64,000 nucleotides of DNA from Aromatoleum petrolei. Its GTDB lineage: Bacteria; Pseudomonadota; Gammaproteobacteria; Burkholderiales; Rhodocyclaceae. Positions within the stretch are counted from its first letter, which is position 1, and each line of letters begins with the position of its first letter. Shown here one piece after another: positions 1-64,000 of this stretch. The notes beneath the pieces are model-generated. The model was not told the origin of the DNA and did no database searches. It saw only the letters and a list, made by a program, of their open reading frames with translations. The stretch spans positions 4,286,501 to 4,350,500 of the forward strand of contig NZ_CP059560.1 in NCBI RefSeq assembly GCF_017894385.1, in the 5' to 3' direction. A program made the position numbers and the translations under genes.

Positions 1-41
1 ATGTCGAGGCCCGAACCGATTCCGTTTGCCGTTAGCGCCAT
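1..41 (-). CDS. fliD: FliD flagellar cap protein, N-terminal fragment
   Basis: Only the first 13 codons are inside the window (MALTANGIGSGLD). This matches the start typical of flagellar filament cap proteins, which begin with a GIGSGLD-like motif. A strong ribosome binding site, AGGAGG, lies just upstream on the minus strand at about 47-53. FliD caps the growing filament and guides flagellin assembly outside the cell. It follows flaG by a few bases, so flaG-fliD is probably one transcription unit downstream of fliC. The identification rests on a short stretch plus gene order. Confidence 0.7.
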   Translation of the reverse strand, partial: MALTANGIGSGLD

Positions 42-52
42 GACTGCCTCCT

Positions 53-439
53 CTATGCCTGTTGCTTGACAAGCAACCCTTGCAACTTGTCCAGGGCCTT
101 CGAGATCGCGAGGATCTCCTCGGACGGGATTTGCTTGATGACCTCGTCGGTACTGCTGTCGATGATTTTGATGACCGTGCGGCCAGTATCGTCATCTAAG
201 GAAAAAAGCAAATTCTGCGCCACCGGTGCGAGCGCTTTCCGCACCTCATCCAGCGCTTGCTGAACCTGCGAAGGATCGGACGGCGTTCCGCTAAGCTGTG
301 GCGGACGCTGCAGCGAAACGGCCGATGTGCCGTCAAGCCGGCCGGCTTGGCTTTCGGGGACCGGAGGAGCAGATTGCGCGGTATCGGACAAGCGTGGTCC
401 CAGGCCGAGAGTCGCCGGTGAGATGCTTTGGATGCTCAT
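53..439 (-). CDS. flaG: FlaG family flagellar protein
   Basis: This 128-residue protein has a disordered, Pro/Ser/Gln-rich N-terminal half and a conserved C-terminal FlaG domain at about residues 60-125. The domain contains LLFSLDDDTGRTVIKIID and ends in a helical QIPSEEIL segment. FlaG proteins influence filament length in polar flagellates; the exact mechanism is not settled. The gene sits between fliC and fliD, the usual place in polar flagellar clusters, and 11 bases separate it from the fliD start. The start at 439 is the only one that gives a full-length family protein. Confidence 0.85.
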   Translation of the reverse strand: MSIQSISPATLGLGPRLSDTAQSAPPVPESQAGRLDGTSAVSLQRPPQLSGTPSDPSQVQQALDEVRKALAPVAQNLLFSLDDDTGRTVIKIIDSSTDEVIKQIPSEEILAISKALDKLQGLLVKQQA

Positions 440-461
440 GATGATACCTCGTCCCCATTGG

Positions 462-494
462 TAAAAGGCGCGGAACCCTTGCGAGCCCCGCGCC
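462..494 (-). terminator. Intrinsic terminator after fliC
   Basis: On the minus strand, GGCGCGG (488-494) pairs perfectly with CCGCGCC (467-473), and a TTTTAC tract follows at 462-466. It lies directly after the fliC stop and before flaG. It would attenuate readthrough from the highly expressed flagellin gene into flaG-fliD. Confidence 0.65.
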
Positions 495-520
495 GATTAG
501 CTCCATTTGTTACTTTGCGC

Positions 521-1753
521 TTAGCCGCGGAGCAGGCTCAGCACGTTTTGCGGCAGCGAGTTCGCTTGGGCGAGCATTGCAGTGCCGGCCTGCTGCAGGA
601 TCTGCGTGCGCGACAAATTAGCGGTCTCGGAAGCGAAGTCGGCGTCCATGATTCGCCCGCGCGCCGCCGACAGATTTTCAGAACTGGTTTGCAGGTTAGC
701 AATGGTGGAGGCAAACCGGTTTTGCACTGCGCCCAAGTCAGCACGCATCGTATTGACTGCGTCGATTGCGCCATCCAGCATAGTCAGTGCCTTGTTTGCT
801 CCGGCGACCGAACCTACATCAATGCTATCGAAGCCGACGCTCGCAGCGGCAAGACCCGTGGCTATTGTAGTTCCATCTACACCGTCGATGCCTAGCGCAA
901 CTCCGTCGTTGGTACCAGCCGCGAACGCGACAGTGTCGGTGCCGAACAAGCTGATCGAGAGATTCCCTGCGCCGTCATCGTCGAGTTGCGCTGTTACGCC
1001 TGATTCAGACGCCTTGACGTTAATTGCGTCGACCGTCCGTGACATCCATTCCTTGTACTCAGTGGTCGTAACGGAGGTATTGTCCCCAACCGACATATCT
1101 GTGCCGGAAATTGTGATGCCATTCAAGGTGAAACCGCCCACCTCCAACGACGTGCCAGCCGTTGCACCCGCAGCAGCGCTCAAGTCATCTGTTCCGGCCG
1201 GCGCTACCGCAGCTCCTGTTGCTTCCGCATAAGTGGATGATCCGAGTGCCGTCGAACGAGAGTCACCGAGCGAGTTGATCGCGATCGTCTGGTTCGCATT
1301 TGCACCGACTTGGAACGTAAAGCCACCGCTGGTGCCATCCAACAGCGCCGTTCCGTTGAAGGATGTCTGGTTCGCGACTCGGTTGATTTCATTCTTGAGC
1401 TGCGTGACCTCGCTCTGCAGAGCCGAACGATCGTCTGCCGACAGCGACCCGTTTGCAGCTTGGACCGACAATTCCCGCATGCGCTGAAGATTGTCTCCGA
1501 TCTGTCCCAGCGCGCCTTCGGCGGTCTGGGCCAGGGAGATACCGTCGTTGGCATTGCGCGCGGCCTGGTTCAGACCACGGACTTGTGCGTTCATCCGTTC
1601 CGAAATTGCGAGACCCGCGGCGTCATCTTTGGCGCTATTGACGCGCAGACCGGAGGAAAGGCGCTGCAGCGAGGTGGCCAACGAGCTTTGTGATGTCGTT
1701 AGATTCCGTTGTGCGTTGAGGGACGGAACGTTGGTGTTGATCGTGAGTGCCAT
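521..1753 (-). CDS. fliC: Flagellin
   Basis: This 410-residue filament subunit has the conserved D0/D1 N terminus (MALTINTNVPSLNAQRNL, residues 1-18) and C terminus (ending NSLPQNVLSLLRG), which pack into the filament core. The central region, about residues 170-310, is Ala/Gly/Thr-rich and variable; it forms the exposed domain. The protein is exported by the flagellar type III apparatus and has no signal peptide. A ribosome binding site, TAGGAGAAATATC, precedes the start, and a sigma-28-like promoter lies about 90 bp upstream. Length is normal for polar flagellates. No intact flagellar hook-basal body genes fall in the window. Confidence 0.97.
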   Translation of the reverse strand: MALTINTNVPSLNAQRNLTTSQSSLATSLQRLSSGLRVNSAKDDAAGLAISERMNAQVRGLNQAARNANDGISLAQTAEGALGQIGDNLQRMRELSVQAANGSLSADDRSALQSEVTQLKNEINRVANQTSFNGTALLDGTSGGFTFQVGANANQTIAINSLGDSRSTALGSSTYAEATGAAVAPAGTDDLSAAAGATAGTSLEVGGFTLNGITISGTDMSVGDNTSVTTTEYKEWMSRTVDAINVKASESGVTAQLDDDGAGNLSISLFGTDTVAFAAGTNDGVALGIDGVDGTTIATGLAAASVGFDSIDVGSVAGANKALTMLDGAIDAVNTMRADLGAVQNRFASTIANLQTSSENLSAARGRIMDADFASETANLSRTQILQQAGTAMLAQANSLPQNVLSLLRG

Positions 1754-1843
1754 GATATTTCTCCTAGCGAGAATTGACTTCGGTTATCCCGGCTTCATGC
1801 CCTGTTTGCATCTGCGCGGGCGTTTTGTGTGCCGTTGAATCCA

Positions 1844-1870
1844 TTAACGGAGGGCCCGGAAAAATCTTTA
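1844..1870 (-). promoter_or_regulatory. Sigma-28 (FliA) type promoter of fliC
   Basis: On the minus strand the sequence reads TAAAGATT, 11 bases, TCCGTTAA. The FliA consensus is TAAAGTTT-N11-GCCGATAA, so the match is 7/8 and 6/8 with exact spacing. It is about 90 bp upstream of the fliC start. Flagellin is a classical FliA target. Confidence 0.75.
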
Positions 1871-1973
1871 GGGAATTTGCAAGGAGATTTGTCGAGGGGC
1901 TTGTGAGGGCCCACGCATGGCCCGCTCGCGCATCACTCTTGGGTGCCGGCGCCCTTGCGGAGGCGCGTCCGGT

Positions 1974-3785
1974 TCAGACGACGGGATGTGCGACGACCTT
2001 GTTCTTGCCCGCCTGCTTCGCTCGGTACATGGCCTCGTCCGCGCGCTGGATGGTGCTGTCCACCGTGTCGTCAGGCTTCCACTCGGTGACGCCGGCACTG
2101 AAGGTGATGAGCACCTTGCGGTCGTGCGTGAGGAAGAAATTGCGCGTGAGTTCGCGTTGCAGGCGTACCAAGGCGGCCTGGGCCTGTTCGAGCGTGGTGT
2201 CCGGGTAGAGGAGGATGAACTCTTCGCCGCCGTGGCGGGAGATGGTGTCCTGCGGCCGGAGGCTTTGCCGGATGATGGTGGCGAGGTGGACCAGGGCTTC
2301 GTCGCCGGTGCGGTGGCCGAAGCTGTCGTTGAGCTGCTTGAAGTTGTCAAGGTCCAGCAGGGCGAGGCTCAGCGGGCTGTGGTGGCGGCGGGCGCGGGCG
2401 GCTTCCTTGTCGAAGGCTTCTTCCAGCCCGCGACGGTTGAGCATGCCGGTGAGCTGGTCGTGGCGCATCAGGCGGCTGGCTTCGTCGAGCTGGTGCTGCA
2501 ACTCGTCCATCTTCGCTTCGGCGTCGCGCACTCGCTCGCGCGTGGCCTGCAGCTCGTCGCGTGAGCGGGCTGCTTCGTCGCGCATCGCGCGGGTTTCGTG
2601 CATGACTTCGAGCAGCACCCCGCCGATCTCGCCGATGTCATTGGCTGCGGAAATGCGGTCGGCGCAGCTGCCGATGCGGTCGTGGTAGGCACCGGTGGAG
2701 GCGGCAAAGTCGGCGAGATGGTCGATGAAGCCGGCAAGCATTTCCTTCAGCGAGCGCTGGGCTTCGGAGTGGTTGTGCTTGAGCTGGCTCTGCTTGTAGA
2801 TGACCTCGCGCAGGCGGCGCTCCGCGTCGTCGATGTGGCGGACGTTGACGGGTTTGCCGACGAGCTCGCGCAGAACGTCGATCTGCCCCTGCAGCCAGGT
2901 GTCGTCGACGACGATCTGGTCGATGTTCTCGAGCAGCAAGCGCAGGAGATTGAGGACCCCGGTGTGGATTTCGGCGCGGTCGCCCGCGACGAGTTCGAGG
3001 CGGTAGCCGAATTTCCGCAGACGGGTGGACAGCGAGGCGAAGTCTGAGACGGTGCTGCTGGTACGTGCGGCGCCGGTGAACGCAGCGACTTCCTGGGCGA
3101 GCTCGGGCTGTTCGACCAGAAGGGGCGGCAGGACGGTTTCCAGCACCAGTTGGAGCGCCTCGCGCAGGGCGGCGAGGAGTTCGCCCGCTTCGCCGGGGGC
3201 AACAAGGCGGGGTGCGGGGGCCGCGCCGGACACGCCGGTCGGGGGCGTCAGGGGGGCTGCGGCATTGGGCTGGGGCGAGGGGAAAGCCATTTCGGACGGC
3301 GCCTCGGGGCTTGCCGGCAACCTCGACCACGCGTCGACGAGTCCGCGCAGGCGGGTGAAGAGCGTTTTTGGGTCGTTTGCGGCGAGCACGCGCTCGAGCG
3401 ATTCGCGCTTTCGCGCAATGGTCCAGCCGATCTGGCGCGTTTCCCATTGCCTGAGGAGGGTGGCAATGAGCTCGTTCCAGGCGGGCTCCTGGTCGGACTT
3501 GAGGCTTGCCAGGTATAGGCCGAAAGCCTGCCGCGCCTTGTCCGTGTTCCCCTCGGCGAGCGCCTGGTCGAGCGCGCGTGCGAAGCGGGCCCGTTCGGCT
3601 GTGTCGCGCGGAAGCTGGCGGGCGAACGCGGCAAGGAGGCGGGCTTCTGCATGCGCCGACGCGGGGGGCGTCCCTGCGACTTCGTGGTAAAGCGCGGTGA
3701 AGTTCTCGGGTGTCGGCGGAAGGCGACGGGCTGCGATGAGGCGCAGGACTTCGCGGGCGATTTCCGACGGCAGGGTGGGGGGCAT
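1974..3785 (-). CDS. GGDEF-domain diguanylate cyclase
   Basis: This 603-residue protein has a C-terminal GGDEF domain at about residues 440-600, with the active-site signature RHGGEEF and the DLDNFKQLND motif. It should make cyclic di-GMP from two GTP. The N-terminal ~430 residues are helical, with a coiled coil just before the catalytic domain (RDELQATRERVRDAEAKMDE). They have no membrane segment or recognised sensor domain, so the enzyme is predicted cytoplasmic. I chose the start at 3785 (MPPTLPSEIAREV); the longer frame to 3938 begins with sequence of poor coding quality. It lies next to flagellar genes, fitting a role in the motile-sessile switch. An RxxD inhibitory site is not obvious. 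Confidence 0.85.
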   Translation of the reverse strand: MPPTLPSEIAREVLRLIAARRLPPTPENFTALYHEVAGTPPASAHAEARLLAAFARQLPRDTAERARFARALDQALAEGNTDKARQAFGLYLASLKSDQEPAWNELIATLLRQWETRQIGWTIARKRESLERVLAANDPKTLFTRLRGLVDAWSRLPASPEAPSEMAFPSPQPNAAAPLTPPTGVSGAAPAPRLVAPGEAGELLAALREALQLVLETVLPPLLVEQPELAQEVAAFTGAARTSSTVSDFASLSTRLRKFGYRLELVAGDRAEIHTGVLNLLRLLLENIDQIVVDDTWLQGQIDVLRELVGKPVNVRHIDDAERRLREVIYKQSQLKHNHSEAQRSLKEMLAGFIDHLADFAASTGAYHDRIGSCADRISAANDIGEIGGVLLEVMHETRAMRDEAARSRDELQATRERVRDAEAKMDELQHQLDEASRLMRHDQLTGMLNRRGLEEAFDKEAARARRHHSPLSLALLDLDNFKQLNDSFGHRTGDEALVHLATIIRQSLRPQDTISRHGGEEFILLYPDTTLEQAQAALVRLQRELTRNFFLTHDRKVLITFSAGVTEWKPDDTVDSTIQRADEAMYRAKQAGKNKVVAHPVV

Positions 3786-3977
3786 GGGACGGCCGGCCAG
3801 ATGGGGAACGGTAGGGGCCGGATATATTAACCCGGACGAATTCGTCCGGGTCGGAGCGCGATGGCGCTGTGGCGCGAATTCCTGCACGAGGAGGTCGGGG
3901 TAAGCTCGCGATCGGGGTTCCGGCTGGCGGCCGGACATTCAGGGTGCTGGGCGGGCTTCATCCCGCCAGGGGGAGGT

Positions 3978-4136
3978 TCAGCAGTCGTCGGTCAGGCGGG
4001 CGCGCATGCGGAGCATGGCGACCGCGAAGATTGTTGCCGCAGCGAGGGTGGTGGCTTCGACGACGTGGCCGGTGCCGAGCATCAGGCCGGAGGTGCCGCC
4101 GCAACCCATCAGAAGGCGATTGATCCACTGTTCCAT
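3978..4136 (-). CDS. Small membrane protein, function unknown
   Basis: This 52-residue protein (starts MEQWINRLLMG) has one hydrophobic stretch at about residues 20-42 (HVVEATTLAAATIFAVAML) and a basic C-terminal tail. A GGAG ribosome binding site sits 6 bases before the start on the minus strand. The frame stays open further upstream to 4268, but that extension has no good translation signal. It is a single gene between the GGDEF gene and the lpdA terminator. No family is recognised. Reality as a gene is probable rather than certain. Confidence 0.5.
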   Translation of the reverse strand: MEQWINRLLMGCGGTSGLMLGTGHVVEATTLAAATIFAVAMLRMRARLTDDC

Positions 4137-4271
4137 GTCGGTCTCCGTCGGAAAGAAAGCCCTCTGCGGGGCCGTGTTGATCGAGTGCTGTAAGTATATA
4201 CAGTATTCGGATTCGGCCGCAAGCTCGGGGTTCGGTGTTCGCGTGTCGGAGGCGGGCTGGGTGATCACAAT

Positions 4272-4295
4272 GAAAAAGGGGCGCCGAAGCGCCCC
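4272..4295 (-). terminator. Intrinsic terminator of the aceEF-lpdA operon
   Basis: GGGGCGC (4278-4284) and GCGCCCC (4289-4295) form a 7-bp stem closed by a CGAA loop. On the minus strand it is followed by TTTTTCA. It is 22 bp past the lpdA stop codon. Confidence 0.85.
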
Positions 4296-4316
4296 CTGAT
4301 CGCGGTCCTGCCGTGC

Positions 4317-6080
4317 TTACTTCTTGCGCGGCGGCGGCACGTCGGTGCAGCTGCCGTGCGCGACTTCCGCGGCCATGCCGACGGTTTCGCCCAGGGTCGG
4401 GTGCGGGTGGATGGTCTTGCCGATATCCACCGCGTCCGCGCCCATCTCGATGGCGAGGCACACCTCGCCGATCATGTCGCCGGCCGAGGGGCCGACGATC
4501 GCACCGCCGATCACGCGATGCGTTTCGGCGTCGAAGATCAGCTTGGTGAAGCCATAGTCGGCACCGTTGGCGATCGCGCGGCCCGAAGCGGCCCACGGGA
4601 ACTTCGCGGTCTCGACCTTGCGGCCTTCCTTCTTCGCCTGTTCTTCCGTGTAGCCGACCCAGGCCACTTCCGGATGGGTGTAGGCGACGCCCGGGATCAC
4701 GGTGGCGTCGAACGCCGACTTCTCGCCGGCCGCGACTTCGGCGGCCACGTGCGCTTCATGCACGGCCTTGTGCGCGAGCATCGGGTTGCCGACGATGTCG
4801 CCGATGGCGAAGATGTTCGGCACGTTGGTGCGCATCTGCGCGTCGACCGGGATGAAGCCGCGGTCGGTGACGACGACGCCGGCCTTCTCGGCACCGATCT
4901 TCTTGCCGTTGGGGCTGCGGCCGGCGGCCTGCAGGATCATGTCGTAGCGCTGCGGTCCGCCCGGAGCCTTCTCGCCTTCGAAGGTGACCCACAGGCCGTC
5001 GTCCTTCGCCTCGACGGCGACGGTTTTGGTCTTGAGCATGATGCTGTCGAAGCGGTGGGCGTTCTGCTTCTCCCACACCTTCACGGCGTCGCGGTCCGGG
5101 CCCTGCATCAGGGCGTCGAGCATTTCGACGACGTCGACACGGGTGCCGAGGGTCGAATACACGGTCGCCATCTCGAGGCCGATGATGCCGCCGCCGATGA
5201 CCAGCATCTTCGCCGGCACCTGGCGGAGTTCCAGTGCGCCGGTGGAGTCGACGATGCGCGGGTCGCGCGGGATGAAGGGCAGGTGCACTGCGGCCGAACC
5301 GGCGGCAATGATGCACTGCTTGAACTTGATGACCTTCTTCTCGCCGGTCTTGTCCTGACCGTCGCCGGTCGTGACTTCGACTTCGACGTGGTTCGGGTCG
5401 AGGAAGCTGCCGTATCCGCGCACGACGTCGACCTTGCGGCCCTTGGCCATGCCGGCGAGACCGCCGGTGAGCTTGCCGACAACCTTGTCCTTGTGGGCAC
5501 GCAGCGCGTCGATATCGACGGTCGGCTTCGCGAAGGTGATGCCCGCGGCCGACATGTGCTCGGCTTCGTCCATCACGGCGGCGACGTGCAGCAGCGCCTT
5601 CGACGGGATGCAGCCGACGTTCAGGCACACACCGCCCAGCGTCGCGTAGCGCTCGACGATGACGGTCTTGAGACCGAGGTCGGCCGAGCGGAACGCGGCC
5701 GAGTAGCCGCCGGGGCCGGCGCCAAGCACGAGCATGTCGCACTCGATGTCGGCACCACCGGCGTGGCTCGCGGCGGCCGGGGCCGCCACAGGCGCAGCAG
5801 CCGGAGCCGGCGCGGCAGCGGGGGCTGCCGCAGCGGCCGCAGCTGCAGCTTCCACCTTCAGCAGCACGGCGCCTTCGCCGACCTTGTCGCCGACCTTCAC
5901 CAGCACTTCGGTGACGACGCCTGCGGCCGAGGACGGTACGTCCATCGTCGCCTTGTCCGATTCGAGCGTGCAGATCGCGTCGTCGACCTTGATCGTGTCG
6001 CCGATCTTCACGAACAGCTCGATCACCGGGACGGAATCGAAATCGCCGATATCCGGAACCTTGACTTCAACTTGGCTCAT
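4317..6080 (-). CDS. lpdA: Dihydrolipoyl dehydrogenase with N-terminal lipoyl domain (PDH E3)
   Basis: This 587-residue E3 subunit of pyruvate dehydrogenase reoxidises the dihydrolipoyl groups of E2 and passes electrons through FAD to NAD+. Residues 1-77 form a lipoyl domain with the lipoylated lysine in ESDKATMD (K43). An Ala/Pro linker follows at about 78-108. The FAD-binding GAGPGG motif is near residue 120, and the redox cysteines lie in GGVCLNVGCIPSK (C152, C157). A second nucleotide fold contains IGGGIIGLEMA, and the catalytic His-Glu is in HPHPTLGET near the C terminus. The extra lipoyl domain on E3 is a known betaproteobacterial form. It is last in the aceE-aceF-lpdA operon, 12 bp after aceF. 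Confidence 0.97.
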   Translation of the reverse strand: MSQVEVKVPDIGDFDSVPVIELFVKIGDTIKVDDAICTLESDKATMDVPSSAAGVVTEVLVKVGDKVGEGAVLLKVEAAAAAAAAAPAAAPAPAAAPVAAPAAASHAGGADIECDMLVLGAGPGGYSAAFRSADLGLKTVIVERYATLGGVCLNVGCIPSKALLHVAAVMDEAEHMSAAGITFAKPTVDIDALRAHKDKVVGKLTGGLAGMAKGRKVDVVRGYGSFLDPNHVEVEVTTGDGQDKTGEKKVIKFKQCIIAAGSAAVHLPFIPRDPRIVDSTGALELRQVPAKMLVIGGGIIGLEMATVYSTLGTRVDVVEMLDALMQGPDRDAVKVWEKQNAHRFDSIMLKTKTVAVEAKDDGLWVTFEGEKAPGGPQRYDMILQAAGRSPNGKKIGAEKAGVVVTDRGFIPVDAQMRTNVPNIFAIGDIVGNPMLAHKAVHEAHVAAEVAAGEKSAFDATVIPGVAYTHPEVAWVGYTEEQAKKEGRKVETAKFPWAASGRAIANGADYGFTKLIFDAETHRVIGGAIVGPSAGDMIGEVCLAIEMGADAVDIGKTIHPHPTLGETVGMAAEVAHGSCTDVPPPRKK

Positions 6081-6092
6081 GGCGCGGCCTCC

Positions 6093-7784
6093 TTACAGCA
6101 TGACCCGACGGAAGTCGGCCAGCAGTTGCGCGAGATAGACGTTGAAGCGGGTCGCCAGCGCGCCGTCGATGACGCGGTGGTCGGCCGTGAGCGACATCGG
6201 CAGCGTCAGGCGCGGCACGAACTGCTTGCCGTCCCACACCGGCTTCATCACCGACTTGTTGACGCCAAGGATGGCGACTTCCGGCGCATTGACGATCGGT
6301 GCGAAGTAGGTGCCGCCGATGCCGCCCAGCGAGGAGATCGTGAAGCACGCGCCCGACATGTCGGCAGGGCCGAGCTTGCCGTCGCGGGCCTTCTTCGCGA
6401 GTTCGCCGGTTTCCGCGGCGATCTCGAACACGCTCTTCTTGTCGGCGTTCTTCACCACCGGCACGACCAGGCCGTTGGGGGTGTCCGCCGCGAAGGCGAT
6501 GTTGAAGTACTTCTTGTAGACCAGGCTCAGTTCACCACCACTCGCATCGAGCGAAGTGTTGAACTCGGGGAATTCCTGCAGCGCGCGCACCGAGGCCTTG
6601 ATGATGAAGGCGAGCATCGTGAGCTTCTTGCCCGACTTCTCGTTCTCCTTGTTCATCAGAACGCGGAAGGCTTCGAGGTCGGTGATGTCGGCGTCTTCGT
6701 GATAGGTCACGGCCGGGATCATGACCCAGTTGCGGGCGAGGTTCTGGCCGGAGATCTTCTTGATGCGCGACAGCGGCTTGGTTTCGATCTCGCCGAACTT
6801 GGAGAAATCGACCTTCGGCCAGGGCAGCAGATCGAGGCCACCACCGAGGCTGGCGCCGGCGGCGGCCGGAGCGGCCTTGCCCGGGACGACGCCGGTCTGC
6901 ATCGCGCCCTTCACGAAGGCGATGACGTCTTCCTTGAGGATGCGGCCCTTTGGACCGGTGGCCTTGACCTGCGCGAGATCGACGCCGAGCTCACGTGAGT
7001 AGGCACGAACCGACGGGCTTGCGTGCACCTTGCCGCCGAGGGTGACGGCGGACGGCGCAACGGCAACGGCCGGGGCGGAGAGCGCCGACTGGCTGAAGGC
7101 GGCAGTCGAAGCGGCGGGAGTAGCTTGAACGGCGGTGGTTCCGGCTGCGGCAGGGGCCGATGGGGCGGCCGGGGCTGCTGCGGCGGCTGGAGCGGCGCCC
7201 GCACCTTCGACGACGATCAGCACGCTGCCCATCGACACTTTGTCGCCGAGCTTGACCTTCACTTCCTTGACGACGCCGGCGGCCGAGGACGGCACGTCCA
7301 TCGTCGCCTTGTCCGATTCGAGGGTCGCGATCGCGTCATCGACCTTGATCGTGTCACCCACCTTCACGAAGAGCTCGATGACCGGTACGTCGGTGAAGTC
7401 GCCGATGTCCGGGACCGTGACTTCGATCGGGCCGGAGGCAGCCTGCGCTGCGGCGGGCGCAGCAGCGGGTGCAGCAGCCGGTGCCGGTGCTGCGGCAGGA
7501 GCCGGAGCAGCCGCGGGGGCAGGCGCTTCGGCGGCTGCGCCGTTGGCCGTCTCGACCTTGATCAGCACGCTGCCTTCGCCGACCTTGTCGCCGAGGGCGA
7601 CCAGCACTTCCCTGACCACGCCGGCGGCCGAGGAGGGCACATCCATCGTCGCCTTGTCCGATTCCAGGGTCGCGATCGCGTCATCGATCTTGATGGTGTC
7701 GCCGACCTTTACGAACAGCTCGATGACCGGGACGGAATCGAAATCGCCGATGTCCGGGACCTTCACTTCAATGATTTGGCTCAT
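6093..7784 (-). CDS. aceF: Dihydrolipoamide acetyltransferase (PDH E2)
   Basis: This 563-residue E2 core transfers acetyl groups from lipoamide to CoA. It has two lipoyl domains (about residues 1-77 and 118-193), each with ESDKATMD; the modified lysines are K44 and K159. Ala/Pro-rich swinging-arm linkers separate them. A peripheral subunit-binding domain spans about residues 255-290 (PSVRAYSRELGVDL, GPKGRILKEDV). The C-terminal catalytic domain carries TADHRVIDGA with the active-site His and Asp. The DNA encoding its lipoyl domains is nearly the same as that of lpdA, giving three near-copies within 2 kb. It lies 21 bp after aceE in the same operon. Confidence 0.97.
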   Translation of the reverse strand: MSQIIEVKVPDIGDFDSVPVIELFVKVGDTIKIDDAIATLESDKATMDVPSSAAGVVREVLVALGDKVGEGSVLIKVETANGAAAEAPAPAAAPAPAAAPAPAAAPAAAPAAAQAASGPIEVTVPDIGDFTDVPVIELFVKVGDTIKVDDAIATLESDKATMDVPSSAAGVVKEVKVKLGDKVSMGSVLIVVEGAGAAPAAAAAPAAPSAPAAAGTTAVQATPAASTAAFSQSALSAPAVAVAPSAVTLGGKVHASPSVRAYSRELGVDLAQVKATGPKGRILKEDVIAFVKGAMQTGVVPGKAAPAAAGASLGGGLDLLPWPKVDFSKFGEIETKPLSRIKKISGQNLARNWVMIPAVTYHEDADITDLEAFRVLMNKENEKSGKKLTMLAFIIKASVRALQEFPEFNTSLDASGGELSLVYKKYFNIAFAADTPNGLVVPVVKNADKKSVFEIAAETGELAKKARDGKLGPADMSGACFTISSLGGIGGTYFAPIVNAPEVAILGVNKSVMKPVWDGKQFVPRLTLPMSLTADHRVIDGALATRFNVYLAQLLADFRRVML

Positions 7785-7805
7785 GTTCTTGTCTCCCTCG
7801 CTCTC

Positions 7806-10487
7806 TTAGACGCTCATCGGGTTGGGCTTGGCGGGATCGAGGTTGTACTTCAGCAGGGCTGCGGCAACCTTGTCGCGCGGGATGAGGCCGTCGTCGGCGA
7901 GCGACTTCAGGGCGGCAACGGTGACCCAGTGGCGGTCGACTTCGAAGAAGTGGCGCAGCTTCTCGCGGGTGTCCGAGCGGCCGAAACCGTCGGTGCCGAG
8001 CGTCGTGTAGGTGCGCTTGACGAAGGGACGGATCTGCTCCGAGAACATGCGGATGTAGTCGGTCGCGGCGATCACCGGGCCGGTGGTGTCCTTCAGGCAC
8101 TTCTCGACGTGCGACAGGCGCGGCGCCTCCATCGGGTGCAGCATGTTCCAGCGCTCGGCGTCCTGACCGTCGCGGGCCAACTGGTTGAAGCTCGGGCAGC
8201 CCCAGATGTCGGCTTCGACGCCCCAGTCGTTCTTCAACAGGTCGGCCGCGGCGATGACTTCGCGGAAGATCGTGCCGGAACCCAGCAGCTGCACGCGCAG
8301 CTTGCCTTCGGCGCCCTTACGGAACGCGTACATGCCCTTGATGATGTCGGCCGCAGTGTCAGACCCTTCGCCGGCAGGCATCTCGGGATGCTCGTAGTTC
8401 TCGTTCATCACCGTGATGTAGTAGTACACGTCCTGCTGTTCGGCGAACATGCGGCGCATGCCGTCCTGCACGATGACGGCGACTTCGTACTGGAAGGTCG
8501 GGTCATAGCTGACGCAGTTCGGGATCATGTTGGCCATCACGAGGCTGTGGCCGTCCTCGTGCTGCAGGCCTTCGCCGTTCAGCGTCGTGCGGCCGGCGGT
8601 GCCGCCGATCAGGAAGCCGCGGGTACGCTGGTCCGCAGCCGCCCAGCACAGGTCCATCGTGCGCTGCAGGCCGAACATCGAATAGAAGATGTAGAACGGC
8701 ACCATCTGCACGCCATGCACCGAGTAGGCGGTGCCGGCGGCGATCCAGTCGGCCATCGCACCGGCTTCGTTGATGCCTTCCTGCAGCACCTGGCCGGTCT
8801 TCGATTCCTTGTAGAACATCAGCTGGTCATGGTCTTCCGGAACGTAGTTCTGGCCTTGCTGGTTCCAGATGCCGTACTGGCGGAACATGCCTTCCATGCC
8901 GAAGGTGCGCGACTCGTCCGGGACGATCGGCACGATGTGGCGGCCGATCTGCTTGTCCTTGAGCAGCGTGTTCATGATGCGCACGACCGCCATCGTCGTC
9001 GACAGCTCGCGGCCTTCGCCCGAAGCCTTCAGCAGCGCGGCGAAGTTTTCGAGCGCGGGCACGGCGAGCGGATCGGCCGTGCGGCGGCGCTGCGGCAGGA
9101 AGCCGCCGAGCGACATGCGCCGCTCCATCATGTACTTGTACTCGGGCGAATCCTCGGCGAACTTCAGGTAGGGCAGCTCGGCGAGCTTGTCGTCCGGCAC
9201 GGGGATGCCGAAGCGGTCGCGGAAGCGGCGGATCCCCTCTTCATCGAGCTTCTTCTGCTGGTGCGAGATGTTCATCGCCTCGCCGGCCTGGCCCATGCCG
9301 AAGCCCTTGACGGTCTTGGCGAGGATCAGCGTCGGGGCGCCCTTGTGCTCGACGGCGGCCTTGTAGGCCGAGAAGATCTTGAACAGATCGTGGCCGCCGC
9401 GGTTCAGGTGCCAGACCTCGTCGTCGGTCCAGTCGGCGACCATCGCCTTCAGTTCCGGCGTGTTGAAGAAGTGCTCGCGCACGTAGGCGCCGTTCTTCGC
9501 CTTGAAGGTCTGGTACTCGCCGTCGACGCATTCCATCATGCGCTTCTTCAGCAGCCCCTTGGTGTCGCGGGCGAGCAGGGCATCCCAGTGCGTACCCCAG
9601 ATCAGCTTGATGACGTTCCAGCCGGCGCCGCGGAACTCGGCTTCCAGTTCCTGGATGATCTTGCCGTTGCCGCGCACCGGGCCGTCCAGGCGCTGCAGAT
9701 TGCAGTTGATGACGAAGACCAGGTTGTCGAGCTTTTCACGCGCGGCCATGCCGATTGCGCCCAGCGATTCGACCTCGTCGGTCTCGCCGTCGCCGAGGAA
9801 GGCCCAGACCTTCCGGTCCTGCGCCTTGGCCATGTCACGGCTGTCCATGTACTTCATGAAGCGCGCGGCGTAGATCGCGCACAGGGGGCCGAGGCCCATC
9901 GACACCGTCGGGAACTGCCAGAAGTCCGGCATCAGCCAGGGGTGCGGATAGGACGAGATGCCCTTGCCGTCGACTTCCTGGCGGAAGTTGTCCATCTGCT
10001 CTTCGCTCAGGCGACCGAGCATGAAGGCGCGCGCATAGACGCCCGGGACCGAGTGGCCCTGGAAGAAGATCAGGTCGCCGCCGTGCTCTGCGCTCGGGGC
10101 GCGCCAGAAATGCGAGAAACCCACGTCATAGAGCGCTGCCGCCGACGCGAAGGAGGCGATGTGGCCGCCAACGTTCGTGTGTTTGTTCGCACGCACCACC
10201 ATCGCCATCGCATTCCAGCGGATGTACGAATGGAGCTTGATCTCCATGTCCGGGTTGCCCGGGTACTTCGGCTGCTGGCTGGCGGGGATGGTGTTGATGT
10301 ACTGGGTCGTCGCCGAATAGGGGATGTCGATCCCTTCTTCGCGGCCGGCTTCGATCAGCTTCTCGATCAGGAAATGCGCGCGGTCCTGGCCTTCATTGGC
10401 GACGACGGCCTGGAGGGCGTCCAGCCATTCCTGCGTCTCGATCGTGTCCGGGTCCGTCTGCAGCGTTACGTTGGGTGTCGCGGCCAT
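7806..10487 (-). CDS. aceE: Pyruvate dehydrogenase E1 component, homodimeric
   Basis: This 893-residue thiamine-diphosphate enzyme decarboxylates pyruvate and acetylates E2. The cofactor-binding motif GDGETDE is near residue 228, and the length is typical of the single-chain AceE of gammaproteobacteria and betaproteobacteria (about 890). The start at 10487 (MAATPNVTLQ) follows a GGAGA ribosome binding site. It is first in the aceE-aceF-lpdA operon and has a promoter-like sequence about 110 bp upstream. No PdhR-type regulator is adjacent. A separate E1-alpha gene of the heterotetrameric type begins at the far end of the window, so the genome seems to have two routes of this kind. Confidence 0.97.
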   Translation of the reverse strand: MAATPNVTLQTDPDTIETQEWLDALQAVVANEGQDRAHFLIEKLIEAGREEGIDIPYSATTQYINTIPASQQPKYPGNPDMEIKLHSYIRWNAMAMVVRANKHTNVGGHIASFASAAALYDVGFSHFWRAPSAEHGGDLIFFQGHSVPGVYARAFMLGRLSEEQMDNFRQEVDGKGISSYPHPWLMPDFWQFPTVSMGLGPLCAIYAARFMKYMDSRDMAKAQDRKVWAFLGDGETDEVESLGAIGMAAREKLDNLVFVINCNLQRLDGPVRGNGKIIQELEAEFRGAGWNVIKLIWGTHWDALLARDTKGLLKKRMMECVDGEYQTFKAKNGAYVREHFFNTPELKAMVADWTDDEVWHLNRGGHDLFKIFSAYKAAVEHKGAPTLILAKTVKGFGMGQAGEAMNISHQQKKLDEEGIRRFRDRFGIPVPDDKLAELPYLKFAEDSPEYKYMMERRMSLGGFLPQRRRTADPLAVPALENFAALLKASGEGRELSTTMAVVRIMNTLLKDKQIGRHIVPIVPDESRTFGMEGMFRQYGIWNQQGQNYVPEDHDQLMFYKESKTGQVLQEGINEAGAMADWIAAGTAYSVHGVQMVPFYIFYSMFGLQRTMDLCWAAADQRTRGFLIGGTAGRTTLNGEGLQHEDGHSLVMANMIPNCVSYDPTFQYEVAVIVQDGMRRMFAEQQDVYYYITVMNENYEHPEMPAGEGSDTAADIIKGMYAFRKGAEGKLRVQLLGSGTIFREVIAAADLLKNDWGVEADIWGCPSFNQLARDGQDAERWNMLHPMEAPRLSHVEKCLKDTTGPVIAATDYIRMFSEQIRPFVKRTYTTLGTDGFGRSDTREKLRHFFEVDRHWVTVAALKSLADDGLIPRDKVAAALLKYNLDPAKPNPMSV

Positions 10488-10595
10488 GCTCTGTCTCCGT
10501 ATGTTGAGCTTCGCGGTTGGCGAATCCGCCCTTGATAGGTGGTTCGGGTCGAATCCGTGAGGTGCCGGTCGAGGTCGTCGAGCAGCATTTTTCGC

Positions 10596-10624
10596 ATTCT
10601 AAAACGAGATTTCAGGATGTGCAA
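10596..10624 (-). promoter_or_regulatory. Possible sigma-70 promoter of the aceEF-lpdA operon
   Basis: On the minus strand TTGCAC and TAGAAT are separated by 17 bases, giving a near-consensus -10 and a weak -35 about 110 bp upstream of aceE. The rest of the gap at 10488-10845 holds no gene: an untranslated leader on this side and the terminator of the next gene at the far end. Confidence 0.4.
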
Positions 10625-10771
10625 TCATCTCCGATGCTCATTTCGGGCAGGGAAACGGGCATGCGGAAAGCACGGCAAAAGCCGCAGCGCGAGCGGCCTC
10701 TGGCGCGATCGTCGGGGCGGTGGCGGGACGTGTGCAGCGGGGAACAGGTGATCCGCCCAGCTGGGGGCGGG

Positions 10772-10820
10772 AAAAAAATCGGCCGGGAGAAAGGGAGGGA
10801 GAGGAAGATCTCCCGGCCGA
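10772..10820 (-). terminator. Strong intrinsic terminator after the ABC binding-protein gene
   Basis: TCGGCCGGGAGA (10779-10790) and TCTCCCGGCCGA (10809-10820) form a perfect 12-bp stem around an 18-base purine-rich loop. On the minus strand it is followed by a run of seven T. It lies 26 bp past the stop of the gene at 10846-12024. Confidence 0.8.
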
Positions 10821-10845
10821 TTCGGAAAGCGGAATGCTGAGGGGG

Positions 10846-12024
10846 CTAGCGGCCCGATGCCCTGCGACGGTCTTCATCGTAGGCAAATACCACGCGTCCG
10901 TCGCGAACCTCGCCCATGAAAATATCATGAACGCTGGTAATCGTCTCGTGGCGGTCCTTCGAAAAGGGGGTGCGATACGTCATGACCACGCCCTCGATCT
11001 TCTCGTTGAGGTTCTCCAGCGCCTCGCGGACGCGGTCGCCATCGGTGGTGCCTGCCTGGCGGATCGCTGCGGCGAGCAGAAGAAGAGAATCATACCCCTG
11101 AGCGGCGGCGGGTGGGACAGGAATGCGCGCGCTGCCGGTCGATTCGCGCCATGCCTCGATGAAGGCCTTGCGCCGGCTGCTCGTCGGCTCCGGGATGAAT
11201 GTCTGCGGCATGCGTGCACCTTCTGCGTTGGGGCCGGCGTTGTCGATGAAGTTCGACATCGCCAGGGTCCAGCTGCCGATCAGCGGCACCCGCCAATTGA
11301 TGCGTGCCATGCCGTTGGCGATCTGCGCGAGCTCGGGCCCGATGCCGTAGGTCAGGATCGCTTCCGCGCCGGCCTCGCGCGCCCGGCGCAGCGGCATCGT
11401 CATGTCGGTCTGCTGCAGGTTGAAGCGTTCGACCGCGACCGGCTTCAGGTTGCGCTCGGCGAGCGTGCGTTCGAGATCCTCGCGCCCGAGCTGGCCGTAG
11501 TTCGTCGCGTCATGGAAGATCGCGACGCGCTTCAGCCCGCGCCGCTCGACGGCTTCGCTGACGATCATCGCCGCCTGTATCGTGTCGTTTGCCGAGATGC
11601 GAAAAACGAAATTGTCCGGATGCTGCGGGGGCAGGAATTGCCGGGTCACGATCGAGCCAGTGGCGACCGAGGTGATGATGGGGATGCGCGCCTCCTGGTA
11701 GAAGCGCTGGCTCGCGAGGGCGACACCGGTGTTGACGATACCCAGTCCTGCGACGACATGATGCTTGTTGATGAGCTCCTGCACCACTTGGGCGCCGCGT
11801 TCATTGCGCGCTTCGTCGTCGCGCTCGATGAGTTCGATCTGCCGGCCGAGGACGCCGCCTTTCGCGTTCAGCTCGGCGGCGGCGATGCGAATACCTTCGC
11901 GCATGGAGATCCCCATCGGGCTCGATCCGCCCGTGAACGGCCCGGATACCCCGATGCGTATGGGGTCGGCCGCGAGTGTGGGCAGGGCGAGGAGACACAG
12001 CAGTGCGAGGAGCAGGCGCAGCAC
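10846..12024 (-). CDS. Branched-chain amino acid type ABC transporter substrate-binding protein
   Basis: This 392-residue periplasmic binding protein of the LivK/Peripla_BP_6 type has a Sec signal peptide (MLRLLLALLCLLALPTLAA, cleavage after about residue 19). The mature protein begins with IRIGVSGPFTGGSSPMG, typical of the family, and contains SANDTIQAAMIVSEA and YGPELAQ-like ligand-cleft segments. No permease or ATPase gene is adjacent. It is divergent from a sensor kinase with a periplasmic domain, so it may act as a ligand receptor for that kinase rather than in uptake; this is inference. Substrates of this family include amino acids, amides, urea and aromatic acids. Confidence 0.85.
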   Translation of the reverse strand: MLRLLLALLCLLALPTLAADPIRIGVSGPFTGGSSPMGISMREGIRIAAAELNAKGGVLGRQIELIERDDEARNERGAQVVQELINKHHVVAGLGIVNTGVALASQRFYQEARIPIITSVATGSIVTRQFLPPQHPDNFVFRISANDTIQAAMIVSEAVERRGLKRVAIFHDATNYGQLGREDLERTLAERNLKPVAVERFNLQQTDMTMPLRRAREAGAEAILTYGIGPELAQIANGMARINWRVPLIGSWTLAMSNFIDNAGPNAEGARMPQTFIPEPTSSRRKAFIEAWRESTGSARIPVPPAAAQGYDSLLLLAAAIRQAGTTDGDRVREALENLNEKIEGVVMTYRTPFSKDRHETITSVHDIFMGEVRDGRVVFAYDEDRRRASGR

Positions 12025-12246
12025 GCGGAAATCTCACATCAGATGGGAAGGCCAACAATGTACGTGGGGGGGCGGTCGGGCAGAATTGGCGAAAACCCCA
12101 AGCGCACCGCCGGTGCTCCCCTTTAGGGGAAAACCCGACTGACGCCGCCGCGCCGCCGCCATGACAATTGCGGCGGTCCGCACCGCTTGCGCAGATGCGC
12201 GTTTGTGCTGCCTGTCGCCCCATCCTGCCGCCCGTTTTGCACTCCG

Positions 12247-14958
12247 ATGTCCGACCCCATCGATTCCGTCCGCCATGCACGGACCCGCCTGTACTGGACC
12301 GCTCCCTACGTGGCGGTGGGTGTCTTCGCGCTCACGATGTTGGGTCTTGTCTGGCTGTTGCAGTTGCGCGATGCGGAAACGCAACGCAATGCGGTTGCGC
12401 GCGACGTGCAGTGGGCCGAGCAGACGATGCGCCTGCACATGCAGGGCACCGAGGAGTTCCTCAACCAGCTCGCCCGCGACCTTGCCGTGTCGGCGCTCGA
12501 CCAGAACGGCTTCCAGGTGCGCGCCAACCAGCACATCGCCAACAACGGCGAACTCGTGAACGTCGTGTGGGTCGGCCCGGAAGAGCTGGTGCGCTGGACT
12601 GCGCCCTTCGATACCACCGACTGGCTGACCGGCGATGCGTTGTCGCGTATCCAGGCAACCGCGATGTATCGCGCGCGCGACACAGGGCATGCGACCTACG
12701 GCGAGGCCTATCAGACGCCTGGAAAGCGCTACGTGCTGGATGTGTTCGTCCCGGTGCGCCACGGGCGCGAGTTCCTGGGGGCAGTCGTCGGTGTGTACTC
12801 GATCGAGCGTGTGCTGCAGTACCTCGTGCCCAGCTGGTTTGGCGAGAAGTACCATCTTGCGCTGATCGGCCCGCAGGGCGAGACGCTGGCGGTCAATTCA
12901 AGCGTCGTGGACCTCGATCAGTCGATTTCCTATTCGATTCCGCTCGACCCCCCGGGTACCGGCCTGGTGCTGCGTGCAACTGCATTCCGCACCCCCAGCC
13001 AGCTGCCGCAGGCCCTGCCGACGGCGATGATCGTCGGCTTGTCCGTGATCGTGTTGTGGACCCTGTGGCTGCTGCGATCGCACGTGCAACGCCGCGTGCG
13101 CGTGGAGAAGGAACGCGACCGGCTGTTCAACCTGTCGCTCGACCTGCTGTGCATCGTCGGCCTCGACGGCGTGTTCCGGCGCGCGAATCCGGCGTTCGAG
13201 CGCATCCTCGGCTATCTGCCGGACGAACTGCCCGGGCGAGGGCTGCTCGATCTCGTGCATGCCGACGACGTTCCCTTCGCCGTCGAGCAGATGCGCCGGC
13301 TCGCGGACGGCCAGCCGGTGAGCTTCGAGATCCGCTGCCGTTGCGCCGACGGCAGCTTCCGCTGGCTGGACTGGAGCATCAATCCGGTGCGCGAGGAAAA
13401 GCTGGTGTATGCCGTCGCGCACGACATCACCGGCCGCAAGGCGGGCGAGGAGGCATTGCGCGCGGAGTCGGCCTTCCGCAAGGCGATGGAAGAGTCGGTG
13501 ATGACCGGCATGCGCGCCATCGACCTCACGGGCCGGATCATCTATGTGAACTCCGCCTTCTGCCGCATGGTCGGCTTCGAAGAGGAGGAACTCCTCGGCG
13601 CCACGCGTCCCTTCCCCTACTGGGCGCCCGAGGAGCTCGATGTCTGCAGCCACAACCTCGATCTGACCCTGCTGGGCCGGGCGCCGCCGAGCGGCTTCGA
13701 GATGCACATCCGGCGCAAGAACGGCGAGCGCATCGACGCACGCTTCTACCTGTCGCCACTGATCGACGCCAATGGCGTGCAGACGGGCTGGATGGCCTCG
13801 GTCACCGACATCACCGAGCCGAAGCGCATCCGTGCCGCGCTGGAGGCCGCGCACGAGCGTTTCGAGGCGGTGATCGACGGCCTCGAGGCGGCGGTGTTCG
13901 TGGCCGATGCGCGTACCGACGAGATCCTGTTCGCCAACCGCGCCTTCAAGAACATCCATGGCTTCGATGCCGTCGGGCGGACGGTGCGCGTCGTCGCCGT
14001 GCCGCAGCCCGAGCGCGGCGATTACCCGGTCGATCCGCGTGGCCTGACCGCCGCCGACCTGCCGCGCGAACTCTTCGACGGCGAACTGCAGCATCCGCTC
14101 TCCGGCCGCTGGTATCACGTGCGCGAACACGCGACACGCTGGGTGGATGGGCGCGTCGTGCGCATGGGCATCGCCACCGACATCACCGAACGCAAGCAGA
14201 CTGCAGAAGTCTCGCGCCAGCAGGCCGAGCGCCTGCAGCGCACCTCGCGTCTGATCACGATGGGCGAGATGGCGTCCACGCTCGCGCACGAGCTCAACCA
14301 GCCGCTGTCGGCGATCGCCAACTACTGCATGGGCTGCGTGACGCGCATCCAGTCCGGCAGCGCGCGTGAGGAGGATCTGCTGGCGGCGATGCAGAAGGCG
14401 AGTTTCCAGGCCGAGCGCGCCGGCAAGATCATCCGCCGCATTCGCGAGTTCGTGAAGAAGAGCGAGCCGCGCCGCAGCGCGGTGCAAATTTCGGACGTGC
14501 TGGACGACGCGATCGGTTTCGCCGAGATCGACGCCCGGCGTGTGAGTTCGCGTATCGTGTCGGAGGTGGCGCCCGACCTGCCGGCAGTGTTTGCCGACCG
14601 CATCATGATCGAGCAGGTCGTCCTGAACCTGATCAAGAACGGCGTCGACGCGATGGCCGACCTGCCGTCCGAGCAGCGCGTGCTGACGGTGCGCGCGCGC
14701 GCGCTGGGGCCGCGGGCGGTGGAAGTGGCCGTGATCGACCGTGGGCACGGCATTGGTGACGAGGAGCGCAGCCACCTGTTCACACCCTTCTACACGACCA
14801 AGTCGGAAGGCATGGGCATGGGACTCAACATCTGCCGCTCGATCATCGAGTTTCATGACGGGCGATTGATTGTGGACTCCAATCCGGAAGGGGGTACCAT
14901 CTTTTCGTTCACCTTGCCTACAGAGTTCGCCAGTGACCGCACCGTCCGCCGCACCTGA
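12247..14958 (+). CDS. Membrane sensor histidine kinase with three PAS domains
   Basis: This 903-residue kinase has TM1 at about residues 17-37, a periplasmic sensor domain at about 40-255, and TM2 at about 258-280. Three cytoplasmic PAS domains lie at about 295-410, 415-530 and 535-660. The phosphoacceptor helix contains TLAHELNQPLSAIANY (His681). The ATPase domain has the N box (LNLIKNGVDAM) and glycine boxes (DRGHGIG, GMGMGLNICRSII). The H box and domain order match the FixL/DctS/TodS-like family. I chose the ATG at 12247; an in-frame upstream start at 12187 gives an implausible Cys-rich leader. The gene overlaps the response regulator gene by 26 bp. Confidence 0.9.
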   Translation: MSDPIDSVRHARTRLYWTAPYVAVGVFALTMLGLVWLLQLRDAETQRNAVARDVQWAEQTMRLHMQGTEEFLNQLARDLAVSALDQNGFQVRANQHIANNGELVNVVWVGPEELVRWTAPFDTTDWLTGDALSRIQATAMYRARDTGHATYGEAYQTPGKRYVLDVFVPVRHGREFLGAVVGVYSIERVLQYLVPSWFGEKYHLALIGPQGETLAVNSSVVDLDQSISYSIPLDPPGTGLVLRATAFRTPSQLPQALPTAMIVGLSVIVLWTLWLLRSHVQRRVRVEKERDRLFNLSLDLLCIVGLDGVFRRANPAFERILGYLPDELPGRGLLDLVHADDVPFAVEQMRRLADGQPVSFEIRCRCADGSFRWLDWSINPVREEKLVYAVAHDITGRKAGEEALRAESAFRKAMEESVMTGMRAIDLTGRIIYVNSAFCRMVGFEEEELLGATRPFPYWAPEELDVCSHNLDLTLLGRAPPSGFEMHIRRKNGERIDARFYLSPLIDANGVQTGWMASVTDITEPKRIRAALEAAHERFEAVIDGLEAAVFVADARTDEILFANRAFKNIHGFDAVGRTVRVVAVPQPERGDYPVDPRGLTAADLPRELFDGELQHPLSGRWYHVREHATRWVDGRVVRMGIATDITERKQTAEVSRQQAERLQRTSRLITMGEMASTLAHELNQPLSAIANYCMGCVTRIQSGSAREEDLLAAMQKASFQAERAGKIIRRIREFVKKSEPRRSAVQISDVLDDAIGFAEIDARRVSSRIVSEVAPDLPAVFADRIMIEQVVLNLIKNGVDAMADLPSEQRVLTVRARALGPRAVEVAVIDRGHGIGDEERSHLFTPFYTTKSEGMGMGLNICRSIIEFHDGRLIVDSNPEGGTIFSFTLPTEFASDRTVRRT

Positions 14959-15568
14959 ACAATGCATCTACGTCATCGACGACGACGAAGCCCTGCGCGA
15001 TTCGCTCGTGTGGCTGCTCGAATCGAGCGGCTATTGCGTGCAGGCATGGGAATCCGCCGAAAGCTTCCTGCGCGACTACCTGCCGACGATGACAGGTTGC
15101 GTCGTGCTCGACGTGCGCATGCCCGGCATGAGCGGGCTGGAACTCTTCGAGGAGCTCAAGCGCCGGCACTTCACGCTGCCAGTGATTTTCATCACCGGCC
15201 ATGGTGACGTGCCGATGGCAGTATCGGCGGTGAAAAAAGGCGCCGTCGATTTCATCGAGAAGCCGTTCAGCGAGCGCGACATGCTGAGCCTGATCTCGGA
15301 ATGTCTTGCGGCCGAGCAGCAGAGCCGCGACAAGCGGCAGCTCGAGGCCGACACCGCACGGCGCCTCATGCACCTCACGCAGCGCGAGCGAGAGGTGCTG
15401 GATCTCATCATCGCGGGCAAGCTCAACAAGCAGATCGCCGACGTGCTCGGCATCAGCATCAAGACGGTGGAAGTGCACCGGGCACGCGTGATGGAGAAGA
15501 TGGAGGCCAACTCGCTGGCCGAACTCGTGCAGAACGTGCTGGCGGTGCCCGGAGGTGGCGGCCGCTGA
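14933..15568 (+). CDS. FixJ/NarL-type response regulator
   Basis: This 211-residue regulator has a receiver domain at about residues 9-125. The acidic pocket is DDDE, the phosphorylated Asp60 is in VVLDVRMPGMSG, and the switch lysine is in EKPFSE. A C-terminal LuxR-type helix-turn-helix lies at about 143-205 (LTQREREVLDLI, ADVLGISIKTVEVHR). This is the partner of the upstream kinase. The GTG start at 14933 lies inside the kinase reading frame, indicating translational coupling. Likely targets are the flanking binding-protein gene and cytochrome gene, by position only. FixJ, TtrR and StyR belong to the same family. Confidence 0.9.
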   Translation: MTAPSAAPEQCIYVIDDDEALRDSLVWLLESSGYCVQAWESAESFLRDYLPTMTGCVVLDVRMPGMSGLELFEELKRRHFTLPVIFITGHGDVPMAVSAVKKGAVDFIEKPFSERDMLSLISECLAAEQQSRDKRQLEADTARRLMHLTQREREVLDLIIAGKLNKQIADVLGISIKTVEVHRARVMEKMEANSLAELVQNVLAVPGGGGR

Positions 15569-15596
15569 TGGATGTGCTGCCGTTGCAGGAGGAGTC

Positions 15597-16196
15597 ATGG
15601 GCGTCGGGAAGTGTCTGGTTGCAAGCCTCGTACTCGGGTGCATGGCCCCGGCCGTCGCGGCCCCCGACCGTCCCGTGGAGCAACTGGTGCGCGAGCGCTG
15701 TCGCAAGTGCCACGGCACGAACGGCCTGAGCGGCGAGGCCGAGTTTCCCAAGCTTGCGGGGCAGGACGTCGAATACCTCACCCGGCAGATGGCCAACTTC
15801 AAGACCGGGGTGCGCACCAGCAAGCGCATGAAGCAGCGCGTCAAAGACCTCTCCGGCGGCGAAATGCGTGCGCTGGCCGAATATTTCAGCGCCAAGCCGA
15901 TCGTGCCGGAGCAGGGCGCCGACCCGGTGCAGGTCGATGCCGGTCGCCACATCTATTATTCGGGCATCCCGGCGAAAGGCGTCACGGCCTGCACCACCTG
16001 CCACGGACCGCAGGGCCGCGGGGCGATGTACCTGCCGCGCCTCGCCGGGCAGCATGCGCAGTATCTTGGCTCGCAGTTGCGCGCCTTCCGGGAACATTCC
16101 CGCACCTCACCCAACATGGTCATGCACACGGTGGTGGAGAACATCGCCGACGCCGAGATCGAGGCCGTCGCGAAGTTTCTCAGCGTGATGGAGTGA
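15597..16196 (+). CDS. Di-heme cytochrome c (c4-like)
   Basis: This 199-residue periplasmic electron carrier has a signal peptide (MGVGKCLVASLVLGCMAPAVAA). It has two CXXCH heme-binding motifs, CRKCH at about residue 35 and CTTCH at about residue 132, in two halves of similar layout. Candidate axial methionines lie after each motif. The layout fits the c4 family, which delivers electrons to terminal oxidases or reductases. The ATG at 15597 has the ribosome binding site AGGAGGAG. It begins 28 bp after the response regulator gene, so the two-component system and cytochrome probably form one transcription unit. Confidence 0.88.
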   Translation: MGVGKCLVASLVLGCMAPAVAAPDRPVEQLVRERCRKCHGTNGLSGEAEFPKLAGQDVEYLTRQMANFKTGVRTSKRMKQRVKDLSGGEMRALAEYFSAKPIVPEQGADPVQVDAGRHIYYSGIPAKGVTACTTCHGPQGRGAMYLPRLAGQHAQYLGSQLRAFREHSRTSPNMVMHTVVENIADAEIEAVAKFLSVME

Positions 16197-16238
16197 AAGC
16201 CGTCGGCGGGCCTGCCGCCGATCATTGTGGTTCGTCTC

Positions 16239-16265
16239 TCAAGTTTGGGTACCTACACCCGTTAA
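16239..16265 (+). promoter_or_regulatory. Sigma-28 (FliA) type promoter of the chemoreceptor gene
   Basis: TCAAGTTT, 11 bases, CCCGTTAA: 7/8 and 6/8 against the FliA consensus with exact spacing. Its -10 half ends in CCGTTAA, as does that of the fliC promoter. It is about 55 bp upstream of the GTG start. Confidence 0.65.
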
Positions 16266-16317
16266 TGGTCCTTATTACATTAATATTTGCGGCCATTAAA
16301 ATTCGAGGGGGTAGTTT

Positions 16318-17958
16318 GTGCCGAACCTATACGGACTGAGTGTCGGATTCCGCCTGCGTCTGATCGTGATCGTCGCGTTCGTTCTGTTCGCCGCGGTGAT
16401 GGTCCAGGCCGTGGTCTCCTTCCGGGGAGCGATGGAGGATGAGCGCAAGGGGACCGTCCAACATTCCGTGGAGTCGGTCCATGGCACGCTCGAGTACTTC
16501 CAAAAGCGCGAGGCGGCCGGCGAATTGAGCCGCGAGGACGCCCAGGCGGCTGCCAAGGCCGCCATCAAGGGCTTGCGTCATGGTGATGGCGAGTATTTCT
16601 TCATCACCGACATGCATCCGCACACCCTGATGCACCCGATCAAGCCGGAACTCGACGGGCGCGACATGAGTGATGCCGCCGACCCCAAGGGCAAGCGCCT
16701 GTTCGTCGAATTCGTCAAGGTCGTGCGCAAGGACGGCGCGGGGTTCGTCGACTACCTCTGGCCAAAGCCGGGCGAAAGCGAGCCGCAGCCGAAGATTTCG
16801 TACGTCAAGGGTTTTGCGCCCTGGGGCTGGATCATCGGGACCGGCGTCTACGTGAACGACATGAATCGCGTGTTCTGGCGCCAGACGACGCAGACCCTGG
16901 TCTTCGCCGGCGTGGCGGTGCTGTTGCTGATCCTCGTCTCCTGGCGTATCGGTCGCGGCATCCTGCGCCAGCTCGGCGGCGAGCCGTCTGAACTGCAGCG
17001 TATCGCCGCCCGGATCGCCGAGCGCGACCTGACTTCGCACGTGAAGGTAAAAGAGGACGATTCGCGCAGCATCACCTACGCGATGGACCAGATGCAGTCC
17101 CGCCTCGCTGAAGTGATCCGGCGGGTGCGCGACAATGCCCACGATGTTACCGACGCCGTACACCAGGCGGCCGATGCGGGGCAGGCGATCCACGACGCGG
17201 CTCTGCATCAGACCGAGGTCGCCGGCAGTACCGCGGCCGCCATCGAGCAGATGGCCGTGAGCATTGCGCACGTGTCCGATAACACCGACGAGGCGCGCAG
17301 CAACTCGCAGCGCACCGCGGAGGTTGCCCAACGCGGCGAGGATCTCGCCCGCGATGCTTCGGAGGGCATTGCGCAAATTTCCGATACCGTGACCAGCGCC
17401 GCCAAGCAGATCCAGGTCCTGCGCGATCGTTCCGGCGAGATTGGCGAAATTGCCGACGTGATTCGCGAGATATCCGACCAGACCAACCTGCTGGCGCTCA
17501 ATGCTGCGATCGAGGCCGCCCGCGCAGGTGAGCAGGGCCGCGGATTCGCCGTCGTTGCCGACGAGGTGCGCAAGCTCGCCGAACGCACCGGTGCTGCCAC
17601 GGCGCAGATCTCGCAGGTGATCGTATCGGTGAAGGCCGAGACCGAAAGCGCGGTGGCGAGCATCGAAGAGATCGTGCCCAAGGTGGACTCGGGCGCCCGC
17701 CGTTCCAAGGAGGCAGCCGATGCATTGCGCCAGATCCGCGAGGGGGCTCACGACACGCTGGGGCGTCTCGAAGACGTCGTGCTGTCGATGAAGGAGCTCA
17801 CCGCGGCGAGCAACAGCGTCGCAACGAACATGCAGGAGGTCGCACAGATGGCCGAGCGCAGTAGCAGCGAAATCCGCAGCAGCACCGAGTCGACGGAAAA
17901 ATTGAAGCACAGCGCCGAAGCGCTGGAAGCCCTCACCGCGGGTTTCCGCGTCGACTGA
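16318..17958 (+). CDS. Methyl-accepting chemotaxis protein with single Cache domain
   Basis: This 546-residue chemoreceptor has TM1 at about residues 11-33, a periplasmic single-Cache (sCache_2) domain at about 40-190 ([18 protein letters not shown] is characteristic), TM2 at about 194-214, and a HAMP domain. The signalling coiled coil has the conserved hairpin tip [19 protein letters not shown]. Glu/Gln-rich flanks provide methylation sites. Receptors with this sensor often detect short organic acids or amino acids, but the ligand cannot be read here. The GTG start at 16318 follows a GAGGGGG ribosome binding site. No CheA or CheW gene is near; the FliA-like promoter links it to the flagellar regulon. 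Confidence 0.93.
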
Positions 17959-18007
17959 AATCCTTCCGGAAACGGGGTATTTTGCCCCGTTTGATCCTGG
18001 TCAATAG

Positions 18008-18037
18008 GGCAAAGTTGACCGATCGGTAAACTTTGCC
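18008..18037. promoter_or_regulatory. Near-perfect 30-bp dyad, probable operator of iorAB
   Basis: GGCAAAGTT and AACTTTGCC arms flank a central ACCGATCGGT palindrome. The whole 30 bp is symmetric except for one mismatched pair (T/A). It ends 30 bp before the iorA start. A central ACCGATCGGT-like dyad is typical of TetR-family operators; the regulator is not in the window. Confidence 0.65.
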
Positions 18038-18066
18038 TTCCGATTCATATCGCCCAGGGTCACCCC

Positions 18067-19938
18067 ATGCCTGTCACTCAGACCGTTCCCGCGGCCGCCC
18101 GCATGTTCCTGTCCGGCAACGACGCGGTCGCGCGTGCCGTCTGGGAAGCAGGCACCCGCGTCGCAGCTGCCTACCCGGGCACCCCGTCGACCGAGATCCT
18201 CGAAGTCCTGTCGCGCTACCCCGACCTGCACACCGAGTGGTCGGTCAACGAGAAGGTTTCGATGGAAGTGGCCCTCGGCGCCTCGATGGTCGGCGCGCGC
18301 GCCTTCTGCGCGATGAAGCATGTCGGCCTCAACGTCGCCTCCGACGCGCTGATGACGATGACCGTCACCGGCACCGAAGGCGGCCTCGTGATCGCCGTCG
18401 CCGACGACGTCGGCATGTCCTCGTCGCAAAACGAACAGGACTCGCGCTACTGGGGCCGCTTCGCCCACGTCCCGGTGCTCGAACCCGCCGATTCGCACGA
18501 AGCCTACGCGATGACGCTCGCTGCGTTCGAGCTGTCGGAGCGCCTGAAGAGCCCGGTGATCCTGCGCCTGACGACGCGCATCTGCCACGTGAAGGGGGTC
18601 GTGCAGACCGGCGAGCGCATCGAGATCGAACCCGCCGGCTTCGTCAAGGACCCGCGTCACTGGGTCATGGTGCCGGGCAACGCCAAGCCGCGCCTCCCCT
18701 CGATGTTCGTGCGCGAGGCCGCCGCGCGTGCCGAGGCTGAGATCTCCCCGCTCAATTTCCAGGTCGACGGCAGCGACCGCCGCATCGGCTTCGTCGCCTC
18801 GGGCCCCACCTTCATGCACGTGCGCGAGGCCTTCCCCGATGCGCCCGTGTTCAAGCTCGGCCTGTCCTGTCCGCCGCCGCTGGAAAGCCTGCGGCGTTTC
18901 GCTGGCACGGTCGATAGCGTCCTGGTGGTCGAGGAAACCGAGCCGCTGCTCGAGACCGAGATGAAGGCCGCCGGCATCGCCTGCCATGGCAAGGACGTAT
19001 TGCCGCGCATCGGAGAACTTGCGCCCGATGTGCTGGAGCCCGCGGTCAGGCGCCTGCGCGGCGAGGTTGTGCCGGAGCCGGAGCACGTCCCGGCGCAGCA
19101 GGTCTTCCCGCGCCCGCCGACGATGTGTGTCGCGTGCCCGCACCTTGGCGTGTATTACACGCTGTCGCAGATGCGCAACGTCATCATCTCCGGCGACATC
19201 GGCTGCTACACCCTCGGCGCCGGCCATCCGTGGAACGCGCTCGACTCCTGCATCTCGATGGGCGCGTCGATGGGCACCGCGCTCGGCATGGACAAGGGGC
19301 GCGGCAAGGTCGACGAGAACAAGAAGGTCGTCGCGGTCATCGGCGACTCGACCTTCATGCACATGGGCATGCAGGGCCTGCTCGACATCACCTGGAACCG
19401 CGGCAACGTCACCGTGCTGCTGCTCGACAACCGCGCCGTCGGCATGACTGGCGGTCAGGACAACCCCGGCACCGGACGCGACATCCACGGCGAGGAAACC
19501 CCGCGTGTCGATTTCGCCAAGCTGTGCGAGGCGCTTGGCGTGAAGAGCGAACGCATCCGCGTCGTCGATCCCTACGAGTTGCCGGTGCTGTTCAAGGCGC
19601 TGCGCGAGGAAACCAAGATCGAGGAGCCCTCGGTCATCATCACGAACCGCCCCTGCGTGCTCATCGATCACTATCAGCCGGCCAAGTCCTATACGGTCAT
19701 CGAAGATCGCTGCACCGGCTGTGGCAACTGCGTCGAGGTCGGCTGTCCGGCGATCCACGTCACGCGCCGCGACAAGGCCGTCAAGGCGTCCGGCAAGGAG
19801 GTCGATCTCTCCTTCGTGCGCATCGAGACCTCGGCCTGCACCGGCTGCGGCCTGTGCGTGCAGCCCTGCGCGCCCGAGGCCATCGTGCATGCCGACCCCG
19901 TCCAATCCGTCCAGTCCGTGCAGTTCGTCAGGAAGTGA
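18067..19938 (+). CDS. iorA: Indolepyruvate ferredoxin oxidoreductase alpha subunit
   Basis: This 623-residue subunit is thiamine-diphosphate dependent and oxidatively decarboxylates aryl pyruvates (indolepyruvate, phenylpyruvate) to aryl-acetyl-CoA with ferredoxin as acceptor. The N-terminal pyrimidine-binding domain starts AYPGTPSTEILE. The ThDP region contains GDIGCYTLG and VIGDSTFMHMG. Two C-terminal 4Fe-4S motifs are CTGCGNCVEVGCP (near residue 550) and CTGCGLCVQPCAP (near residue 595). With iorB it forms the active enzyme, used in aromatic amino acid degradation to phenylacetyl-CoA. The gene is preceded by the operator-like dyad and followed 8 bp later by iorB. Confidence 0.95.
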   Translation: MPVTQTVPAAARMFLSGNDAVARAVWEAGTRVAAAYPGTPSTEILEVLSRYPDLHTEWSVNEKVSMEVALGASMVGARAFCAMKHVGLNVASDALMTMTVTGTEGGLVIAVADDVGMSSSQNEQDSRYWGRFAHVPVLEPADSHEAYAMTLAAFELSERLKSPVILRLTTRICHVKGVVQTGERIEIEPAGFVKDPRHWVMVPGNAKPRLPSMFVREAAARAEAEISPLNFQVDGSDRRIGFVASGPTFMHVREAFPDAPVFKLGLSCPPPLESLRRFAGTVDSVLVVEETEPLLETEMKAAGIACHGKDVLPRIGELAPDVLEPAVRRLRGEVVPEPEHVPAQQVFPRPPTMCVACPHLGVYYTLSQMRNVIISGDIGCYTLGAGHPWNALDSCISMGASMGTALGMDKGRGKVDENKKVVAVIGDSTFMHMGMQGLLDITWNRGNVTVLLLDNRAVGMTGGQDNPGTGRDIHGEETPRVDFAKLCEALGVKSERIRVVDPYELPVLFKALREETKIEEPSVIITNRPCVLIDHYQPAKSYTVIEDRCTGCGNCVEVGCPAIHVTRRDKAVKASGKEVDLSFVRIETSACTGCGLCVQPCAPEAIVHADPVQSVQSVQFVRK

Positions 19939-19946
19939 GCGCCACC

Positions 19947-20555
19947 ATGTCCCAGATAACCAACATCCTCGTGTGCGGCGTCGGCGGCCAGGGCGTCATG
20001 ACGGCGACCGAAATCCTTGCCGAAGCTGCGATCTCCCTCGCCTTCGACGTGAAGAAGACCGAAGTCGCCGGCATGAGCCAGCGCGGCGGGGTCGTCACCT
20101 CGCACCTGCGTTTCGGCAGGGTCGTGCTGTCACCGCAGATCGTGCCGGGCGAGGCGGACCTGCTCATCGGATTCGAATCGGCCGAGGCACTGCGTTGGAG
20201 CCACATGCTGAAGCCGGGCGGTGTCGCGCTCGTGAACTCGGGGCGCATCGTGCCGCCAGTGGTCAATCTCGGCCTGTTCGACTATCCGGAAGATCCCGTC
20301 GCCAAGATGCGCGCGCTGGGGCTGACCGTGCATGCGTTCGACGCGACGACGATCGCGACCGACCTCGGCAACATCAGGCTCGGCAACACCGTGATGCTCG
20401 GCGCCTGCGCCGACCACCTGCCGTTCCCCGCGCAGGTGCTGCGTGATGCAGTGCTCGCGCGTTTCGGCACGCGCAAACCGCATCTGGTCGAAGCCAACCG
20501 CCAGGCTTTCGAGGCCGGTCGTCAGGCCGTCGGTGGCGACGCGTTGGCAGCCTGA
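19947..20555 (+). CDS. iorB: Indolepyruvate ferredoxin oxidoreductase beta subunit
   Basis: This 202-residue gamma/beta-type subunit of the 2-oxoacid:ferredoxin oxidoreductase family begins ITNILVCGVGGQGVMTATEI, the CoA-binding type fold of this family. It also has KTEVAGMSQRGG, conserved in IorB. It pairs with IorA; neither subunit is active alone in characterised enzymes. The ATG at 19947 is 8 bp after the iorA stop. The following 177 bp to folD hold no gene. Confidence 0.95.
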   Translation: MSQITNILVCGVGGQGVMTATEILAEAAISLAFDVKKTEVAGMSQRGGVVTSHLRFGRVVLSPQIVPGEADLLIGFESAEALRWSHMLKPGGVALVNSGRIVPPVVNLGLFDYPEDPVAKMRALGLTVHAFDATTIATDLGNIRLGNTVMLGACADHLPFPAQVLRDAVLARFGTRKPHLVEANRQAFEAGRQAVGGDALAA

Positions 20556-20732
20556 GGGGCAGCCGTCGTTGCGCCGTCCGCGCGGGATGATTCAAGCGGC
20601 CATCAGGTACAACCGCGCGCGCTGACCGTTTCCAAGGGCGCTGTCCGCTCGGGGTTTCCTCGCCGTGTCGGTTTGAAACACAAGCCCCTGATCCTGCGAT
20701 AAAATGCCAGGTTTTTCATCAGGGCTTCTTTC

Positions 20733-21605
20733 ATGACGGCTCGCATCATCGACGGCAACGCCCTCTCCGCGCGCGTGCGCGGCGAAATCGCAGATCGCGC
20801 TGCTGCGCTGAGTGCGCAGGGTGTGCAACCCTGCCTCGCCGTGATCCTCGTCGGCGAAAATCCGGCCTCCGCCGTATACGTCCGCAACAAGGTGTCCGGC
20901 TGCGAAAAGGCCGGCATCCGCTCGCTGCGCTACGATTTTCCGGCTGATGTCGATGCCGCCGAAGTCATGGCGAAGATCGCCGCGCTCAACGCCGATCCGG
21001 CCGTGCACGGCATCCTCGTGCAGCTGCCGCTGCCCAAGCAGTTCAACGAGGCGGAAGTGCTCGAGGCGATCAGCGTCGACAAGGACGTCGACGGCTTCCA
21101 CGCCGAGAATGTCGGCCGCCTGTCGCAAGGCCAGGAAGCCTTCCTGCCGTGCACGCCGCATGGCGTCATGAAGATGCTCGAGGCCGAGAAAGTGCCAGTG
21201 CAGGGCGCCGAGGCCGTCATCATCGGCCGCTCGAACATCGTCGGCAAGCCGATGGCGATGCTGCTGACCAATGCCGGTGCGACCGTCACCGTGACGCACT
21301 CGAAGACGCGCGACCTCGCCTTTCACACCCGCCGCGCCGACATCCTCGTCGCCGCTATCGGCAAACCGCGTTTCGTCACGGCCGACATGATCAAGCCGGG
21401 CGCCGTCGTGATCGACGTCGGCATCAACCGCCTCACCGAGGGGCCGGATGCCGGCAAGCTGTGCGGCGACGTGGACTTTGCGGGGGCGAAGGACGTCGCC
21501 TCCGCGATCACGCCGGTGCCCGGTGGCGTCGGCCCGATGACCATCACCATGCTGCTCGCGAACACCGTCGAGTCGGCCGAACGCGCGCTGCGCAGGAAAG
21601 GTTAA
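20733..21605 (+). CDS. folD: Bifunctional methylenetetrahydrofolate dehydrogenase/cyclohydrolase
   Basis: This 290-residue FolD interconverts 5,10-methylene-THF, methenyl-THF and 10-formyl-THF with NADP+. Visible motifs are the catalytic lysine in [35 protein letters not shown], the nucleotide-binding [11 protein letters not shown], and the C-terminal [15 protein letters not shown]. Length is normal for the family. It lies 5 bp upstream of purE and so supplies the 10-formyl-THF used in purine synthesis from the same transcription unit. Confidence 0.97.
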
Positions 21606-21610
21606 TTCTC

Positions 21611-22105
21611 ATGAGCGACAAGCCCCTGATCGGGATCATCATGGGATCCAATTCCGACTGGCCCACCATGCAGGCCGCGGCGAAGATCCTCAAGGAATTC
21701 GGTGTTCCCTACGAGGCGCGCGTCGTCTCGGCCCACCGTACCCCGGACCTGATGTTCGCCTACGCGGACACCGCCCGCAGCCGCGGGCTGAAGGCGATCA
21801 TCGCCGGTGCCGGTGGTGCCGCGCACCTGCCGGGCATGGTCGCCGCGAAGACCACCGTGCCGGTGCTGGGCGTGCCGGTCCAGTCCAAGGCGCTGTCCGG
21901 CCAGGATTCGCTGCTCTCCATCGTGCAGATGCCGAAGGGCATCCCGGTGGCGACTTTTGCGATCGGCGAGGCCGGTGCCGCGAACGCGGGCCTCTTCGCC
22001 GTTGCGCTGCTCGCCAACGAGGACGCCGCGCTGGCGAAGAAGCTCGAGGATTTCCGCGCCCGCCAGACCCAGGCGGTGCTCGACATGACGCTCGACGAGG
22101 TCTGA
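21611..22105 (+). CDS. purE: N5-carboxyaminoimidazole ribonucleotide mutase
   Basis: This 164-residue class I PurE converts N5-CAIR to CAIR in purine synthesis. The substrate motif GSNSDWPTM lies near residue 12, SAHRTPD carries the catalytic His, and a [11 protein letters not shown] loop follows. Class I enzymes work with PurK, which is encoded immediately downstream: the purE stop and purK GTG are 1 bp apart. Confidence 0.97.
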
Positions 22106-22106
22106 T

Positions 22107-23258
22107 GTGATCCTGCCTCCCGCAACATTGGGAATGCTCGGTGGCGGCCAACTCGGCCGCTTCTTCGTTTCTGCCGCCCATGAAATGGGCTACAAGGTCT
22201 GGGTGCTGGACCCGGATCCGAACAGCCCCGCCGGTCTGATCGCCGACCGCCACATCGCCGCCGCATACGACGACTACGCCGCGCTCGACGAGATGGCGCA
22301 TGGCTGTGCGGCCGTCACGACGGAATTTGAAAACGTTCCCGCGACGACGCTCGACTACCTCGCCAAGTTCGTTCCCGTGCACCCGTCGGCAAGTGCCGTC
22401 GCCGTGTGCCAGAATCGTGTCGCCGAAAAGACGTTCCTCGCCGATAACGGCCTGCCGCACGGCCCCTTCGCGGTGATCCGCTGCGAGGAGAATGTGCGCG
22501 ATGCGGACGAAGCGCTCTTCCCCGCGGTGCTCAAGGTCGCCCGCTTCGGCTACGACGGCAAGGGGCAGGCGCGCGTCGCCAACCGCGAGGAGGCGCTGCA
22601 CGCCTTCCACCAGTTCGGCGGCGAATCCTGCGTGCTGGAGAAGATGCTCAAGCTCGACAGCGAACTGTCGGTCGTGCTTGCGCGCGACGAGGCTGGCGCG
22701 GTGCGCTGCTTCCCGGCCGGCGAGAACAGCCATCGCCACGGCATTCTCGACGTCACCATCATGCCGGCGCGCGTCGAACCGATGCTGGCCGAGCGCGCGC
22801 GCGACGTGGCGCAGGCCATCGCAGAGCGCCTCGACTACGTCGGCACACTGGGTGTCGAATTCTTCGTCTGCGGCGGCCAGCTCTTCGTGAACGAGATGGC
22901 GCCGCGCCCGCACAACAGCGGCCACCACACCATTGACGCCTGCGTCACCAGCCAGTACGAGCAGCAGGTCAAGGCCCTGTGCGGGTTGCCGCTCGGCGAG
23001 CCGCGCGCCCACAGCGCCGCCGTGATGGTGAACCTGCTCGGCGAGCTGTGGTACGACGAGAACGGCGACTACCGCGAACCCGACTGGTCGGTCCTGCAGG
23101 CGATCCCCAACCTGCGCATTCACCTGTATGCCAAGCACCACGCCCGGCCCGGTCGCAAGATGGGCCACTTCACCGTGATTGGCGAGGACGCGGCACAGGT
23201 TCTCGCCACCGCGCTGCAGGCTCGCGCGGCGATCGGCATCCGCGATGACGGGCACTGA
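22107..23258 (+). CDS. purK: N5-carboxyaminoimidazole ribonucleotide synthase
   Basis: This 383-residue ATP-grasp enzyme carboxylates AIR to N5-CAIR with ATP and bicarbonate. The N terminus has GMLGGGQLGRF. ATP-grasp residues include KVARFGYDGKGQ and VLEKMLKLDSELSVV, and the metal-binding stretch is NEMAPRPHNSGHHTIDA. The GTG start at 22107 is coupled to the purE stop. The 3' end overlaps the Sua5 gene by 14 bp. Confidence 0.97.
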   Translation: MILPPATLGMLGGGQLGRFFVSAAHEMGYKVWVLDPDPNSPAGLIADRHIAAAYDDYAALDEMAHGCAAVTTEFENVPATTLDYLAKFVPVHPSASAVAVCQNRVAEKTFLADNGLPHGPFAVIRCEENVRDADEALFPAVLKVARFGYDGKGQARVANREEALHAFHQFGGESCVLEKMLKLDSELSVVLARDEAGAVRCFPAGENSHRHGILDVTIMPARVEPMLAERARDVAQAIAERLDYVGTLGVEFFVCGGQLFVNEMAPRPHNSGHHTIDACVTSQYEQQVKALCGLPLGEPRAHSAAVMVNLLGELWYDENGDYREPDWSVLQAIPNLRIHLYAKHHARPGRKMGHFTVIGEDAAQVLATALQARAAIGIRDDGH

Positions 23259-24303
23259 TCCTGCGCAGCAGGCGGGCGAGCGCGATGTCCGGCGTGCGGC
23301 CGAGTTGCTGCGCGCCGGCGAGCTCGTCGGTATGCCGACCGAGACGGTGTACGGTCTTGCCGCCGACGCCCTGAACGTCGACGCCGTCGGCAAGATCTTC
23401 AGTGCCAAGGGCCGGCCGTCCGATCATCCGCTGATCGTCCATCTTCCCGACGCTGCGCACCTGGTGCGTTGGGCGCGAGCCATCCCGAAGGAAGCAATCG
23501 CCCTCGCGAATGCCTTCTGGCCCGGCCCGCTGACACTGATCCTCGAGCGCGAGGAGGGCGTACCTGATGCCGTCACCGGCGGGCAGGACACGGTCGGCCT
23601 GCGCGTGCCGGATCACCCCGTCGCGCTCGCGCTGCTGCGCGCATTCGACTCCGGCATCGCTGCCCCGTCCGCCAACCGTTTCGGTCGTATCAGCCCCACC
23701 ACTGCCGCGCATGTGCGCGAGGAACTGGGTGACAAGGTCGCGCTGGTGCTCGACGGCGGCCCCTGCCAGGTTGGCATCGAATCGACCATCCTCGATCTTT
23801 CGCGCGGCATGCCCGTGATACTGCGCCCCGGCGCGATCTCCGCCGACGACATCGCCCGCGTCATCGGCCGCCGGCCGGCGGTGCGCACCTCGCATGCAGA
23901 GGAGGGCGCCGCTGCGGCCGAGTCCGACGAGCCGCGTGTTTCCGGCTCGCTCGCGGCCCACTATGCGCCGCGCACCCCGCTGCGACTCATCCCCGCCGCC
24001 CGCCTGGTCGAGGAAGCCGCTACGCTGGCAGGCGAGGGCAGCCGCGTTGCCGTCCTCGCACGCACGTGCGCGGACCCCAAGGATGCGCGCCTCACCTGGC
24101 GCAACGCCCCCGCCGACCCTGCCGGCTTTGCGCACGAACTCTACGCAAACCTGCGCGACCTCGATGCCTGCGGTGCGGATTTCATCGTCGTCGAGGCGCA
24201 GCCGGAAACCCCCGACTGGCAAGCGATCTCCGACCGCCTCGGCCGCGCAGCGGTGGGGTCCGGCGACGGAGAGGCTGAACTCGACGAACACGACGAAACC
24301 TGA
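23245..24303 (+). CDS. L-threonylcarbamoyladenylate synthase (Sua5 type)
   Basis: This 352-residue enzyme makes threonylcarbamoyl-AMP from threonine, bicarbonate and ATP for the t6A37 modification of ANN-decoding tRNAs. The YrdC-like domain spans about residues 10-200, with PTETVYGLAADAL, KGRPSDHPLIVHL and GIAAPSANRFGRIS. A C-terminal Sua5 domain at about 230-340 follows SGSLAAHYAPRTP, so it is the longer Sua5 form rather than TsaC. The ATG at 23245 overlaps the purK 3' end. This is the last core gene before the tRNA and the island. Confidence 0.93.
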   Translation: MTGTDPAQQAGERDVRRAAELLRAGELVGMPTETVYGLAADALNVDAVGKIFSAKGRPSDHPLIVHLPDAAHLVRWARAIPKEAIALANAFWPGPLTLILEREEGVPDAVTGGQDTVGLRVPDHPVALALLRAFDSGIAAPSANRFGRISPTTAAHVREELGDKVALVLDGGPCQVGIESTILDLSRGMPVILRPGAISADDIARVIGRRPAVRTSHAEEGAAAAESDEPRVSGSLAAHYAPRTPLRLIPAARLVEEAATLAGEGSRVAVLARTCADPKDARLTWRNAPADPAGFAHELYANLRDLDACGADFIVVEAQPETPDWQAISDRLGRAAVGSGDGEAELDEHDET

Positions 24304-24340
24304 GTGAAAGTTCGCCCTTCCAAAATGCCGGGAGCGTCGC

Positions 24341-24346
24341 TATAAT
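24341..24346 (+). promoter_or_regulatory. -10 box of the tRNA-Ala gene
   Basis: An exact TATAAT hexamer lies 11 bp upstream of the mature tRNA 5' end. A recognisable -35 box is weak (TTCCAA at 24318-24323, 17-bp spacing). Confidence 0.6.
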
Positions 24347-24357
24347 TCGCCGCTCTT

Positions 24358-24433
24358 GGGCCGATAGCTCAGCTGGGAGAGCGCTGCGTTCGCAATGCAG
24401 AGGTCGAGGGTTCGATCCCCTTTCGGTCCACCA
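24358..24433 (+). tRNA. tRNA-Ala (anticodon CGC)
   Basis: This 76-nt tRNA folds into a full cloverleaf. The acceptor arm GGGCCGA pairs with TCGGTCC (one G-T pair), and the discriminator base A is followed by an encoded CCA. The D arm is GCTC/GAGC, the anticodon arm is CTGCG/TGCAG, and the T arm contains GGTTCGATCCC-type sequence. The anticodon loop TTCGCAA gives CGC, which reads the alanine codon GCG. Its 3' end marks the left boundary of the accessory island. Confidence 0.95.
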
Positions 24434-24560
24434 AATTCAAAAGGCCAGACATTGCTCTGGCCTTTTTCACGTCTGCCTGAAGCGCCAGTATTGGCGCGGG
24501 TTGCAGCGATTCGTGCGAAAGGTACGGTCGCGCCACAAAGACCACATTCGTCATAAATCG
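24434..24560 (+). repeat. Left copy of a diverged direct repeat (candidate attL side)
   Basis: The sequence after the tRNA (hairpin with GGCCAG, then TTGGCGCGGGTTGCAGCGATTCG, then GGTACGGTCG) reappears in diverged form at 38401-38530, in the same order and orientation. The rest of the gap up to 24823 holds no gene that I can support. Confidence 0.55.
24439..24467 (+). terminator. Intrinsic terminator behind tRNA-Ala
   Basis: AAAGGCCAGA and a matching TCTGGCCTTT form a stem with a short loop, followed by TTT. It sits 5 bp after the CCA end. Confidence 0.8.
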
Positions 24561-24823
24561 CACAAGAATTAGGCAGAGAGGGCTCTCTGCTCTCTGTTTG
24601 TGCGAAAGGCGGTTTTGCACGCGCCTTATACAAATCAACGGGTTGCGAAGGCATGTTTGAAACGTGCCGTGGCGGGCCAGGGCGATCGTGATCGAACTGA
24701 TACCGCGAGCAGGCCTGGCCGCAGGAGAACGTGGTGACGGCACCCCAGCCCAACAATCCCCTGCACGGCTACTGGAGCGGATCTGGTGTGCTACGGCCGG
24801 GCGGTAAGGCGGTCCACTACGTC

Positions 24824-25099
24824 CTAATGGCGGTTGATACGCTTGTAGCGGTGGCCCACCGTGATGACCTTCCCACTGGTCGACACCACGACGTAGGCGT
24901 CTAGCTGGTGCTCGAGCTGCTTGGCGCGCCGCTCGCCGACGTGCTTGAGCAATTGGATGCGTGACGACTTGTCGAAATAGCAGATGACGGCGCCCCTGTG
25001 GTCGTACGCCTTGCGTCCCCATTCGATTAGGTAGTCGATCATTGATTCGGAGATGGCCCTTTGCTGCATCTGGGCGACCGCGTGATTGCTGAGCTGCAT
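24824..25099 (-). CDS. DUF4258-like small protein
   Basis: This 91-residue protein begins QLSNHAVAQMQQRAISESMID, a pattern (His, then xMxxR) typical of DUF4258 and related small toxin-like folds. It ends VSTSGKVITVGHRYKRI. DUF4258 proteins are often found near toxin-antitoxin or phage genes, and their activity is unproven. A GGGAG ribosome binding site precedes the start. It is transcribed divergently from the nuclease-helicase gene, and the shared intergenic region has two copies of the island dyad. No antitoxin-like partner gene is adjacent. Confidence 0.6.
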   Translation of the reverse strand: MQLSNHAVAQMQQRAISESMIDYLIEWGRKAYDHRGAVICYFDKSSRIQLLKHVGERRAKQLEHQLDAYVVVSTSGKVITVGHRYKRINRH

Positions 25100-25148
25100 A
25101 CCAAATCTCCCGTAATGATGTGGCGATGGGAAGAGTTTGACGCCGCTA

Positions 25149-25169
25149 GTGGCTCACAGATTGAGCCAC
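25149..25169. promoter_or_regulatory. Island operator copy 1
   Basis: GTGGCTCA and TGAGCCAC are perfect 8-bp inverted arms around a 5-base spacer. It lies between the divergent DUF4258-like and nuclease-helicase genes. It is one of five copies of the dyad in the island. Confidence 0.75.
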
Positions 25170-25195
25170 ATCTCTTGAGGGGACAAACTAAATAC

Positions 25196-25214
25196 TGGCT
25201 CATTTCATGAGCTA
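25196..25214. promoter_or_regulatory. Island operator copy 2
   Basis: TGGCTCA, 5 bases, TGAGCTA (6 of 7 arm positions pair). Its centre is 46 bp from copy 1 and 45 bp upstream of the nuclease-helicase start. Confidence 0.75.
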
Positions 25215-25258
25215 CGTACCGTGGTAACGTCACGATCTTTATGGCATAGGAAAACCGG

Positions 25259-28200
25259 ATGCAAAAACCGGCTGGAGAAATCGTCCTATCGGCGAGCGAC
25301 CTCTCCTTTTTCGCGGAATGCGCCCATCGGACCTGGCTTGATCGGTTGCATTTGGACCATCCGATGGAGAAGGCCGAGGATGATGAGCAAGCCCTGCTCA
25401 TCCAGGGAAAGGGATACGAGCACGAGGAGCGGTTCTTCGCGACTCTAAAGGAAGGGGCGAGCTCCTGTGTCGAGATCGACTCCGACTGGTCGCTGGAAAG
25501 GAAGCTCGAAGCGACGCGGGCAGCCATCCTCGACGGCGCGCAAGTGATCTACCAAGCGACGCTCAAGCGGGGCAACCTGATGGGGCACGCGGACTTTCTC
25601 GTGCGATCCGGCCGGGGAAGCGGGGGGCAATGGCTGTACGAGGTCGCGGATACCAAGCTGGCCCGCTCGACCAAAGCCAAGTTCCTTCTCCAGCTCTGTT
25701 TTTATTCCGACCTGCTCTCGGATATCACCGGCGAACTGCCCCTCCACATGCACGTCGAACTGGGGAACGGAAAGCGGGAGAGCTTCAAGGTCAGCGACTA
25801 TTTCCACTACTACCGCTCGCTGTTGGGCCGGCTGCTCGACTACCTCGCACCCTATCCCGACGGGACGGAAGTACCTTATCCGTCACCTTGCGATCACTGC
25901 GACTTGTGCCCCTGGCGGGAACGTTGCGCGGCCAAGCGGATCGATGACGACCACCTTTCCGCCGTCGCGGGAATCACTCGTCAGCAGATAGCCCGCCTCG
26001 AAGCCGCCGACATTCGTACCGTGGCCGCACTCGGGGCGCTCCCTGCCTCGCCGACCTTCCCCAAGATCGCGCCCGAGACCTTGGGGAAGTTACACGAACA
26101 AGCGCGTCTGCAGATCATTGAACGGGAGATGGGCAGCCAGGTTGTGGAGTTGCTTCCCATCGAAGCGGGAGCGGTTCGTGGATTCGCACGCCTTCCGAGG
26201 CCAGACGATGGAGACTTGTTCTTCGACATGGAAGGCGACCCCATGGAGGAAGGGGGCCTCGAATACCTGTTTGGCTTGTATTACTTCGATGCCGGGAAGC
26301 CCGTGTTCAAGGCGTTCTGGGCCCATACCCGCGAGGAAGAGCGGCTGGCTTTCACCGAGTTCATCGACTTCGTGATGGCCCGCAGGAGGGCGCATCCCGA
26401 CATGCACTTGTACCACTACGCGCACTACGAGAACGCGGCAATCAAACGCCTGATGACTTCGCACGGGGTTCGCGAATCCGCCGTGGACCGGTTGCTCCGC
26501 GAGGGCCGGTTGGTGGACCTGTACAAGGTCGTGCGGGAAGGCGTCCGCGTGTCGAAAGACAGTTACTCGATCAAGGCGATCGAGGCGTTCTATTCCGAGA
26601 AGCGCACCTCTGACGTGAAGAAGGCGACCGATAGCATCGTCGTCTACGAACAGTGGCGAGAATCCAAAGATCCCGCGCTCCTCGAATCCATCCGCAAGTA
26701 CAACGAGGAGGACTGCCGTTCGACCAGGCAACTGCGTGATTGGCTGCTGTCCTTGCGTCCCGACGAGCTGCCATGGTTCGAAGCGGCTGCCACCACAGCA
26801 TCGAAGCAACCGGCACGTGCGAAGTCCGACAAGACACAGGAGCACGAGAAGCTCCTGGAGGAGTTCCACGAGCGTCTGGTTGCGCATCCCGAAAACCCAG
26901 ATCTCGATCCGGAACTGGCTAAGCTGATCGACTCGCTCCTCGACTTCTACCGACGAGCAGCCAAGCCGCAGTGGTGGGCGCTATTCGACCGCCGAGAGGC
27001 GGAACTGGAAGAACTGATCGAGGAGCCGGAAGTGATCGGCGGCCTCTACGACCCTGAGTACGTTGGCGAAGGCGAGCGGTGCGGAACATACCGGTACCGC
27101 TATCCCGAGCAGGACTTCAAGGTGCGCTCCGGCGACCGAGCCGTTCGTCTCGACAACCTCAAAGAAGCCTTAGTCTGGAAAATCGACGAAGACGAGAATA
27201 CGGTTGAACTTGAGTTTCGCTTGGGTGACGGGGAGCTTGAGCCTCCCTCGTCAATGTCGGTCTCGATCGGTGCACCGGTCGACACCACCACGATGCAACG
27301 CGCCGTATTCGCTTTCGCGGAGTCCCTCGTCCAAGGAGGGAGCCGTTACAAGGCGGTCCGGGATTACCTGCAGCGGCGAACGCCGGACATCCGCGGGCTA
27401 GAGCCAGGCCAGCCAATCGTCGGGACGGACGCGGCGCCCCTCGCCGCCGCCATATCCGCGGTCGAACGGCTCGATTCTTCCTACCTCTTCATCCAGGGGC
27501 CGCCGGGAACAGGCAAGACCTACACGGGATCGCTTCTGATCGCTTCGCTGCTGAAGGCCGGGAAGCGGGTGGCCGTCTCGTCCAACAGCCACAAGGCTAT
27601 CAACAACCTTCTCGAGGCGGTCGACAAGCGGATGGAAGAGTCTGGGTGTTCCTACTTCGGGATCAAAAAGATATCGAAGGAGGAGCAGGCGGTCGAGAGC
27701 CGGTTCATCGCGAATTTCGATTCCGACAAAGCGATCCTCGAGGCGAACCCCGCGCCCCAACTTGTCGGGGGTACGGCCTGGACGCTCGCCAGGCCCGGTT
27801 TCAGGGATACGTTTGACTATCTGTTCATCGACGAGGCCGGTCAGGTTTCTCTGGCGAACACCATCGCGATGGGCATGTGCGCGAAGAACCTGATCCTGCT
27901 CGGGGACCAAATGCAGCTCGGGCAGCCGATTCAGGGCAGCCATCCCGGCAGGAGCGGGGAGTCGGCGTTGGAGTACCTCCTTGACGGAGAGTCCACAATT
28001 TCAGCGGACAGAGGAATATTCCTGGGGGTGACCTACCGGATGCATCCAGATGTCTGTAGGTTCATATCCGACGCGATCTATGACTCCCGTCTTCTATCGG
28101 CGGATTCGACGCTCCAGCAGCGGCTTGTCCTGGACGGTTCGGCTCACCCTGCCCTCCGTCCGACCGGGATCTGCTATTTCCCGATAGCGCACGAGGCGTG

Positions 28201-28633
28201 CTCGCAACGGAGCGAAGAAGAGGCCGCCGCCGTGCGGGAAATCGTTGAAAGTCTCCTCAGACAGCGGTATCGGGACGGCCAGAGTCGGGAGCATGCTTTC
28301 TCCCTCGAAAACATCTTGGTCGTGGCACCGTACAACATGCAGGTCAATCTGCTGAAACGGGTTCTGCCCAATGGCGCCCGGGTCGGCACGGTCGACAAGT
28401 TCCAAGGGCAGGAGGCAGAAGTGGTCATCGTATCGATGGCGACCTCAAGCGCAGAATACCTGCCGAGGAATCTGGATTTCCTGTTCAGTAAGAACCGGAT
28501 CAACGTGGCCGTCTCCCGGGCGAAATGCCTCTCTGTCGTTCTTTTCAGCCCGAAACTCCTGAATCTACGCTGCAAGTCGCCCGGCGAAATGGCACTCGTG
28601 AACACCTTCGCCTACCTGAGAGGAGAGAACTGA
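25259..28633 (+). CDS. TM0106-family RecB-like nuclease fused to SF1 (Dna2/Upf1-like) helicase
   Basis: This 1124-residue fusion has an N-terminal RecB-like nuclease part at about residues 1-230. That part ends in a cysteine cluster (CDHCDLCPWRERC) that probably binds an iron-sulfur cluster. An RNase H-like exonuclease domain at about 310-500 has FFDMEGDP, HYAHYEN and YNEEDC, the three acidic motifs of DnaQ-like enzymes. The C-terminal SF1 helicase at about 720-1110 has Walker A (GPPGTGKT), Walker B (FIDEAGQ), LLGDQMQLGQP, VDKFQGQEAEVV and VAVSRAKCL. It should unwind and degrade nucleic acid. It is first in an operon with a WYL regulator, 1 bp apart, under two copies of the island operator. 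Confidence 0.9.
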   Translation: MQKPAGEIVLSASDLSFFAECAHRTWLDRLHLDHPMEKAEDDEQALLIQGKGYEHEERFFATLKEGASSCVEIDSDWSLERKLEATRAAILDGAQVIYQATLKRGNLMGHADFLVRSGRGSGGQWLYEVADTKLARSTKAKFLLQLCFYSDLLSDITGELPLHMHVELGNGKRESFKVSDYFHYYRSLLGRLLDYLAPYPDGTEVPYPSPCDHCDLCPWRERCAAKRIDDDHLSAVAGITRQQIARLEAADIRTVAALGALPASPTFPKIAPETLGKLHEQARLQIIEREMGSQVVELLPIEAGAVRGFARLPRPDDGDLFFDMEGDPMEEGGLEYLFGLYYFDAGKPVFKAFWAHTREEERLAFTEFIDFVMARRRAHPDMHLYHYAHYENAAIKRLMTSHGVRESAVDRLLREGRLVDLYKVVREGVRVSKDSYSIKAIEAFYSEKRTSDVKKATDSIVVYEQWRESKDPALLESIRKYNEEDCRSTRQLRDWLLSLRPDELPWFEAAATTASKQPARAKSDKTQEHEKLLEEFHERLVAHPENPDLDPELAKLIDSLLDFYRRAAKPQWWALFDRREAELEELIEEPEVIGGLYDPEYVGEGERCGTYRYRYPEQDFKVRSGDRAVRLDNLKEALVWKIDEDENTVELEFRLGDGELEPPSSMSVSIGAPVDTTTMQRAVFAFAESLVQGGSRYKAVRDYLQRRTPDIRGLEPGQPIVGTDAAPLAAAISAVERLDSSYLFIQGPPGTGKTYTGSLLIASLLKAGKRVAVSSNSHKAINNLLEAVDKRMEESGCSYFGIKKISKEEQAVESRFIANFDSDKAILEANPAPQLVGGTAWTLARPGFRDTFDYLFIDEAGQVSLANTIAMGMCAKNLILLGDQMQLGQPIQGSHPGRSGESALEYLLDGESTISADRGIFLGVTYRMHPDVCRFISDAIYDSRLLSADSTLQQRLVLDGSAHPALRPTGICYFPIAHEACSQRSEEEAAAVREIVESLLRQRYRDGQSREHAFSLENILVVAPYNMQVNLLKRVLPNGARVGTVDKFQGQEAEVVIVSMATSSAEYLPRNLDFLFSKNRINVAVSRAKCLSVVLFSPKLLNLRCKSPGEMALVNTFAYLRGEN

Positions 28634-28634
28634 A

Positions 28635-29621
28635 GTGGCCCAAGCGGCACGCTTGCGCGACATTGTCGCCATCTTGGAAGCGAGAAAACATCCTGTGCCT
28701 CGCGATGTTTTACTGAACGAGTTGGATGTCTCGCTTGCGACGTTCAAACGCGACATAGAGGTGTTGAGGGACCAGTTCCAAGCGCCGATCACCTGGTTGC
28801 CCGGCGAGGCCGGACGCGAACGCGGGTACGTCCTGGAGGACAAAGGCTGGTCGTCGGGTAAGCTGGGATTGCCGAGGGCCTGGTTTACGTCGAGCGAGAT
28901 CCACGCCCTCTTGATGATAGATACGCTGGCCAGCCACATCGCGCCCGGCTTGCTGACGGAACATCTGCAACCTCTCATCACGCGGATAACGCTGGCACTG
29001 AGCGCGGCGGACGACACGCCCGAGGATATCCGCTCACGCATCCAGATCCTGGCGTCGGCAGCCCGTCGGCGGGATGCGGCCCATTTCGAGAACGTGGCCC
29101 AGGCGACGGTGCGCAGGAACTGCCTGGAGATCCTCTACTTCACCAAGAGCCGGAACGAGCGTAATAGGCGGGTCGTCTCCCCGCAGCGCCTCATCCATTA
29201 CAAGGAAAACTGGTACCTGGTCGCCTGGTGCCACAAGGCGGAAGGACCGAGGGTCTTTGCATTGGACGGCGTCGAGGAAGCGAAAGTGCTGAAGGAACCC
29301 GCGGTCGAGGCGGACAAGGCGGCAATCGACGCCATGGTCGGGAAGGACTTCGGGATCTATTCGGGCGGCGACCGAAAATGGGCGAAGTTGCGGTTCTCCG
29401 CGCTGCAAGCGCGGTGGGTCGAGGCCGAAGTCTGGCATCCGGAACAGACGGCTTCCGTCCAGGAGGACGGATCTCTGGTGCTCGAGGTGCCATACAGCGA
29501 CCCGCGCGAACTCCTGCTCGACGTCCTCAAGTTCGGCCCCGAGGCGGAGGTGCTCGAACCACCCGAACTCCGGGAGGAAGTGCGCTCGCGCCTCCGCCGG
29601 GCCCTGTCGCAGTATGAATGA
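28635..29621 (+). CDS. WYL-domain transcriptional regulator 1
   Basis: This 328-residue protein has an N-terminal winged helix at about residues 5-60 (VPRDVLLNELDVSLATFKRDIEVL pattern), a WYL domain at about 140-225 with ENWYLVAWCH, and a C-terminal WCX extension to about 325. WYL regulators bind inverted repeats and are frequent repressors or activators of phage-defence loci, where the WYL pocket senses a nucleic acid or nucleotide ligand. The GTG start is 1 bp after the nuclease-helicase stop, so the two are co-translated. It is clearly related to the second WYL protein at 32774-33757. It is the best candidate binder of the island dyads. Confidence 0.9.
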   Translation: MAQAARLRDIVAILEARKHPVPRDVLLNELDVSLATFKRDIEVLRDQFQAPITWLPGEAGRERGYVLEDKGWSSGKLGLPRAWFTSSEIHALLMIDTLASHIAPGLLTEHLQPLITRITLALSAADDTPEDIRSRIQILASAARRRDAAHFENVAQATVRRNCLEILYFTKSRNERNRRVVSPQRLIHYKENWYLVAWCHKAEGPRVFALDGVEEAKVLKEPAVEADKAAIDAMVGKDFGIYSGGDRKWAKLRFSALQARWVEAEVWHPEQTASVQEDGSLVLEVPYSDPRELLLDVLKFGPEAEVLEPPELREEVRSRLRRALSQYE

Positions 29622-29626
29622 TTCAG

Positions 29627-29645
29627 TGGCTCATTATGTGAGCTA
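29627..29645. promoter_or_regulatory. Island operator copy 3
   Basis: TGGCTCA, TTATG, TGAGCTA: the same arms as copy 2. It lies 38 bp upstream of the HNH gene and just after the WYL 1 stop. Confidence 0.75.
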
Positions 29646-29683
29646 CAGCGATCGTTACGATAGCGATATCGACGCGTTACGGC

Positions 29684-30661
29684 ATGGATTCGTGGAAAGC
29701 GTCCCACGGAAATTTCACGATTGGAGCGAATGAATATATGGATGCTTGGGAAATTGCACTGAACAAAATAAACGAATTGGTTCTGGCAAAAAGGTTAAAG
29801 AAGTCCGTACCGTCGAAGGAGGGTATGTGCTTTTTCGAATGCGACCAGGGGCAATTCGCTTTGGAAGTGCCTCGCCGCACTAGAGGCGTAAAAGGAGCGA
29901 AATTTTGGTTCTCATTTCCACCGTCGGTACCCCTCGGCATCGAGGTCGAAGAAAAAGCCCCAGGTGATGGCAGGAATAACAAACTTAACACGACTCCTGG
30001 CTCGCGCATGGGCGAGTCCTACGCATGTTGGAACATATTAGTCGGCAATTCCAAGGAGAAACCACGCCAGACCATCGAAGCCATATTGTTCGGATTGAGC
30101 GGATCTGCGGAGTCATACGTGCCGGACATGGAGATCGAAGCCGGGATTCAATTTAGTAATGAACACGATCTCGAAAACGAGAAGCCAGAGTCAGCTAAAG
30201 AACTTACGGTCTCGGAAAGTGACCAGAAAGGACTGGAAAGCGATACGGTTAGCCTTAGCACGAGCGAACGGGAAGCCGTCGTCAAGGTTCGGTTTGGCCA
30301 GGGCGCCTTCCGATCTTCGCTCCTAGATATCGCTGGCGACGTCTGCTGGATGTCCGGTATCGAGGGGAAGGAACTGCTTATAGCCTCGCACATCCAGCCT
30401 TGGGCTCATTCCGAGAAGAATCGTGAAGCGAGAGGATGCCCCGACAACGGCCTACTGCTCTCATCACTTTGGGATGCAGCGTTCGACTCCGGACTGGTGA
30501 CATTCGACGAGGATTGGCGGGTAGTTTCGTCCCCCGCGCTCAGCGAGTCCGCGAAAAAGCACCTTGGGCTTCAGGAAGAAAAGTTTCTTCCAAAGAGTTT
30601 CAGAAATCCTCGACGTGCCGAGTATCTAGCTTACCACCGCGCGGTAGTTTTCAAGCGATAA
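29684..30661 (+). CDS. HNH endonuclease
   Basis: This 325-residue protein has a C-terminal HNH_2-type domain at about residues 215-285 (CWMSGIEGKELLIASHI, then a PDNGLLLSSLWDAAFD stretch). The pattern is that of predicted restriction-type nucleases. The N-terminal ~200 residues are of unknown type and could be the target-recognition part. Codon use and base composition are more AT-rich than in core genes, a sign of transfer. It has its own copy of the island operator upstream, so it is co-regulated with the nuclease-helicase. The ATG at 29684 was chosen because the body of the protein follows directly. Confidence 0.82.
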   Translation: MDSWKASHGNFTIGANEYMDAWEIALNKINELVLAKRLKKSVPSKEGMCFFECDQGQFALEVPRRTRGVKGAKFWFSFPPSVPLGIEVEEKAPGDGRNNKLNTTPGSRMGESYACWNILVGNSKEKPRQTIEAILFGLSGSAESYVPDMEIEAGIQFSNEHDLENEKPESAKELTVSESDQKGLESDTVSLSTSEREAVVKVRFGQGAFRSSLLDIAGDVCWMSGIEGKELLIASHIQPWAHSEKNREARGCPDNGLLLSSLWDAAFDSGLVTFDEDWRVVSSPALSESAKKHLGLQEEKFLPKSFRNPRRAEYLAYHRAVVFKR

Positions 30662-30706
30662 CGGTTGCCTAGACATTCGAGTAATCCATCAAAGGAGCTG
30701 CCCTAT

Positions 30707-31150
30707 ATGGGAAAAAAGATAATCGTCTCGTCTGACGAGATTGCGGTCTGCCCGAAGTGCAACCACCAGTTTTCGCTCGACCAGGGTATTGCCCGCCATA
30801 CGATCGAGCGTTATGAGCAGGAGTTCTCGGACGCCCTAGCGAGCGAGAAGAAGGAGCTCGAGGAGAGTTTGGCCAGGGAGGCCGAGCGGAAGGCCAACAA
30901 GCTCTTTGCAGAACAGATCGCCAAGCTGAAGGAAGACTTGGCCGACGTCCGTAAGGCCGAGCAGGATGCCCGCGCCCTGGTCACGAAAGCCGAAGCCGAT
31001 GCGAAGGCCAAAGCAGCTGAGGCGTTTGCCCAGGAAAAGTCGGCCCTCACCGAGGAACTCACCGCGAAGAACGCGCAACTCGCCTCCTTTCGCGAGCAGG
31101 AATTGGCACTTCGCCGCCAGAAGCAGGTACTTGAGGATAAGCAGGCCAAC
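30707..31150 (+). pseudogene. DUF2130 (COG4487) family gene, 3' end lost to IS insertion
   Basis: The intact first 148 codons start MGKKIIVSSDEIAVCPKCNHQF, with a CPKC zinc pair. A long Ala/Glu/Lys-rich coiled coil follows. This is the N-terminal half of DUF2130 proteins, which normally run to over 400 residues with a C-terminal nuclease-like domain. The reading frame enters the IS left repeat at 31151 and ends inside it. The rest of the gene is not found on the far side of the IS, so it was deleted, not just interrupted. An AAAGGAG ribosome binding site precedes the ATG, and it follows the HNH gene by 45 bp, probably as one operon. Confidence 0.8.
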
Positions 31151-31175
31151 TGGCCTGCCCCCGATTCTCCGGACA
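31151..31175 (+). repeat. IS left terminal inverted repeat
   Basis: 25 bp, perfectly complementary to the right repeat at 32376-32400. Confidence 0.95.
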
Positions 31176-31208
31176 CATTGCATGGCAACATGTGTCTAGG
31201 AGGAATCG

Positions 31209-31502
31209 ATGCGAACAAGAAGGAAGTTCTCGGACGAGTTCAAGCGCGAGGCGGTGCGTTTGGCAACGCAGCCGGGTATGACGGCGACAGCGGTCGCCCG
31301 AGATCTGGGACTCGAGCGCAGCGTGCTGCGCCGATGGATGTTGAATGCGGAAGAAGGTCGCACCGATTTGACGCCTGGCAGGCCTCTGAAGAGCGACAGC
31401 CAGGCGGAACTTGAGCAACTGCGGCGCGAACTGGCGCGGGTGAAGATGGAGCGCGATATCTTAAAAAAGGCGCTCGGCTACTTCGCGAAGGACCCGACGT
31501 GA
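31209..31502 (+). CDS. IS3-family transposase OrfA
   Basis: This 97-residue DNA-binding subunit has a helix-turn-helix in its first half (FSDEFKREAVRLA, VARDLGLERSVLRRWM). A leucine-zipper-like coiled coil at about residues 60-90 (LEQLRRELARVKMERDILKKAL) is used to pair with the transposase. The slippery heptamer A-AAA-AAG at 31463-31469 sits in the right phase for a -1 frameshift into orfB, which is open from there onward. The frameshift product would be the active OrfAB transposase. Confidence 0.93.
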   Translation: MRTRRKFSDEFKREAVRLATQPGMTATAVARDLGLERSVLRRWMLNAEEGRTDLTPGRPLKSDSQAELEQLRRELARVKMERDILKKALGYFAKDPT

Positions 31503-32365
31503 AGTTCGGCTTCGTTGCCAAACATCGGGCGGTGTGGCCGGTTCGGGTTCTATGTGAAGTGCTCGGAATTTCCCGCAGCGGCTTCTACGAATGGTTCAGT
31601 AGGCGGCCAAGCCCGCGTACCCGCGCCAACGAGAAGCTCACGGGGCTGATTCGGCAAAGCTTCGAAGCGAGCGATCGGACCTACGGTAGCCGACGTGTTT
31701 GGCACGACGTGCTTGCCTGGGGCGAGCACTGCGGCATTCATCGCGTTGCTCGCCTAATGAGGGCGGCCGGGCTGGCTGCGCGCAAGAAGCGTCGTCGCTC
31801 GCCCAACGATGCGGGCCTGCGGCCCGAACACAGCATTGCACCGAATCTGCTGCAGCGCGAGTTCGAGGCGGATGCGCCGAACAAGAAGTGGCTGGCCGAC
31901 TTCACGTACCTGTGGACCGACGAAGGCTGGCTATACGTTGCGGCCGTGCTGGACCTGTACTCGCGAAGAATTGTCGGCTGGTCAATGAAGGCGGAAATGA
32001 CTGCGCAACTGGTCATCGATGCGCTCTTGATGGCGGTCTGGCGGCGCGGTAAACCCAAGGAGCTGTTACACCATTCCGATCAGGGTAGCCAATACACCCG
32101 CGAAGACTTCCAGCGGCTGCTAGCCGACCAGGGCATCGTTTGCAGCATGAGTCGAAAGGGCAACTGCTGGGATAACGCCGCGATGGAGAGCTTCTTCTCC
32201 AGCCTCAAGACGGAACGTGCCGCGCGAAAGCGATATCCGACACGCGACGACGCTCGGGCGGACGTGTTCGACTACATTGAACGCTTCTACAATCCGCGGC
32301 GGCGTCACTCCGTGCTTGGATATCTCAGCCCGGTTCAGTTTGAAGAAAATATGGTGGCTGTGTAG
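31499..32365 (+). CDS. IS3-family transposase OrfB (rve integrase domain)
   Basis: This 288-residue frame carries the DDE catalytic core. The first Asp is in ADFTYLW, the second in HHSDQGSQY, and the Glu is in AAMESFFSSLKTE. An HTH_21-like segment lies at the N terminus. It ends with the IS3 signature HSVLGYLSPVQFEE. Its own GTG start overlaps the orfA stop, but it is most likely made by -1 frameshifting as OrfAB. All catalytic residues are present, so the element may still be active. Confidence 0.95.
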   Translation: MKFGFVAKHRAVWPVRVLCEVLGISRSGFYEWFSRRPSPRTRANEKLTGLIRQSFEASDRTYGSRRVWHDVLAWGEHCGIHRVARLMRAAGLAARKKRRRSPNDAGLRPEHSIAPNLLQREFEADAPNKKWLADFTYLWTDEGWLYVAAVLDLYSRRIVGWSMKAEMTAQLVIDALLMAVWRRGKPKELLHHSDQGSQYTREDFQRLLADQGIVCSMSRKGNCWDNAAMESFFSSLKTERAARKRYPTRDDARADVFDYIERFYNPRRRHSVLGYLSPVQFEENMVAV

Positions 32366-32375
32366 CTACCGAAAC

Positions 32376-32400
32376 TGTCCGGAGAATCGGGGGCAGGCCA
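32376..32400 (-). repeat. IS right terminal inverted repeat
   Basis: 25 bp, perfect inverse complement of 31151-31175. Confidence 0.95.
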
Positions 32401-32603
32401 CTCAAAGAGCCTGAAAGCGCGATCAGGTAGAGGCGGTCGTCCCGGATTTCCCAGGTTCCCACGTAGCCTCGCCAGAGTGCCGTGTTGCGGTATGCAAAAT
32501 CCGGCCGGCTACCAGCGAGCGCAAAGTAATCCTCAAGAGGTTCGGAGCACATCCGGACCTGGCGTTCCCGGTACTCAAGTTTTTCACCAATCTGGGCCGT
32601 CAT
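32401..32603 (-). pseudogene. Hypothetical protein gene, 3' end cut by IS
   Basis: The first ~67 codons run from MTAQIGEKLEYRERQVRM to LIALSGSLS, then the frame enters the IS right repeat. The fragment has a Cys, a SRPDFAYRNTALWRGYVGTW stretch and a beta-rich LYLI segment. I remember similar small uncharacterised proteins in proteobacteria but know no function for them. Upstream, 32604-32734 on the minus side shows nothing clear. With the truncated DUF2130 gene on the other side of the IS, it shows that DNA was lost at the insertion. Confidence 0.6.
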
Positions 32604-32734
32604 TGCGCCTCCGAAGTGCGGTCTCGAACTGTTGAGAGAAGACTTTCCCTGAGCGGCTGCCTGATAGTATGCAGGATGCGCACGCTATAAGCATTGCTCG
32701 CTTGTCATCACTCGACCTAAAGTAGCACCCGCGA

Positions 32735-32751
32735 GGCTCACCGGGTGAGCC
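32735..32751. promoter_or_regulatory. Island operator copy 4
   Basis: GGCTCA, CCGGG, TGAGCC: perfect 6-bp arms with the same 5-base spacer. It ends 22 bp before the WYL 2 start, so it fits autoregulation. Confidence 0.75.
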
Positions 32752-32773
32752 AGCCGACAACAAGAAACGGCCC

Positions 32774-33757
32774 ATGGATCGCACCGAACGCTTCTACAAA
32801 ATCGACCAACTCATCACCGAGCGGCGGCTCGTCGCCTTCAAGGACCTGCTCACGGCGCTGGAAGTGTCGCCTGCCACCTTGAAGCGCGACCTCGAATATA
32901 TGAGGAACCGCCTGAGGGCGCCCATCGTGTGGGACCGGGACGCCGGCGGCTACCGTTTCGACAAGCTCGAGGCCGCCGCGGGGGCGCAGTACGAGCTGCC
33001 GGGGTTGTGGTTCTCCTCACAAGAGATCCATGCGCTGCTCACCATGCAGCACCTGCTGGCGAGCCTAGATCCGGGCGGACTGCTCGCGCCGCACGTCGCC
33101 CCCTTGCAGGCGCGGCTCAACGGCCTGCTTGGGACGACCGACGATCCGGCCGAGGAGATCCGCCGCCGGGTGCTGATCTTTGGGGTGGGCAAGCGAAACA
33201 TGAAGCTCGCGCACTTCGAGAAGGTGGGCTCGGCGCTGCTGCGAAGAAAACGGATTCGGGTGAGTTACTTCGCGCGCGGCACGGGCGAAATCACCGAGCG
33301 CGAGTTATCGCCACAGCGCCTGGTGCACTACCGTGAAAATTGGTACCTCGATGCCTGGTGCCACCTGCGTGGGGCCTTGCGCAACTTCAGTGTGGATGCC
33401 GTCCAGCGGATCGAGAGCCTGGAGACGCCTGCCCGTGAGGTACCGCGCCGCACGGTTGAGCGCGAGCTCGGTCCTGGTTACGGCATCTTCGTCGGGCGCG
33501 ACCAGGACGTTCGCTGGGCGCGCCTCGCTTTCAGTGCGGAGCGGGCGCGCTGGGTCGCTTCGGAACACTGGCATCCGCAGCAGAAGGGCACGCTGCAAGA
33601 GGACGGTCGTTACGTGCTGGAGCTTCCCTACACCGACGATCGCGAACTGCTGATGGACATCCTCAAGTACGGCGCCGACGTCACGGTGCTCGCGCCCGAA
33701 ACGCTGCGCGAGCGAGTGGTCGCGGAGCTGGCACGCATGAACGACCTGTATCGCTGA
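32774..33757 (+). CDS. WYL-domain transcriptional regulator 2
   Basis: This 327-residue homologue of WYL regulator 1 has the same layout: an N-terminal winged helix (FKDLLTALEVSPATLKRDLEYM pattern), a WYL domain with ENWYLDAWCH, and a C-terminal WCX part (WHPQQKGTLQEDGRYVLELP). The matching stretch of regulator 1 is WHPEQTASVQEDGSLVLEVP, showing close relation. The ATG at 32774 is the natural start. It lies between island operator copies 4 and 5. Two paralogous regulators with a common site spectrum could cross-regulate; which one binds is unknown. Confidence 0.9.
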   Translation: MDRTERFYKIDQLITERRLVAFKDLLTALEVSPATLKRDLEYMRNRLRAPIVWDRDAGGYRFDKLEAAAGAQYELPGLWFSSQEIHALLTMQHLLASLDPGGLLAPHVAPLQARLNGLLGTTDDPAEEIRRRVLIFGVGKRNMKLAHFEKVGSALLRRKRIRVSYFARGTGEITERELSPQRLVHYRENWYLDAWCHLRGALRNFSVDAVQRIESLETPAREVPRRTVERELGPGYGIFVGRDQDVRWARLAFSAERARWVASEHWHPQQKGTLQEDGRYVLELPYTDDRELLMDILKYGADVTVLAPETLRERVVAELARMNDLYR

Positions 33758-33770
33758 TCCACGGGTCGAC

Positions 33771-33789
33771 TGGCTCATCTGGTGAGCTT
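33771..33789. promoter_or_regulatory. Island operator copy 5
   Basis: TGGCTCA, TCTGG, TGAGCTT (arms pair at 5 of 7 positions; the inner GCTCA/TGAGC is intact). It lies 48 bp upstream of the DUF932 gene. Confidence 0.65.
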
Positions 33790-33837
33790 TTCAAGAGATA
33801 CGCTGAGCACCAGATATTCAACGACAAGGATACGTCC

Positions 33838-34844
33838 ATGGCACACAACATCGGCGAGATGTTCTACTGCGGTGAAGAGCCATGGCACCGACTTGGAAAG
33901 CGCCTCGGCCGTCCCGCCAATCTGGAGGAAGCTCTCGAACATGGCGGCCTTGACTGGGAAGTCGGCACTGTACCTATCGTGCCCGCGGGCGAGCCTGCCT
34001 CCGAGATTCCCCACCGGGTCGCCGTCGTGCGCAAGGATCGGAAGCCGGGCGAAGCCGGCCGGGGGTGATCGGCGTCGTTCATCCCGGTTTCCGGCCACTG
34101 CAGAACCGGGCGGGCGCGGAAATGTTCGATGCGGTCCTCGGCCAGGGGCAGCCCATCTACCACACCGGTGGCTACCTTAAGAACGGCGAAGTCATCTGGT
34201 TGTTGGCGAGGCTCCCCGAGCACATCCAGGTGCGCGGGAACGATGTGCTGGAAACCTACCTCCTCTTCACCAACAGCCACGACGGTTCAGTAGCCATTGA
34301 CATCCGGCTCACCACGGTGCGCGTCGTCTGCCAGAACACCTTGTCGCTGGCTCTGCACAAGAAGGCAGTCGGCAAGGTCTTCCGGCGCGCGCATGACGGG
34401 CGCTACGAATTGTTGAAGGAGCAGGCGAAGGTGTTCTTCGACTTCTGCGTGAAGCAGAGCCAGGAAACGCAGGTGCTCTTTGCCCGCCTCGCGCAAACCG
34501 AATGCGACGACAAGGCGTTTGAAACCTTCCTGACACAACTTTTGCCAGACCCCACACGACCCGTCACGGCGGGCAGCAACCCCCAGGTGGAACGCGCCTG
34601 GCAGACCCGGCTGGCCACCGCCCGGGCGACTCGCGCGCAGGTGTTGAGCGTGCACCGTGCTGGCATTCCCGCTCGCGCTCTTGAGCCTGAGGACAAGACC
34701 TGGTGGGGCGCGCTCAACACCATCACCGGCTGGGTCGATCACGTACAGGATACCGACAGCGAACACTATGCTCACATCCTGTTTGGGGCGGGCGACCGCA
34801 TCAAGACGAACGCGCTAGATCGGATTCAGGCGATGATGGCCTGA
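33838..34844 (+). pseudogene. DUF932 (phage/plasmid-like, TIGR03299 type) gene with frameshift
   Basis: The N-terminal part starts MAHNIGEMFYCGEEPWHRLG and stops at 34068. The rest continues in another frame from 34065 to 34844 (IGVVHPGFRPLQNRAGAEMF onward). The break falls in a run of five G at 34061-34065. Adding one G restores the family's continuous reading (R-G-V-I-G-V-V). DUF932 proteins are common on plasmids, integrative elements and phages; their role is unknown. The full-length product would be about 335 residues. The change may be a real mutation, a sequencing error at the homopolymer, or less likely recoding. An AAGGA ribosome binding site precedes the ATG. Confidence 0.8.
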
Positions 34845-34858
34845 GTAAGGAGGATGTC

Positions 34859-35152
34859 ATGGTGACCGACGATCAGGATCCCGCAATTCCCGCATTCCTG
34901 CGCCTGCCGCCCGCCGAACGGCCGCGGCGTATGCGCTGCCTGACGCCAATGATTTCGCTCACGGCTCTCGCCGCGGCGCGCGACCGCTACCAGGCACAGT
35001 TCGGCACGCAGCCGGACGAGAGCCGCTTGGATCACCGTGGCATCTGGCACCGGATCGAGCTCATCAACCTCGCCTGCGAACGCGGAATTTCCCTCGACGC
35101 CTTACCGGAGGCTTTGGCGGCAGACCGCAAGGTGGACGACCCGACGCGCTAA
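34859..35152 (+). CDS. Hypothetical protein, element-associated
   Basis: This 97-residue soluble protein has a Pro/Arg-rich start and a helical body (LTALAAARDRYQAQFGTQPD). The AAGGAGG ribosome binding site just before the ATG is strong, and the gene follows the DUF932 frame by 14 bp, so they form one transcription unit. I recognise no domain. Genes next to DUF932 on integrative elements are usually element maintenance or anti-restriction functions, but nothing here proves that. Confidence 0.6.
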   Translation: MVTDDQDPAIPAFLRLPPAERPRRMRCLTPMISLTALAAARDRYQAQFGTQPDESRLDHRGIWHRIELINLACERGISLDALPEALAADRKVDDPTR

Positions 35153-35227
35153 CGGACCGCGAGGCGTTGCGCCGCCCGCGGCAACGCGGTCGTGGGCATG
35201 CATTCAAGGATCCCAGGGGAAAGATTC

Positions 35228-35452
35228 ATGCCGGGACAAGGCAATCACTGGAAAGCCCTCCACGACGACGAGGAATACATTCGCAAACAACCTCCGCAGG
35301 GCTGCGAGGCCGGAAGCCTCGTCGGCCGCTGGTTCTGCGGCGGTGTCGTGCGCGATATCGCGCGGGGTGAGCAGGCTGCCTGCGGCACGGTGGCGAGCGG
35401 TTCCGAAAGCACAAGGAGTTCCGAGAGGATGGTGCGATTCGGCGCTTCTTAA
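35228..35452 (+). CDS. Small ORF, possible relic of a DNA methylase
   Basis: This 74-codon frame sits in the 318-bp gap between 35153 and 35470. The stretch GERFMPGQGNHWK, partly upstream of the ATG, resembles a segment seen in type III-like site-specific DNA methylases of integrative elements. The remainder has no similarity I know. It has an AGGGGAAAG ribosome binding site. It may be a decayed gene end; no catalytic methylase motif is present, so no activity is proposed. Confidence 0.25.
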   Translation: MPGQGNHWKALHDDEEYIRKQPPQGCEAGSLVGRWFCGGVVRDIARGEQAACGTVASGSESTRSSERMVRFGAS

Positions 35453-35470
35453 TCTGATCGTCCGGAGTTC

Positions 35471-36778
35471 ATGGCCATGACAATCGAAGATGCCTCTGAC
35501 AGTCCGTTTGGTCCAGAAGAGAAGGTCACAACCCCGCTGTCGCGCGAGGCACTGTACGCGCTCGTCTGGTCGGAGCCGATGCTCAAGATTTCCACGAGGT
35601 TCGGTGTTTCCTCCAGCTACTTGGCAAGGGTTTGCACGTCCATGAACGTGCCGAGACCGGAGCGTGGATATTGGGCGAAACTGGCAGTCGGTAAGACTCA
35701 GCCGAAGCCGCCCTTACCCGATCCTCAGCCAAGCGACCATCTGGTCTGGTCGCGGGACGGCGATCATGTGCAGGTTCCTAAACCTCTGCCACGACCGCCG
35801 GTTCGGGCCAAACGCGCGGTGAAGGTTTCTACGGCATCGAATGACGTCCATCCGCTGGTGAAAGGCGCGAAGGCCCAATTCGAGGCCGGACGCATGTCTT
35901 ACGCGGGAAAGTACCTCAAGCCGTCCAAGCGACTCCTGATTGATTTCGCGGTGACCAAGTCTGGTCTCGACAAGGCCTTGTCGTTTGCCAACCTGCTGTT
36001 CTTGTCCCTCGAAGCGAGCAGTCATCGAGTCCGGATAGCGACGAACGACGAGCACTTTCAGCGTGCAGCAATCGATGAACGCGAAAAGCCAAGCAAGGGT
36101 AATCATTACAACAATTTGTGGTCGCCCGGGCGGGTAACCGTCGCCTATGTGGGAACGGTGGCGATTGGTTTGACGATCATCGAGATGTCAGAGGAGGTGG
36201 AAGTCCGCTACGTCAATGGCGAATACATTCGTGTGGAAGACTACGTGCCACCGAAGCGGGGACGGTACGCGGTGGACCATACGTGGACGACGAGAAAGGA
36301 TTTTCCGACGGGCCGGTTATGTTTGCAGGCCTACTCACCCTATTGGAGAGCCAAATGGATAAAGCAATGGCGTGAAACCAAGGATCGTGATTTGGCCGGC
36401 CAAATCAAGGAGATCGTCAAGGGATTGGAGCAGGCTGCGGGAGAAATCGCGGTCCTTGTCGAAGAAGGGGAGCGTCAGGCGAAGATTGAACATGAAAAGT
36501 GGGAGGCCCAGTGTGAGCAGCGGCGCCGAGAGGAGGCCGTGCGGCTGGCTGCGAAGGCGCTCAAGGACAGTAGGGATGACATCCACCGCATCATCGAATG
36601 TTGGGCAGAGGTAAACCGTATTGAGCAGTTCTTTACCGATATCGAACGGCGCGCCGACGAACTCAGTCCTGGTGAGCGAGCTCAGCTACTGGACCGTTTG
36701 AAGCGCGCCCGCGAATTGATCGGTCCGGTCGACGCGCTTGAACATTTCATGGCGTGGAAGACGCCAGAAGAGCGATAA
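35471..36778 (+). CDS. Uncharacterised protein with N-terminal HTH-like segment
   Basis: This 435-residue protein begins with SREALYALVWSEPMLKISTR, FGVSSSYLARVC and ERGYWAKLAVGK. I recall this combination at the N terminus of a family of uncharacterised proteobacterial proteins; it looks like a helix-turn-helix. A Pro-rich linker is at about residues 75-115. A mixed domain at about 120-300 follows, then a long Glu/Lys/Arg-rich coiled coil at about 300-420. No catalytic motif is evident and there is no membrane segment. It is a single gene inside the island. DNA binding is inferred from the N terminus only. Confidence 0.7.
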   Translation: MAMTIEDASDSPFGPEEKVTTPLSREALYALVWSEPMLKISTRFGVSSSYLARVCTSMNVPRPERGYWAKLAVGKTQPKPPLPDPQPSDHLVWSRDGDHVQVPKPLPRPPVRAKRAVKVSTASNDVHPLVKGAKAQFEAGRMSYAGKYLKPSKRLLIDFAVTKSGLDKALSFANLLFLSLEASSHRVRIATNDEHFQRAAIDEREKPSKGNHYNNLWSPGRVTVAYVGTVAIGLTIIEMSEEVEVRYVNGEYIRVEDYVPPKRGRYAVDHTWTTRKDFPTGRLCLQAYSPYWRAKWIKQWRETKDRDLAGQIKEIVKGLEQAAGEIAVLVEEGERQAKIEHEKWEAQCEQRRREEAVRLAAKALKDSRDDIHRIIECWAEVNRIEQFFTDIERRADELSPGERAQLLDRLKRARELIGPVDALEHFMAWKTPEER

Positions 36779-36837
36779 CTCTCAGCGATGCGGATCGTCC
36801 GAGTACATCAGTTCGATAGTCGCATCGGGGATCGAAC

Positions 36838-37158
36838 TCAGGACCGCATAGTCACGGCGCGAGTGCGGTTCAAGAACCCCCGCATCCGAACAAGAACTGC
36901 CTCCTGTTCGGGGGTGAGTTCCACTTCGATCGGCGGAGCAGGGCACTCGGAGGAACTTGCCTCGGACGGGTGGATCGAGCGGCGCTTCACCAAGTGGATC
37001 AACTCGAAGGCTGCTGCCGCCCGAAGGGGGTAGCGAACGCATCTTCCGAACTTGACGTAGTCCGGGCCGCGATCCTCGATGCGCCACCGTTGTAGGGTTC
37101 TCGCGCTGATGCCCCAGTAAGCGGCGAGTTGTTGTTCACTCATGTAGGCGGGTTCCAT
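36838..37158 (-). CDS. AlpA/excisionase-like helix-turn-helix protein
   Basis: This 106-residue protein starts MEPAYMSEQQLAAYWGIS, followed by ARTLQRWRIEDRGPDYVKFG and VRYPLRAAAAFE. This is the MerR-like winged helix of the HTH_17 excisionase/AlpA family. The strong ribosome binding site AAGGAGG precedes the start at 37158. Family members act as excision factors or as regulators of integrase genes on genomic islands. With no integrase in the window it could be the remains of the island's mobility module. Confidence 0.72.
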   Translation of the reverse strand: MEPAYMSEQQLAAYWGISARTLQRWRIEDRGPDYVKFGRCVRYPLRAAAAFELIHLVKRRSIHPSEASSSECPAPPIEVELTPEQEAVLVRMRGFLNRTRAVTMRS

Positions 37159-37327
37159 AATCGACGTCCTCCTTACTCTCGTTTGTCGTGCGGATATGAA
37201 GGCGCTGTCTAAGAGGTTTGGCAACTGCTGCCGACGACGTGTGTGAGCCAGTTCTGTCGGCGCCACGCACGCCGGTTCATCGTCAACCAGGGCAACCGGT
37301 CGCCCGCCGGAACTAGACGGTGTGCGT

Positions 37328-37365
37328 CGTTTGTACTAACATTGCGGCAGTTGATCTAACAAACG
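37328..37365. promoter_or_regulatory. Operator-like inverted repeat before the toxin-antitoxin pair
   Basis: CGTTTGT (37328-37334) and ACAAACG (37359-37365) are perfect 7-bp arms 24 bp apart, immediately upstream of the antitoxin start. Antitoxins of this type autoregulate by binding such sites. Confidence 0.5.
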
Positions 37366-37372
37366 AGGTGCC

Positions 37373-37669
37373 GTGATGGCTGCTATCGCATCCTCTCCTT
37401 CCGCCCGGTCTGCCCGCTTGGGGCTACGCGCCACTCACGAACAGGAAGTGGTGTTGCGCCGCGCCGCCGAGGTGGCGCATAAATCCCTGACCAACTTCAT
37501 CCTGGACAGCGCCTGCTTGGCCGCCGAGCAGACTTTGCTGGACCAGCGCCTGTTTATGGTCTCCGGTAGTCAGTACCAAGCCCTGATGGATTTGCTGGAA
37601 CAACCGGAGCAGCCCAATGAAGGCTTGCGTGATCTGTTTTCGCGCAAGGCGCCTTGGGATGCGAAGTGA
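37373..37669 (+). CDS. DUF1778 (TacA-like) antitoxin
   Basis: This 98-residue protein has an N-terminal ribbon-helix-helix (RLGLRATHEQEVVLRRAAEVAHKSL pattern) and a C-terminal tail (SRKAPWD) that in this family neutralises the partner toxin. It binds DNA as a dimer and represses its own operon. The start may be the GTG at 37373 or the ATG at 37376. It overlaps the GNAT toxin gene by 4 bp (GTGA), the typical order of these pairs. Confidence 0.88.
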   Translation: MMAAIASSPSARSARLGLRATHEQEVVLRRAAEVAHKSLTNFILDSACLAAEQTLLDQRLFMVSGSQYQALMDLLEQPEQPNEGLRDLFSRKAPWDAK

Positions 37670-38163
37670 CATTGCGCGGACCTGAACCCCTGAGCATCCA
37701 ACATCGGCTGGACGGATTCGACTGTGGCAAACTGGCCTTGAACGACTGGCTGCTGCGTCACGCCCGGCAGGCCCAGGGCAGCGGCTCAGCCAAGACCTTC
37801 GTCGTGGCCGATGATGACCGGGTAGCAGGCTATTTCAGTTTAACCGTCGGTCAGATCGATACGCTGGACGCGCCCGAGCGCATCCGAAAAGGGATGGGAC
37901 AGTACCCGTTGCCGGTGGTGATTCTGGCGCGGCTGGCGGTTTCGGCGCGAGATCAGGGGCGAGGCATAGGCTTTGGTCTGCTGCAGGATGCGATCCGACG
38001 CACGATGCTGATTGCCGAGCAAGCCGGCATCCGGGCGATGCTGACCCACCCCATCGATGAAGACGCGGCGGGGTTCTACACCCGGTTCGGGTTCAGCGCC
38101 TCACCGCTGCGTGAGCAGCAACTGCTGTTGCTCCTGAAGGATGCCCGTCGCTGGGTACGCTGA
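37666..38163 (+). CDS. GNAT-family toxin (TacT-like)
   Basis: This 165-residue acetyltransferase has the GNAT acetyl-CoA loop ARLAVSARDQGRGIG (about residues 88-102), an AVAGYFSLT-like strand (residues 58-70 region) and a C-terminal AGFYTRFGF, all diagnostic of DUF1778-linked toxins. Characterised members acetylate charged aminoacyl-tRNA and stop translation. The GTG at 37666 overlaps the antitoxin stop; the longer TTG start at 37654 is less likely. Both partners look intact. Such pairs stabilise islands after integration. Confidence 0.88.
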   Translation: MTLRGPEPLSIQHRLDGFDCGKLALNDWLLRHARQAQGSGSAKTFVVADDDRVAGYFSLTVGQIDTLDAPERIRKGMGQYPLPVVILARLAVSARDQGRGIGFGLLQDAIRRTMLIAEQAGIRAMLTHPIDEDAAGFYTRFGFSASPLREQQLLLLLKDARRWVR

Positions 38164-38400
38164 ACCATGAGTTGAAGGCGCTCCATTCCTTGTCGGCGTG
38201 CGTTGTGAACGTGTTCGACTACTGGTCGGAACGCAGTACGGCACCGCTGATGGCAGCGACGAACGTGGCCACTGCCAGGAGTGGGGTAGGCGTGATGCAT
38301 CTCCGATGCCGCGTCAATAGTGCGAACTGCACTTGTATTTGAAGCTACCTGCGACTACGATTCCGGTCTCATACGGGGTTGGTTACTGGTCGCCCCAGCA

Positions 38401-38530
38401 CCACCAACACATGAGGCCAGCCTTCCGCTGGCCTCAGTCATTTCTGCCGCAGCACTCAGTGTTGGCGCGGATTGCAGCCGTTTGCGGTGGTACGGCCGGG
38501 CAAGCTGGACGTCATTTTCCGCCCGCAGGC
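38401..38530 (+). repeat. Right copy of the diverged direct repeat (candidate attR side)
   Basis: A CCACCA end (38401-38406) is followed 6 bp later by a perfect 9-bp hairpin (GAGGCCAGC/GCTGGCCTC, 38413-38435). TTGGCGCGGATTGCAGCC and GGTACGG come next. This is the same series of elements that follows the real tRNA-Ala at 24431-24540. The DNA between 38164 and 38400 shows no gene and might be a decayed tRNA. From 38531 to 38865 I also see no gene. Confidence 0.55.
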
Positions 38531-38865
38531 GCTGAGAATTCTCTCTTTTCTCCGTTTGAGCTGTGGGTGGTCGTGGCACTGTCTCCTTAAAAGTCGATCG
38601 ATTGCGAGGCGGCGTTTGCGTCAATGATGCCAATCGGTCTGAATCGCCCTAATCTACGACCTGACCGTCGTCACGTGTAATACGGAAGATTTGCGGTTGG
38701 CCGAGGTGCGTAGCAGCAGTCCTTTCAACCCGCCCGTGACGACGATCTGAGCGGTCGCGCGTAGTCATCGGTATCCGGAGCGCTTCAGCCGTCGCCTACA
38801 GGGCGTCCGGCCTATAATGCGCCCCCACGATGCCTTTCCCGCAAAATGCCTTTTCCGCAAAAGTC

Positions 38866-39177
38866 ATGAGAGTTAACCTGAAAGTCCCCTTCGCCGAGAA
38901 GGACCAGGCGAAGAAGCTCGGCGCCCGCTGGGATGCAGGACGCAAGGTCTGGTACGTCGAGGGACGTGCCGATCTGGCTGCGTTCGCGCAATGGTCGCCG
39001 ACGCCGCATGATGCGTCGGCCGCCGATGCGGGTGTGCACAAGCGCGGCAGTGCGAACGGAGTGTCCGCGTCTGACTCGGTGCAGGTGGGTAGTCGTTACG
39101 TCGAGCGGCCGCGGGTATGCGATTGCCTCCCGTGGGAGGATTGTGACAAGTGTCGGCCTGCCGCGACGTCGAACTAG
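38866..39177 (+). CDS. DUF5710 domain protein
   Basis: This 103-residue protein has an N-terminal DUF5710 motif (VNLKVPFAEKDQAKKLGARW then KVWYV), a short module often attached to DNA primases and topoisomerases of plasmids and also found alone. The C-terminal part has a Cys cluster (CDCLPWEDCDKC) that could bind zinc. An in-frame ATG at 38830 is possible, but 38866 begins exactly at the domain. It is followed 13 bp later by an exonuclease gene, suggesting a link with DNA metabolism. Confidence 0.75.
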   Translation: MRVNLKVPFAEKDQAKKLGARWDAGRKVWYVEGRADLAAFAQWSPTPHDASAADAGVHKRGSANGVSASDSVQVGSRYVERPRVCDCLPWEDCDKCRPAATSN

Positions 39178-39190
39178 TGAGGGGGTAGAC

Positions 39191-39799
39191 GTGGAAGTGG
39201 TGGCGGTCATCGACTTTGAGACAACGGGGCTGTCGCCGGCGCAAGGCGACCGTGCCACCGAGGTTGCTGCGGTGATCGTGGCGGATGGGGAGGTGGTGGA
39301 TCGCTATCAGAGCCTGATGAACGCCGGGGTCCGCATCCCGCCATTCATTGAATCGCTCACCGGAATTTCCAACGCCATGATCCGCAGTGCCCCGCCGGTG
39401 GCAGAGGTGATGCGGGACGTGTCGGATTTTGTCGGCGATTACCCGCTCGTTGCCCATAACGCCGCATTCGACTCGAAATTCTGGGACGCGGAGTTGGCGC
39501 GGGTGCAGCGGACCCGGGCGCAGGATTTCGTCTGTTCTCTTTTGCTGGCGCGGCGGATTTTGCCCCAGGCTCCCAGTCACAGGCTCGGTGCGCTGGTTGA
39601 ATATGCGAATCTCCCGGTCGCGGGCCGATACCACCGGGCATTGGCCGACGCGGAGATGGCGGCGAGCCTGCTGATGTACCTTGAAGACGAGCTGCTCCAG
39701 CGCCATGAAGTGCGCGACGTGTCGGTGGAACTCCTGCGGCGGATCCAGCGGGCGCCCAAGAGCCAGCTGGCGAAGTGCATCGCGGCTCGGAGGGCCTAA
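39191..39799 (+). CDS. DnaQ-like 3'-5' exonuclease
   Basis: This 202-residue protein has the DEDDh exonuclease motifs: VIDFETTGLSP (Exo I), HNAAFDSKFWD (Exo II) and HRALADAEMA (Exo III with the His). It is the size of stand-alone epsilon-like exonucleases or the exonuclease part of Pol III. The GTG start at 39191 places the first motif at residue 7; the frame is open upstream but has no better start. The likely role is proofreading or trimming of single-stranded ends. No polymerase is adjacent. Confidence 0.87.
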   Translation: MEVVAVIDFETTGLSPAQGDRATEVAAVIVADGEVVDRYQSLMNAGVRIPPFIESLTGISNAMIRSAPPVAEVMRDVSDFVGDYPLVAHNAAFDSKFWDAELARVQRTRAQDFVCSLLLARRILPQAPSHRLGALVEYANLPVAGRYHRALADAEMAASLLMYLEDELLQRHEVRDVSVELLRRIQRAPKSQLAKCIAARRA

Positions 39800-39853
39800 G
39801 GATCCGTTCCATAGCCTGTGACCGGCCGCAGGGGGAGAACGTGCGCGTTTCTT

Positions 39854-40678
39854 CTACGGGATGCTCGGTGCATCGAGCAGGAAATTCGTCGCCGGCGCGG
39901 TGAGGTGTTCCTGGGGCGCTTGGGCCTCGTCTTTGAGGGACACGCCGGACAACTGTCTGCGCCGTGCCTCAGTCATCAGCCAGAGCAGCTTTTCGGCCGC
40001 GAGGTCGAGGTGGAGCCCTTCGCGCCGGATGTTGGAGATGCAGTTGCGCTGTGCGTCCGTCGTGCCCGGCCGCGGCTGCCACGTGAGGTAGATGCCCATG
40101 CTGTCCGGGGAGCTGAGGCCGGGGCGTTCGCCGATGAGGACGGCGACCATGCGGGCGTTGAGCGCCTGGGCGATGTCGTCGCCAAGGGCGACCCGGGCCT
40201 GTTCGGCAATGACGACGGGAGCCAGCCTCCAGGACCGTGGGGGAAGTTGTGGCAGGAGCGCGTCGAGGAAGGGGAGGGCGTTGCGTTCGATTGCGAAGGC
40301 CGAGAGGCCGTCGGCAATGACGAGGGCGAGGTCGAACGGCGCGTCGTCCCGTGCGCGCTGCGCTTGCAACGCGGCGCGCGAGGGGGTATCGAGGCGGCGG
40401 CCGAGGTCGGGACGCTGGAGGTAGGCCGGGCGGTCGGGTGCGGCGCTGTGGACGAGCTCGAATTGCAGGTCGCGCGCACCGAGGCCCGCGCTCAGGGATT
40501 CGACTGGTAGCGCATGATGGACGGCGTCGCGGGCGCGGGCGTGTGCGAGCTGGAATTCCAGATGGGCGTGTGTCGGGAGGCTGCTGCCTGCGCGTCCCAA
40601 TGCGATCCGCGCCGAGGTGAAGCGGCGCAGCTGCGCCCAGCGATCGGGAATCAGTACGGTTTCATCCTGGTCGTCCAT
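39854..40678 (-). CDS. eutC: Ethanolamine ammonia-lyase small subunit
   Basis: This 274-residue subunit, with EutB, forms the adenosylcobalamin-dependent enzyme that splits ethanolamine into acetaldehyde and ammonia. Family motifs seen are TSARIALGRAGSSLPT near residue 21, FDLALVIADGLSA, and GERPGLSSPDSMGIYLTW. It lies 10 bp downstream of eutB, so it is co-transcribed. No microcompartment shell, EutA reactivase or permease genes are present here, so acetaldehyde would be handled by enzymes elsewhere. Confidence 0.95.
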   Translation of the reverse strand: MDDQDETVLIPDRWAQLRRFTSARIALGRAGSSLPTHAHLEFQLAHARARDAVHHALPVESLSAGLGARDLQFELVHSAAPDRPAYLQRPDLGRRLDTPSRAALQAQRARDDAPFDLALVIADGLSAFAIERNALPFLDALLPQLPPRSWRLAPVVIAEQARVALGDDIAQALNARMVAVLIGERPGLSSPDSMGIYLTWQPRPGTTDAQRNCISNIRREGLHLDLAAEKLLWLMTEARRRQLSGVSLKDEAQAPQEHLTAPATNFLLDAPSIP

Positions 40679-40688
40679 GGCGATTGCC

Positions 40689-42080
40689 TCAGCGCACGTT
40701 GGAGAGAGCGTGCCGGAAGGGAGCGGGCAGGTCCCGCGACAGGGCCAGCCGTTCGCCCGGTTCGAAGATGCCGCTTTCGTGCAGCCAGGTTTCGAACTCG
40801 GGAGCGGGGCGCAGGCCGAGCACTTGGCGGACGTACATCGCGTCGTGGAAGGACGTGCTCTGGTAGTTGAGCATGACGTCGTCCGCGCCGGGCACGCCCA
40901 TCACGAAATTCACGCCGGCGACGGCGAGCAGCGTGAGCAATCCGTCCATGTCGTCCTGGTCGGCTTCGGCGTGGTTGGTGTAACAGACGTCGCAGCCCAT
41001 CGGCACGCCCAGCAGCTTGCCGCAGAAGTGGTCCTCGAGGCCGGCGCGCGTGATTTGCCTGGCGTCGTACAGGTATTCGGGGCCGATGAAGCCGACGACG
41101 GTGTTCACGAGCAGGGGCTTGAATTTCCGCGCGACGGCGTAGGCTCGCGCCTCGCAGGTCTGCTGGTCGACGCCGTGGTGGGCGTTGGCCGACAGGGCGC
41201 TGCCCTGGCCGGTTTCGAAGTACATGAGATTGTCGCCGACGCTGCCGCGTTGCAGCGACCGCGCGGCGTCGCGCGCCTCGGCGAGCCGCGCGAGGTTGAT
41301 GCCGAAGCTCGCGTTGGCGGCCTGCGTTCCGGCGATGGACTGGAACACGAGGTCGACCGGCGCGCCGCGGCGGATCGCTTCGATGGTCGTGGTGACGTGT
41401 GTGAGGACGCAGGCCTGGGTGGGGATGCTGTATTTGGTGATGACGGCGTCGAGCAGCCCGAGCAGGCGCGTCACGGCCTGAATGTTGTCGGTCGCGGGAT
41501 TCACGCCGATGACGGCGTCGCCGCAGCCGTACATGAGGCCGTCGAGCATGCTGGCGGCGACGCCGGCTGGGTTGTCCGTCGGGTGGTTGGGCTGCAGGCG
41601 GGTGGCCATGCGGCCGGGGAGGCCGATGGTGTTGCGGAAACGGGTGACGACGCGGCATTTCTTCGCGACGAGGATCAGGTCCTGCACGCGCATGATCTTG
41701 CTCACGGCTGCCGCCATCTCGGGCGTGAGTCCCGGCGCGAGTGCAGCGAGCGTGGCTGCGTCGGCCGCTTCGGACAGCAGCCAGTTGCGGAAGTCCCCGA
41801 CGGTGAGGTGGCTGACGGGCGCGAAGGCGGTCGTGTCGTGCTCGTCGATGATGAGGCGGGTGACTTCGTCCGTTTCGTAGGGGATCGGCACCTCGTTGAG
41901 GAAGGTGGCCAGCGGCAGTTCTGCGAGCGCCATTTGCGAGGCGACGCGCTCCTCGTCGCTGCCTGCGGCAAGGCCGGCGAGCCGGTCGCCCGAGCGCGTC
42001 GGCGTGGCCTTGGCGAGCAGGCTCTTCAGGTCGGCGAACCGGTAGCTCTTTCCATCCACGGTGTGTGCGTAGCGGGGCAT
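40689..42080 (-). CDS. eutB: Ethanolamine ammonia-lyase large subunit
   Basis: This 463-residue catalytic TIM-barrel subunit has DLILVAKKCRVVTRFRNTIG, VIGVNPATDN, YFETGQGSALSANAHHGVDQ and VGFIGPEYLYD, which line the cobalamin and substrate sites. Length is close to E. coli EutB (about 453). The ATG at 42080 has a GGAG ribosome binding site 9 bp upstream; an alternative ATG at 42104 lacks one. It is the first gene of a two-gene eutBC unit. The gap 42105-42305 upstream has no gene and no obvious cobalamin riboswitch. Confidence 0.96.
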   Translation of the reverse strand: MPRYAHTVDGKSYRFADLKSLLAKATPTRSGDRLAGLAAGSDEERVASQMALAELPLATFLNEVPIPYETDEVTRLIIDEHDTTAFAPVSHLTVGDFRNWLLSEAADAATLAALAPGLTPEMAAAVSKIMRVQDLILVAKKCRVVTRFRNTIGLPGRMATRLQPNHPTDNPAGVAASMLDGLMYGCGDAVIGVNPATDNIQAVTRLLGLLDAVITKYSIPTQACVLTHVTTTIEAIRRGAPVDLVFQSIAGTQAANASFGINLARLAEARDAARSLQRGSVGDNLMYFETGQGSALSANAHHGVDQQTCEARAYAVARKFKPLLVNTVVGFIGPEYLYDARQITRAGLEDHFCGKLLGVPMGCDVCYTNHAEADQDDMDGLLTLLAVAGVNFVMGVPGADDVMLNYQSTSFHDAMYVRQVLGLRPAPEFETWLHESGIFEPGERLALSRDLPAPFRHALSNVR

Positions 42081-42305
42081 GGGGTCCGGCTCCGGTGGCG
42101 GCATGTATCGATTGTAGTCAACGTCCGGCTTTGATCCGCAGTCGGAGTGCGGCGCCCTGCTCCGGGTATGCCGGCACCCGCGGATTTTCTGTCCTATCAT
42201 GGATTTGGGGCATTTTCCGCATGGCGATTGACTATCCGAATGTGCCAGCGGACGAGTGGCCCGGCCATTGGTCTCGACGTGGGTCGTCCATGTGCGGAGG
42301 GTGTC

Positions 42306-42608
42306 ATGCGCAGATCGCTTGCTGTTGCATTCCTGGTTGCTCTCGTCGCGGCTTACCCGGCCGTGGCACAACAGCGCCCCGGTTTGGCCGGAGAGGGGAA
42401 GGCGGACCGTCCGGGGCTGGCCGCCGGATCCGACTCGGGAACTGATGGCGATCGGCAAGGGCCGGGAAGGAGCGGCGCCGCGGAGTCGTCTGTCGATGTC
42501 CAGGCGCTGCGTCACGAGAATGCGGTACTCAAGCGCAAGGTGGGTCTCCTCGAGAAGCAGGTCGACTTGCTGCGGCAGCGCCTGGATTCGCTGGAGGGCG
42601 GGCAATGA
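42306..42608 (+). CDS. Small secreted coiled-coil protein
   Basis: This 100-residue protein has a Sec signal peptide (MRRSLAVAFLVALVAAYPAVA, cleavage before QQRPG). A Gly/Asp-rich low-complexity middle follows. The C-terminal heptad-repeat coiled coil at about residues 63-97 (LRHENAVLKRKVGLLEKQ) suggests oligomerisation in the periplasm. The stop overlaps the next start by 4 bp (ATGA), so it is translated together with the membrane protein that follows. No family is recognised. Confidence 0.65.
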   Translation: MRRSLAVAFLVALVAAYPAVAQQRPGLAGEGKADRPGLAAGSDSGTDGDRQGPGRSGAAESSVDVQALRHENAVLKRKVGLLEKQVDLLRQRLDSLEGGQ

Positions 42609-43003
42609 CGAAGGCGGAATTCGACCAGCAGATGGCCGACCTCGACCGGGAACTCGCGCAGGTGCCGTCTACGTCCGTGAAGTCCGTGGCGGCGACGCCC
42701 ACCGCGGGGCCGGAGTGGTGGTCGAACCAGAATGCGATGACGATGAGTGCGGTGGTGCTGATCTTCGGCATCGTGGTGCTCGTCCTCTGCGCCGGGCTGA
42801 TGCGCAGTTCGCGCCCGTCACCGGAGGCCATCCTGCGCGTGTTCGGGACGGTGCTGATCATCACCGGTGCATTGTTCCTGGTGGTCGCCGGATACACAGA
42901 CCAGCAGGTCGCGCCGGTGATGGGCCTGTTAGGGACGCTTGCGGGCTATCTGCTCGGAAAGGGCTCCCCGAACGAGCCGAGGCCGCCGCGTACGGAGAAG
43001 TGA
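42605..43003 (+). CDS. Small membrane protein, function unknown
   Basis: This 132-residue protein has a hydrophilic N-terminal ~40 residues and three hydrophobic helices at about 45-66, 78-98 and 103-118 (VVLIFGIVVLVLCAGL, VFGTVLIITGALFLVVAGY, MGLLGTLAGYLLG). It is coupled to the secreted coiled-coil protein by an ATGA overlap; the two may form an envelope unit. I recognise no family. Confidence 0.65.
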   Translation: MTKAEFDQQMADLDRELAQVPSTSVKSVAATPTAGPEWWSNQNAMTMSAVVLIFGIVVLVLCAGLMRSSRPSPEAILRVFGTVLIITGALFLVVAGYTDQQVAPVMGLLGTLAGYLLGKGSPNEPRPPRTEK

Positions 43004-43063
43004 AGGGCGGTCGCCGAGCGTTGGGCGCATAATCGACGCTTGTTCCCGACGAAGGAGATACGC

Positions 43064-43147
43064 ATGGAGCACGTGCTGGGCGTGGTTGTGCTCTTCGGCA
43101 TCATTGCCTGGGCTTGTGTCCGGGCGATGCGCGGGCCGCGCTCCTAG
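43064..43147 (+). CDS. 27-residue membrane miniprotein
   Basis: MEHVLGVVVLFGIIAWACVR followed by AMRGPRS: a single transmembrane helix and a positive C-terminal tail. It has a good AAGGAG ribosome binding site 8 bp before the ATG. It lies between the small membrane protein and a DUF3175 gene, 13 bp before the latter. It is too short for similarity arguments; the ribosome binding site and hydrophobic pattern are the only evidence. Confidence 0.45.
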   Translation: MEHVLGVVVLFGIIAWACVRAMRGPRS

Positions 43148-43160
43148 ACGCAGCCACGCG

Positions 43161-43460
43161 ATGGTGCCAGCCGGTCGACGCTGGTCGCAGAAGGTCACCG
43201 AAAGCAGCCGGGCGCTGGATCTGGAGCCCGGGGTCTTTGCGCTCGTGGATCCGCGGGAAATTGCACTTTCGTTGCAGCGTTCGGCCGAGGCGAGCGTGAA
43301 TCGGAAGGCCGGGCCGTTCCGGTCGGCGATGTCGATGCTGAATTTCTACATCAACCGCGCGGGCAGGAATCTCCCCGCCGAGCGGCGTGCCTGCCTGGAG
43401 GCGGCGAAGGGCGAGCTGCGTCGCCTCTACGGGCGGACTGAACTGCACGACGCCGATTGA
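43161..43460 (+). CDS. DUF3175 family protein
   Basis: This 99-residue cytoplasmic protein has the DUF3175 pattern: WSQKVTESSRALDLEPGVF, then IALSLQRSAE and SAMSMLNFYINRAGRNL. The family is widespread in proteobacteria and has no known function. The ATG at 43161 gives a normal family length. It may share a transcript with the 27-residue membrane protein just upstream. Confidence 0.85.
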   Translation: MVPAGRRWSQKVTESSRALDLEPGVFALVDPREIALSLQRSAEASVNRKAGPFRSAMSMLNFYINRAGRNLPAERRACLEAAKGELRRLYGRTELHDAD

Positions 43461-43469
43461 ATCGGTGGC

Positions 43470-45095
43470 TCATGGCGTGTCGGTAGCGCCGGTGCGACCG
43501 TCGAAGGTCTCCGCAACGTAGCGCCGCATCAGCGGCGCCTCGGGGCCGACGTGGAAGGCGAGCCGACGCTCGCGCAGGCCGAGGTCCGCGGCGGTGAAGC
43601 GTTCCAGGCGCCGCTGGTGCTCGATCCAGTTTTCGTCGAGGAAGTATTCGATGTAGCGTTCCGGGCGCGCGGTGTCGCGGAACAGGCCCCAGGACAGTGC
43701 GCCCTGGCGCAGGCGGGCGCGGCGGGTTTCCTGCATCACGGCGTTGAAGCCGGCAGCGCGCGCGGGGTCGATCAGGTATTCGATGGTGACCATCACCGGC
43801 CCCTTGTCGGGCTCGATGTCGATCGCGGGCGGTGGCAACGTGGCGACGACGGCTGCGGGGCTGTGGTCGTCGTCGTGCGCGCCGATGGCGACGTGGCGGC
43901 GGGTGAGCAGCAGCACCAGCGGACCCACGACGGAAGCGATGAGGATGCTGATCGCGACCGACGTGAGGTTCGCGACGTAGCCCCACAATGCGGCGCCTGC
44001 GGCGCTGCCGCCCATCAGGGCCATCTGGTAGATCGACATGCCGCGCGCGCGCACCCAGTTGGGCAGGCCCATCTGCGCCGCCACGGTGAGCGCGTTTGCG
44101 GTGGCGATCCACGCCACGCCGGCGACGAACATGGCAGGCAGTGCGACCCACAATGTCGGCACGAGGACGACGACAGCGGCGCTCCCGGCGTGGAGGAGGG
44201 TGCCCCAAACGACGAAGTCCTCGCGTTCCAAACGCTTCCGCAGACGCTCGAGGTTCAACGCCGCGACAATTGCGCCGCCCCCCATGGCGGCGAGCAGGCT
44301 GGTGTAGGCCGTTGCGCCGCCCGAGTGGAGGTCGCGGACGACGAGCGGCAGCAGCGCGGTCAGCGAGGTCGATTGCAGGAAGAACAGGAAGATGCGTGCG
44401 AGGACGGCGCGCATCGGCGGCGACTGCATCACGTGCTGCAGCCCCACGCGCATCGCGGCAAGGAAGCGTTCGCCGGGGAGGGCGCTGAGCTTCGGTTCGG
44501 ATTGCCAGCGCAGGATCATCACGAAGGCGAAGATCGAAAGCAGCGCGTTGATCAGGAAGACGTAGGCGCTGCCGGCGCCCGCGAGCAGCGTGCCGGCGAC
44601 TACCGGGCCGATGATGCGCGACATGTTCATCGCGACACCGTTGAGTGCAAGCGCCGCGGGCAGTTCGCGGCGCGGCACGACGTCCGGGATGATCGCGGCG
44701 AACACCGGCCAGCGCAGGGCGAGACCGATGCCGTTGGCGAAGGTGAGCGCGAGCAGCAGTTCGGCCGTCAGCAGGCCGGAAAACGCGAGCCCGCTCAGCA
44801 GCACGGCAACCGTGGCAACCCACAGCTGCGTCACGGCAAAGTACTTGCGCCGATCCACGATGTCCGCGAGGGCGCCGCTCGGCAGGCCCAGCAGGAATAC
44901 CGGCAGCGTCGAGGCCGCCTGCACCATGGCGACCATGAAGGCGCTGGTGGTCAGCGAGGTCATCAGCCAGGCCGAGGCGACATCGTTCATCCACATCGTG
45001 ATGTTCGCGGCGAGCCAGGCGAGCCACAGCATGCGGAACATGGCCTGGCGCAGCGGTGCGAGGGCGGATGGACTGACGTCGGATTCGTTGGGCAA
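43470..45095 (-). CDS. MFS exporter of the transmembrane secretion effector (MFS_3) family
   Basis: This 541-residue protein has about 11-12 transmembrane helices in the first ~410 residues, with family motifs WLMTSLTTSAFMVAMVQ and GALADIVDRRKYF. A soluble C-terminal domain of about 110 residues (GPVMVTIEYLIDP, GLFRDTARPERYIEYFLDE) is a ferredoxin-like fold usual in this family. Relatives include enterobactin exporter-like and drug exporters; the substrate is unknown. The start is probably the TTG at 45095, preceded by GGAGAG; the longer frame to 45236 has an unlikely basic leader. It is convergent with the DUF3175 gene. Confidence 0.85.
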   Translation of the reverse strand: MPNESDVSPSALAPLRQAMFRMLWLAWLAANITMWMNDVASAWLMTSLTTSAFMVAMVQAASTLPVFLLGLPSGALADIVDRRKYFAVTQLWVATVAVLLSGLAFSGLLTAELLLALTFANGIGLALRWPVFAAIIPDVVPRRELPAALALNGVAMNMSRIIGPVVAGTLLAGAGSAYVFLINALLSIFAFVMILRWQSEPKLSALPGERFLAAMRVGLQHVMQSPPMRAVLARIFLFFLQSTSLTALLPLVVRDLHSGGATAYTSLLAAMGGGAIVAALNLERLRKRLEREDFVVWGTLLHAGSAAVVVLVPTLWVALPAMFVAGVAWIATANALTVAAQMGLPNWVRARGMSIYQMALMGGSAAGAALWGYVANLTSVAISILIASVVGPLVLLLTRRHVAIGAHDDDHSPAAVVATLPPPAIDIEPDKGPVMVTIEYLIDPARAAGFNAVMQETRRARLRQGALSWGLFRDTARPERYIEYFLDENWIEHQRRLERFTAADLGLRERRLAFHVGPEAPLMRRYVAETFDGRTGATDTP

Positions 45096-45269
45096 GGCGA
45101 TCTCTCCGGTGGCGAGCTTCCGCGGTGACCGGGAATGGGCCTTGTTGTGTGTTTCCCGTCGAGACGAGTATAGCGAGCCCGACCGCCGAGCCGCCTGCCT
45201 TGATCGCAAATGCCAGGGGGCGAACCGGGAGCACATGAAGCTTTCGCTTGGTGCCCCGGTTGCGTTCGG

Positions 45270-46115
45270 CTAATCGCAGAGCGCCGCGGCGTGGTGCCGC
45301 AGGTGATCCTCGATGAAGCTCGCGATGAAGTAGTAGCTGTGGTCGTAGCCCGGTTGGCGGCGCAGCGTCAGCGGGTGGCCGGCGGCGCGGGCGGCGGCTT
45401 CGAGGGCTTCGGGCTTGAGCTGGGTGGCGAGGAAGTCGTCGCGGTCGCCCTGGTCGACGAGCAGGGGCAGGCGCTCCTGCGCGTCGGCGATCAGCACGCT
45501 TGCGTCCCACTCGCGCCAGCGCGTGCGCTCCTCGCCGAGATAGCGCGAGAAGGCCTTTTCGCCCCACGGGCAGTTCATCGGGTTGGTGATCGGCGCGAAG
45601 GCCGAGACCGAGCGGTAGCGGCCGGGATTGCGCAGCGCGCAGACGAGCGCGCCATGCCCGCCCATCGAGTGGCCGCTGATCCCGCGGGCGTCCGACACCG
45701 GGAAGCTGGCTTCGACGAGCGCCGGCAGCTCGTCGACGACGTAGTCGTGCATGCGGTAGTGGCGCGACCACGGTTCCTGGGTCGCGTTGAGGTAGAAGCC
45801 CGCGCCGTGGCCGAAGTCCCATGCGCCATCCGGGTCGCCCGGCACGTCGGCGCCGCGCGGGCTGGTGTCGGGCGCGACGATGACGAGGCCGAGCTCCGCG
45901 GCGACGCGCTGGGCGCCGGCCTTATGCATGAAGTTCTCGTCGGTGCAGGTCAGGCCCGAGAGCCAGTACAGCACGGGCAGCCTGCCGCCCTGTTCGGCCT
46001 GCGGCGGCAGGTACACGGCGAAGGTCATGTCGCAACCCAGGGTCTGCGAGCGGTGACGGTAGCGCTTGAGCCAGCCGCCGAAGCTCTTCTGGCAAGAGAG
46101 GTTTTCGAGGGTCAT
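45270..46115 (-). CDS. fghA: S-formylglutathione hydrolase
   Basis: This 281-residue serine hydrolase completes glutathione-dependent formaldehyde oxidation by releasing formate and glutathione. The nucleophile elbow [10 protein letters not shown] lies near residue 150, and the catalytic His is in GYDHSYYFI near the C terminus. The N terminus contains [12 protein letters not shown] and [13 protein letters not shown], typical of the family. It lies 19 bp after adhC in the same operon. Its natural substrate comes from that enzyme. Confidence 0.95.
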
Positions 46116-46134
46116 GGAAGTCCCCTGCCGCGCA

Positions 46135-48293
<2,159 letters not shown>

Positions 48294-51080
48294 CTACGCT
48301 GCGGCGTCGGGCTCGCCGCAGTGTTCGAGGATTTCCCGACGCGCCGCATCGCGCAGCGCCAGTGCGGCGTTCCAGTCCTTGCCGTGCGGCAGGATAGGGC
48401 GGCCGATCGTCACGCTAACGGGGCCGTGGCGCGGCCGCCAGGTTTCGTCGGGCAGCACCGCGCGCGTGCCGCGGATGGTGACCGGCACCACCGGCAGCTC
48501 GGCCTCGCATGCGGCGAGGAAGGCGCCGAGGCGGAACTCCTGCAGGCCGGGTCTGCGTACGAAGGTGCCTTCGGGGAAGTAGAACAGCGCCGCGCCCAGC
48601 CGTGCGCGCTCGGCGAGCCGCCTGGCGGCGTCCGCGCTGTCCTGCACCGCGAAGCGTTCGATGAATTCGGTGCCGAGTCCTTGCAGGAAGCGGCAGGCGA
48701 TGGCGTTGTCGAGCAGCTCGCGCTTGGCGACGAAGACGAAGGGGCGGGGCAGCGCGGCGGCGGCGATCAGGCCGTCGAGGTAGCTCGCGTGGTTCGCGAC
48801 GACGACGCAGGGCGCGGATGCGGGCAGGTTTTCCCGTCCGCGGACGTCGATGCGGATGCCGATCAGGGCCGCGAGCAGGCGTGCCCCGGTGCGTCCGATG
48901 CGCCAGCCGAGCGCCGGGCGACGCAGTGTTGCCACTGCGATCCACACCGGCACTGCGAGCAGCACGAGCGCGGTCCATGCCCAGACTGCCCACAGTGTGC
49001 CGAGGGCGCGGCGCAATCCCTGCGCGGCCCTGCGCGTTGCGGCGGTCGCGGCGAGGTGCAGCATCTGCATGCGCACGCTGTGCTGGCGGCCGAGCACGCC
49101 GCTTTCGTATAGCTCCCGCGTCGCGGCGCGTCGGATCTTGCCGCTGGAAGTCTTGAGCACGCTGTGCGGCGGTGCGAGCACGATCTCGTCGAGAGGCACG
49201 CCCAGCAGGTCCACGGCGAGATTGCCGACATCATGTTCGAGCCGGCGGCGTTCAACCTCGTCGGCGCTGCGTGTCTCGACCACGGCGACGAGCCGTTCGC
49301 TTGCCGTTGCGGGATTGGCAACCCCGAACACGGCAACGCAGCCACGGCGCACGCCGGGCAAGGCGCCGATGGCGTCTTCCAGCTCGTAGGGGTAGAGGTT
49401 GCGTCCGCCGCGGATGATCATGTCCTTGACCCGGCCGGTCACGAAGAGCTCGCCCTCCGCGAGGTAGCCGAGATCGCCGGTGTCGAGCCAGCCGGCGCCC
49501 AGCAGCTTGCGCGTCTCCTCGGGATTGCGCAGGTAGCCGGCGGTGGCCGAGGGGCCGCGGAACTCGATGCGGCCGATGCGGCGCTCGCGCAGTTCCTCGC
49601 CATCGGGGCCGACGATGCGAAGATCATGGCCGGGCAGCGGCTGGCCGCAGCCGACGAAGCGGATCGCGCTGGCGTCCCCGCTGGCTGCGCGGACCGCCTC
49701 GGTGCGGAAGAAGGCTTCGCGCACGACGCGGTCGATGCGCGGGCCGCGTCCGGCCGGCGGCACGGCGAGGCCGACGGCGTTCTCGGCCAGCCCGTAGGCG
49801 GGGGTCATGGTTTCGCGATGCAGGCCCAAGGGCGCAAGGCGCGCGGCGAAGTGTTCCAGCGTGTCCGGATTCACCGGCTCGGCGCCGTTCGCGGCGATGC
49901 GCCAGTGCGACAGGTCCAGCCCGGCCAGTTCGCTTTCCTCGACGTGTTTCAGGACCAGTTCGTAGGCGAAGTTCGGTGCCGCGGAGAGGGTGCCGCGGTA
50001 GCGGTGCAGCGCGCGCAGCCAGCGCACGGGGCGCGACAGGAAGTCCAGCGGTGACATCAGCACGAGCAGGCAGCCGTTGTACAGGCTGCCGAGCCAGGCG
50101 GCGATCAGGCCCATGTCGTGATAGAGGGGCAGCCAGCTCACCGTAACGTCGGCGGAAGTGATTGCGACGCTGCGGCTCCAGGCGCGGATGTTGGCGAGCA
50201 GGTTGGCGTGCGTGAGCATCACGCCCTTGGGGTTGCCGGTGCTGCCCGAGGTGTATTGCAGCAGCGCGAGCTCGTCCGGCCGCGGCGTCGCGGTCGCCGG
50301 ACAGCCGGCTTCGGCCGCGAGCTCGCGCGCGGTGACGGTGTGCCGGAGACTGCCCGAGGGCGTGGAGATCAGGCGGGCGACCGGCTGCACTTGTTCGTCG
50401 GTGATCAGCACCGGCGCGCGGCAACTCTCGAGGATGCCGGACTGCCGGCGCAGGTGGTCTTCGAGCTGGGAGGGGCGCGTGGGCGGGTACATCGGCACCG
50501 GCACGCCGCCCGCGAGCAGGGCGCCGAAGAAACTGGTGAAGAATTCGAGCGAGGTGGGCAACATGATCGCCACGGCATCGCCCTGCGCGAGCCCGCGCTG
50601 CTGCAGACCCGCGGCGATGTGCTGCGCCCCCTGCAGCAGCTCGCGGTGCGTGAGCGTGCCGACCTCGGCGTCGTCGTGCAGCAGGCGGATGTGCACATGA
50701 TCGGGCGAACGCTCCGCGTGCCAGAGCAGCACGTCGATGAGCGTGGCGGCGCCGGTCGGCGCCTCGATGCGCGTGGTGTCCGGCGCGGCGGCGAGTTCGG
50801 GCGCGGAGGAAGTCGCCTCCGGCCGTGCGGCGCGCAGGGCGGCAAAGAGCTGGCGCGGGGTCTCTGCCGTGGCGAGAGTGTTTTCGGGTAGGCGTGCGTG
50901 CGCGGCACGCTCGATGCGCGCGAGCAACTCGACGCGCGCGAGGCTGTCGAGTCCGAGGTCGCGTTCGAGGTGGCTGTCGAGCCCGGCTTCGGGCGGCTTG
51001 CCGGGGCGCAGCTCGCCGACGAGCGTGCGCACGATGCCGAGCACCTCGGCCGCGTCGATTGCCGGACGGCTTCGGTTCAT
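48294..51080 (-). CDS. Fusion of acyl carrier protein, fatty acyl-AMP ligase-like and PlsC acyltransferase domains
   Basis: This 928-residue protein has three parts. An acyl carrier domain spans about residues 5-85, with phosphopantetheine Ser46 in LGLDSLARVEL. An adenylating domain of the fatty acyl-AMP ligase type spans about 120-690 (LLQYTSGSTGNPKGVMLTH, GWLDTGDLGYL, GRVKDMIIRGGRNLYPYE, lysine in SSGKIRR). A C-terminal 1-acylglycerol-3-phosphate acyltransferase-like domain spans about 710-925, with a hydrophobic anchor, NHASYLD (HX4D) and FPEGTF. It could activate a fatty acid, load it on its own carrier and pass it to a lipid. A similar logic is known for Aas and for some lipid synthases. 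It follows the lipoprotein gene by 59 bp. Confidence 0.88.
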   Translation of the reverse strand: MNRSRPAIDAAEVLGIVRTLVGELRPGKPPEAGLDSHLERDLGLDSLARVELLARIERAAHARLPENTLATAETPRQLFAALRAARPEATSSAPELAAAPDTTRIEAPTGAATLIDVLLWHAERSPDHVHIRLLHDDAEVGTLTHRELLQGAQHIAAGLQQRGLAQGDAVAIMLPTSLEFFTSFFGALLAGGVPVPMYPPTRPSQLEDHLRRQSGILESCRAPVLITDEQVQPVARLISTPSGSLRHTVTARELAAEAGCPATATPRPDELALLQYTSGSTGNPKGVMLTHANLLANIRAWSRSVAITSADVTVSWLPLYHDMGLIAAWLGSLYNGCLLVLMSPLDFLSRPVRWLRALHRYRGTLSAAPNFAYELVLKHVEESELAGLDLSHWRIAANGAEPVNPDTLEHFAARLAPLGLHRETMTPAYGLAENAVGLAVPPAGRGPRIDRVVREAFFRTEAVRAASGDASAIRFVGCGQPLPGHDLRIVGPDGEELRERRIGRIEFRGPSATAGYLRNPEETRKLLGAGWLDTGDLGYLAEGELFVTGRVKDMIIRGGRNLYPYELEDAIGALPGVRRGCVAVFGVANPATASERLVAVVETRSADEVERRRLEHDVGNLAVDLLGVPLDEIVLAPPHSVLKTSSGKIRRAATRELYESGVLGRQHSVRMQMLHLAATAATRRAAQGLRRALGTLWAVWAWTALVLLAVPVWIAVATLRRPALGWRIGRTGARLLAALIGIRIDVRGRENLPASAPCVVVANHASYLDGLIAAAALPRPFVFVAKRELLDNAIACRFLQGLGTEFIERFAVQDSADAARRLAERARLGAALFYFPEGTFVRRPGLQEFRLGAFLAACEAELPVVPVTIRGTRAVLPDETWRPRHGPVSVTIGRPILPHGKDWNAALALRDAARREILEHCGEPDAAA

Positions 51081-51139
51081 GATGAGGTTCCGACCGCGAG
51101 GTCCGTCGCGGCGCGCACGGGCCGGGTCTTCCCCCCTTT

Positions 51140-51793
51140 TTAGCCCTTGGTCGCGAGTCCTGCCGTGACGGCGTCGCTCGCGGGCAGCGGGCGCACGCTG
51201 CGGCAATCGGTGGCGCGGATCTGCTGCAGCATGTAGTCGGCGGTCAGGCCGGGCAGCATCGCGCGCAGGTAGCGGGCGAGGTTGAGCATCTGGCGGTTGT
51301 CGAGTTCGGTGTCGCAGTTCGCGCGGCCGAAGTCCTCGTCGGGCGGGATCTGCGAGAAGCCGAGCCGCGCATTCGTCCCGACCTCGCGTTGGGAGCCGGC
51401 GACGAACACCAGCAGGCACAGCGTGTGGCAGGTACTGCCCGGGGCGACGCGGGTGTTGAAGCCGCGGTTGCGCAGCATCGAGCCGACGGTGATCGCGGCG
51501 CCGACGCTGCCGTCGGCGACATCGAGGGTCACGGCCTTGCCGCGGCACGAACGCTTCGCAAGCGCATCGCTGGCCAGTCGCAGCGCGGAAACGGCCTCGG
51601 GCGTGAGTGTCCCGCGCAGCGTGAGTTCGCACTCTGCGCCGCGTTGCGTGGCGGCTACGTTGCCGCCCTTGTAGACGAAATGTTCCGCCTTGGCGTCGGC
51701 TCCCGGTTCCACGGTCGGGGCGACGCCACAGGCGGCGACGACGAGGCCGGTCGCGACGGCGGCTAGGAGATGCCAGGGGAAGCGGATGCGCAT
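51140..51793 (-). CDS. Putative lipoprotein with Clp-like fold
   Basis: This 217-residue protein has a signal sequence ending in a lipobox-like VVAACG (Cys22), so it is predicted to be lipid-anchored. The body, with GKAVTLDVADGSVGAAITVG and STCHTLCLLVFVAGSQREVG, resembles periplasmic ClpP/crotonase-like proteins of unknown function (COG3904-like). No Ser-His-Asp triad can be assigned with confidence. The gene precedes the ACP-ligase-acyltransferase fusion in the same direction, so a role in envelope lipid handling is possible but unproven. Confidence 0.6.
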   Translation of the reverse strand: MRIRFPWHLLAAVATGLVVAACGVAPTVEPGADAKAEHFVYKGGNVAATQRGAECELTLRGTLTPEAVSALRLASDALAKRSCRGKAVTLDVADGSVGAAITVGSMLRNRGFNTRVAPGSTCHTLCLLVFVAGSQREVGTNARLGFSQIPPDEDFGRANCDTELDNRQMLNLARYLRAMLPGLTADYMLQQIRATDCRSVRPLPASDAVTAGLATKG

Positions 51794-51957
51794 GGGGTCT
51801 CTCTCCTGATGGTGTGCGGCAAACAGTCCGGCGGCCTGCGGTCGTATGCGCGGCCGAAATCATCGCAGCGCCAACGTATTGCCGCGCAACTTACTAAAAT
51901 ATCATAGCAGGGGCGCGCACCCGGAACGGTGCGGCGCACGATCTGGAGGGCAGCGGA

Positions 51958-52383
51958 ATGGCATGGAGCACCTTCGAGCACGAGGCCGACGTCGGCGTGC
52001 GCGGCACCGGCGATACGCTCGCCGAGGCCTTCGCCGGTGCGGCGACGGCAATGACTGCGGTGATCTGCGACCCGGCCGTCGTCGTGCCGCGCGATCCGGT
52101 CGGCATTGCCTGCGCGGCGCCCGATCGCGAGCTCCTGCTGGTCGATTGGCTCAATGCGCTGGTGTTCCACATGGCCACGCGCCGTATGCTGTTCTCACGC
52201 TTCGAGCTGACAGTCGACTCGGATGCCGGCGGTTGCCGCCTCGCGGCGACGGCTTGGGGCGAGCCGGTGGAGGTCGCCCGCCACCAGCCGGCGGCGGAGG
52301 TGAAGGGGGCATCGTTCTGCGAACTGCGGGTCGAGCACGGTGCTGCAGGCGGCTGGCTCGCGCAATGCGTCGTCGATGTCTGA
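51958..52383 (+). CDS. Archease, RtcB activator
   Basis: This 141-residue archease begins MAWSTFEHEADVGVRGTGDTL, with the conserved EHxADVG motif and the metal-binding Asp in WLNALVFHMATRRMLFSRF. It ends LAQCVVDV. Archeases speed up guanylylation of the RNA ligase RtcB and convert it to a multiple-turnover enzyme. An rtcB gene lies 8 kb downstream in the same direction. A GGAGGG ribosome binding site precedes the ATG. A TATCAT hexamer about 65 bp upstream could be a -10 box. A decayed second copy exists at 57219-57353. Confidence 0.92.
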   Translation: MAWSTFEHEADVGVRGTGDTLAEAFAGAATAMTAVICDPAVVVPRDPVGIACAAPDRELLLVDWLNALVFHMATRRMLFSRFELTVDSDAGGCRLAATAWGEPVEVARHQPAAEVKGASFCELRVEHGAAGGWLAQCVVDV

Positions 52384-52889
52384 GCGATGCCGCCCGAACA
52401 GCCTTTTCCCGGGGCGGGAGGTTGCCGCACCGGACTGCCCGGAACGCATCTTTCGAGCCTCGAAGATGGCAAGCACGATCTTGCCAGCCGGTGCATTTTG
52501 GTTGTTTTGCCCGGCCGCCGCGTTGACCGCGGCCCGCACGGCAGCACGCGCGTCGAGCAAGCCGCCGGCGTGCCGCGGCTGCGCCGCGGCTGAGCGCGGG
52601 ACGGGGTCGTGGTCGCCGTCGCCCCCAAAGCGCAGATCATCAGTGCCATGATCTTTCTTCTCGTTCCGGTGATGATCAACGACGCGCGCGTTTGCTCCGG
52701 CCGGAGTACGGGTGCGCGAGCCAAAGCTTCGATGGCCAACGTCACCGTCGTCGAGAAGACGTGAAGGGCACCCCAAATGCACTCGGATTGACCCGCGTCA
52801 ACCGGCCTGCGCGTGCCGGGAATACGCTTTCCGATTGGAGTGGCAGATCCGCGTCGGGCTGCAGACGGCCACTCCCGCAGGAGGATGCC
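52384..52889. other. 506-bp gap between archease and polX, with two palindromes
   Basis: No gene can be supported here. Two dyads lie side by side: TTCGAG-C-CTCGAA (52452-52464) and TGGCAAG-CACGAT-CTTGCCA (52467-52486), both perfect. They could be a terminator-like structure or an operator. An open frame on the minus strand across the gap has no ribosome binding site and no known similarity. Confidence 0.4.
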
Positions 52890-54608
52890 ATGCCGCTGCA
52901 CAATGCCGACATCGCGGCGATCTTCGGCGAGATCGCCGACCTACTGGAGATCGAGGACGCGAATCCTTTCCGGATCCGTGCCTATCGGCGCGCGGCGCAG
53001 GTGCTCGGCGAGTTCGGGCGCGATCTGCGCCAGATGCTCGCGGACGGCGAGGATCTGACCGCCTTGCCCGGCATCGGCAACGATCTGACGGCTAAAATTC
53101 GCGAAATCGTCGTAACCGGCCATTGCGCCCAGCTTGATCGCCTGCACGGCGAATTGCCGCCCGCGATCGCCGAGCTGTTGCACATTCCCGGTCTGGGGCC
53201 GAAGCGGGTGCGTGCCCTTTGGCACGATCTCGACGTGCAGACCACCGAGCAGCTGTGCCGTGCCGCTCGCGACGGGCGCATCCGGGTACTGCCCGGCTTC
53301 GGCGAAAAGACCGAGCGCAGGATCCTGGAGGCCGCCGAGGTGCACCTCGCCCGCGAGCGGCGCTTCAAGCTCGCCACGGCCGCGCAGTATGCCGAAGGGA
53401 TGGTTGCCTATCTGCGCCGCGTCGAGGGGGTCGAGCGGGTCGAAGTCGCGGGCAGTTTCCGCCGCATGCGCGAGACGGTGGGCGATCTCGACATCCTCGT
53501 GATCGCCGCCGCCGGCAATGCCGTGACCGAAGCCTTCGTGACCTACGACGAGGTTCGGGAGGTGCTCGCGCAGGGCAACACGCGCGCGAGCGTGGTGCTG
53601 CGCTGCGGTCTGCAGGTCGACCTGCGGGTCGTCGCGCCGGAGAGCTACGGCGCGGCGCTGTGCTACTTCACCGGCTCGCGCGCGCACAACGTCGCGCTGC
53701 GCCGCGGCGCCATCGCGGTCGGGCTGAAGCTCAACGAGTATGGCGTGTTCCGCGGCGACCAGCGCATCGCGGGCGAGACCGAGGAATCCGTGTATCGGGT
53801 TCTGGGCCTCGCGTGGATTCCGCCGGAGTTGCGCGAGGACCGCGGCGAGATCGAGGCCGCGCGTCGCGGGCGGCTGCCGCATTTGGTGCGCCGCGAGGAC
53901 CTGCGCGGCGATCTTCACGCCCACACGCGTGCGACCGACGGCCACAACAGCCTGCGCGAGATGGCGCTGGCTGCACGCGATGCGGGACTCGAATACCTCG
54001 CGATCACCGAGCATTCGCGTCGCCTCGCGATGGCGCACGGCCTCGACGCGGCCGGCCTCGCGCGCCAGATCGACGAGATCGAACGGCTGAACGAGACGCT
54101 CACGGGCATCCGCATGCTCAAGGGCATCGAGGTCGACATCCTCGAGGACGGCAGCCTCGACCTGCCGGACGCTATCCTCGCGCGGCTCGACGTGGTGGTC
54201 GGAGCGGTGCATTCGCGGTTCGATCTGCCGCGCACGCGCCAGACCGAGCGCATACTGCGCGCAATGGAGAGCCGCCACTTCACGCTGCTCGCGCACCCGA
54301 CCGGGCGCGTGCTCGACGAGCGCGACCCCTACGACGTGGATATGTCTCGCGTGATCCGCCGTGCGCGCGAGCGCGGCTGCGCCCTCGAGCTCAATGCCCA
54401 CCCCACGCGGCTCGACCTGCTCGACACCTGGTGCATGGCCGCGCGCGACGAGGGGGTGCCGGTGGCGATCAATTCGGATGCGCACAGCGTGCGCGACTTC
54501 GACAATCTGCGTTTCGGCGTCGGGCAAGCGCGGCGAGGCTGGCTGGAAGCCAAGGACGTGCTGAACACACGTCCGCTGGCGGTCTTGCTGGCCTGGCTGA
54601 AGTGCTGA
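52890..54608 (+). CDS. polX: DNA polymerase/3'-5' exonuclease PolX
   Basis: This 572-residue family X polymerase has a helix-hairpin-helix 8-kDa domain at about residues 1-90 (FRIRAYRRAA, LPGIGNDLTAKI). The polymerase core has the metal-binding pair in GDLDILV (near residue 200) and a third Asp in VDLRVV. The C-terminal PHP exonuclease domain at about 335-570 has DLHAHTRATDG, EHSRRL, GIEVDIL, HPTGR and NSDAHS metal-binding motifs. It fills short gaps in base-excision repair. The ATG at 52890 follows a GGAGG site. It is placed between archease and a GroEL paralogue, an unusual association. Confidence 0.95.
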   Translation: MPLHNADIAAIFGEIADLLEIEDANPFRIRAYRRAAQVLGEFGRDLRQMLADGEDLTALPGIGNDLTAKIREIVVTGHCAQLDRLHGELPPAIAELLHIPGLGPKRVRALWHDLDVQTTEQLCRAARDGRIRVLPGFGEKTERRILEAAEVHLARERRFKLATAAQYAEGMVAYLRRVEGVERVEVAGSFRRMRETVGDLDILVIAAAGNAVTEAFVTYDEVREVLAQGNTRASVVLRCGLQVDLRVVAPESYGAALCYFTGSRAHNVALRRGAIAVGLKLNEYGVFRGDQRIAGETEESVYRVLGLAWIPPELREDRGEIEAARRGRLPHLVRREDLRGDLHAHTRATDGHNSLREMALAARDAGLEYLAITEHSRRLAMAHGLDAAGLARQIDEIERLNETLTGIRMLKGIEVDILEDGSLDLPDAILARLDVVVGAVHSRFDLPRTRQTERILRAMESRHFTLLAHPTGRVLDERDPYDVDMSRVIRRARERGCALELNAHPTRLDLLDTWCMAARDEGVPVAINSDAHSVRDFDNLRFGVGQARRGWLEAKDVLNTRPLAVLLAWLKC

Positions 54609-54649
54609 ACGGCCTGCCTGCGGACGGCCACGACTAGGGAGAGTGCGAC

Positions 54650-56238
54650 ATGGCGGCAAAGCAGGTCTTGTTTCATCAGGCATCGTGCGCGGCATGTCGG
54701 TGCTGGTCGATGCGGTCAAGGAGACGCTCGGGCCGCGCGCGCGCACCGTCCTGCTCGAACAGCCCCACGGCCCGCCCATCGTCATCAACTCCGGCGTGGT
54801 GGTCGCCCGCTCGATCGAGCTCGCCGACCCGTTCGAGAACATGGGCGTCGGGCTCGTCCGACAGGCCGCCGCGCGGACCTCGGAGCTCGCCGGCGACGGC
54901 ACGACCACGGCAATGCTGCTCGCGGCTGCAATCGTGCGCGAGGGCATGAAGCACGTGACCGCGGGCATGAATCCCATGGATTTGAAGCGCGGCATCGAGA
55001 AGGCGAGCAGTCGCGTTGCCGCGGCACTGCAGGCGATGGCGCGACCGTGCGCGACGCGGCGCGAATTCGCGCAGGTCGCATCGATCTCGGCCAACAACGA
55101 CGCGAGCGTCGGCGAGCTGATCGCCGAGGCCCTGGATCGGGTCGGGCGTGACGGCGTGGTGACGGTCGACGAGGGCTCGGCCTTAGCGAGCGAGATTGAG
55201 GTCGTCGAGGGCACGCGATTCGCGCGCGGCTATCTGTCGCCCTACTTCATCAACACCGAAGAGGGGGCGCGCGTCGTGCTGGAGGAGGCGCTCCTGATGC
55301 TGTGCGAGCGCAAGCTGTCGGCAATGGGCGAGCTGCTGCCGGTGCTCGAGACGGTGGCGCAGAGCGGTCGTCCGCTGCTGCTCGTCGCCGATGAGGTCGA
55401 GGGTGACGCATTGGCCATGTTGGTCGTCAATAACGTGCGCGGCACGCTGAAGGCCTGTGCAGTGAGGGCGCCCGAATTCGGCGAGCTGCGCGCGGCGATG
55501 CTGGAGGACATCGCGGCCCTGACGGGCGCGACGGTCATCAGCGAGGCGACGGGGCTCGCGCCTCAGCAGGCGGGGCTCGCCCAGCTCGGCAGTGTCCGGC
55601 GGGTGGAGGTCGACCGCGACAGCTGCACCCTCATCGGCGGCGGCGGCCCCGCGCGCCTCGAAGCACGGCTGGCGCTGCTCCGCGGCGAACTCGCGCGTGC
55701 CGCCGGCGAGCCCGAGCGCGAAATGCTGCGGCTGCGCCTGGCGCGGCTCGCGGGTGGGGTGGCGCTACTGAAGGTAGGCGGGGCGACCGAGACCGAGATG
55801 AAGGAGCGCCGCGCGCGCGTCGACGACGCGCTGCATGCGACGAGCGCCGCGATCGCCGAGGGCGTGCTGCCCGGCGGGGGTGTGGCGCTGCTGCGCGCGC
55901 GAGAGGCGCTGGCCGGTCTGCGCGGGGACAACCGCGATCAGGACTGCGGTATCGACATCCTGCGGCGTGCGCTTGAGGAGCCGATGCGTCAGCTTGCCGA
56001 AAACACCGGCGTCGAGGCCTCGGTGGTGATCGACCGCGTCGGCGCGGGCGAAGGAGGCTTCGGCTTCAACGCCGCGAGCGGCGACTACGGCGACCTGCTC
56101 GCGATGGGCGTGCTCGACCCCTGCAAGGTCACGCGTACCGCGCTGCAGAACGCAGTGTCGGTGGCCGATCTGATTCTGACCACCGACTGCACGGTTGCCA
56201 CTGTGCCGGCGAGCGTCCCATGGGCCGCGCGCGAGTAG
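54650..56238 (+). CDS. GroEL-like chaperonin paralogue with disrupted N terminus
   Basis: The body is a full Hsp60: GDGTTTAMLL with the ATPase Asp, ISANNDASVGELIAEAL, and RRARVDDALHATSAAIAEG with the second catalytic Asp. It lacks the GGM repeat tail of GroEL. The best start is the ATG at 54650 (MAAKQVLFHQ; AGGGAG 8 bp upstream), which looks like a GroEL N terminus. That frame breaks after 10 codons, and the body (IVRGMSVLVDAVKETLGP) is in a different phase. Restoring it would need about 13 extra bases. The body frame could start at GTG 54643 or ATG 54694, both without a good ribosome binding site. It may be inactive. No groES is adjacent. Confidence 0.75.
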
Positions 56239-56252
56239 GAAGGGCGCGACGC

Positions 56253-56753
56253 TCAGTGCCAGAAGTAGACTCGCACGAAGTTTTCCGATTCGCCGTAGCG
56301 GAACTCGAGCTGGCCGCGATGGGCATGCTGCAGCGCCTCGCCGATGCGGCGCGCGAGATGCACGCCGGTCGTCGTGATCACGAGGCCGCCGTCTTCGTCG
56401 ACGATCTCCATGATGCGCTCGATCGGATGTTCGCCCCTTTCCGCTTGCGCCGTGTGTTCGATCAGGCTCAGGTATTCGTCCTTCTCGGCGGGGTCGAAAT
56501 CGCCGCCGACCAGAACGATGCCGGCCGGGAGGTTATCGCGCATCCGCTTGCACGCCGGGCACAGGCGCGCACGCGCATCCGGCGTGGTCGCGCCGCCGCG
56601 CCAACGGCCCCCGTGAAAGACCGCTCCGCATTCAGGGCAGGCGGCCGGCTCGGCGGGTTTGCCGCGGTCGGCGTAGGGGTCGTGACGCTGTTCCTGGATC
56701 AGCCGGTCGTGGCGAACCGGACGCGAAGAGGTGGCTTTGGCGTGGCGAGACAT
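56253..56753 (-). CDS. BCAM0308-like zinc-ribbon protein
   Basis: This 166-residue protein has an N-terminal stretch DRLIQEQRHDPYADRGKP, then a zinc ribbon with CPECGAVFHGGRW and LCPACKRMRD, and a C-terminal mixed domain. It resembles the family named after Burkholderia cenocepacia BCAM0308, a gene of the low-oxygen-activated locus. Function is unknown. The GGAGG ribosome binding site supports the start at 56753. It is the only gene in this cluster on the minus strand. Confidence 0.75.
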   Translation of the reverse strand: MSRHAKATSSRPVRHDRLIQEQRHDPYADRGKPAEPAACPECGAVFHGGRWRGGATTPDARARLCPACKRMRDNLPAGIVLVGGDFDPAEKDEYLSLIEHTAQAERGEHPIERIMEIVDEDGGLVITTTGVHLARRIGEALQHAHRGQLEFRYGESENFVRVYFWH

Positions 56754-57218
56754 GATGACCTCCGAGAACCTGCGGTGAAGCCGGCGGTTGGGGTGCGGCG
56801 GGCAGGGCATCGAAGCCGCCTGCCATCATTTTCTGTTTAGCAATCCGCCGATCGGTCCGCTTTGACGGATGTCATATGTTCGATGATTTGTCGGCTATGC
56901 CTAAAAGGGGCTTTTGCCGGAAACCGAAACGCGATGACGAGGACCGAGAACCTGACTGGCGGCAAAATCGGGAACGGTCCGAAGTGCGGTTTTCTCGCCG
57001 AGCCCGCCGCGTACGGCGAGGACGTGCGCGCGGTGCGGACGATTGAGACCCATATGCATGCCCTCGATCACCGCCGCGCCCGATGCGATGCGCAGCTCCC
57101 TCTTGGCGGTCTCTACATTCGCTCGCATCCCCGTCACCCATGACATCGTCCAATGATCGGAATAGACAGTGATGGCCGACCGTGCGTCGCCGGCGCGGCC
57201 CCGCGGTGTCGATACATG
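56754..57218. other. Gap upstream of the archease relic, no supported gene
   Basis: The divergent region between the BCAM0308-like gene and dnaK-like gene is 721 bp in all. Its left part has no gene I can support. A minus-strand frame at 56901-57146 (begins MSWVTGMRANVETAKREL) lacks a clear ribosome binding site and known similarity, but could be a decayed gene. No sigma-32 consensus is evident. Confidence 0.4.
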
Positions 57219-57353
57219 GACGGCTTGGTAAAGCCTTGCACATGAGGCGGATCTCGGCGTGCGTGGCCGAGGTGAAGGGGGTATCGTTCTGTGAGTTCAA
57301 GGCCGAGCCCCATCCCGCCTGCGGCTGACTCGTACAATGTGTGGTGGATGTGG
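57219..57353 (+). pseudogene. Decayed archease copy (3' end)
   Basis: The sequence translates in part as EVKGVSFCEFKAEPHPACG-stop-LVQCVVDV. The intact archease at 51958-52383 reads EVKGASFCELRVEHGAAGG, then W, then LAQCVVDV. The tryptophan codon is replaced by TGA at 57326-57328. Upstream, GACGGCTTGG is also shared, but a 1-bp length difference shifts the frame. It lies in the same orientation 122 bp before the dnaK-like gene. So an archease gene once stood directly upstream of dnaK-dnaJ-rtcB. Confidence 0.8.
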
Positions 57354-57474
57354 GAGCCATGCCCCCCGGTTTTGGCTATCCTGAACATGACAGGCGCACG
57401 TCGCGCATCTTCGGTGTCGGGGCACGGACGGACTGGCGCCATTCGGTGATGATCACATCCAGGGAGGTAGTGCC

Positions 57475-59343
57475 ATGGCAATCATCGGCATCGATCTGGG
57501 AACGTCCAACTCGGCCGCGGCGGTGCTGCGCGGTGGACGTCCGGTTCTGATTCCCAGTGCCGAGGGTGTGAGTCTCGGCGGCAAGGCGTTTCCGAGCTAC
57601 GTCGCCGTCACCGCCGACGGGCAGATGCTGATCGGCGAGCCGGCGCGGCGCCAGGCGGCGGCGAACCCGGAAGGCACGACGACGGCGTTCAAGCGCCGCA
57701 TGGGCACGCGCGAGCGCATCCGCTTGCGCGACCGCGAGTTTTCGCCGGAGCAGCTTTCCGCCTTCCTGCTGCAGAAGATCAAGCGCGACGCGGAGGCCTT
57801 CCTCGGCGAGCCGGTGGCGAAGGCCGTCGTCACCGTGCCGGCCTATTTCGACGACAACCAGCGCAGCGCGACCAAGGACGCCGCGGGAATCGCAGGGCTG
57901 GAGGTCGTGCGCCTCGTCAACGAGCCGACTGCGGCCTCGCTCGCCTACGGGCTCGACCGAGTGGAGCAGGAACTGCGCATCGCGGTGATCGACCTCGGCG
58001 GCGGCACGCTGGACGTGACGATCATGGAGTTCGGCAAGGGCGTGTTCGAGGTGCGCTCGACGAGCGGCGACACGCGCCTCGGCGGCACGGACATGAACCA
58101 GGCGATTTTCGAGGCGCTCGCGCAACGCTTCTACGAGCAGAGCGGCATCGACTGCCGGCGCGACGTCAAGGCGGCCGCGCGCCTGCTGGAGGCGGCAGAG
58201 ATTGCGAAGATCGAGCTGTCGAACAATGTAACGACGCACCTGTCGCTCCCCTACATCGGCGTCGCAGGCGGCGAACCCAAGCACCTCGAGATGGATCTCG
58301 GCCGGGCGGACCTCGAGCGCCTCGTGCGCCCGACAATCGAGCGCTGCCGCGGGCCGGTCGAACAGGCGCTGCGCGACGCGGGGATCAGCTCGCAGCAGGT
58401 CGATCGCATCGTGTTCGTCGGTGGCCCGACGCGCATGCCGGCCGTGCGCGCCTTCTTCGAGGAGATGCTCGGGCGCAAGGCCGAGATGGGTGTCGACCCG
58501 ATGGAGTGCGTCGCGAGCGGCGCGGCGATCCAGGCCGGCGTGTTGACGGGCGAGGTGCAGGACATCGTGCTGGTCGACGTCACGCCGCTGACGCTCGGGG
58601 TCGAGACCCTGGGTGGCGTCGCGACCGCGCTGATCAGCCGCAACACGCCGGTGCCTGTGAAGAAGACCGAAAGCTTCACGACCGCGGCGGACATGCAGAC
58701 CTCGGTGACGATCCACGTCTTCCAGGGCGAGCGGGCGATGGCGGCGGACAACGTGAGCCTGGGCGAATTCAACCTCGACGGCATCCCGCCGGCGCCGCGC
58801 GGCGTGCCGAAGATCGAGGTCACCTTCGACATCGACGCGAGCGGCATCCTCAACGTTTCGGCGAAGGACCTCGCGACCGGGCGCAGCCAGTCGGTGCGCA
58901 TCAGCGGTTCGACGCGGCTCGCGGGCGACGTGAAGGAGCGCATGGTGCGCGAGGCCGAGCAGTACGCCGAGGCCGACAAGAAGCGGCGCGAGGAGGCAGA
59001 GGTCTTCAACGATGCGGACGGTCTGTGCTACCAGGCCGACAAGATGATCGCGGACTTCCCCGACAAGCTCACGCAGGAGATCAAGGACCGCATCGAGCAG
59101 GCGCGCCGCGAGACGCGCGACGCGCTGGGCCGGCGTGACGTGGCGGCGGTGAAGGAGAGGGTCGAGGCGTTGCGCAAGGTGCTGAAGGAGGCCGGCACGA
59201 TGCTGTACGTGCAGACCCAGCCGCCGGGCAGCGGGCCGTACCAGGAGACGCGTTACACGCCGCCGGGCGGCTCGGGCGGTTCGGGACCGTCCGGCGGGGC
59301 GACGGGGCCGGGCGGGCGCGTGGTCGATGCGGACTACCACTGA
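57475..59343 (+). CDS. Hsp70 chaperone (DnaK paralogue lacking the proteobacterial insert)
   Basis: This 622-residue Hsp70 has the nucleotide-binding motifs [28 protein letters not shown] and [14 protein letters not shown]. The substrate-binding domain starts after [14 protein letters not shown]. The C-terminal tail is Gly/Pro-rich and ends VDADYH, not EEVD-like. In the first quadrant [20 protein letters not shown] passes straight on, without the ~24-residue insert found in proteobacterial DnaK, so it resembles the DnaK form of Firmicutes and archaea. It is followed 15 bp later by a dnaJ gene. No grpE is present in the window. Confidence 0.93.
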
Positions 59344-59358
59344 GGAAATCATCCTCTC

Positions 59359-60456
59359 ATGGCCGACACGAAACGTGATTACTACGAAGTGCTCGGCGTG
59401 CCGCGCGAGGCCGACGCGAAGGCCATCAAGGACGCGTTCCGGGCGCTGGCGCTGAAATACCACCCCGACCGCAACAAGGAGCCGGGCGCGGAGGAGCGCT
59501 TCAAGGAAATCGCCGAGGCCTATGCGGTGCTGTCGGACCCGAAGAAGCGCGCCGACTACGATGCGGGCGGGTTCGAGGGGCTGAAGGGCGTGCGGCCGGA
59601 AGACCTCTTCGGCGGCATCGATTTCGAGAACCTGTTCGGTGGGCTGGGTTTCGACTTCGGTGGGGGCATCTTCGACCGTTTCTTCGGTGGTCGTCGGCCG
59701 GGCGCTCGTGGGCCACGCGGCCCCCTGCGCGGCGAGAACATGGAGGTGCTGCTGCGCGTGCCGCTCGAGCGCGTGCTCACGGGTGGCGAGGAAATCGTCC
59801 ATGTCGACCATCCGGTGCAATGCCCGGTATGCAAGGGCGCGCGCGCAAAGCCCGGGACGGCGCCGCGCGTGTGCGAGACCTGCCAAGGCAGCGGACGGCA
59901 GGTGCGGACGAGTCGCGAGGGCGGGATGATGTTCGAGCAGGTGACGGCTTGCCCGGAGTGCGGGGGCCACGGCAGCTTCATCGATCACCCTTGCGAGGAA
60001 TGCCACGGCCGCGGGGTGGTGCCTCGCTCCGAAAAACTCACTGTGAAGATCCCCGTTGGCGTCGAGGAGGGCATGGCGTTGCGCATCCCCGGGCACGGCT
60101 ACGCGTCGTCCGAGCCGAACGGGCCGCCGGGCGACCTCTTCGTGATCGTGCGCACGCTCCCCGATCCGCGTTTCGAACGTGACGGTGCCGACCTGTGGCG
60201 GGTGCAGGATGTGGTGGTGACCGACGCCGTGCTCGGCACGCAGATCGAAGTGCCGACGCTGGACGGGCCGGCCAGCGTCAAGGTGCCGGCGGGTACGCAG
60301 CCCGACACGGTGCTACGCCTGCGCCACAAGGGGCTGCCCGACTTCGGCAATCGCGGCCGCGGCGACCTGATGCTGCGGCTGCGCGTCGTGGTGCCCGAGC
60401 GACTGTCCAATGAGGAGCGCCGGTTGTACGAGCAACTGCGTGCGCTCAGGCGCTGA
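59359..60456 (+). CDS. Type I DnaJ co-chaperone
   Basis: This 365-residue J protein has a J domain at residues 6-70 ([23 protein letters not shown] motif in [10 protein letters not shown]). A Gly/Phe-rich region lies at about 88-120, and a zinc-binding domain has four CXXC repeats ([30 protein letters not shown]). The C-terminal client-binding part follows. It stimulates the ATPase of the adjacent Hsp70 and delivers clients. It is 15 bp after dnaK and 30 bp before rtcB, so these three are probably one transcript. Confidence 0.94.
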
Positions 60457-60486
60457 ACCGGCTTGCGAAACGCTTGGAGGCGGAAG

Positions 60487-61917
60487 ATGGAACTCCGGAG
60501 ATTCCAACAACGTGGCCCCTACGAGTGGGAACTGCCCGCGACGGGACGCATGCGCGTGCCCGGTGTGATCTTCGCGTCGCGCGAGCTGATGGAGGCGATG
60601 GACGAAAAGGTCGCCGAACAGATCGCGAACGTCGCGAGCCTGCCGGGCATCGTCACTGCCTCCTATGCGATGCCCGACGCGCATTGGGGATATGGTTTCC
60701 CGATCGGCGGCGTCGCGGCCTTCGATGCGGACGAAGGCGGCGTCGTGTCGGCGGGAGGCGTCGGTTTCGACATCTCCTGCGGCGTGCGCGCGCTGCACAC
60801 CGGGCTCAAGCAGGCCGACCTTGAGGCGCACAAGAAGCGGCTCGCCGACGTGCTGTTCGCGCGCATCCCGGCCGGCGTGGGGAGCACCGGCGCGCTGCGC
60901 CTGTCCGGCCCGGAGACGGACGCGATGCTCAAGGGGGGCGCGCGCTGGGCGGTGAAGGAAGGTTATGGCAGCGAGGCCGACCTCGCGCACATCGAGGAGT
61001 CGGGCTGTGTCGCCGGCGCCGATCCGCACGCGGTGTCGGACATGGCCAAGAAGCGCCAGCGCGACGAGATGGGCACGCTCGGTTCGGGCAACCATTACCT
61101 CGAAGTGCAGGTCGTCGACGAGGTGTTCGACGCGGCGGCTGCCAAGGCTTACGGGCTGGCCAAGGGCGACATCGTCGTCAGCATACACTGCGGTTCGCGC
61201 GGTCTCGGCCACCAGATCGGTACCGACTACCTGCGCGAGATGGTGATCGCGGCGCCGGCCGCGGGCATCGCTTTGCCGGACCGTGAACTCGCGTGCGCAC
61301 CTCTGACGTCGGCGCTCGGCCAGCGTTACCTCGGCGCAATGCGCGCAGGGATCAACTGCGCGCTGGCGAACCGGCAGATCCTCACGCATCTCGCACGCGA
61401 GGCCTTCGCCCAAGTTTTTCCGCACGTGCGCCTGTCCATCCTCTACGACGTGTCGCACAACACCTGCAAGGAAGAGACGCACCGAGTCGGCGACGAGCGG
61501 CGGCGGCTCTTCGTGCATCGCAAGGGCGCGACCCGTGCCTTCGGCCCCGGTCACGCGGAACTGCCGCGCGAGTACCGCGAGGCCGGACAGCCGGTGCTGA
61601 TCGGCGGCAGCATGGGCACGGCCTCGTGGATTCTCGCCGGTGCCGCGGGCACCGAGGAACGCGCCTTCGGCTCGGCCTGCCACGGCGCGGGCCGTGCGAT
61701 GAGCCGCAACGAGGCGCTGCGCCGCTGGCAGGGCCGCAACGTCGTAGACGAGCTCGCCGCGCGCGGCATCCTGATCCGCAGTCCGAGCTTCCGCGGCGTC
61801 GCGGAGGAAGCGCCGCTCGCCTACAAGGACGTCGGCGCGGTCGTCGATGCGGCCCACCGCGCGGGGCTCGCGGTGAAGGTCGCGCGGCTCTTGCCGCTCG
61901 TGTGCATCAAGGGCTGA
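60487..61917 (+). CDS. rtcB: RNA-splicing ligase RtcB
   Basis: This 476-residue ligase joins RNA 2',3'-cyclic phosphate (or 3'-phosphate) ends to 5'-OH ends using GTP and Mn2+. Active-site residues are visible: the Mn-binding Asp and Cys in GFDISCGVRAL (near residue 98), LGSGNHYLEVQ, SIHCGSRGLGHQIG, YDVSHN, and the guanylylated His in SACHGAGR. In E. coli rtcB is controlled by sigma-54 and RtcR; neither RtcR nor a convincing sigma-54 site is here. The archease gene 8 kb upstream should encode its activator. Its position behind dnaK-dnaJ suggests expression under protein-damaging stress. Confidence 0.96.
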   Translation: MELRRFQQRGPYEWELPATGRMRVPGVIFASRELMEAMDEKVAEQIANVASLPGIVTASYAMPDAHWGYGFPIGGVAAFDADEGGVVSAGGVGFDISCGVRALHTGLKQADLEAHKKRLADVLFARIPAGVGSTGALRLSGPETDAMLKGGARWAVKEGYGSEADLAHIEESGCVAGADPHAVSDMAKKRQRDEMGTLGSGNHYLEVQVVDEVFDAAAAKAYGLAKGDIVVSIHCGSRGLGHQIGTDYLREMVIAAPAAGIALPDRELACAPLTSALGQRYLGAMRAGINCALANRQILTHLAREAFAQVFPHVRLSILYDVSHNTCKEETHRVGDERRRLFVHRKGATRAFGPGHAELPREYREAGQPVLIGGSMGTASWILAGAAGTEERAFGSACHGAGRAMSRNEALRRWQGRNVVDELAARGILIRSPSFRGVAEEAPLAYKDVGAVVDAAHRAGLAVKVARLLPLVCIKG

Positions 61918-61950
61918 AAAATACATCGGCACTGAACGGAGGAGGGAGTG

Positions 61951-63717
61951 ATGGAACGGACGTCGATCATCCGCAAGGCGCCATCAGAACTTCGGACGCA
62001 GCCGAATCTCGTCGACTACGAGGCGACGCGGCGTGCCTTCTCGTGGGACCTCGCGCGCGAGGCGCTCGCGGGCCTGCCCGGCGGGGCGCTCAACATCGCC
62101 TACGAGACAGTCGTGCGTCACGCGGGCGGACCGCTGCGCGACCGCCTGGCATTCCGCTTCCTCGGCCAGGACGGAGCCGTGCGCGACCTGAGCTACGCCG
62201 ATCTCGCGGAACTCACCGCACGCTTCGCCAACGTGCTGCGCGGGCTCGACGTCGTGCGTGGCGAGCGCGTGTTCGTGCTCACCGGGCGCATCCCCGAGCT
62301 CTATGCCGCGGTGCTGGGCGGCCTGCGCGCCGGTTGCGCGGTGTCGCCGCTGTTCTCGGCCTTCGGGCCCGAACCGATCGCGACGCGCCTGAACATCGGC
62401 CAGGGCGCGGTGCTGGTGACGACCGAGTTGCTGTATCAACGCAAGGTGGCGAAGATCCGCGGCGAGCTGACGACGCTGCGCCACGTGCTGCTGGTGTCGG
62501 ACGACGGCACGACCACCGAGGTGCCGGACACGCATGACTTCGGGCGCCTGATGGCCGCGGCCTCGGACGACTTCCCCACCGTGCCGACGCGCCCCGATGA
62601 GCTCGCGCTGCTGCATTTCACGAGCGGCACGACGGGCACGCCCAAGGGCGCGATGCACGTGCATGGCGCGGTGGCGACGCACTGGGCGACCGGCCTCTAC
62701 GCGCTCGACCTGCATCCCAACGACGTGTTCTGGTGCACGGCCGACCCCGGCTGGGTCACCGGCACCTCCTACGGCATCATCGCGCCGCTGCTGCACGGCG
62801 TGACCTCCATCGTCGACGAGGGCGACTTCGACGCCGAGCGCTGGTACCGCATCCTGCACGAGCAGAAAGTCACCGTCTGGTACACCGCGCCGACCGCGAT
62901 CCGCATGTTGATGAAGGCGGGGCCGGAACTCGCGAAACGCTACGAATTCCCGCAACTGCGCTTCGTCGCCAGCGTCGGCGAGCCGCTCAACCCCGAGGCC
63001 GTGTGGTGGGGCAAGGAGGTGCTGGGCTTGCCGATCCACGACAACTGGTGGCAGACGGAGACCGGCGGCATCATGATCGCCAACGTGCCGGCGCTGGACA
63101 TCAAGCCCGGTTCGATGGGCCGTCCGCTGCCAGGCGTCGAGGCCGCGATCGTGCGCGAAGGCAAGGACGGCCTGGTCGAGGTCGTCGATGAGCCCGACGT
63201 CGAGGGCGAACTCGCACTGCTGCGCGGCTGGCCGGCGATGCTGCGCGGCTACCTGAACAACGAGGAACGCTACCGCAAGTGCTTCTCGGGCGTGTGGTAC
63301 CTCACCGGCGACCTCGCGCGGCGCGACGCTGACGGTTACTTCTGGTTCGTCGGGCGCAAGGACGATGTCATCAAGTCGGCCGGTCACCTGATCGGCCCCT
63401 TCGAGGTAGAAAGCGTGCTGATGGAGCACCCGGCGGTCGCCGAAGCCGGCGTGATTGGCAAGCCCGACGAGATGGTCGGCGAAATCGTGAAGGCCTTCGT
63501 GTCGCTGAAGAAGGGCTATGAGCCGAGCGAGGCGTTGCGCATGGAACTCCTCGCACATGCGCGCCGGAAGCTCGGCGCCGCGGTCGCGCCCAAGGAGATC
63601 GACTTCGCGACGACGCTGCCGCGCACGCGCAGCGGCAAGATCATGCGCCGGCTGCTGAAGGCGCGCGAACTGGGTCTGCCGGAAGGGGACACCTCGACGC
63701 TGGAGGCCGGCGCATGA
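61951..63717 (+). CDS. Acetyl-CoA/acyl-CoA synthetase (AMP-forming)
   Basis: This 588-residue adenylate-forming ligase activates a short-chain acid, probably acetate or propionate, as an acyl-adenylate and then acyl-CoA. Motifs are [17 protein letters not shown] near residue 225, [30 protein letters not shown], and the catalytic lysine in [11 protein letters not shown]. Start at ATG 61951 with the GGAGGAGGG site (a GTG at 61948 is also possible). It is shorter than classical Acs (about 650). It overlaps the E1-alpha gene by 4 bp, coupling acyl-CoA formation to a pyruvate or acetoin dehydrogenase operon. Confidence 0.9.
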
Positions 63718-64000
63718 ACGCGACGCGCAAACCGAAGGCGGCGGCCCCCGAACGCCCGTTCAAGCTGCAGCTCCTTGCCGACATGCTGCGCATCCGCCGC
63801 ATGGAGGAGAAGTGCGCCGAGCTCTACGGCGCGCAGAAGATCCGCGGCTTCCTGCACCTCTACATCGGCGAGGAGGCCTGCGCGACCGGCGCGATGCACG
63901 CGCTCGATGCGGACGACAACGTCGTCGCGACCTACCGTGAGCACGGCCACGCGCTGCTACGCGGCGTGCCGATGGATGTGATCATGGCCGAGATGTTCGG
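63714..64000 (+). CDS. Pyruvate/acetoin dehydrogenase E1-alpha subunit, N-terminal part
   Basis: The first 95 codons are inside the window. [20 protein letters not shown], followed by [17 protein letters not shown] and [13 protein letters not shown], is the N terminus of E1-alpha subunits of heterotetrameric 2-oxo acid dehydrogenases (PdhA/AcoA). It runs off the right edge. The start ATG overlaps the synthetase stop (ATGA). It should be followed by E1-beta and E2 genes outside the window. The family alone does not separate pyruvate from acetoin as substrate. Confidence 0.9.

Follow-up and report, generated by a model that had tools for sequence, protein, structure and literature searches.

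A conserved inverted repeat as the predicted operator of a wHTH-WYL-WCX regulator subfamily in an accessory island of Aromatoleum petrolei

Introduction

The WYL regulators CapW and BrxR, as related in a passage of PMC13373217, repress until single-stranded DNA (ssDNA) is bound. By contrast, PafBC and DriD are characterised in the relevant passage of PMC11804915 as ssDNA-responsive WYL activators associated with DNA damage, PafBC being heterodimeric. A further parallel is RptR, a repressor of a restriction-modification island which, in the portion of PMC12255303 concerned, has a short palindromic site conserved with it across bacteria.

The locus described here contains five copies of an inverted repeat (dyad) and encodes two WYL proteins, WYL1 and WYL2. 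As with the BrxR proteins of Acinetobacter and E. fergusonii BREX islands, the predicted operator is symmetric, with half-sites 5 bp apart. It differs in half-site sequence, GGCTCA and TGAGC being absent from the main texts of the BrxR papers, and in that one putative operator could be followed across many genera and linked to a helix residue, Lys37. Additionally, no BREX genes were identified in the island, nor any genes of CBASS, the system repressed by CapW. A conserved short palindromic site kept with its regulator is shared with RptR, although the same portion of PMC12255303 does not describe RptR as belonging to the WYL family, and its 6-bp TAGCTA sites lie in direct repeats. A literature search, mostly of journals open without subscription and of main texts, returned no report of the dyad as an operator or of a Lys37 code.

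Results

Gene content of the island

The window, i.e. the whole 64,000-nucleotide stretch of DNA analysed, encodes two WYL regulators that an earlier note had described as paralogous, and the two proteins are indeed 44% identical. WYL1 (28635..29621, + strand) is a WYL-WCX regulator with an N-terminal helix-turn-helix (HTH) and the recognition helix SLATFKRD, and WYL2 (32774..33757, + strand) is a wHTH-WYL-WCX regulator with the recognition helix SPATLKRD. WYL and WCX domains score above the Pfam cut-offs in both, while HTH_11 in WYL1 reaches 24.8 bits, just below the cut-off of 25. The predicted model of WYL2, of moderate quality (mean pLDDT 72.8, pTM 0.45), has helices at residues 3-17, 22-29 and 33-45 and strands at 51-54 and 59-62; the succession of winged HTH, WYL and WCX that defines the wHTH-WYL-WCX class is thus present, as modelled for WYL2 only. 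The closest solved relative by sequence is PafBC (E 9.8e-28 with a profile) and the top structural match of the WYL2 model is DriD (VIA-align, Z 15.8 for the C-terminal part), the predicted fold matching that of BrxR, CapW, DriD and PafBC. In the PafBC-type layout two WYL genes stand side by side and, in the case of PafBC, encode a heterodimeric activator, whereas the genes for WYL1 and WYL2 are separate and lie 3 kb from each other.

The remaining genes include one for a DUF4258 protein (24824..25099, - strand; Pfam), a family listed among RelE/ParE-superfamily (BECR-fold) toxins in the pertinent part of PMC11980606. Family matches identify a TM0106-family RecB-like nuclease fused to a helicase (25259..28633, + strand), an HNH endonuclease (29684..30661, + strand) and a DUF932/TIGR03299 gene (33839..34844, + strand) that occupies two frames (33839-34069 and 34065-34844), the first of which has no family match alone. 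A truncated DUF2130 gene, of which an N-terminal fragment is present (30707..31150, + strand), was recognised by similarity to loci L046, L047, L048 and L051 of other genomes; the DUF2130 assignment comes via the L051 protein, the island fragment itself being without a Pfam match. PADLOC returned partial matches to helicase, Cas4, WYL and HNH models, with no complete system apparent. The last 12-20 bases of the tRNA-Ala 3' end, considered as an island-boundary repeat, have no second copy within the window.

The five dyads

All five inverted repeats reported in the earlier note were located, each with a 5-base spacer and none assigned to a strand. The core GGCTCA-N5-TGAGC is exact in every copy, and all lie within 25149-33789, in intergenic DNA before genes. 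The longer consensus first proposed, TGGCTCA-N5-TGAGCYA, holds exactly for three copies only, since copy 4 begins AGGCTCA and the last bases of copy 5 are TGAGCTT, a single mismatch in either case. Outer half-site positions vary among the five. Dyad 1, which is perfect (25150-25168; the 21-bp GTGGCTCACAGATTGAGCCAC covers 25149-25169), and dyad 2 (25196..25214), 46 bp away, lie between the divergent DUF4258 and nuclease-helicase genes, 5' of both. Dyad 3 (29627..29645) occupies the gap between the WYL1 stop codon and the HNH gene, and dyad 4 (32734..32752) is centred 31 bp 5' of the WYL2 start codon, an autoregulatory position. The weakest, dyad 5 (33771..33789), lies between WYL2 and DUF932, 5' of the latter. 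Measured from coordinates, the start codon nearest to each dyad is 31-60 bp from its centre. Dyads 3 and 5 are directly 3' of WYL stop codons, whereas the remaining three follow no gene end. A search for sigma-70-like promoters around the dyads found none, against 2.0 expected from shuffles.

The dyads are rare in the genome. The five copies depart from GGCTCA-N5-TGAGCC by 0-1 mismatches, and the three next-best matches in the window by two, in keeping with the original statement that the window holds no further complete copy. Exact GGCTCANNNNNTGAGC occurs at seven distinct sites in the 5,407,396-base genome, five of them in the island, compared with none for the reversed-pattern control; of the remaining two, one overlaps a sigma-factor gene at its end and one a gene of a cytochrome-oxidase cluster at its start (both named by eye). 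For the 16-position consensus GTGGCTCA-N5-TGAGCCAC, all four genome sites with at most two mismatches are in the island. The motif is thus not common outside WYL-linked loci of this genome, whereas frequent occurrence there had been named as evidence against a WYL-linked regulon. At three mismatches there are 19 further genome sites (reversed control, 11 in total), a list from which dyad 5 is absent because it differs from this consensus at four positions. Since the count from a loose three-mismatch search is reached by 30 of 100 shuffles, and so is not above chance, the significance of the dyad rests on its near-exact core.

Dyads beside WYL genes in other genomes

The search of related genomes suggested at the outset covered 250 genomes of the order, in which a 14-position motif occurs 31 times, with 16 sites having a WYL relative no more than 5 kb away and 15 farther than that from any WYL match (hand counts). 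The far sites, 13 of which were inspected, are mixed, being intergenic or intragenic, and five are in genomes where no WYL match reaches 1e-40. RecC adjoins the dyad in two genomes; no match was found at RecC in five other genomes of the same family as these, and the RecC locus of the present genome is without a dyad.

Two sets of loci containing WYL relatives were compared. The first drew on 106 matches; setting aside two that belong to the window itself left 104, of which 100 were used (G030, incomplete, and the low-scoring G189, G066 and G110 were omitted), and with L046-L051, WYL1 and WYL2 the total is 108. The second set, of 88 loci from other orders, comprised 28 of 30 returned (the locus of the window and G015, a member of the first set, were excluded) and 60 fetched, with the window's own WYL1 and 12 matches, mostly incomplete or lowest-scoring, left out. 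Near relatives are present (one genus supplies L099, L101, L103 and L117, and another L138-L140, L142 and L143), and a single genome contributes two copies, L195 and L213. When gapped 6-mer palindromes were counted blind, GGCTCA-N5 ranked first among the 100 loci (24 loci) and again among the 88 (11 loci), the winning spacer being 5 both times. With WYL starts set by alignment, 15 of 21 upstream sites have the dyad centre 22-59 bp from the start.

The arrangement around WYL1 recurs elsewhere: L046-L051 carry the DUF4258/nuclease-helicase/WYL1 module with its own dyads. The positions of both dyad 1 and dyad 3 are occupied in L046-L049 and L051 (≤2 mismatches), and dyads 1 and 2 are 44-45 bp apart in L046, L047 and L048. 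A single WYL gene of the family is present in each of the six loci closest to that of WYL1 (10-17 kb in length), WYL2-type genes occur with dyads of their own in other genomes, apart from the WYL1 module, and each type was found without the other among the loci examined. The island therefore looks like two modules joined, each dyad-bearing elsewhere, as opposed to one co-evolved system. Nor does the dyad track the nuclease-helicase as such, since CTCA-N5-TGAG is absent from L179, L180 and L182, the three inspected among 64 plasmid records in which that protein has a relative; WYL genes are nearby in L179 and L182. Phage records gave one distant WYL1 match, in an unannotated record. IMG/VR yielded no locus for WYL1 and one WYL2 relative (L178), where a type III-like methyltransferase (named by eye) adjoins the same dyad.

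Recognition helix residues and the operator sequence

WYL1 and WYL2 have the ATxKRD helix in common, the Lys-Arg-Asp triad being residues 37-39 of WYL2. An exact GCTCA dyad lies within 400 bp in 36 of 78 first-set loci with the triad compared with 1 of 30 without it, and in the second set a dyad is present in 15 of 18 with the triad and 2 of 70 without. The 42 first-set triad loci with no exact dyad in that range indicate that some operators are degenerate, farther off or absent. Replacement of Lys37 is mostly accompanied by a different base at ±7, in both sets. Counting all half-sites, G occupies ±7 in 79 of 80 where Lys37 is present and in 9 of 34 where it is absent; counts of one site per locus used the most palindromic site. 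Exceptions are L136, L210 and L215, which lack Lys37 yet have G on both sides, and L222, with Lys37 but no such G.

The combined tree has 11 changes of Lys37, with only five independent pairs on starred branches (the first set analysed by itself gave two). Corrected for descent, a mean of 3.9 of these pairs change the same way as ±7, 0.2 the opposite way and 0.9 show no difference (median sign-test p 0.125), while for the triad against dyad presence 2.3 of five go the same way (p 0.5). The tree tests of the Lys37/±7 covariation are concordant in direction but underpowered. Taken together, the comparisons strongly suggest that Lys37 specifies G at ±7 of the half-site.

Discussion

The binding of the dyad by WYL proteins of the WYL1/WYL2 subfamily is very likely, given the blind enrichment in two genome sets, the dependence on helix residues and the Lys37/base covariation, together with placement conserved in six WYL1-module relatives and the BrxR-like spacing of half-sites. 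The earlier proposal that one or both regulators bind it is accordingly well supported by comparison of sequences. GTGGCTCA-N5-TGAGCCAC would then be the operator of a wHTH-WYL-WCX subfamily that includes WYL1 and WYL2, with a homodimer placing one recognition helix on each half-site. Binding by both paralogues also seems probable, and each would be expected on all five sites because the reading residues are common and each type is dyad-linked in other genomes.

The net effect of binding is somewhat more likely to be repression than not. Dyad centres 31-60 bp from start codons would fit the blocking of promoters by bound WYL protein, including autoregulation of at least WYL2. The opposite possibility, that the proteins act like DriD and PafBC, recruiting RNA polymerase, when ssDNA-bound, to promoters with little strength of their own, is rather unlikely. 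Activation stays in contention since PafBC, the nearest solved relative by sequence, is an activator; DriD gives the highest structural Z, no sigma-70-like promoter was found around the dyads, and RecC beside the dyad in two genomes would fit a DNA damage response. However, centres 22-59 bp from the WYL start in most upstream sites are close for an activator, and the repressors BrxR-Acin and BrxR-Efer have symmetric sites with 5-bp spacers, BrxR sites being the only ones compared.

It is less likely still that one paralogue alone uses the dyad here, the other being a passenger or having a different target, such that two circuits merely look alike. The separate existence of the two module types elsewhere, each with its own dyads, would allow this, as would the differing outer half-site positions and the weakness of dyad 5 by DUF932, beyond three mismatches of the long consensus; against it, both proteins have the ATxKRD helix, and in other genomes both types are found with the core dyad. 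That the dyads are transcription terminators or a WYL-unrelated repeat is most improbable, for although two of five are directly behind WYL stop codons, three are not behind a gene end, none passes a terminator scan (stem-loop plus T run), on which ground the Rho-independent reading was rejected, and the dyad tracks recognition-helix residues.

Under repression by both paralogues, phage attack or DNA damage could generate ssDNA that binds the WYL domain and frees the operators, as for BrxR and CapW, whereupon the nuclease-helicase, HNH nuclease, DUF4258 and DUF932 genes would be switched on together. The identity of the signal as ssDNA is evenly balanced; the explanation as a whole, from predicted operator through binding by both paralogues to repression and ssDNA release, is probable.

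A conserved operator with a helix residue that predicts its variants may allow target genes to be read from genome sequence, and the Lys37 rule may tell which mobile nuclease or defence modules can be co-regulated. WYL2-type regulators abound (of 8,000 candidates scored for WYL2, 7,995 proteins have E ≤ 1e-30), and the names shown are generic (YafY family, WYL domain). The dyad goes with relatives of the two proteins in many other bacteria and so may help in predicting their targets. More tentatively, a large WYL subfamily that has kept one operator across genera could bring dyad-bearing nuclease or defence modules under whichever subfamily WYL is resident; the dyad would then be a portable regulatory address that incoming modules obey, even unlinked ones. 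If so, two modules and two interchangeable regulators would have formed one ssDNA-triggered switch by meeting in one genome.

Layout of the island and placement of the dyads

The genes of the island lie between 24.8 and 34.8 kb of the window, and the island starts directly 3' of a tRNA-Ala (CGC) gene (24358-24433), a second copy of the 3' end of which was not found within the window. A DUF4258 gene on the minus strand comes first, followed by a plus-strand gene for a TM0106-type RecB-like nuclease-helicase, the regulator gene WYL1 (28635-29621, plus strand) immediately 3' of it, an HNH endonuclease gene and the front part only of a DUF2130 gene, which is interrupted at an IS3-type element (31156-32395). 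The element has two overlapping transposase frames and, as read from the sequence, 20-base terminal inverted repeats with GGCC at either side; it is flanked to the left by the cut DUF2130 gene and to the right by a short opposite-strand gene that seems to be truncated (32393-32603) and has a relative near a WYL gene in another genome (L082). The paralogous regulator gene WYL2 (32774-33757, plus strand) follows, and a DUF932 gene (33839-34844) is last. The latter comprises two overlapping frames (33839-34069 and 34065-34844) joining near a run of five G, with Pfam and TIGR03299 matches in the second frame, the TIGR03299 match beginning at model position 72; this arrangement could reflect either a split gene or a sequence error. 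At 37373-38163, adjoining genes for a TacA1-like antitoxin and a GNAT acetyltransferase have the layout of a toxin-antitoxin pair.

An earlier note had described five copies of an inverted repeat, TGGCTCA-N5-TGAGCYA, between positions 25149 and 33789. All five contain GGCTCA-N5-TGAGC and sit in intergenic gaps: two between the DUF4258 and helicase genes, one between WYL1 and the HNH gene, one ahead of WYL2 and one ahead of the DUF932 gene. Across the whole genome the dyad core has only two more matches, versus none for the reversed pattern, and the four sites that differ from a 16-position consensus at no more than two positions all fall inside the island; at three mismatches there are 19 other sites, versus 11 for the reversed control. 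The dyads are therefore real and, at the stricter threshold, confined genome-wide to the island.

Association of the dyad with a WYL subfamily

Apart from the window's own proteins, 250 genomes of the host order gave 104 WYL1 relatives, and the dyad was sought around 100 of these (the order set); the 100 proteins are 30-61% identical to WYL1, and 99 of them score higher with WYL2. When all 6-mer palindromes with spacers of 0-12 within about 300 bp were counted blind, GGCTCA-N5 ranked first (24/100 loci), the runner-up, with shifted registers excluded, being the related GTCTCA-N5 (4 loci); no pattern exceeded 3 in the far flanks. Within 700 bp, the dyad was present at 63 of the 100 loci with up to two mismatches (reversed control, 10) and at 47 with up to one (reversed control, 0). 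In 88 loci of the same class but outside the host order (the class set), GGCTCA-N5 again came top (11/88), the next best pattern, a shifted register, reaching 4. A motif-first search with TGGCTCA-N5-TGAGCCA returned 26 of the 250 genomes, versus 1 for the reversed pattern. By hand count, 16 of the 31 distinct sites have a WYL relative no more than 5 kb away, ten are in genomes with a WYL relative elsewhere and five in genomes without one at 1e-40. As judged from these comparisons, the dyad goes with the WYL subfamily and not with the cargo genes.

Recognition helix and the base at ±7

The helix expected to enter the DNA, predicted as helix 33-45 of the WYL2 model, reads S-x-A-T-x-K-R-D in both paralogs. 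In the order set extended by L046-L051, WYL1 and WYL2 (108 proteins), GCTCA-N5-TGAGC lies within 400 bp for 36/78 proteins with KRD at residues 37-39 (WYL2 numbering) versus 1/30 without; in the class set the figures are 15/18 and 2/70. At loci with CTCA-N5-TGAG, G adjoins CTCA on both sides in 36/36 cases with Lys37 and 1/15 with other residues, and in 15/16 and 2/8, respectively, in the class set; L136, L210, L215 and L222 are exceptions. Column 37 is the most informative on the G position among 75 N-terminal columns. The base concerned lies ±7 from the dyad centre; in the BrxR-DNA structure, Arg38 contacts ±6 and ±7 (PMC9122589). The correlation is not independent of shared ancestry, since several rows are near relatives (L099, L101, L103 and L117 are of one genus, as are L138-L140, L142 and L143, and a single genome holds L195 and L213 as copies). 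A combined tree of 196 proteins has 11 changes of Lys37 and 11 of the base; strongly supported branches hold five pairs only, with an average of 3.9 in the same direction and 0.2 opposite (median sign-test p 0.125). The proposal in the earlier note that WYL proteins bind the dyad has good comparative support.

Two modules with a common operator

Among the relatives returned by the genome scan, the six closest to WYL1 (L046-L051; 61-91% identical, other betaproteobacterial records) all retain the upstream nuclease-helicase and helicase-side dyads; all but L050 have a dyad 3' of WYL1 (at most two mismatches throughout), and L046, L047, L049 and L051 have a matching DUF4258 gene beyond the dyads. 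Two helicase-side dyads are seen in the window, L046, L047 and L048, 44-46 bp apart, and in L051, 68 bp apart. Gap alignments show the dyads as distinct blocks amid poorly conserved sequence, and the dyad 3' of WYL1 is constant while the gene beyond varies (HNH in L046 as in the window, a NOV_C protein in L047 and DUF2130 in L051). DUF4258-like genes (29-37% identical) also occur near WYL2-type genes in L079, L080, L083, L084, L093 and L094.

No second WYL gene of the same family was found in L046-L051, over 10-17 kb per locus, and a match to the WYL1-module helicase lies within about 6 kb in just one of the 100 order loci (L159, partial). In a viral-collection contig (L178) and on a Variovorax plasmid (L181), the same operator accompanies WYL2-type genes next to a type III-like methyltransferase (identified by eye). 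In L178 a perfect dyad (5962-5980) separates the divergent methyltransferase gene and WYL2 relative, the latter matching at 63% over 115 residues at the contig end. None of the other loci searched showed the WYL2-DUF932 pairing. Within the window, the modules join at a junction that also holds the insertion sequence. Since both share the operator elsewhere, it need not have arisen within the island, and very likely both modules brought the dyad with them. Cross-regulation of both modules follows if WYL1 and WYL2 read the same bases.

Genes beside the dyad

The nuclease-helicase, HNH nuclease, DUF4258, DUF2130 and DUF932 genes suggest nucleic-acid attack or the biology of mobile elements; DUF4258 is listed in PMC11980606 as a RelE/ParE-superfamily family, activity not known. 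PADLOC returned no complete known defence system on the island. Dyad neighbours in other genomes include RecC (L098, L064), an HNH protein (L154) and DUF2130 (L051), along with several proteins that hit no family. A perfect GGCTCA-N5-TGAGCC lies 203 bp upstream of recC in L098 (start 5750) and 206 bp upstream in L290 (start 1501). These two loci come from different genera of the same family, and their RecC proteins share 37% identity. In the L064 and L290 genomes the WYL gene lies on a separate contig, which for L290 hints at regulation in trans. Roles in defence and in DNA damage are equally plausible.

Hydrophobic peptides of ~30 residues can be read by eye directly 3' of the dyad, before WYL or recC, in L096, L108 and L098. 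A Novosphingobium plasmid (L182, 4902-9378) carries a divergent WYL gene and TM0106 nuclease-helicase without the GGCTCA-N5 dyad; genes for an SOS peptidase, AlkB, DinB and an error-prone polymerase are nearby.

Mode of regulation

Published accounts give BrxR of Acinetobacter and E. fergusonii half-sites of 10-11 bp set 5 bp apart, with repression shown for the E. fergusonii protein, which has two boxes in its island; they also describe CapW as binding palindromes over the -10 region and repressing CBASS, and PMC13373217 states that CapW/BrxR repress until ssDNA binding. The WYL2 model, of moderate confidence (mean pLDDT 72.8, pTM 0.45), matches DriD, BrxR-DNA, CapW-ssDNA and PafBC. In 15/21 cases with a dyad upstream of a WYL gene, 22-59 bp separate the dyad centre and the start codon (starts by alignment); for WYL2 itself the distance is 31 bp. 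Such spacing suits repression, including autoregulation. On the strength of this precedent, the model matches and the spacing, we favour a scheme in which WYL homodimers would repress at the dyads and ssDNA would lift repression. Activation by WYL proteins at the dyads is a less likely alternative, which draws on PafBC being closest in sequence among the solved relatives and on the failure to place a promoter around the dyads. Both paralogs probably bind, and under repression relieved by ssDNA the island genes may then be induced jointly; to this extent we infer the single inducible system that the earlier note proposed.

The dyad system belongs with the known WYL operator systems, as a variant, and its value lies in a conserved operator, a helix-base rule and the probable sharing of one site by both paralogs of the island.
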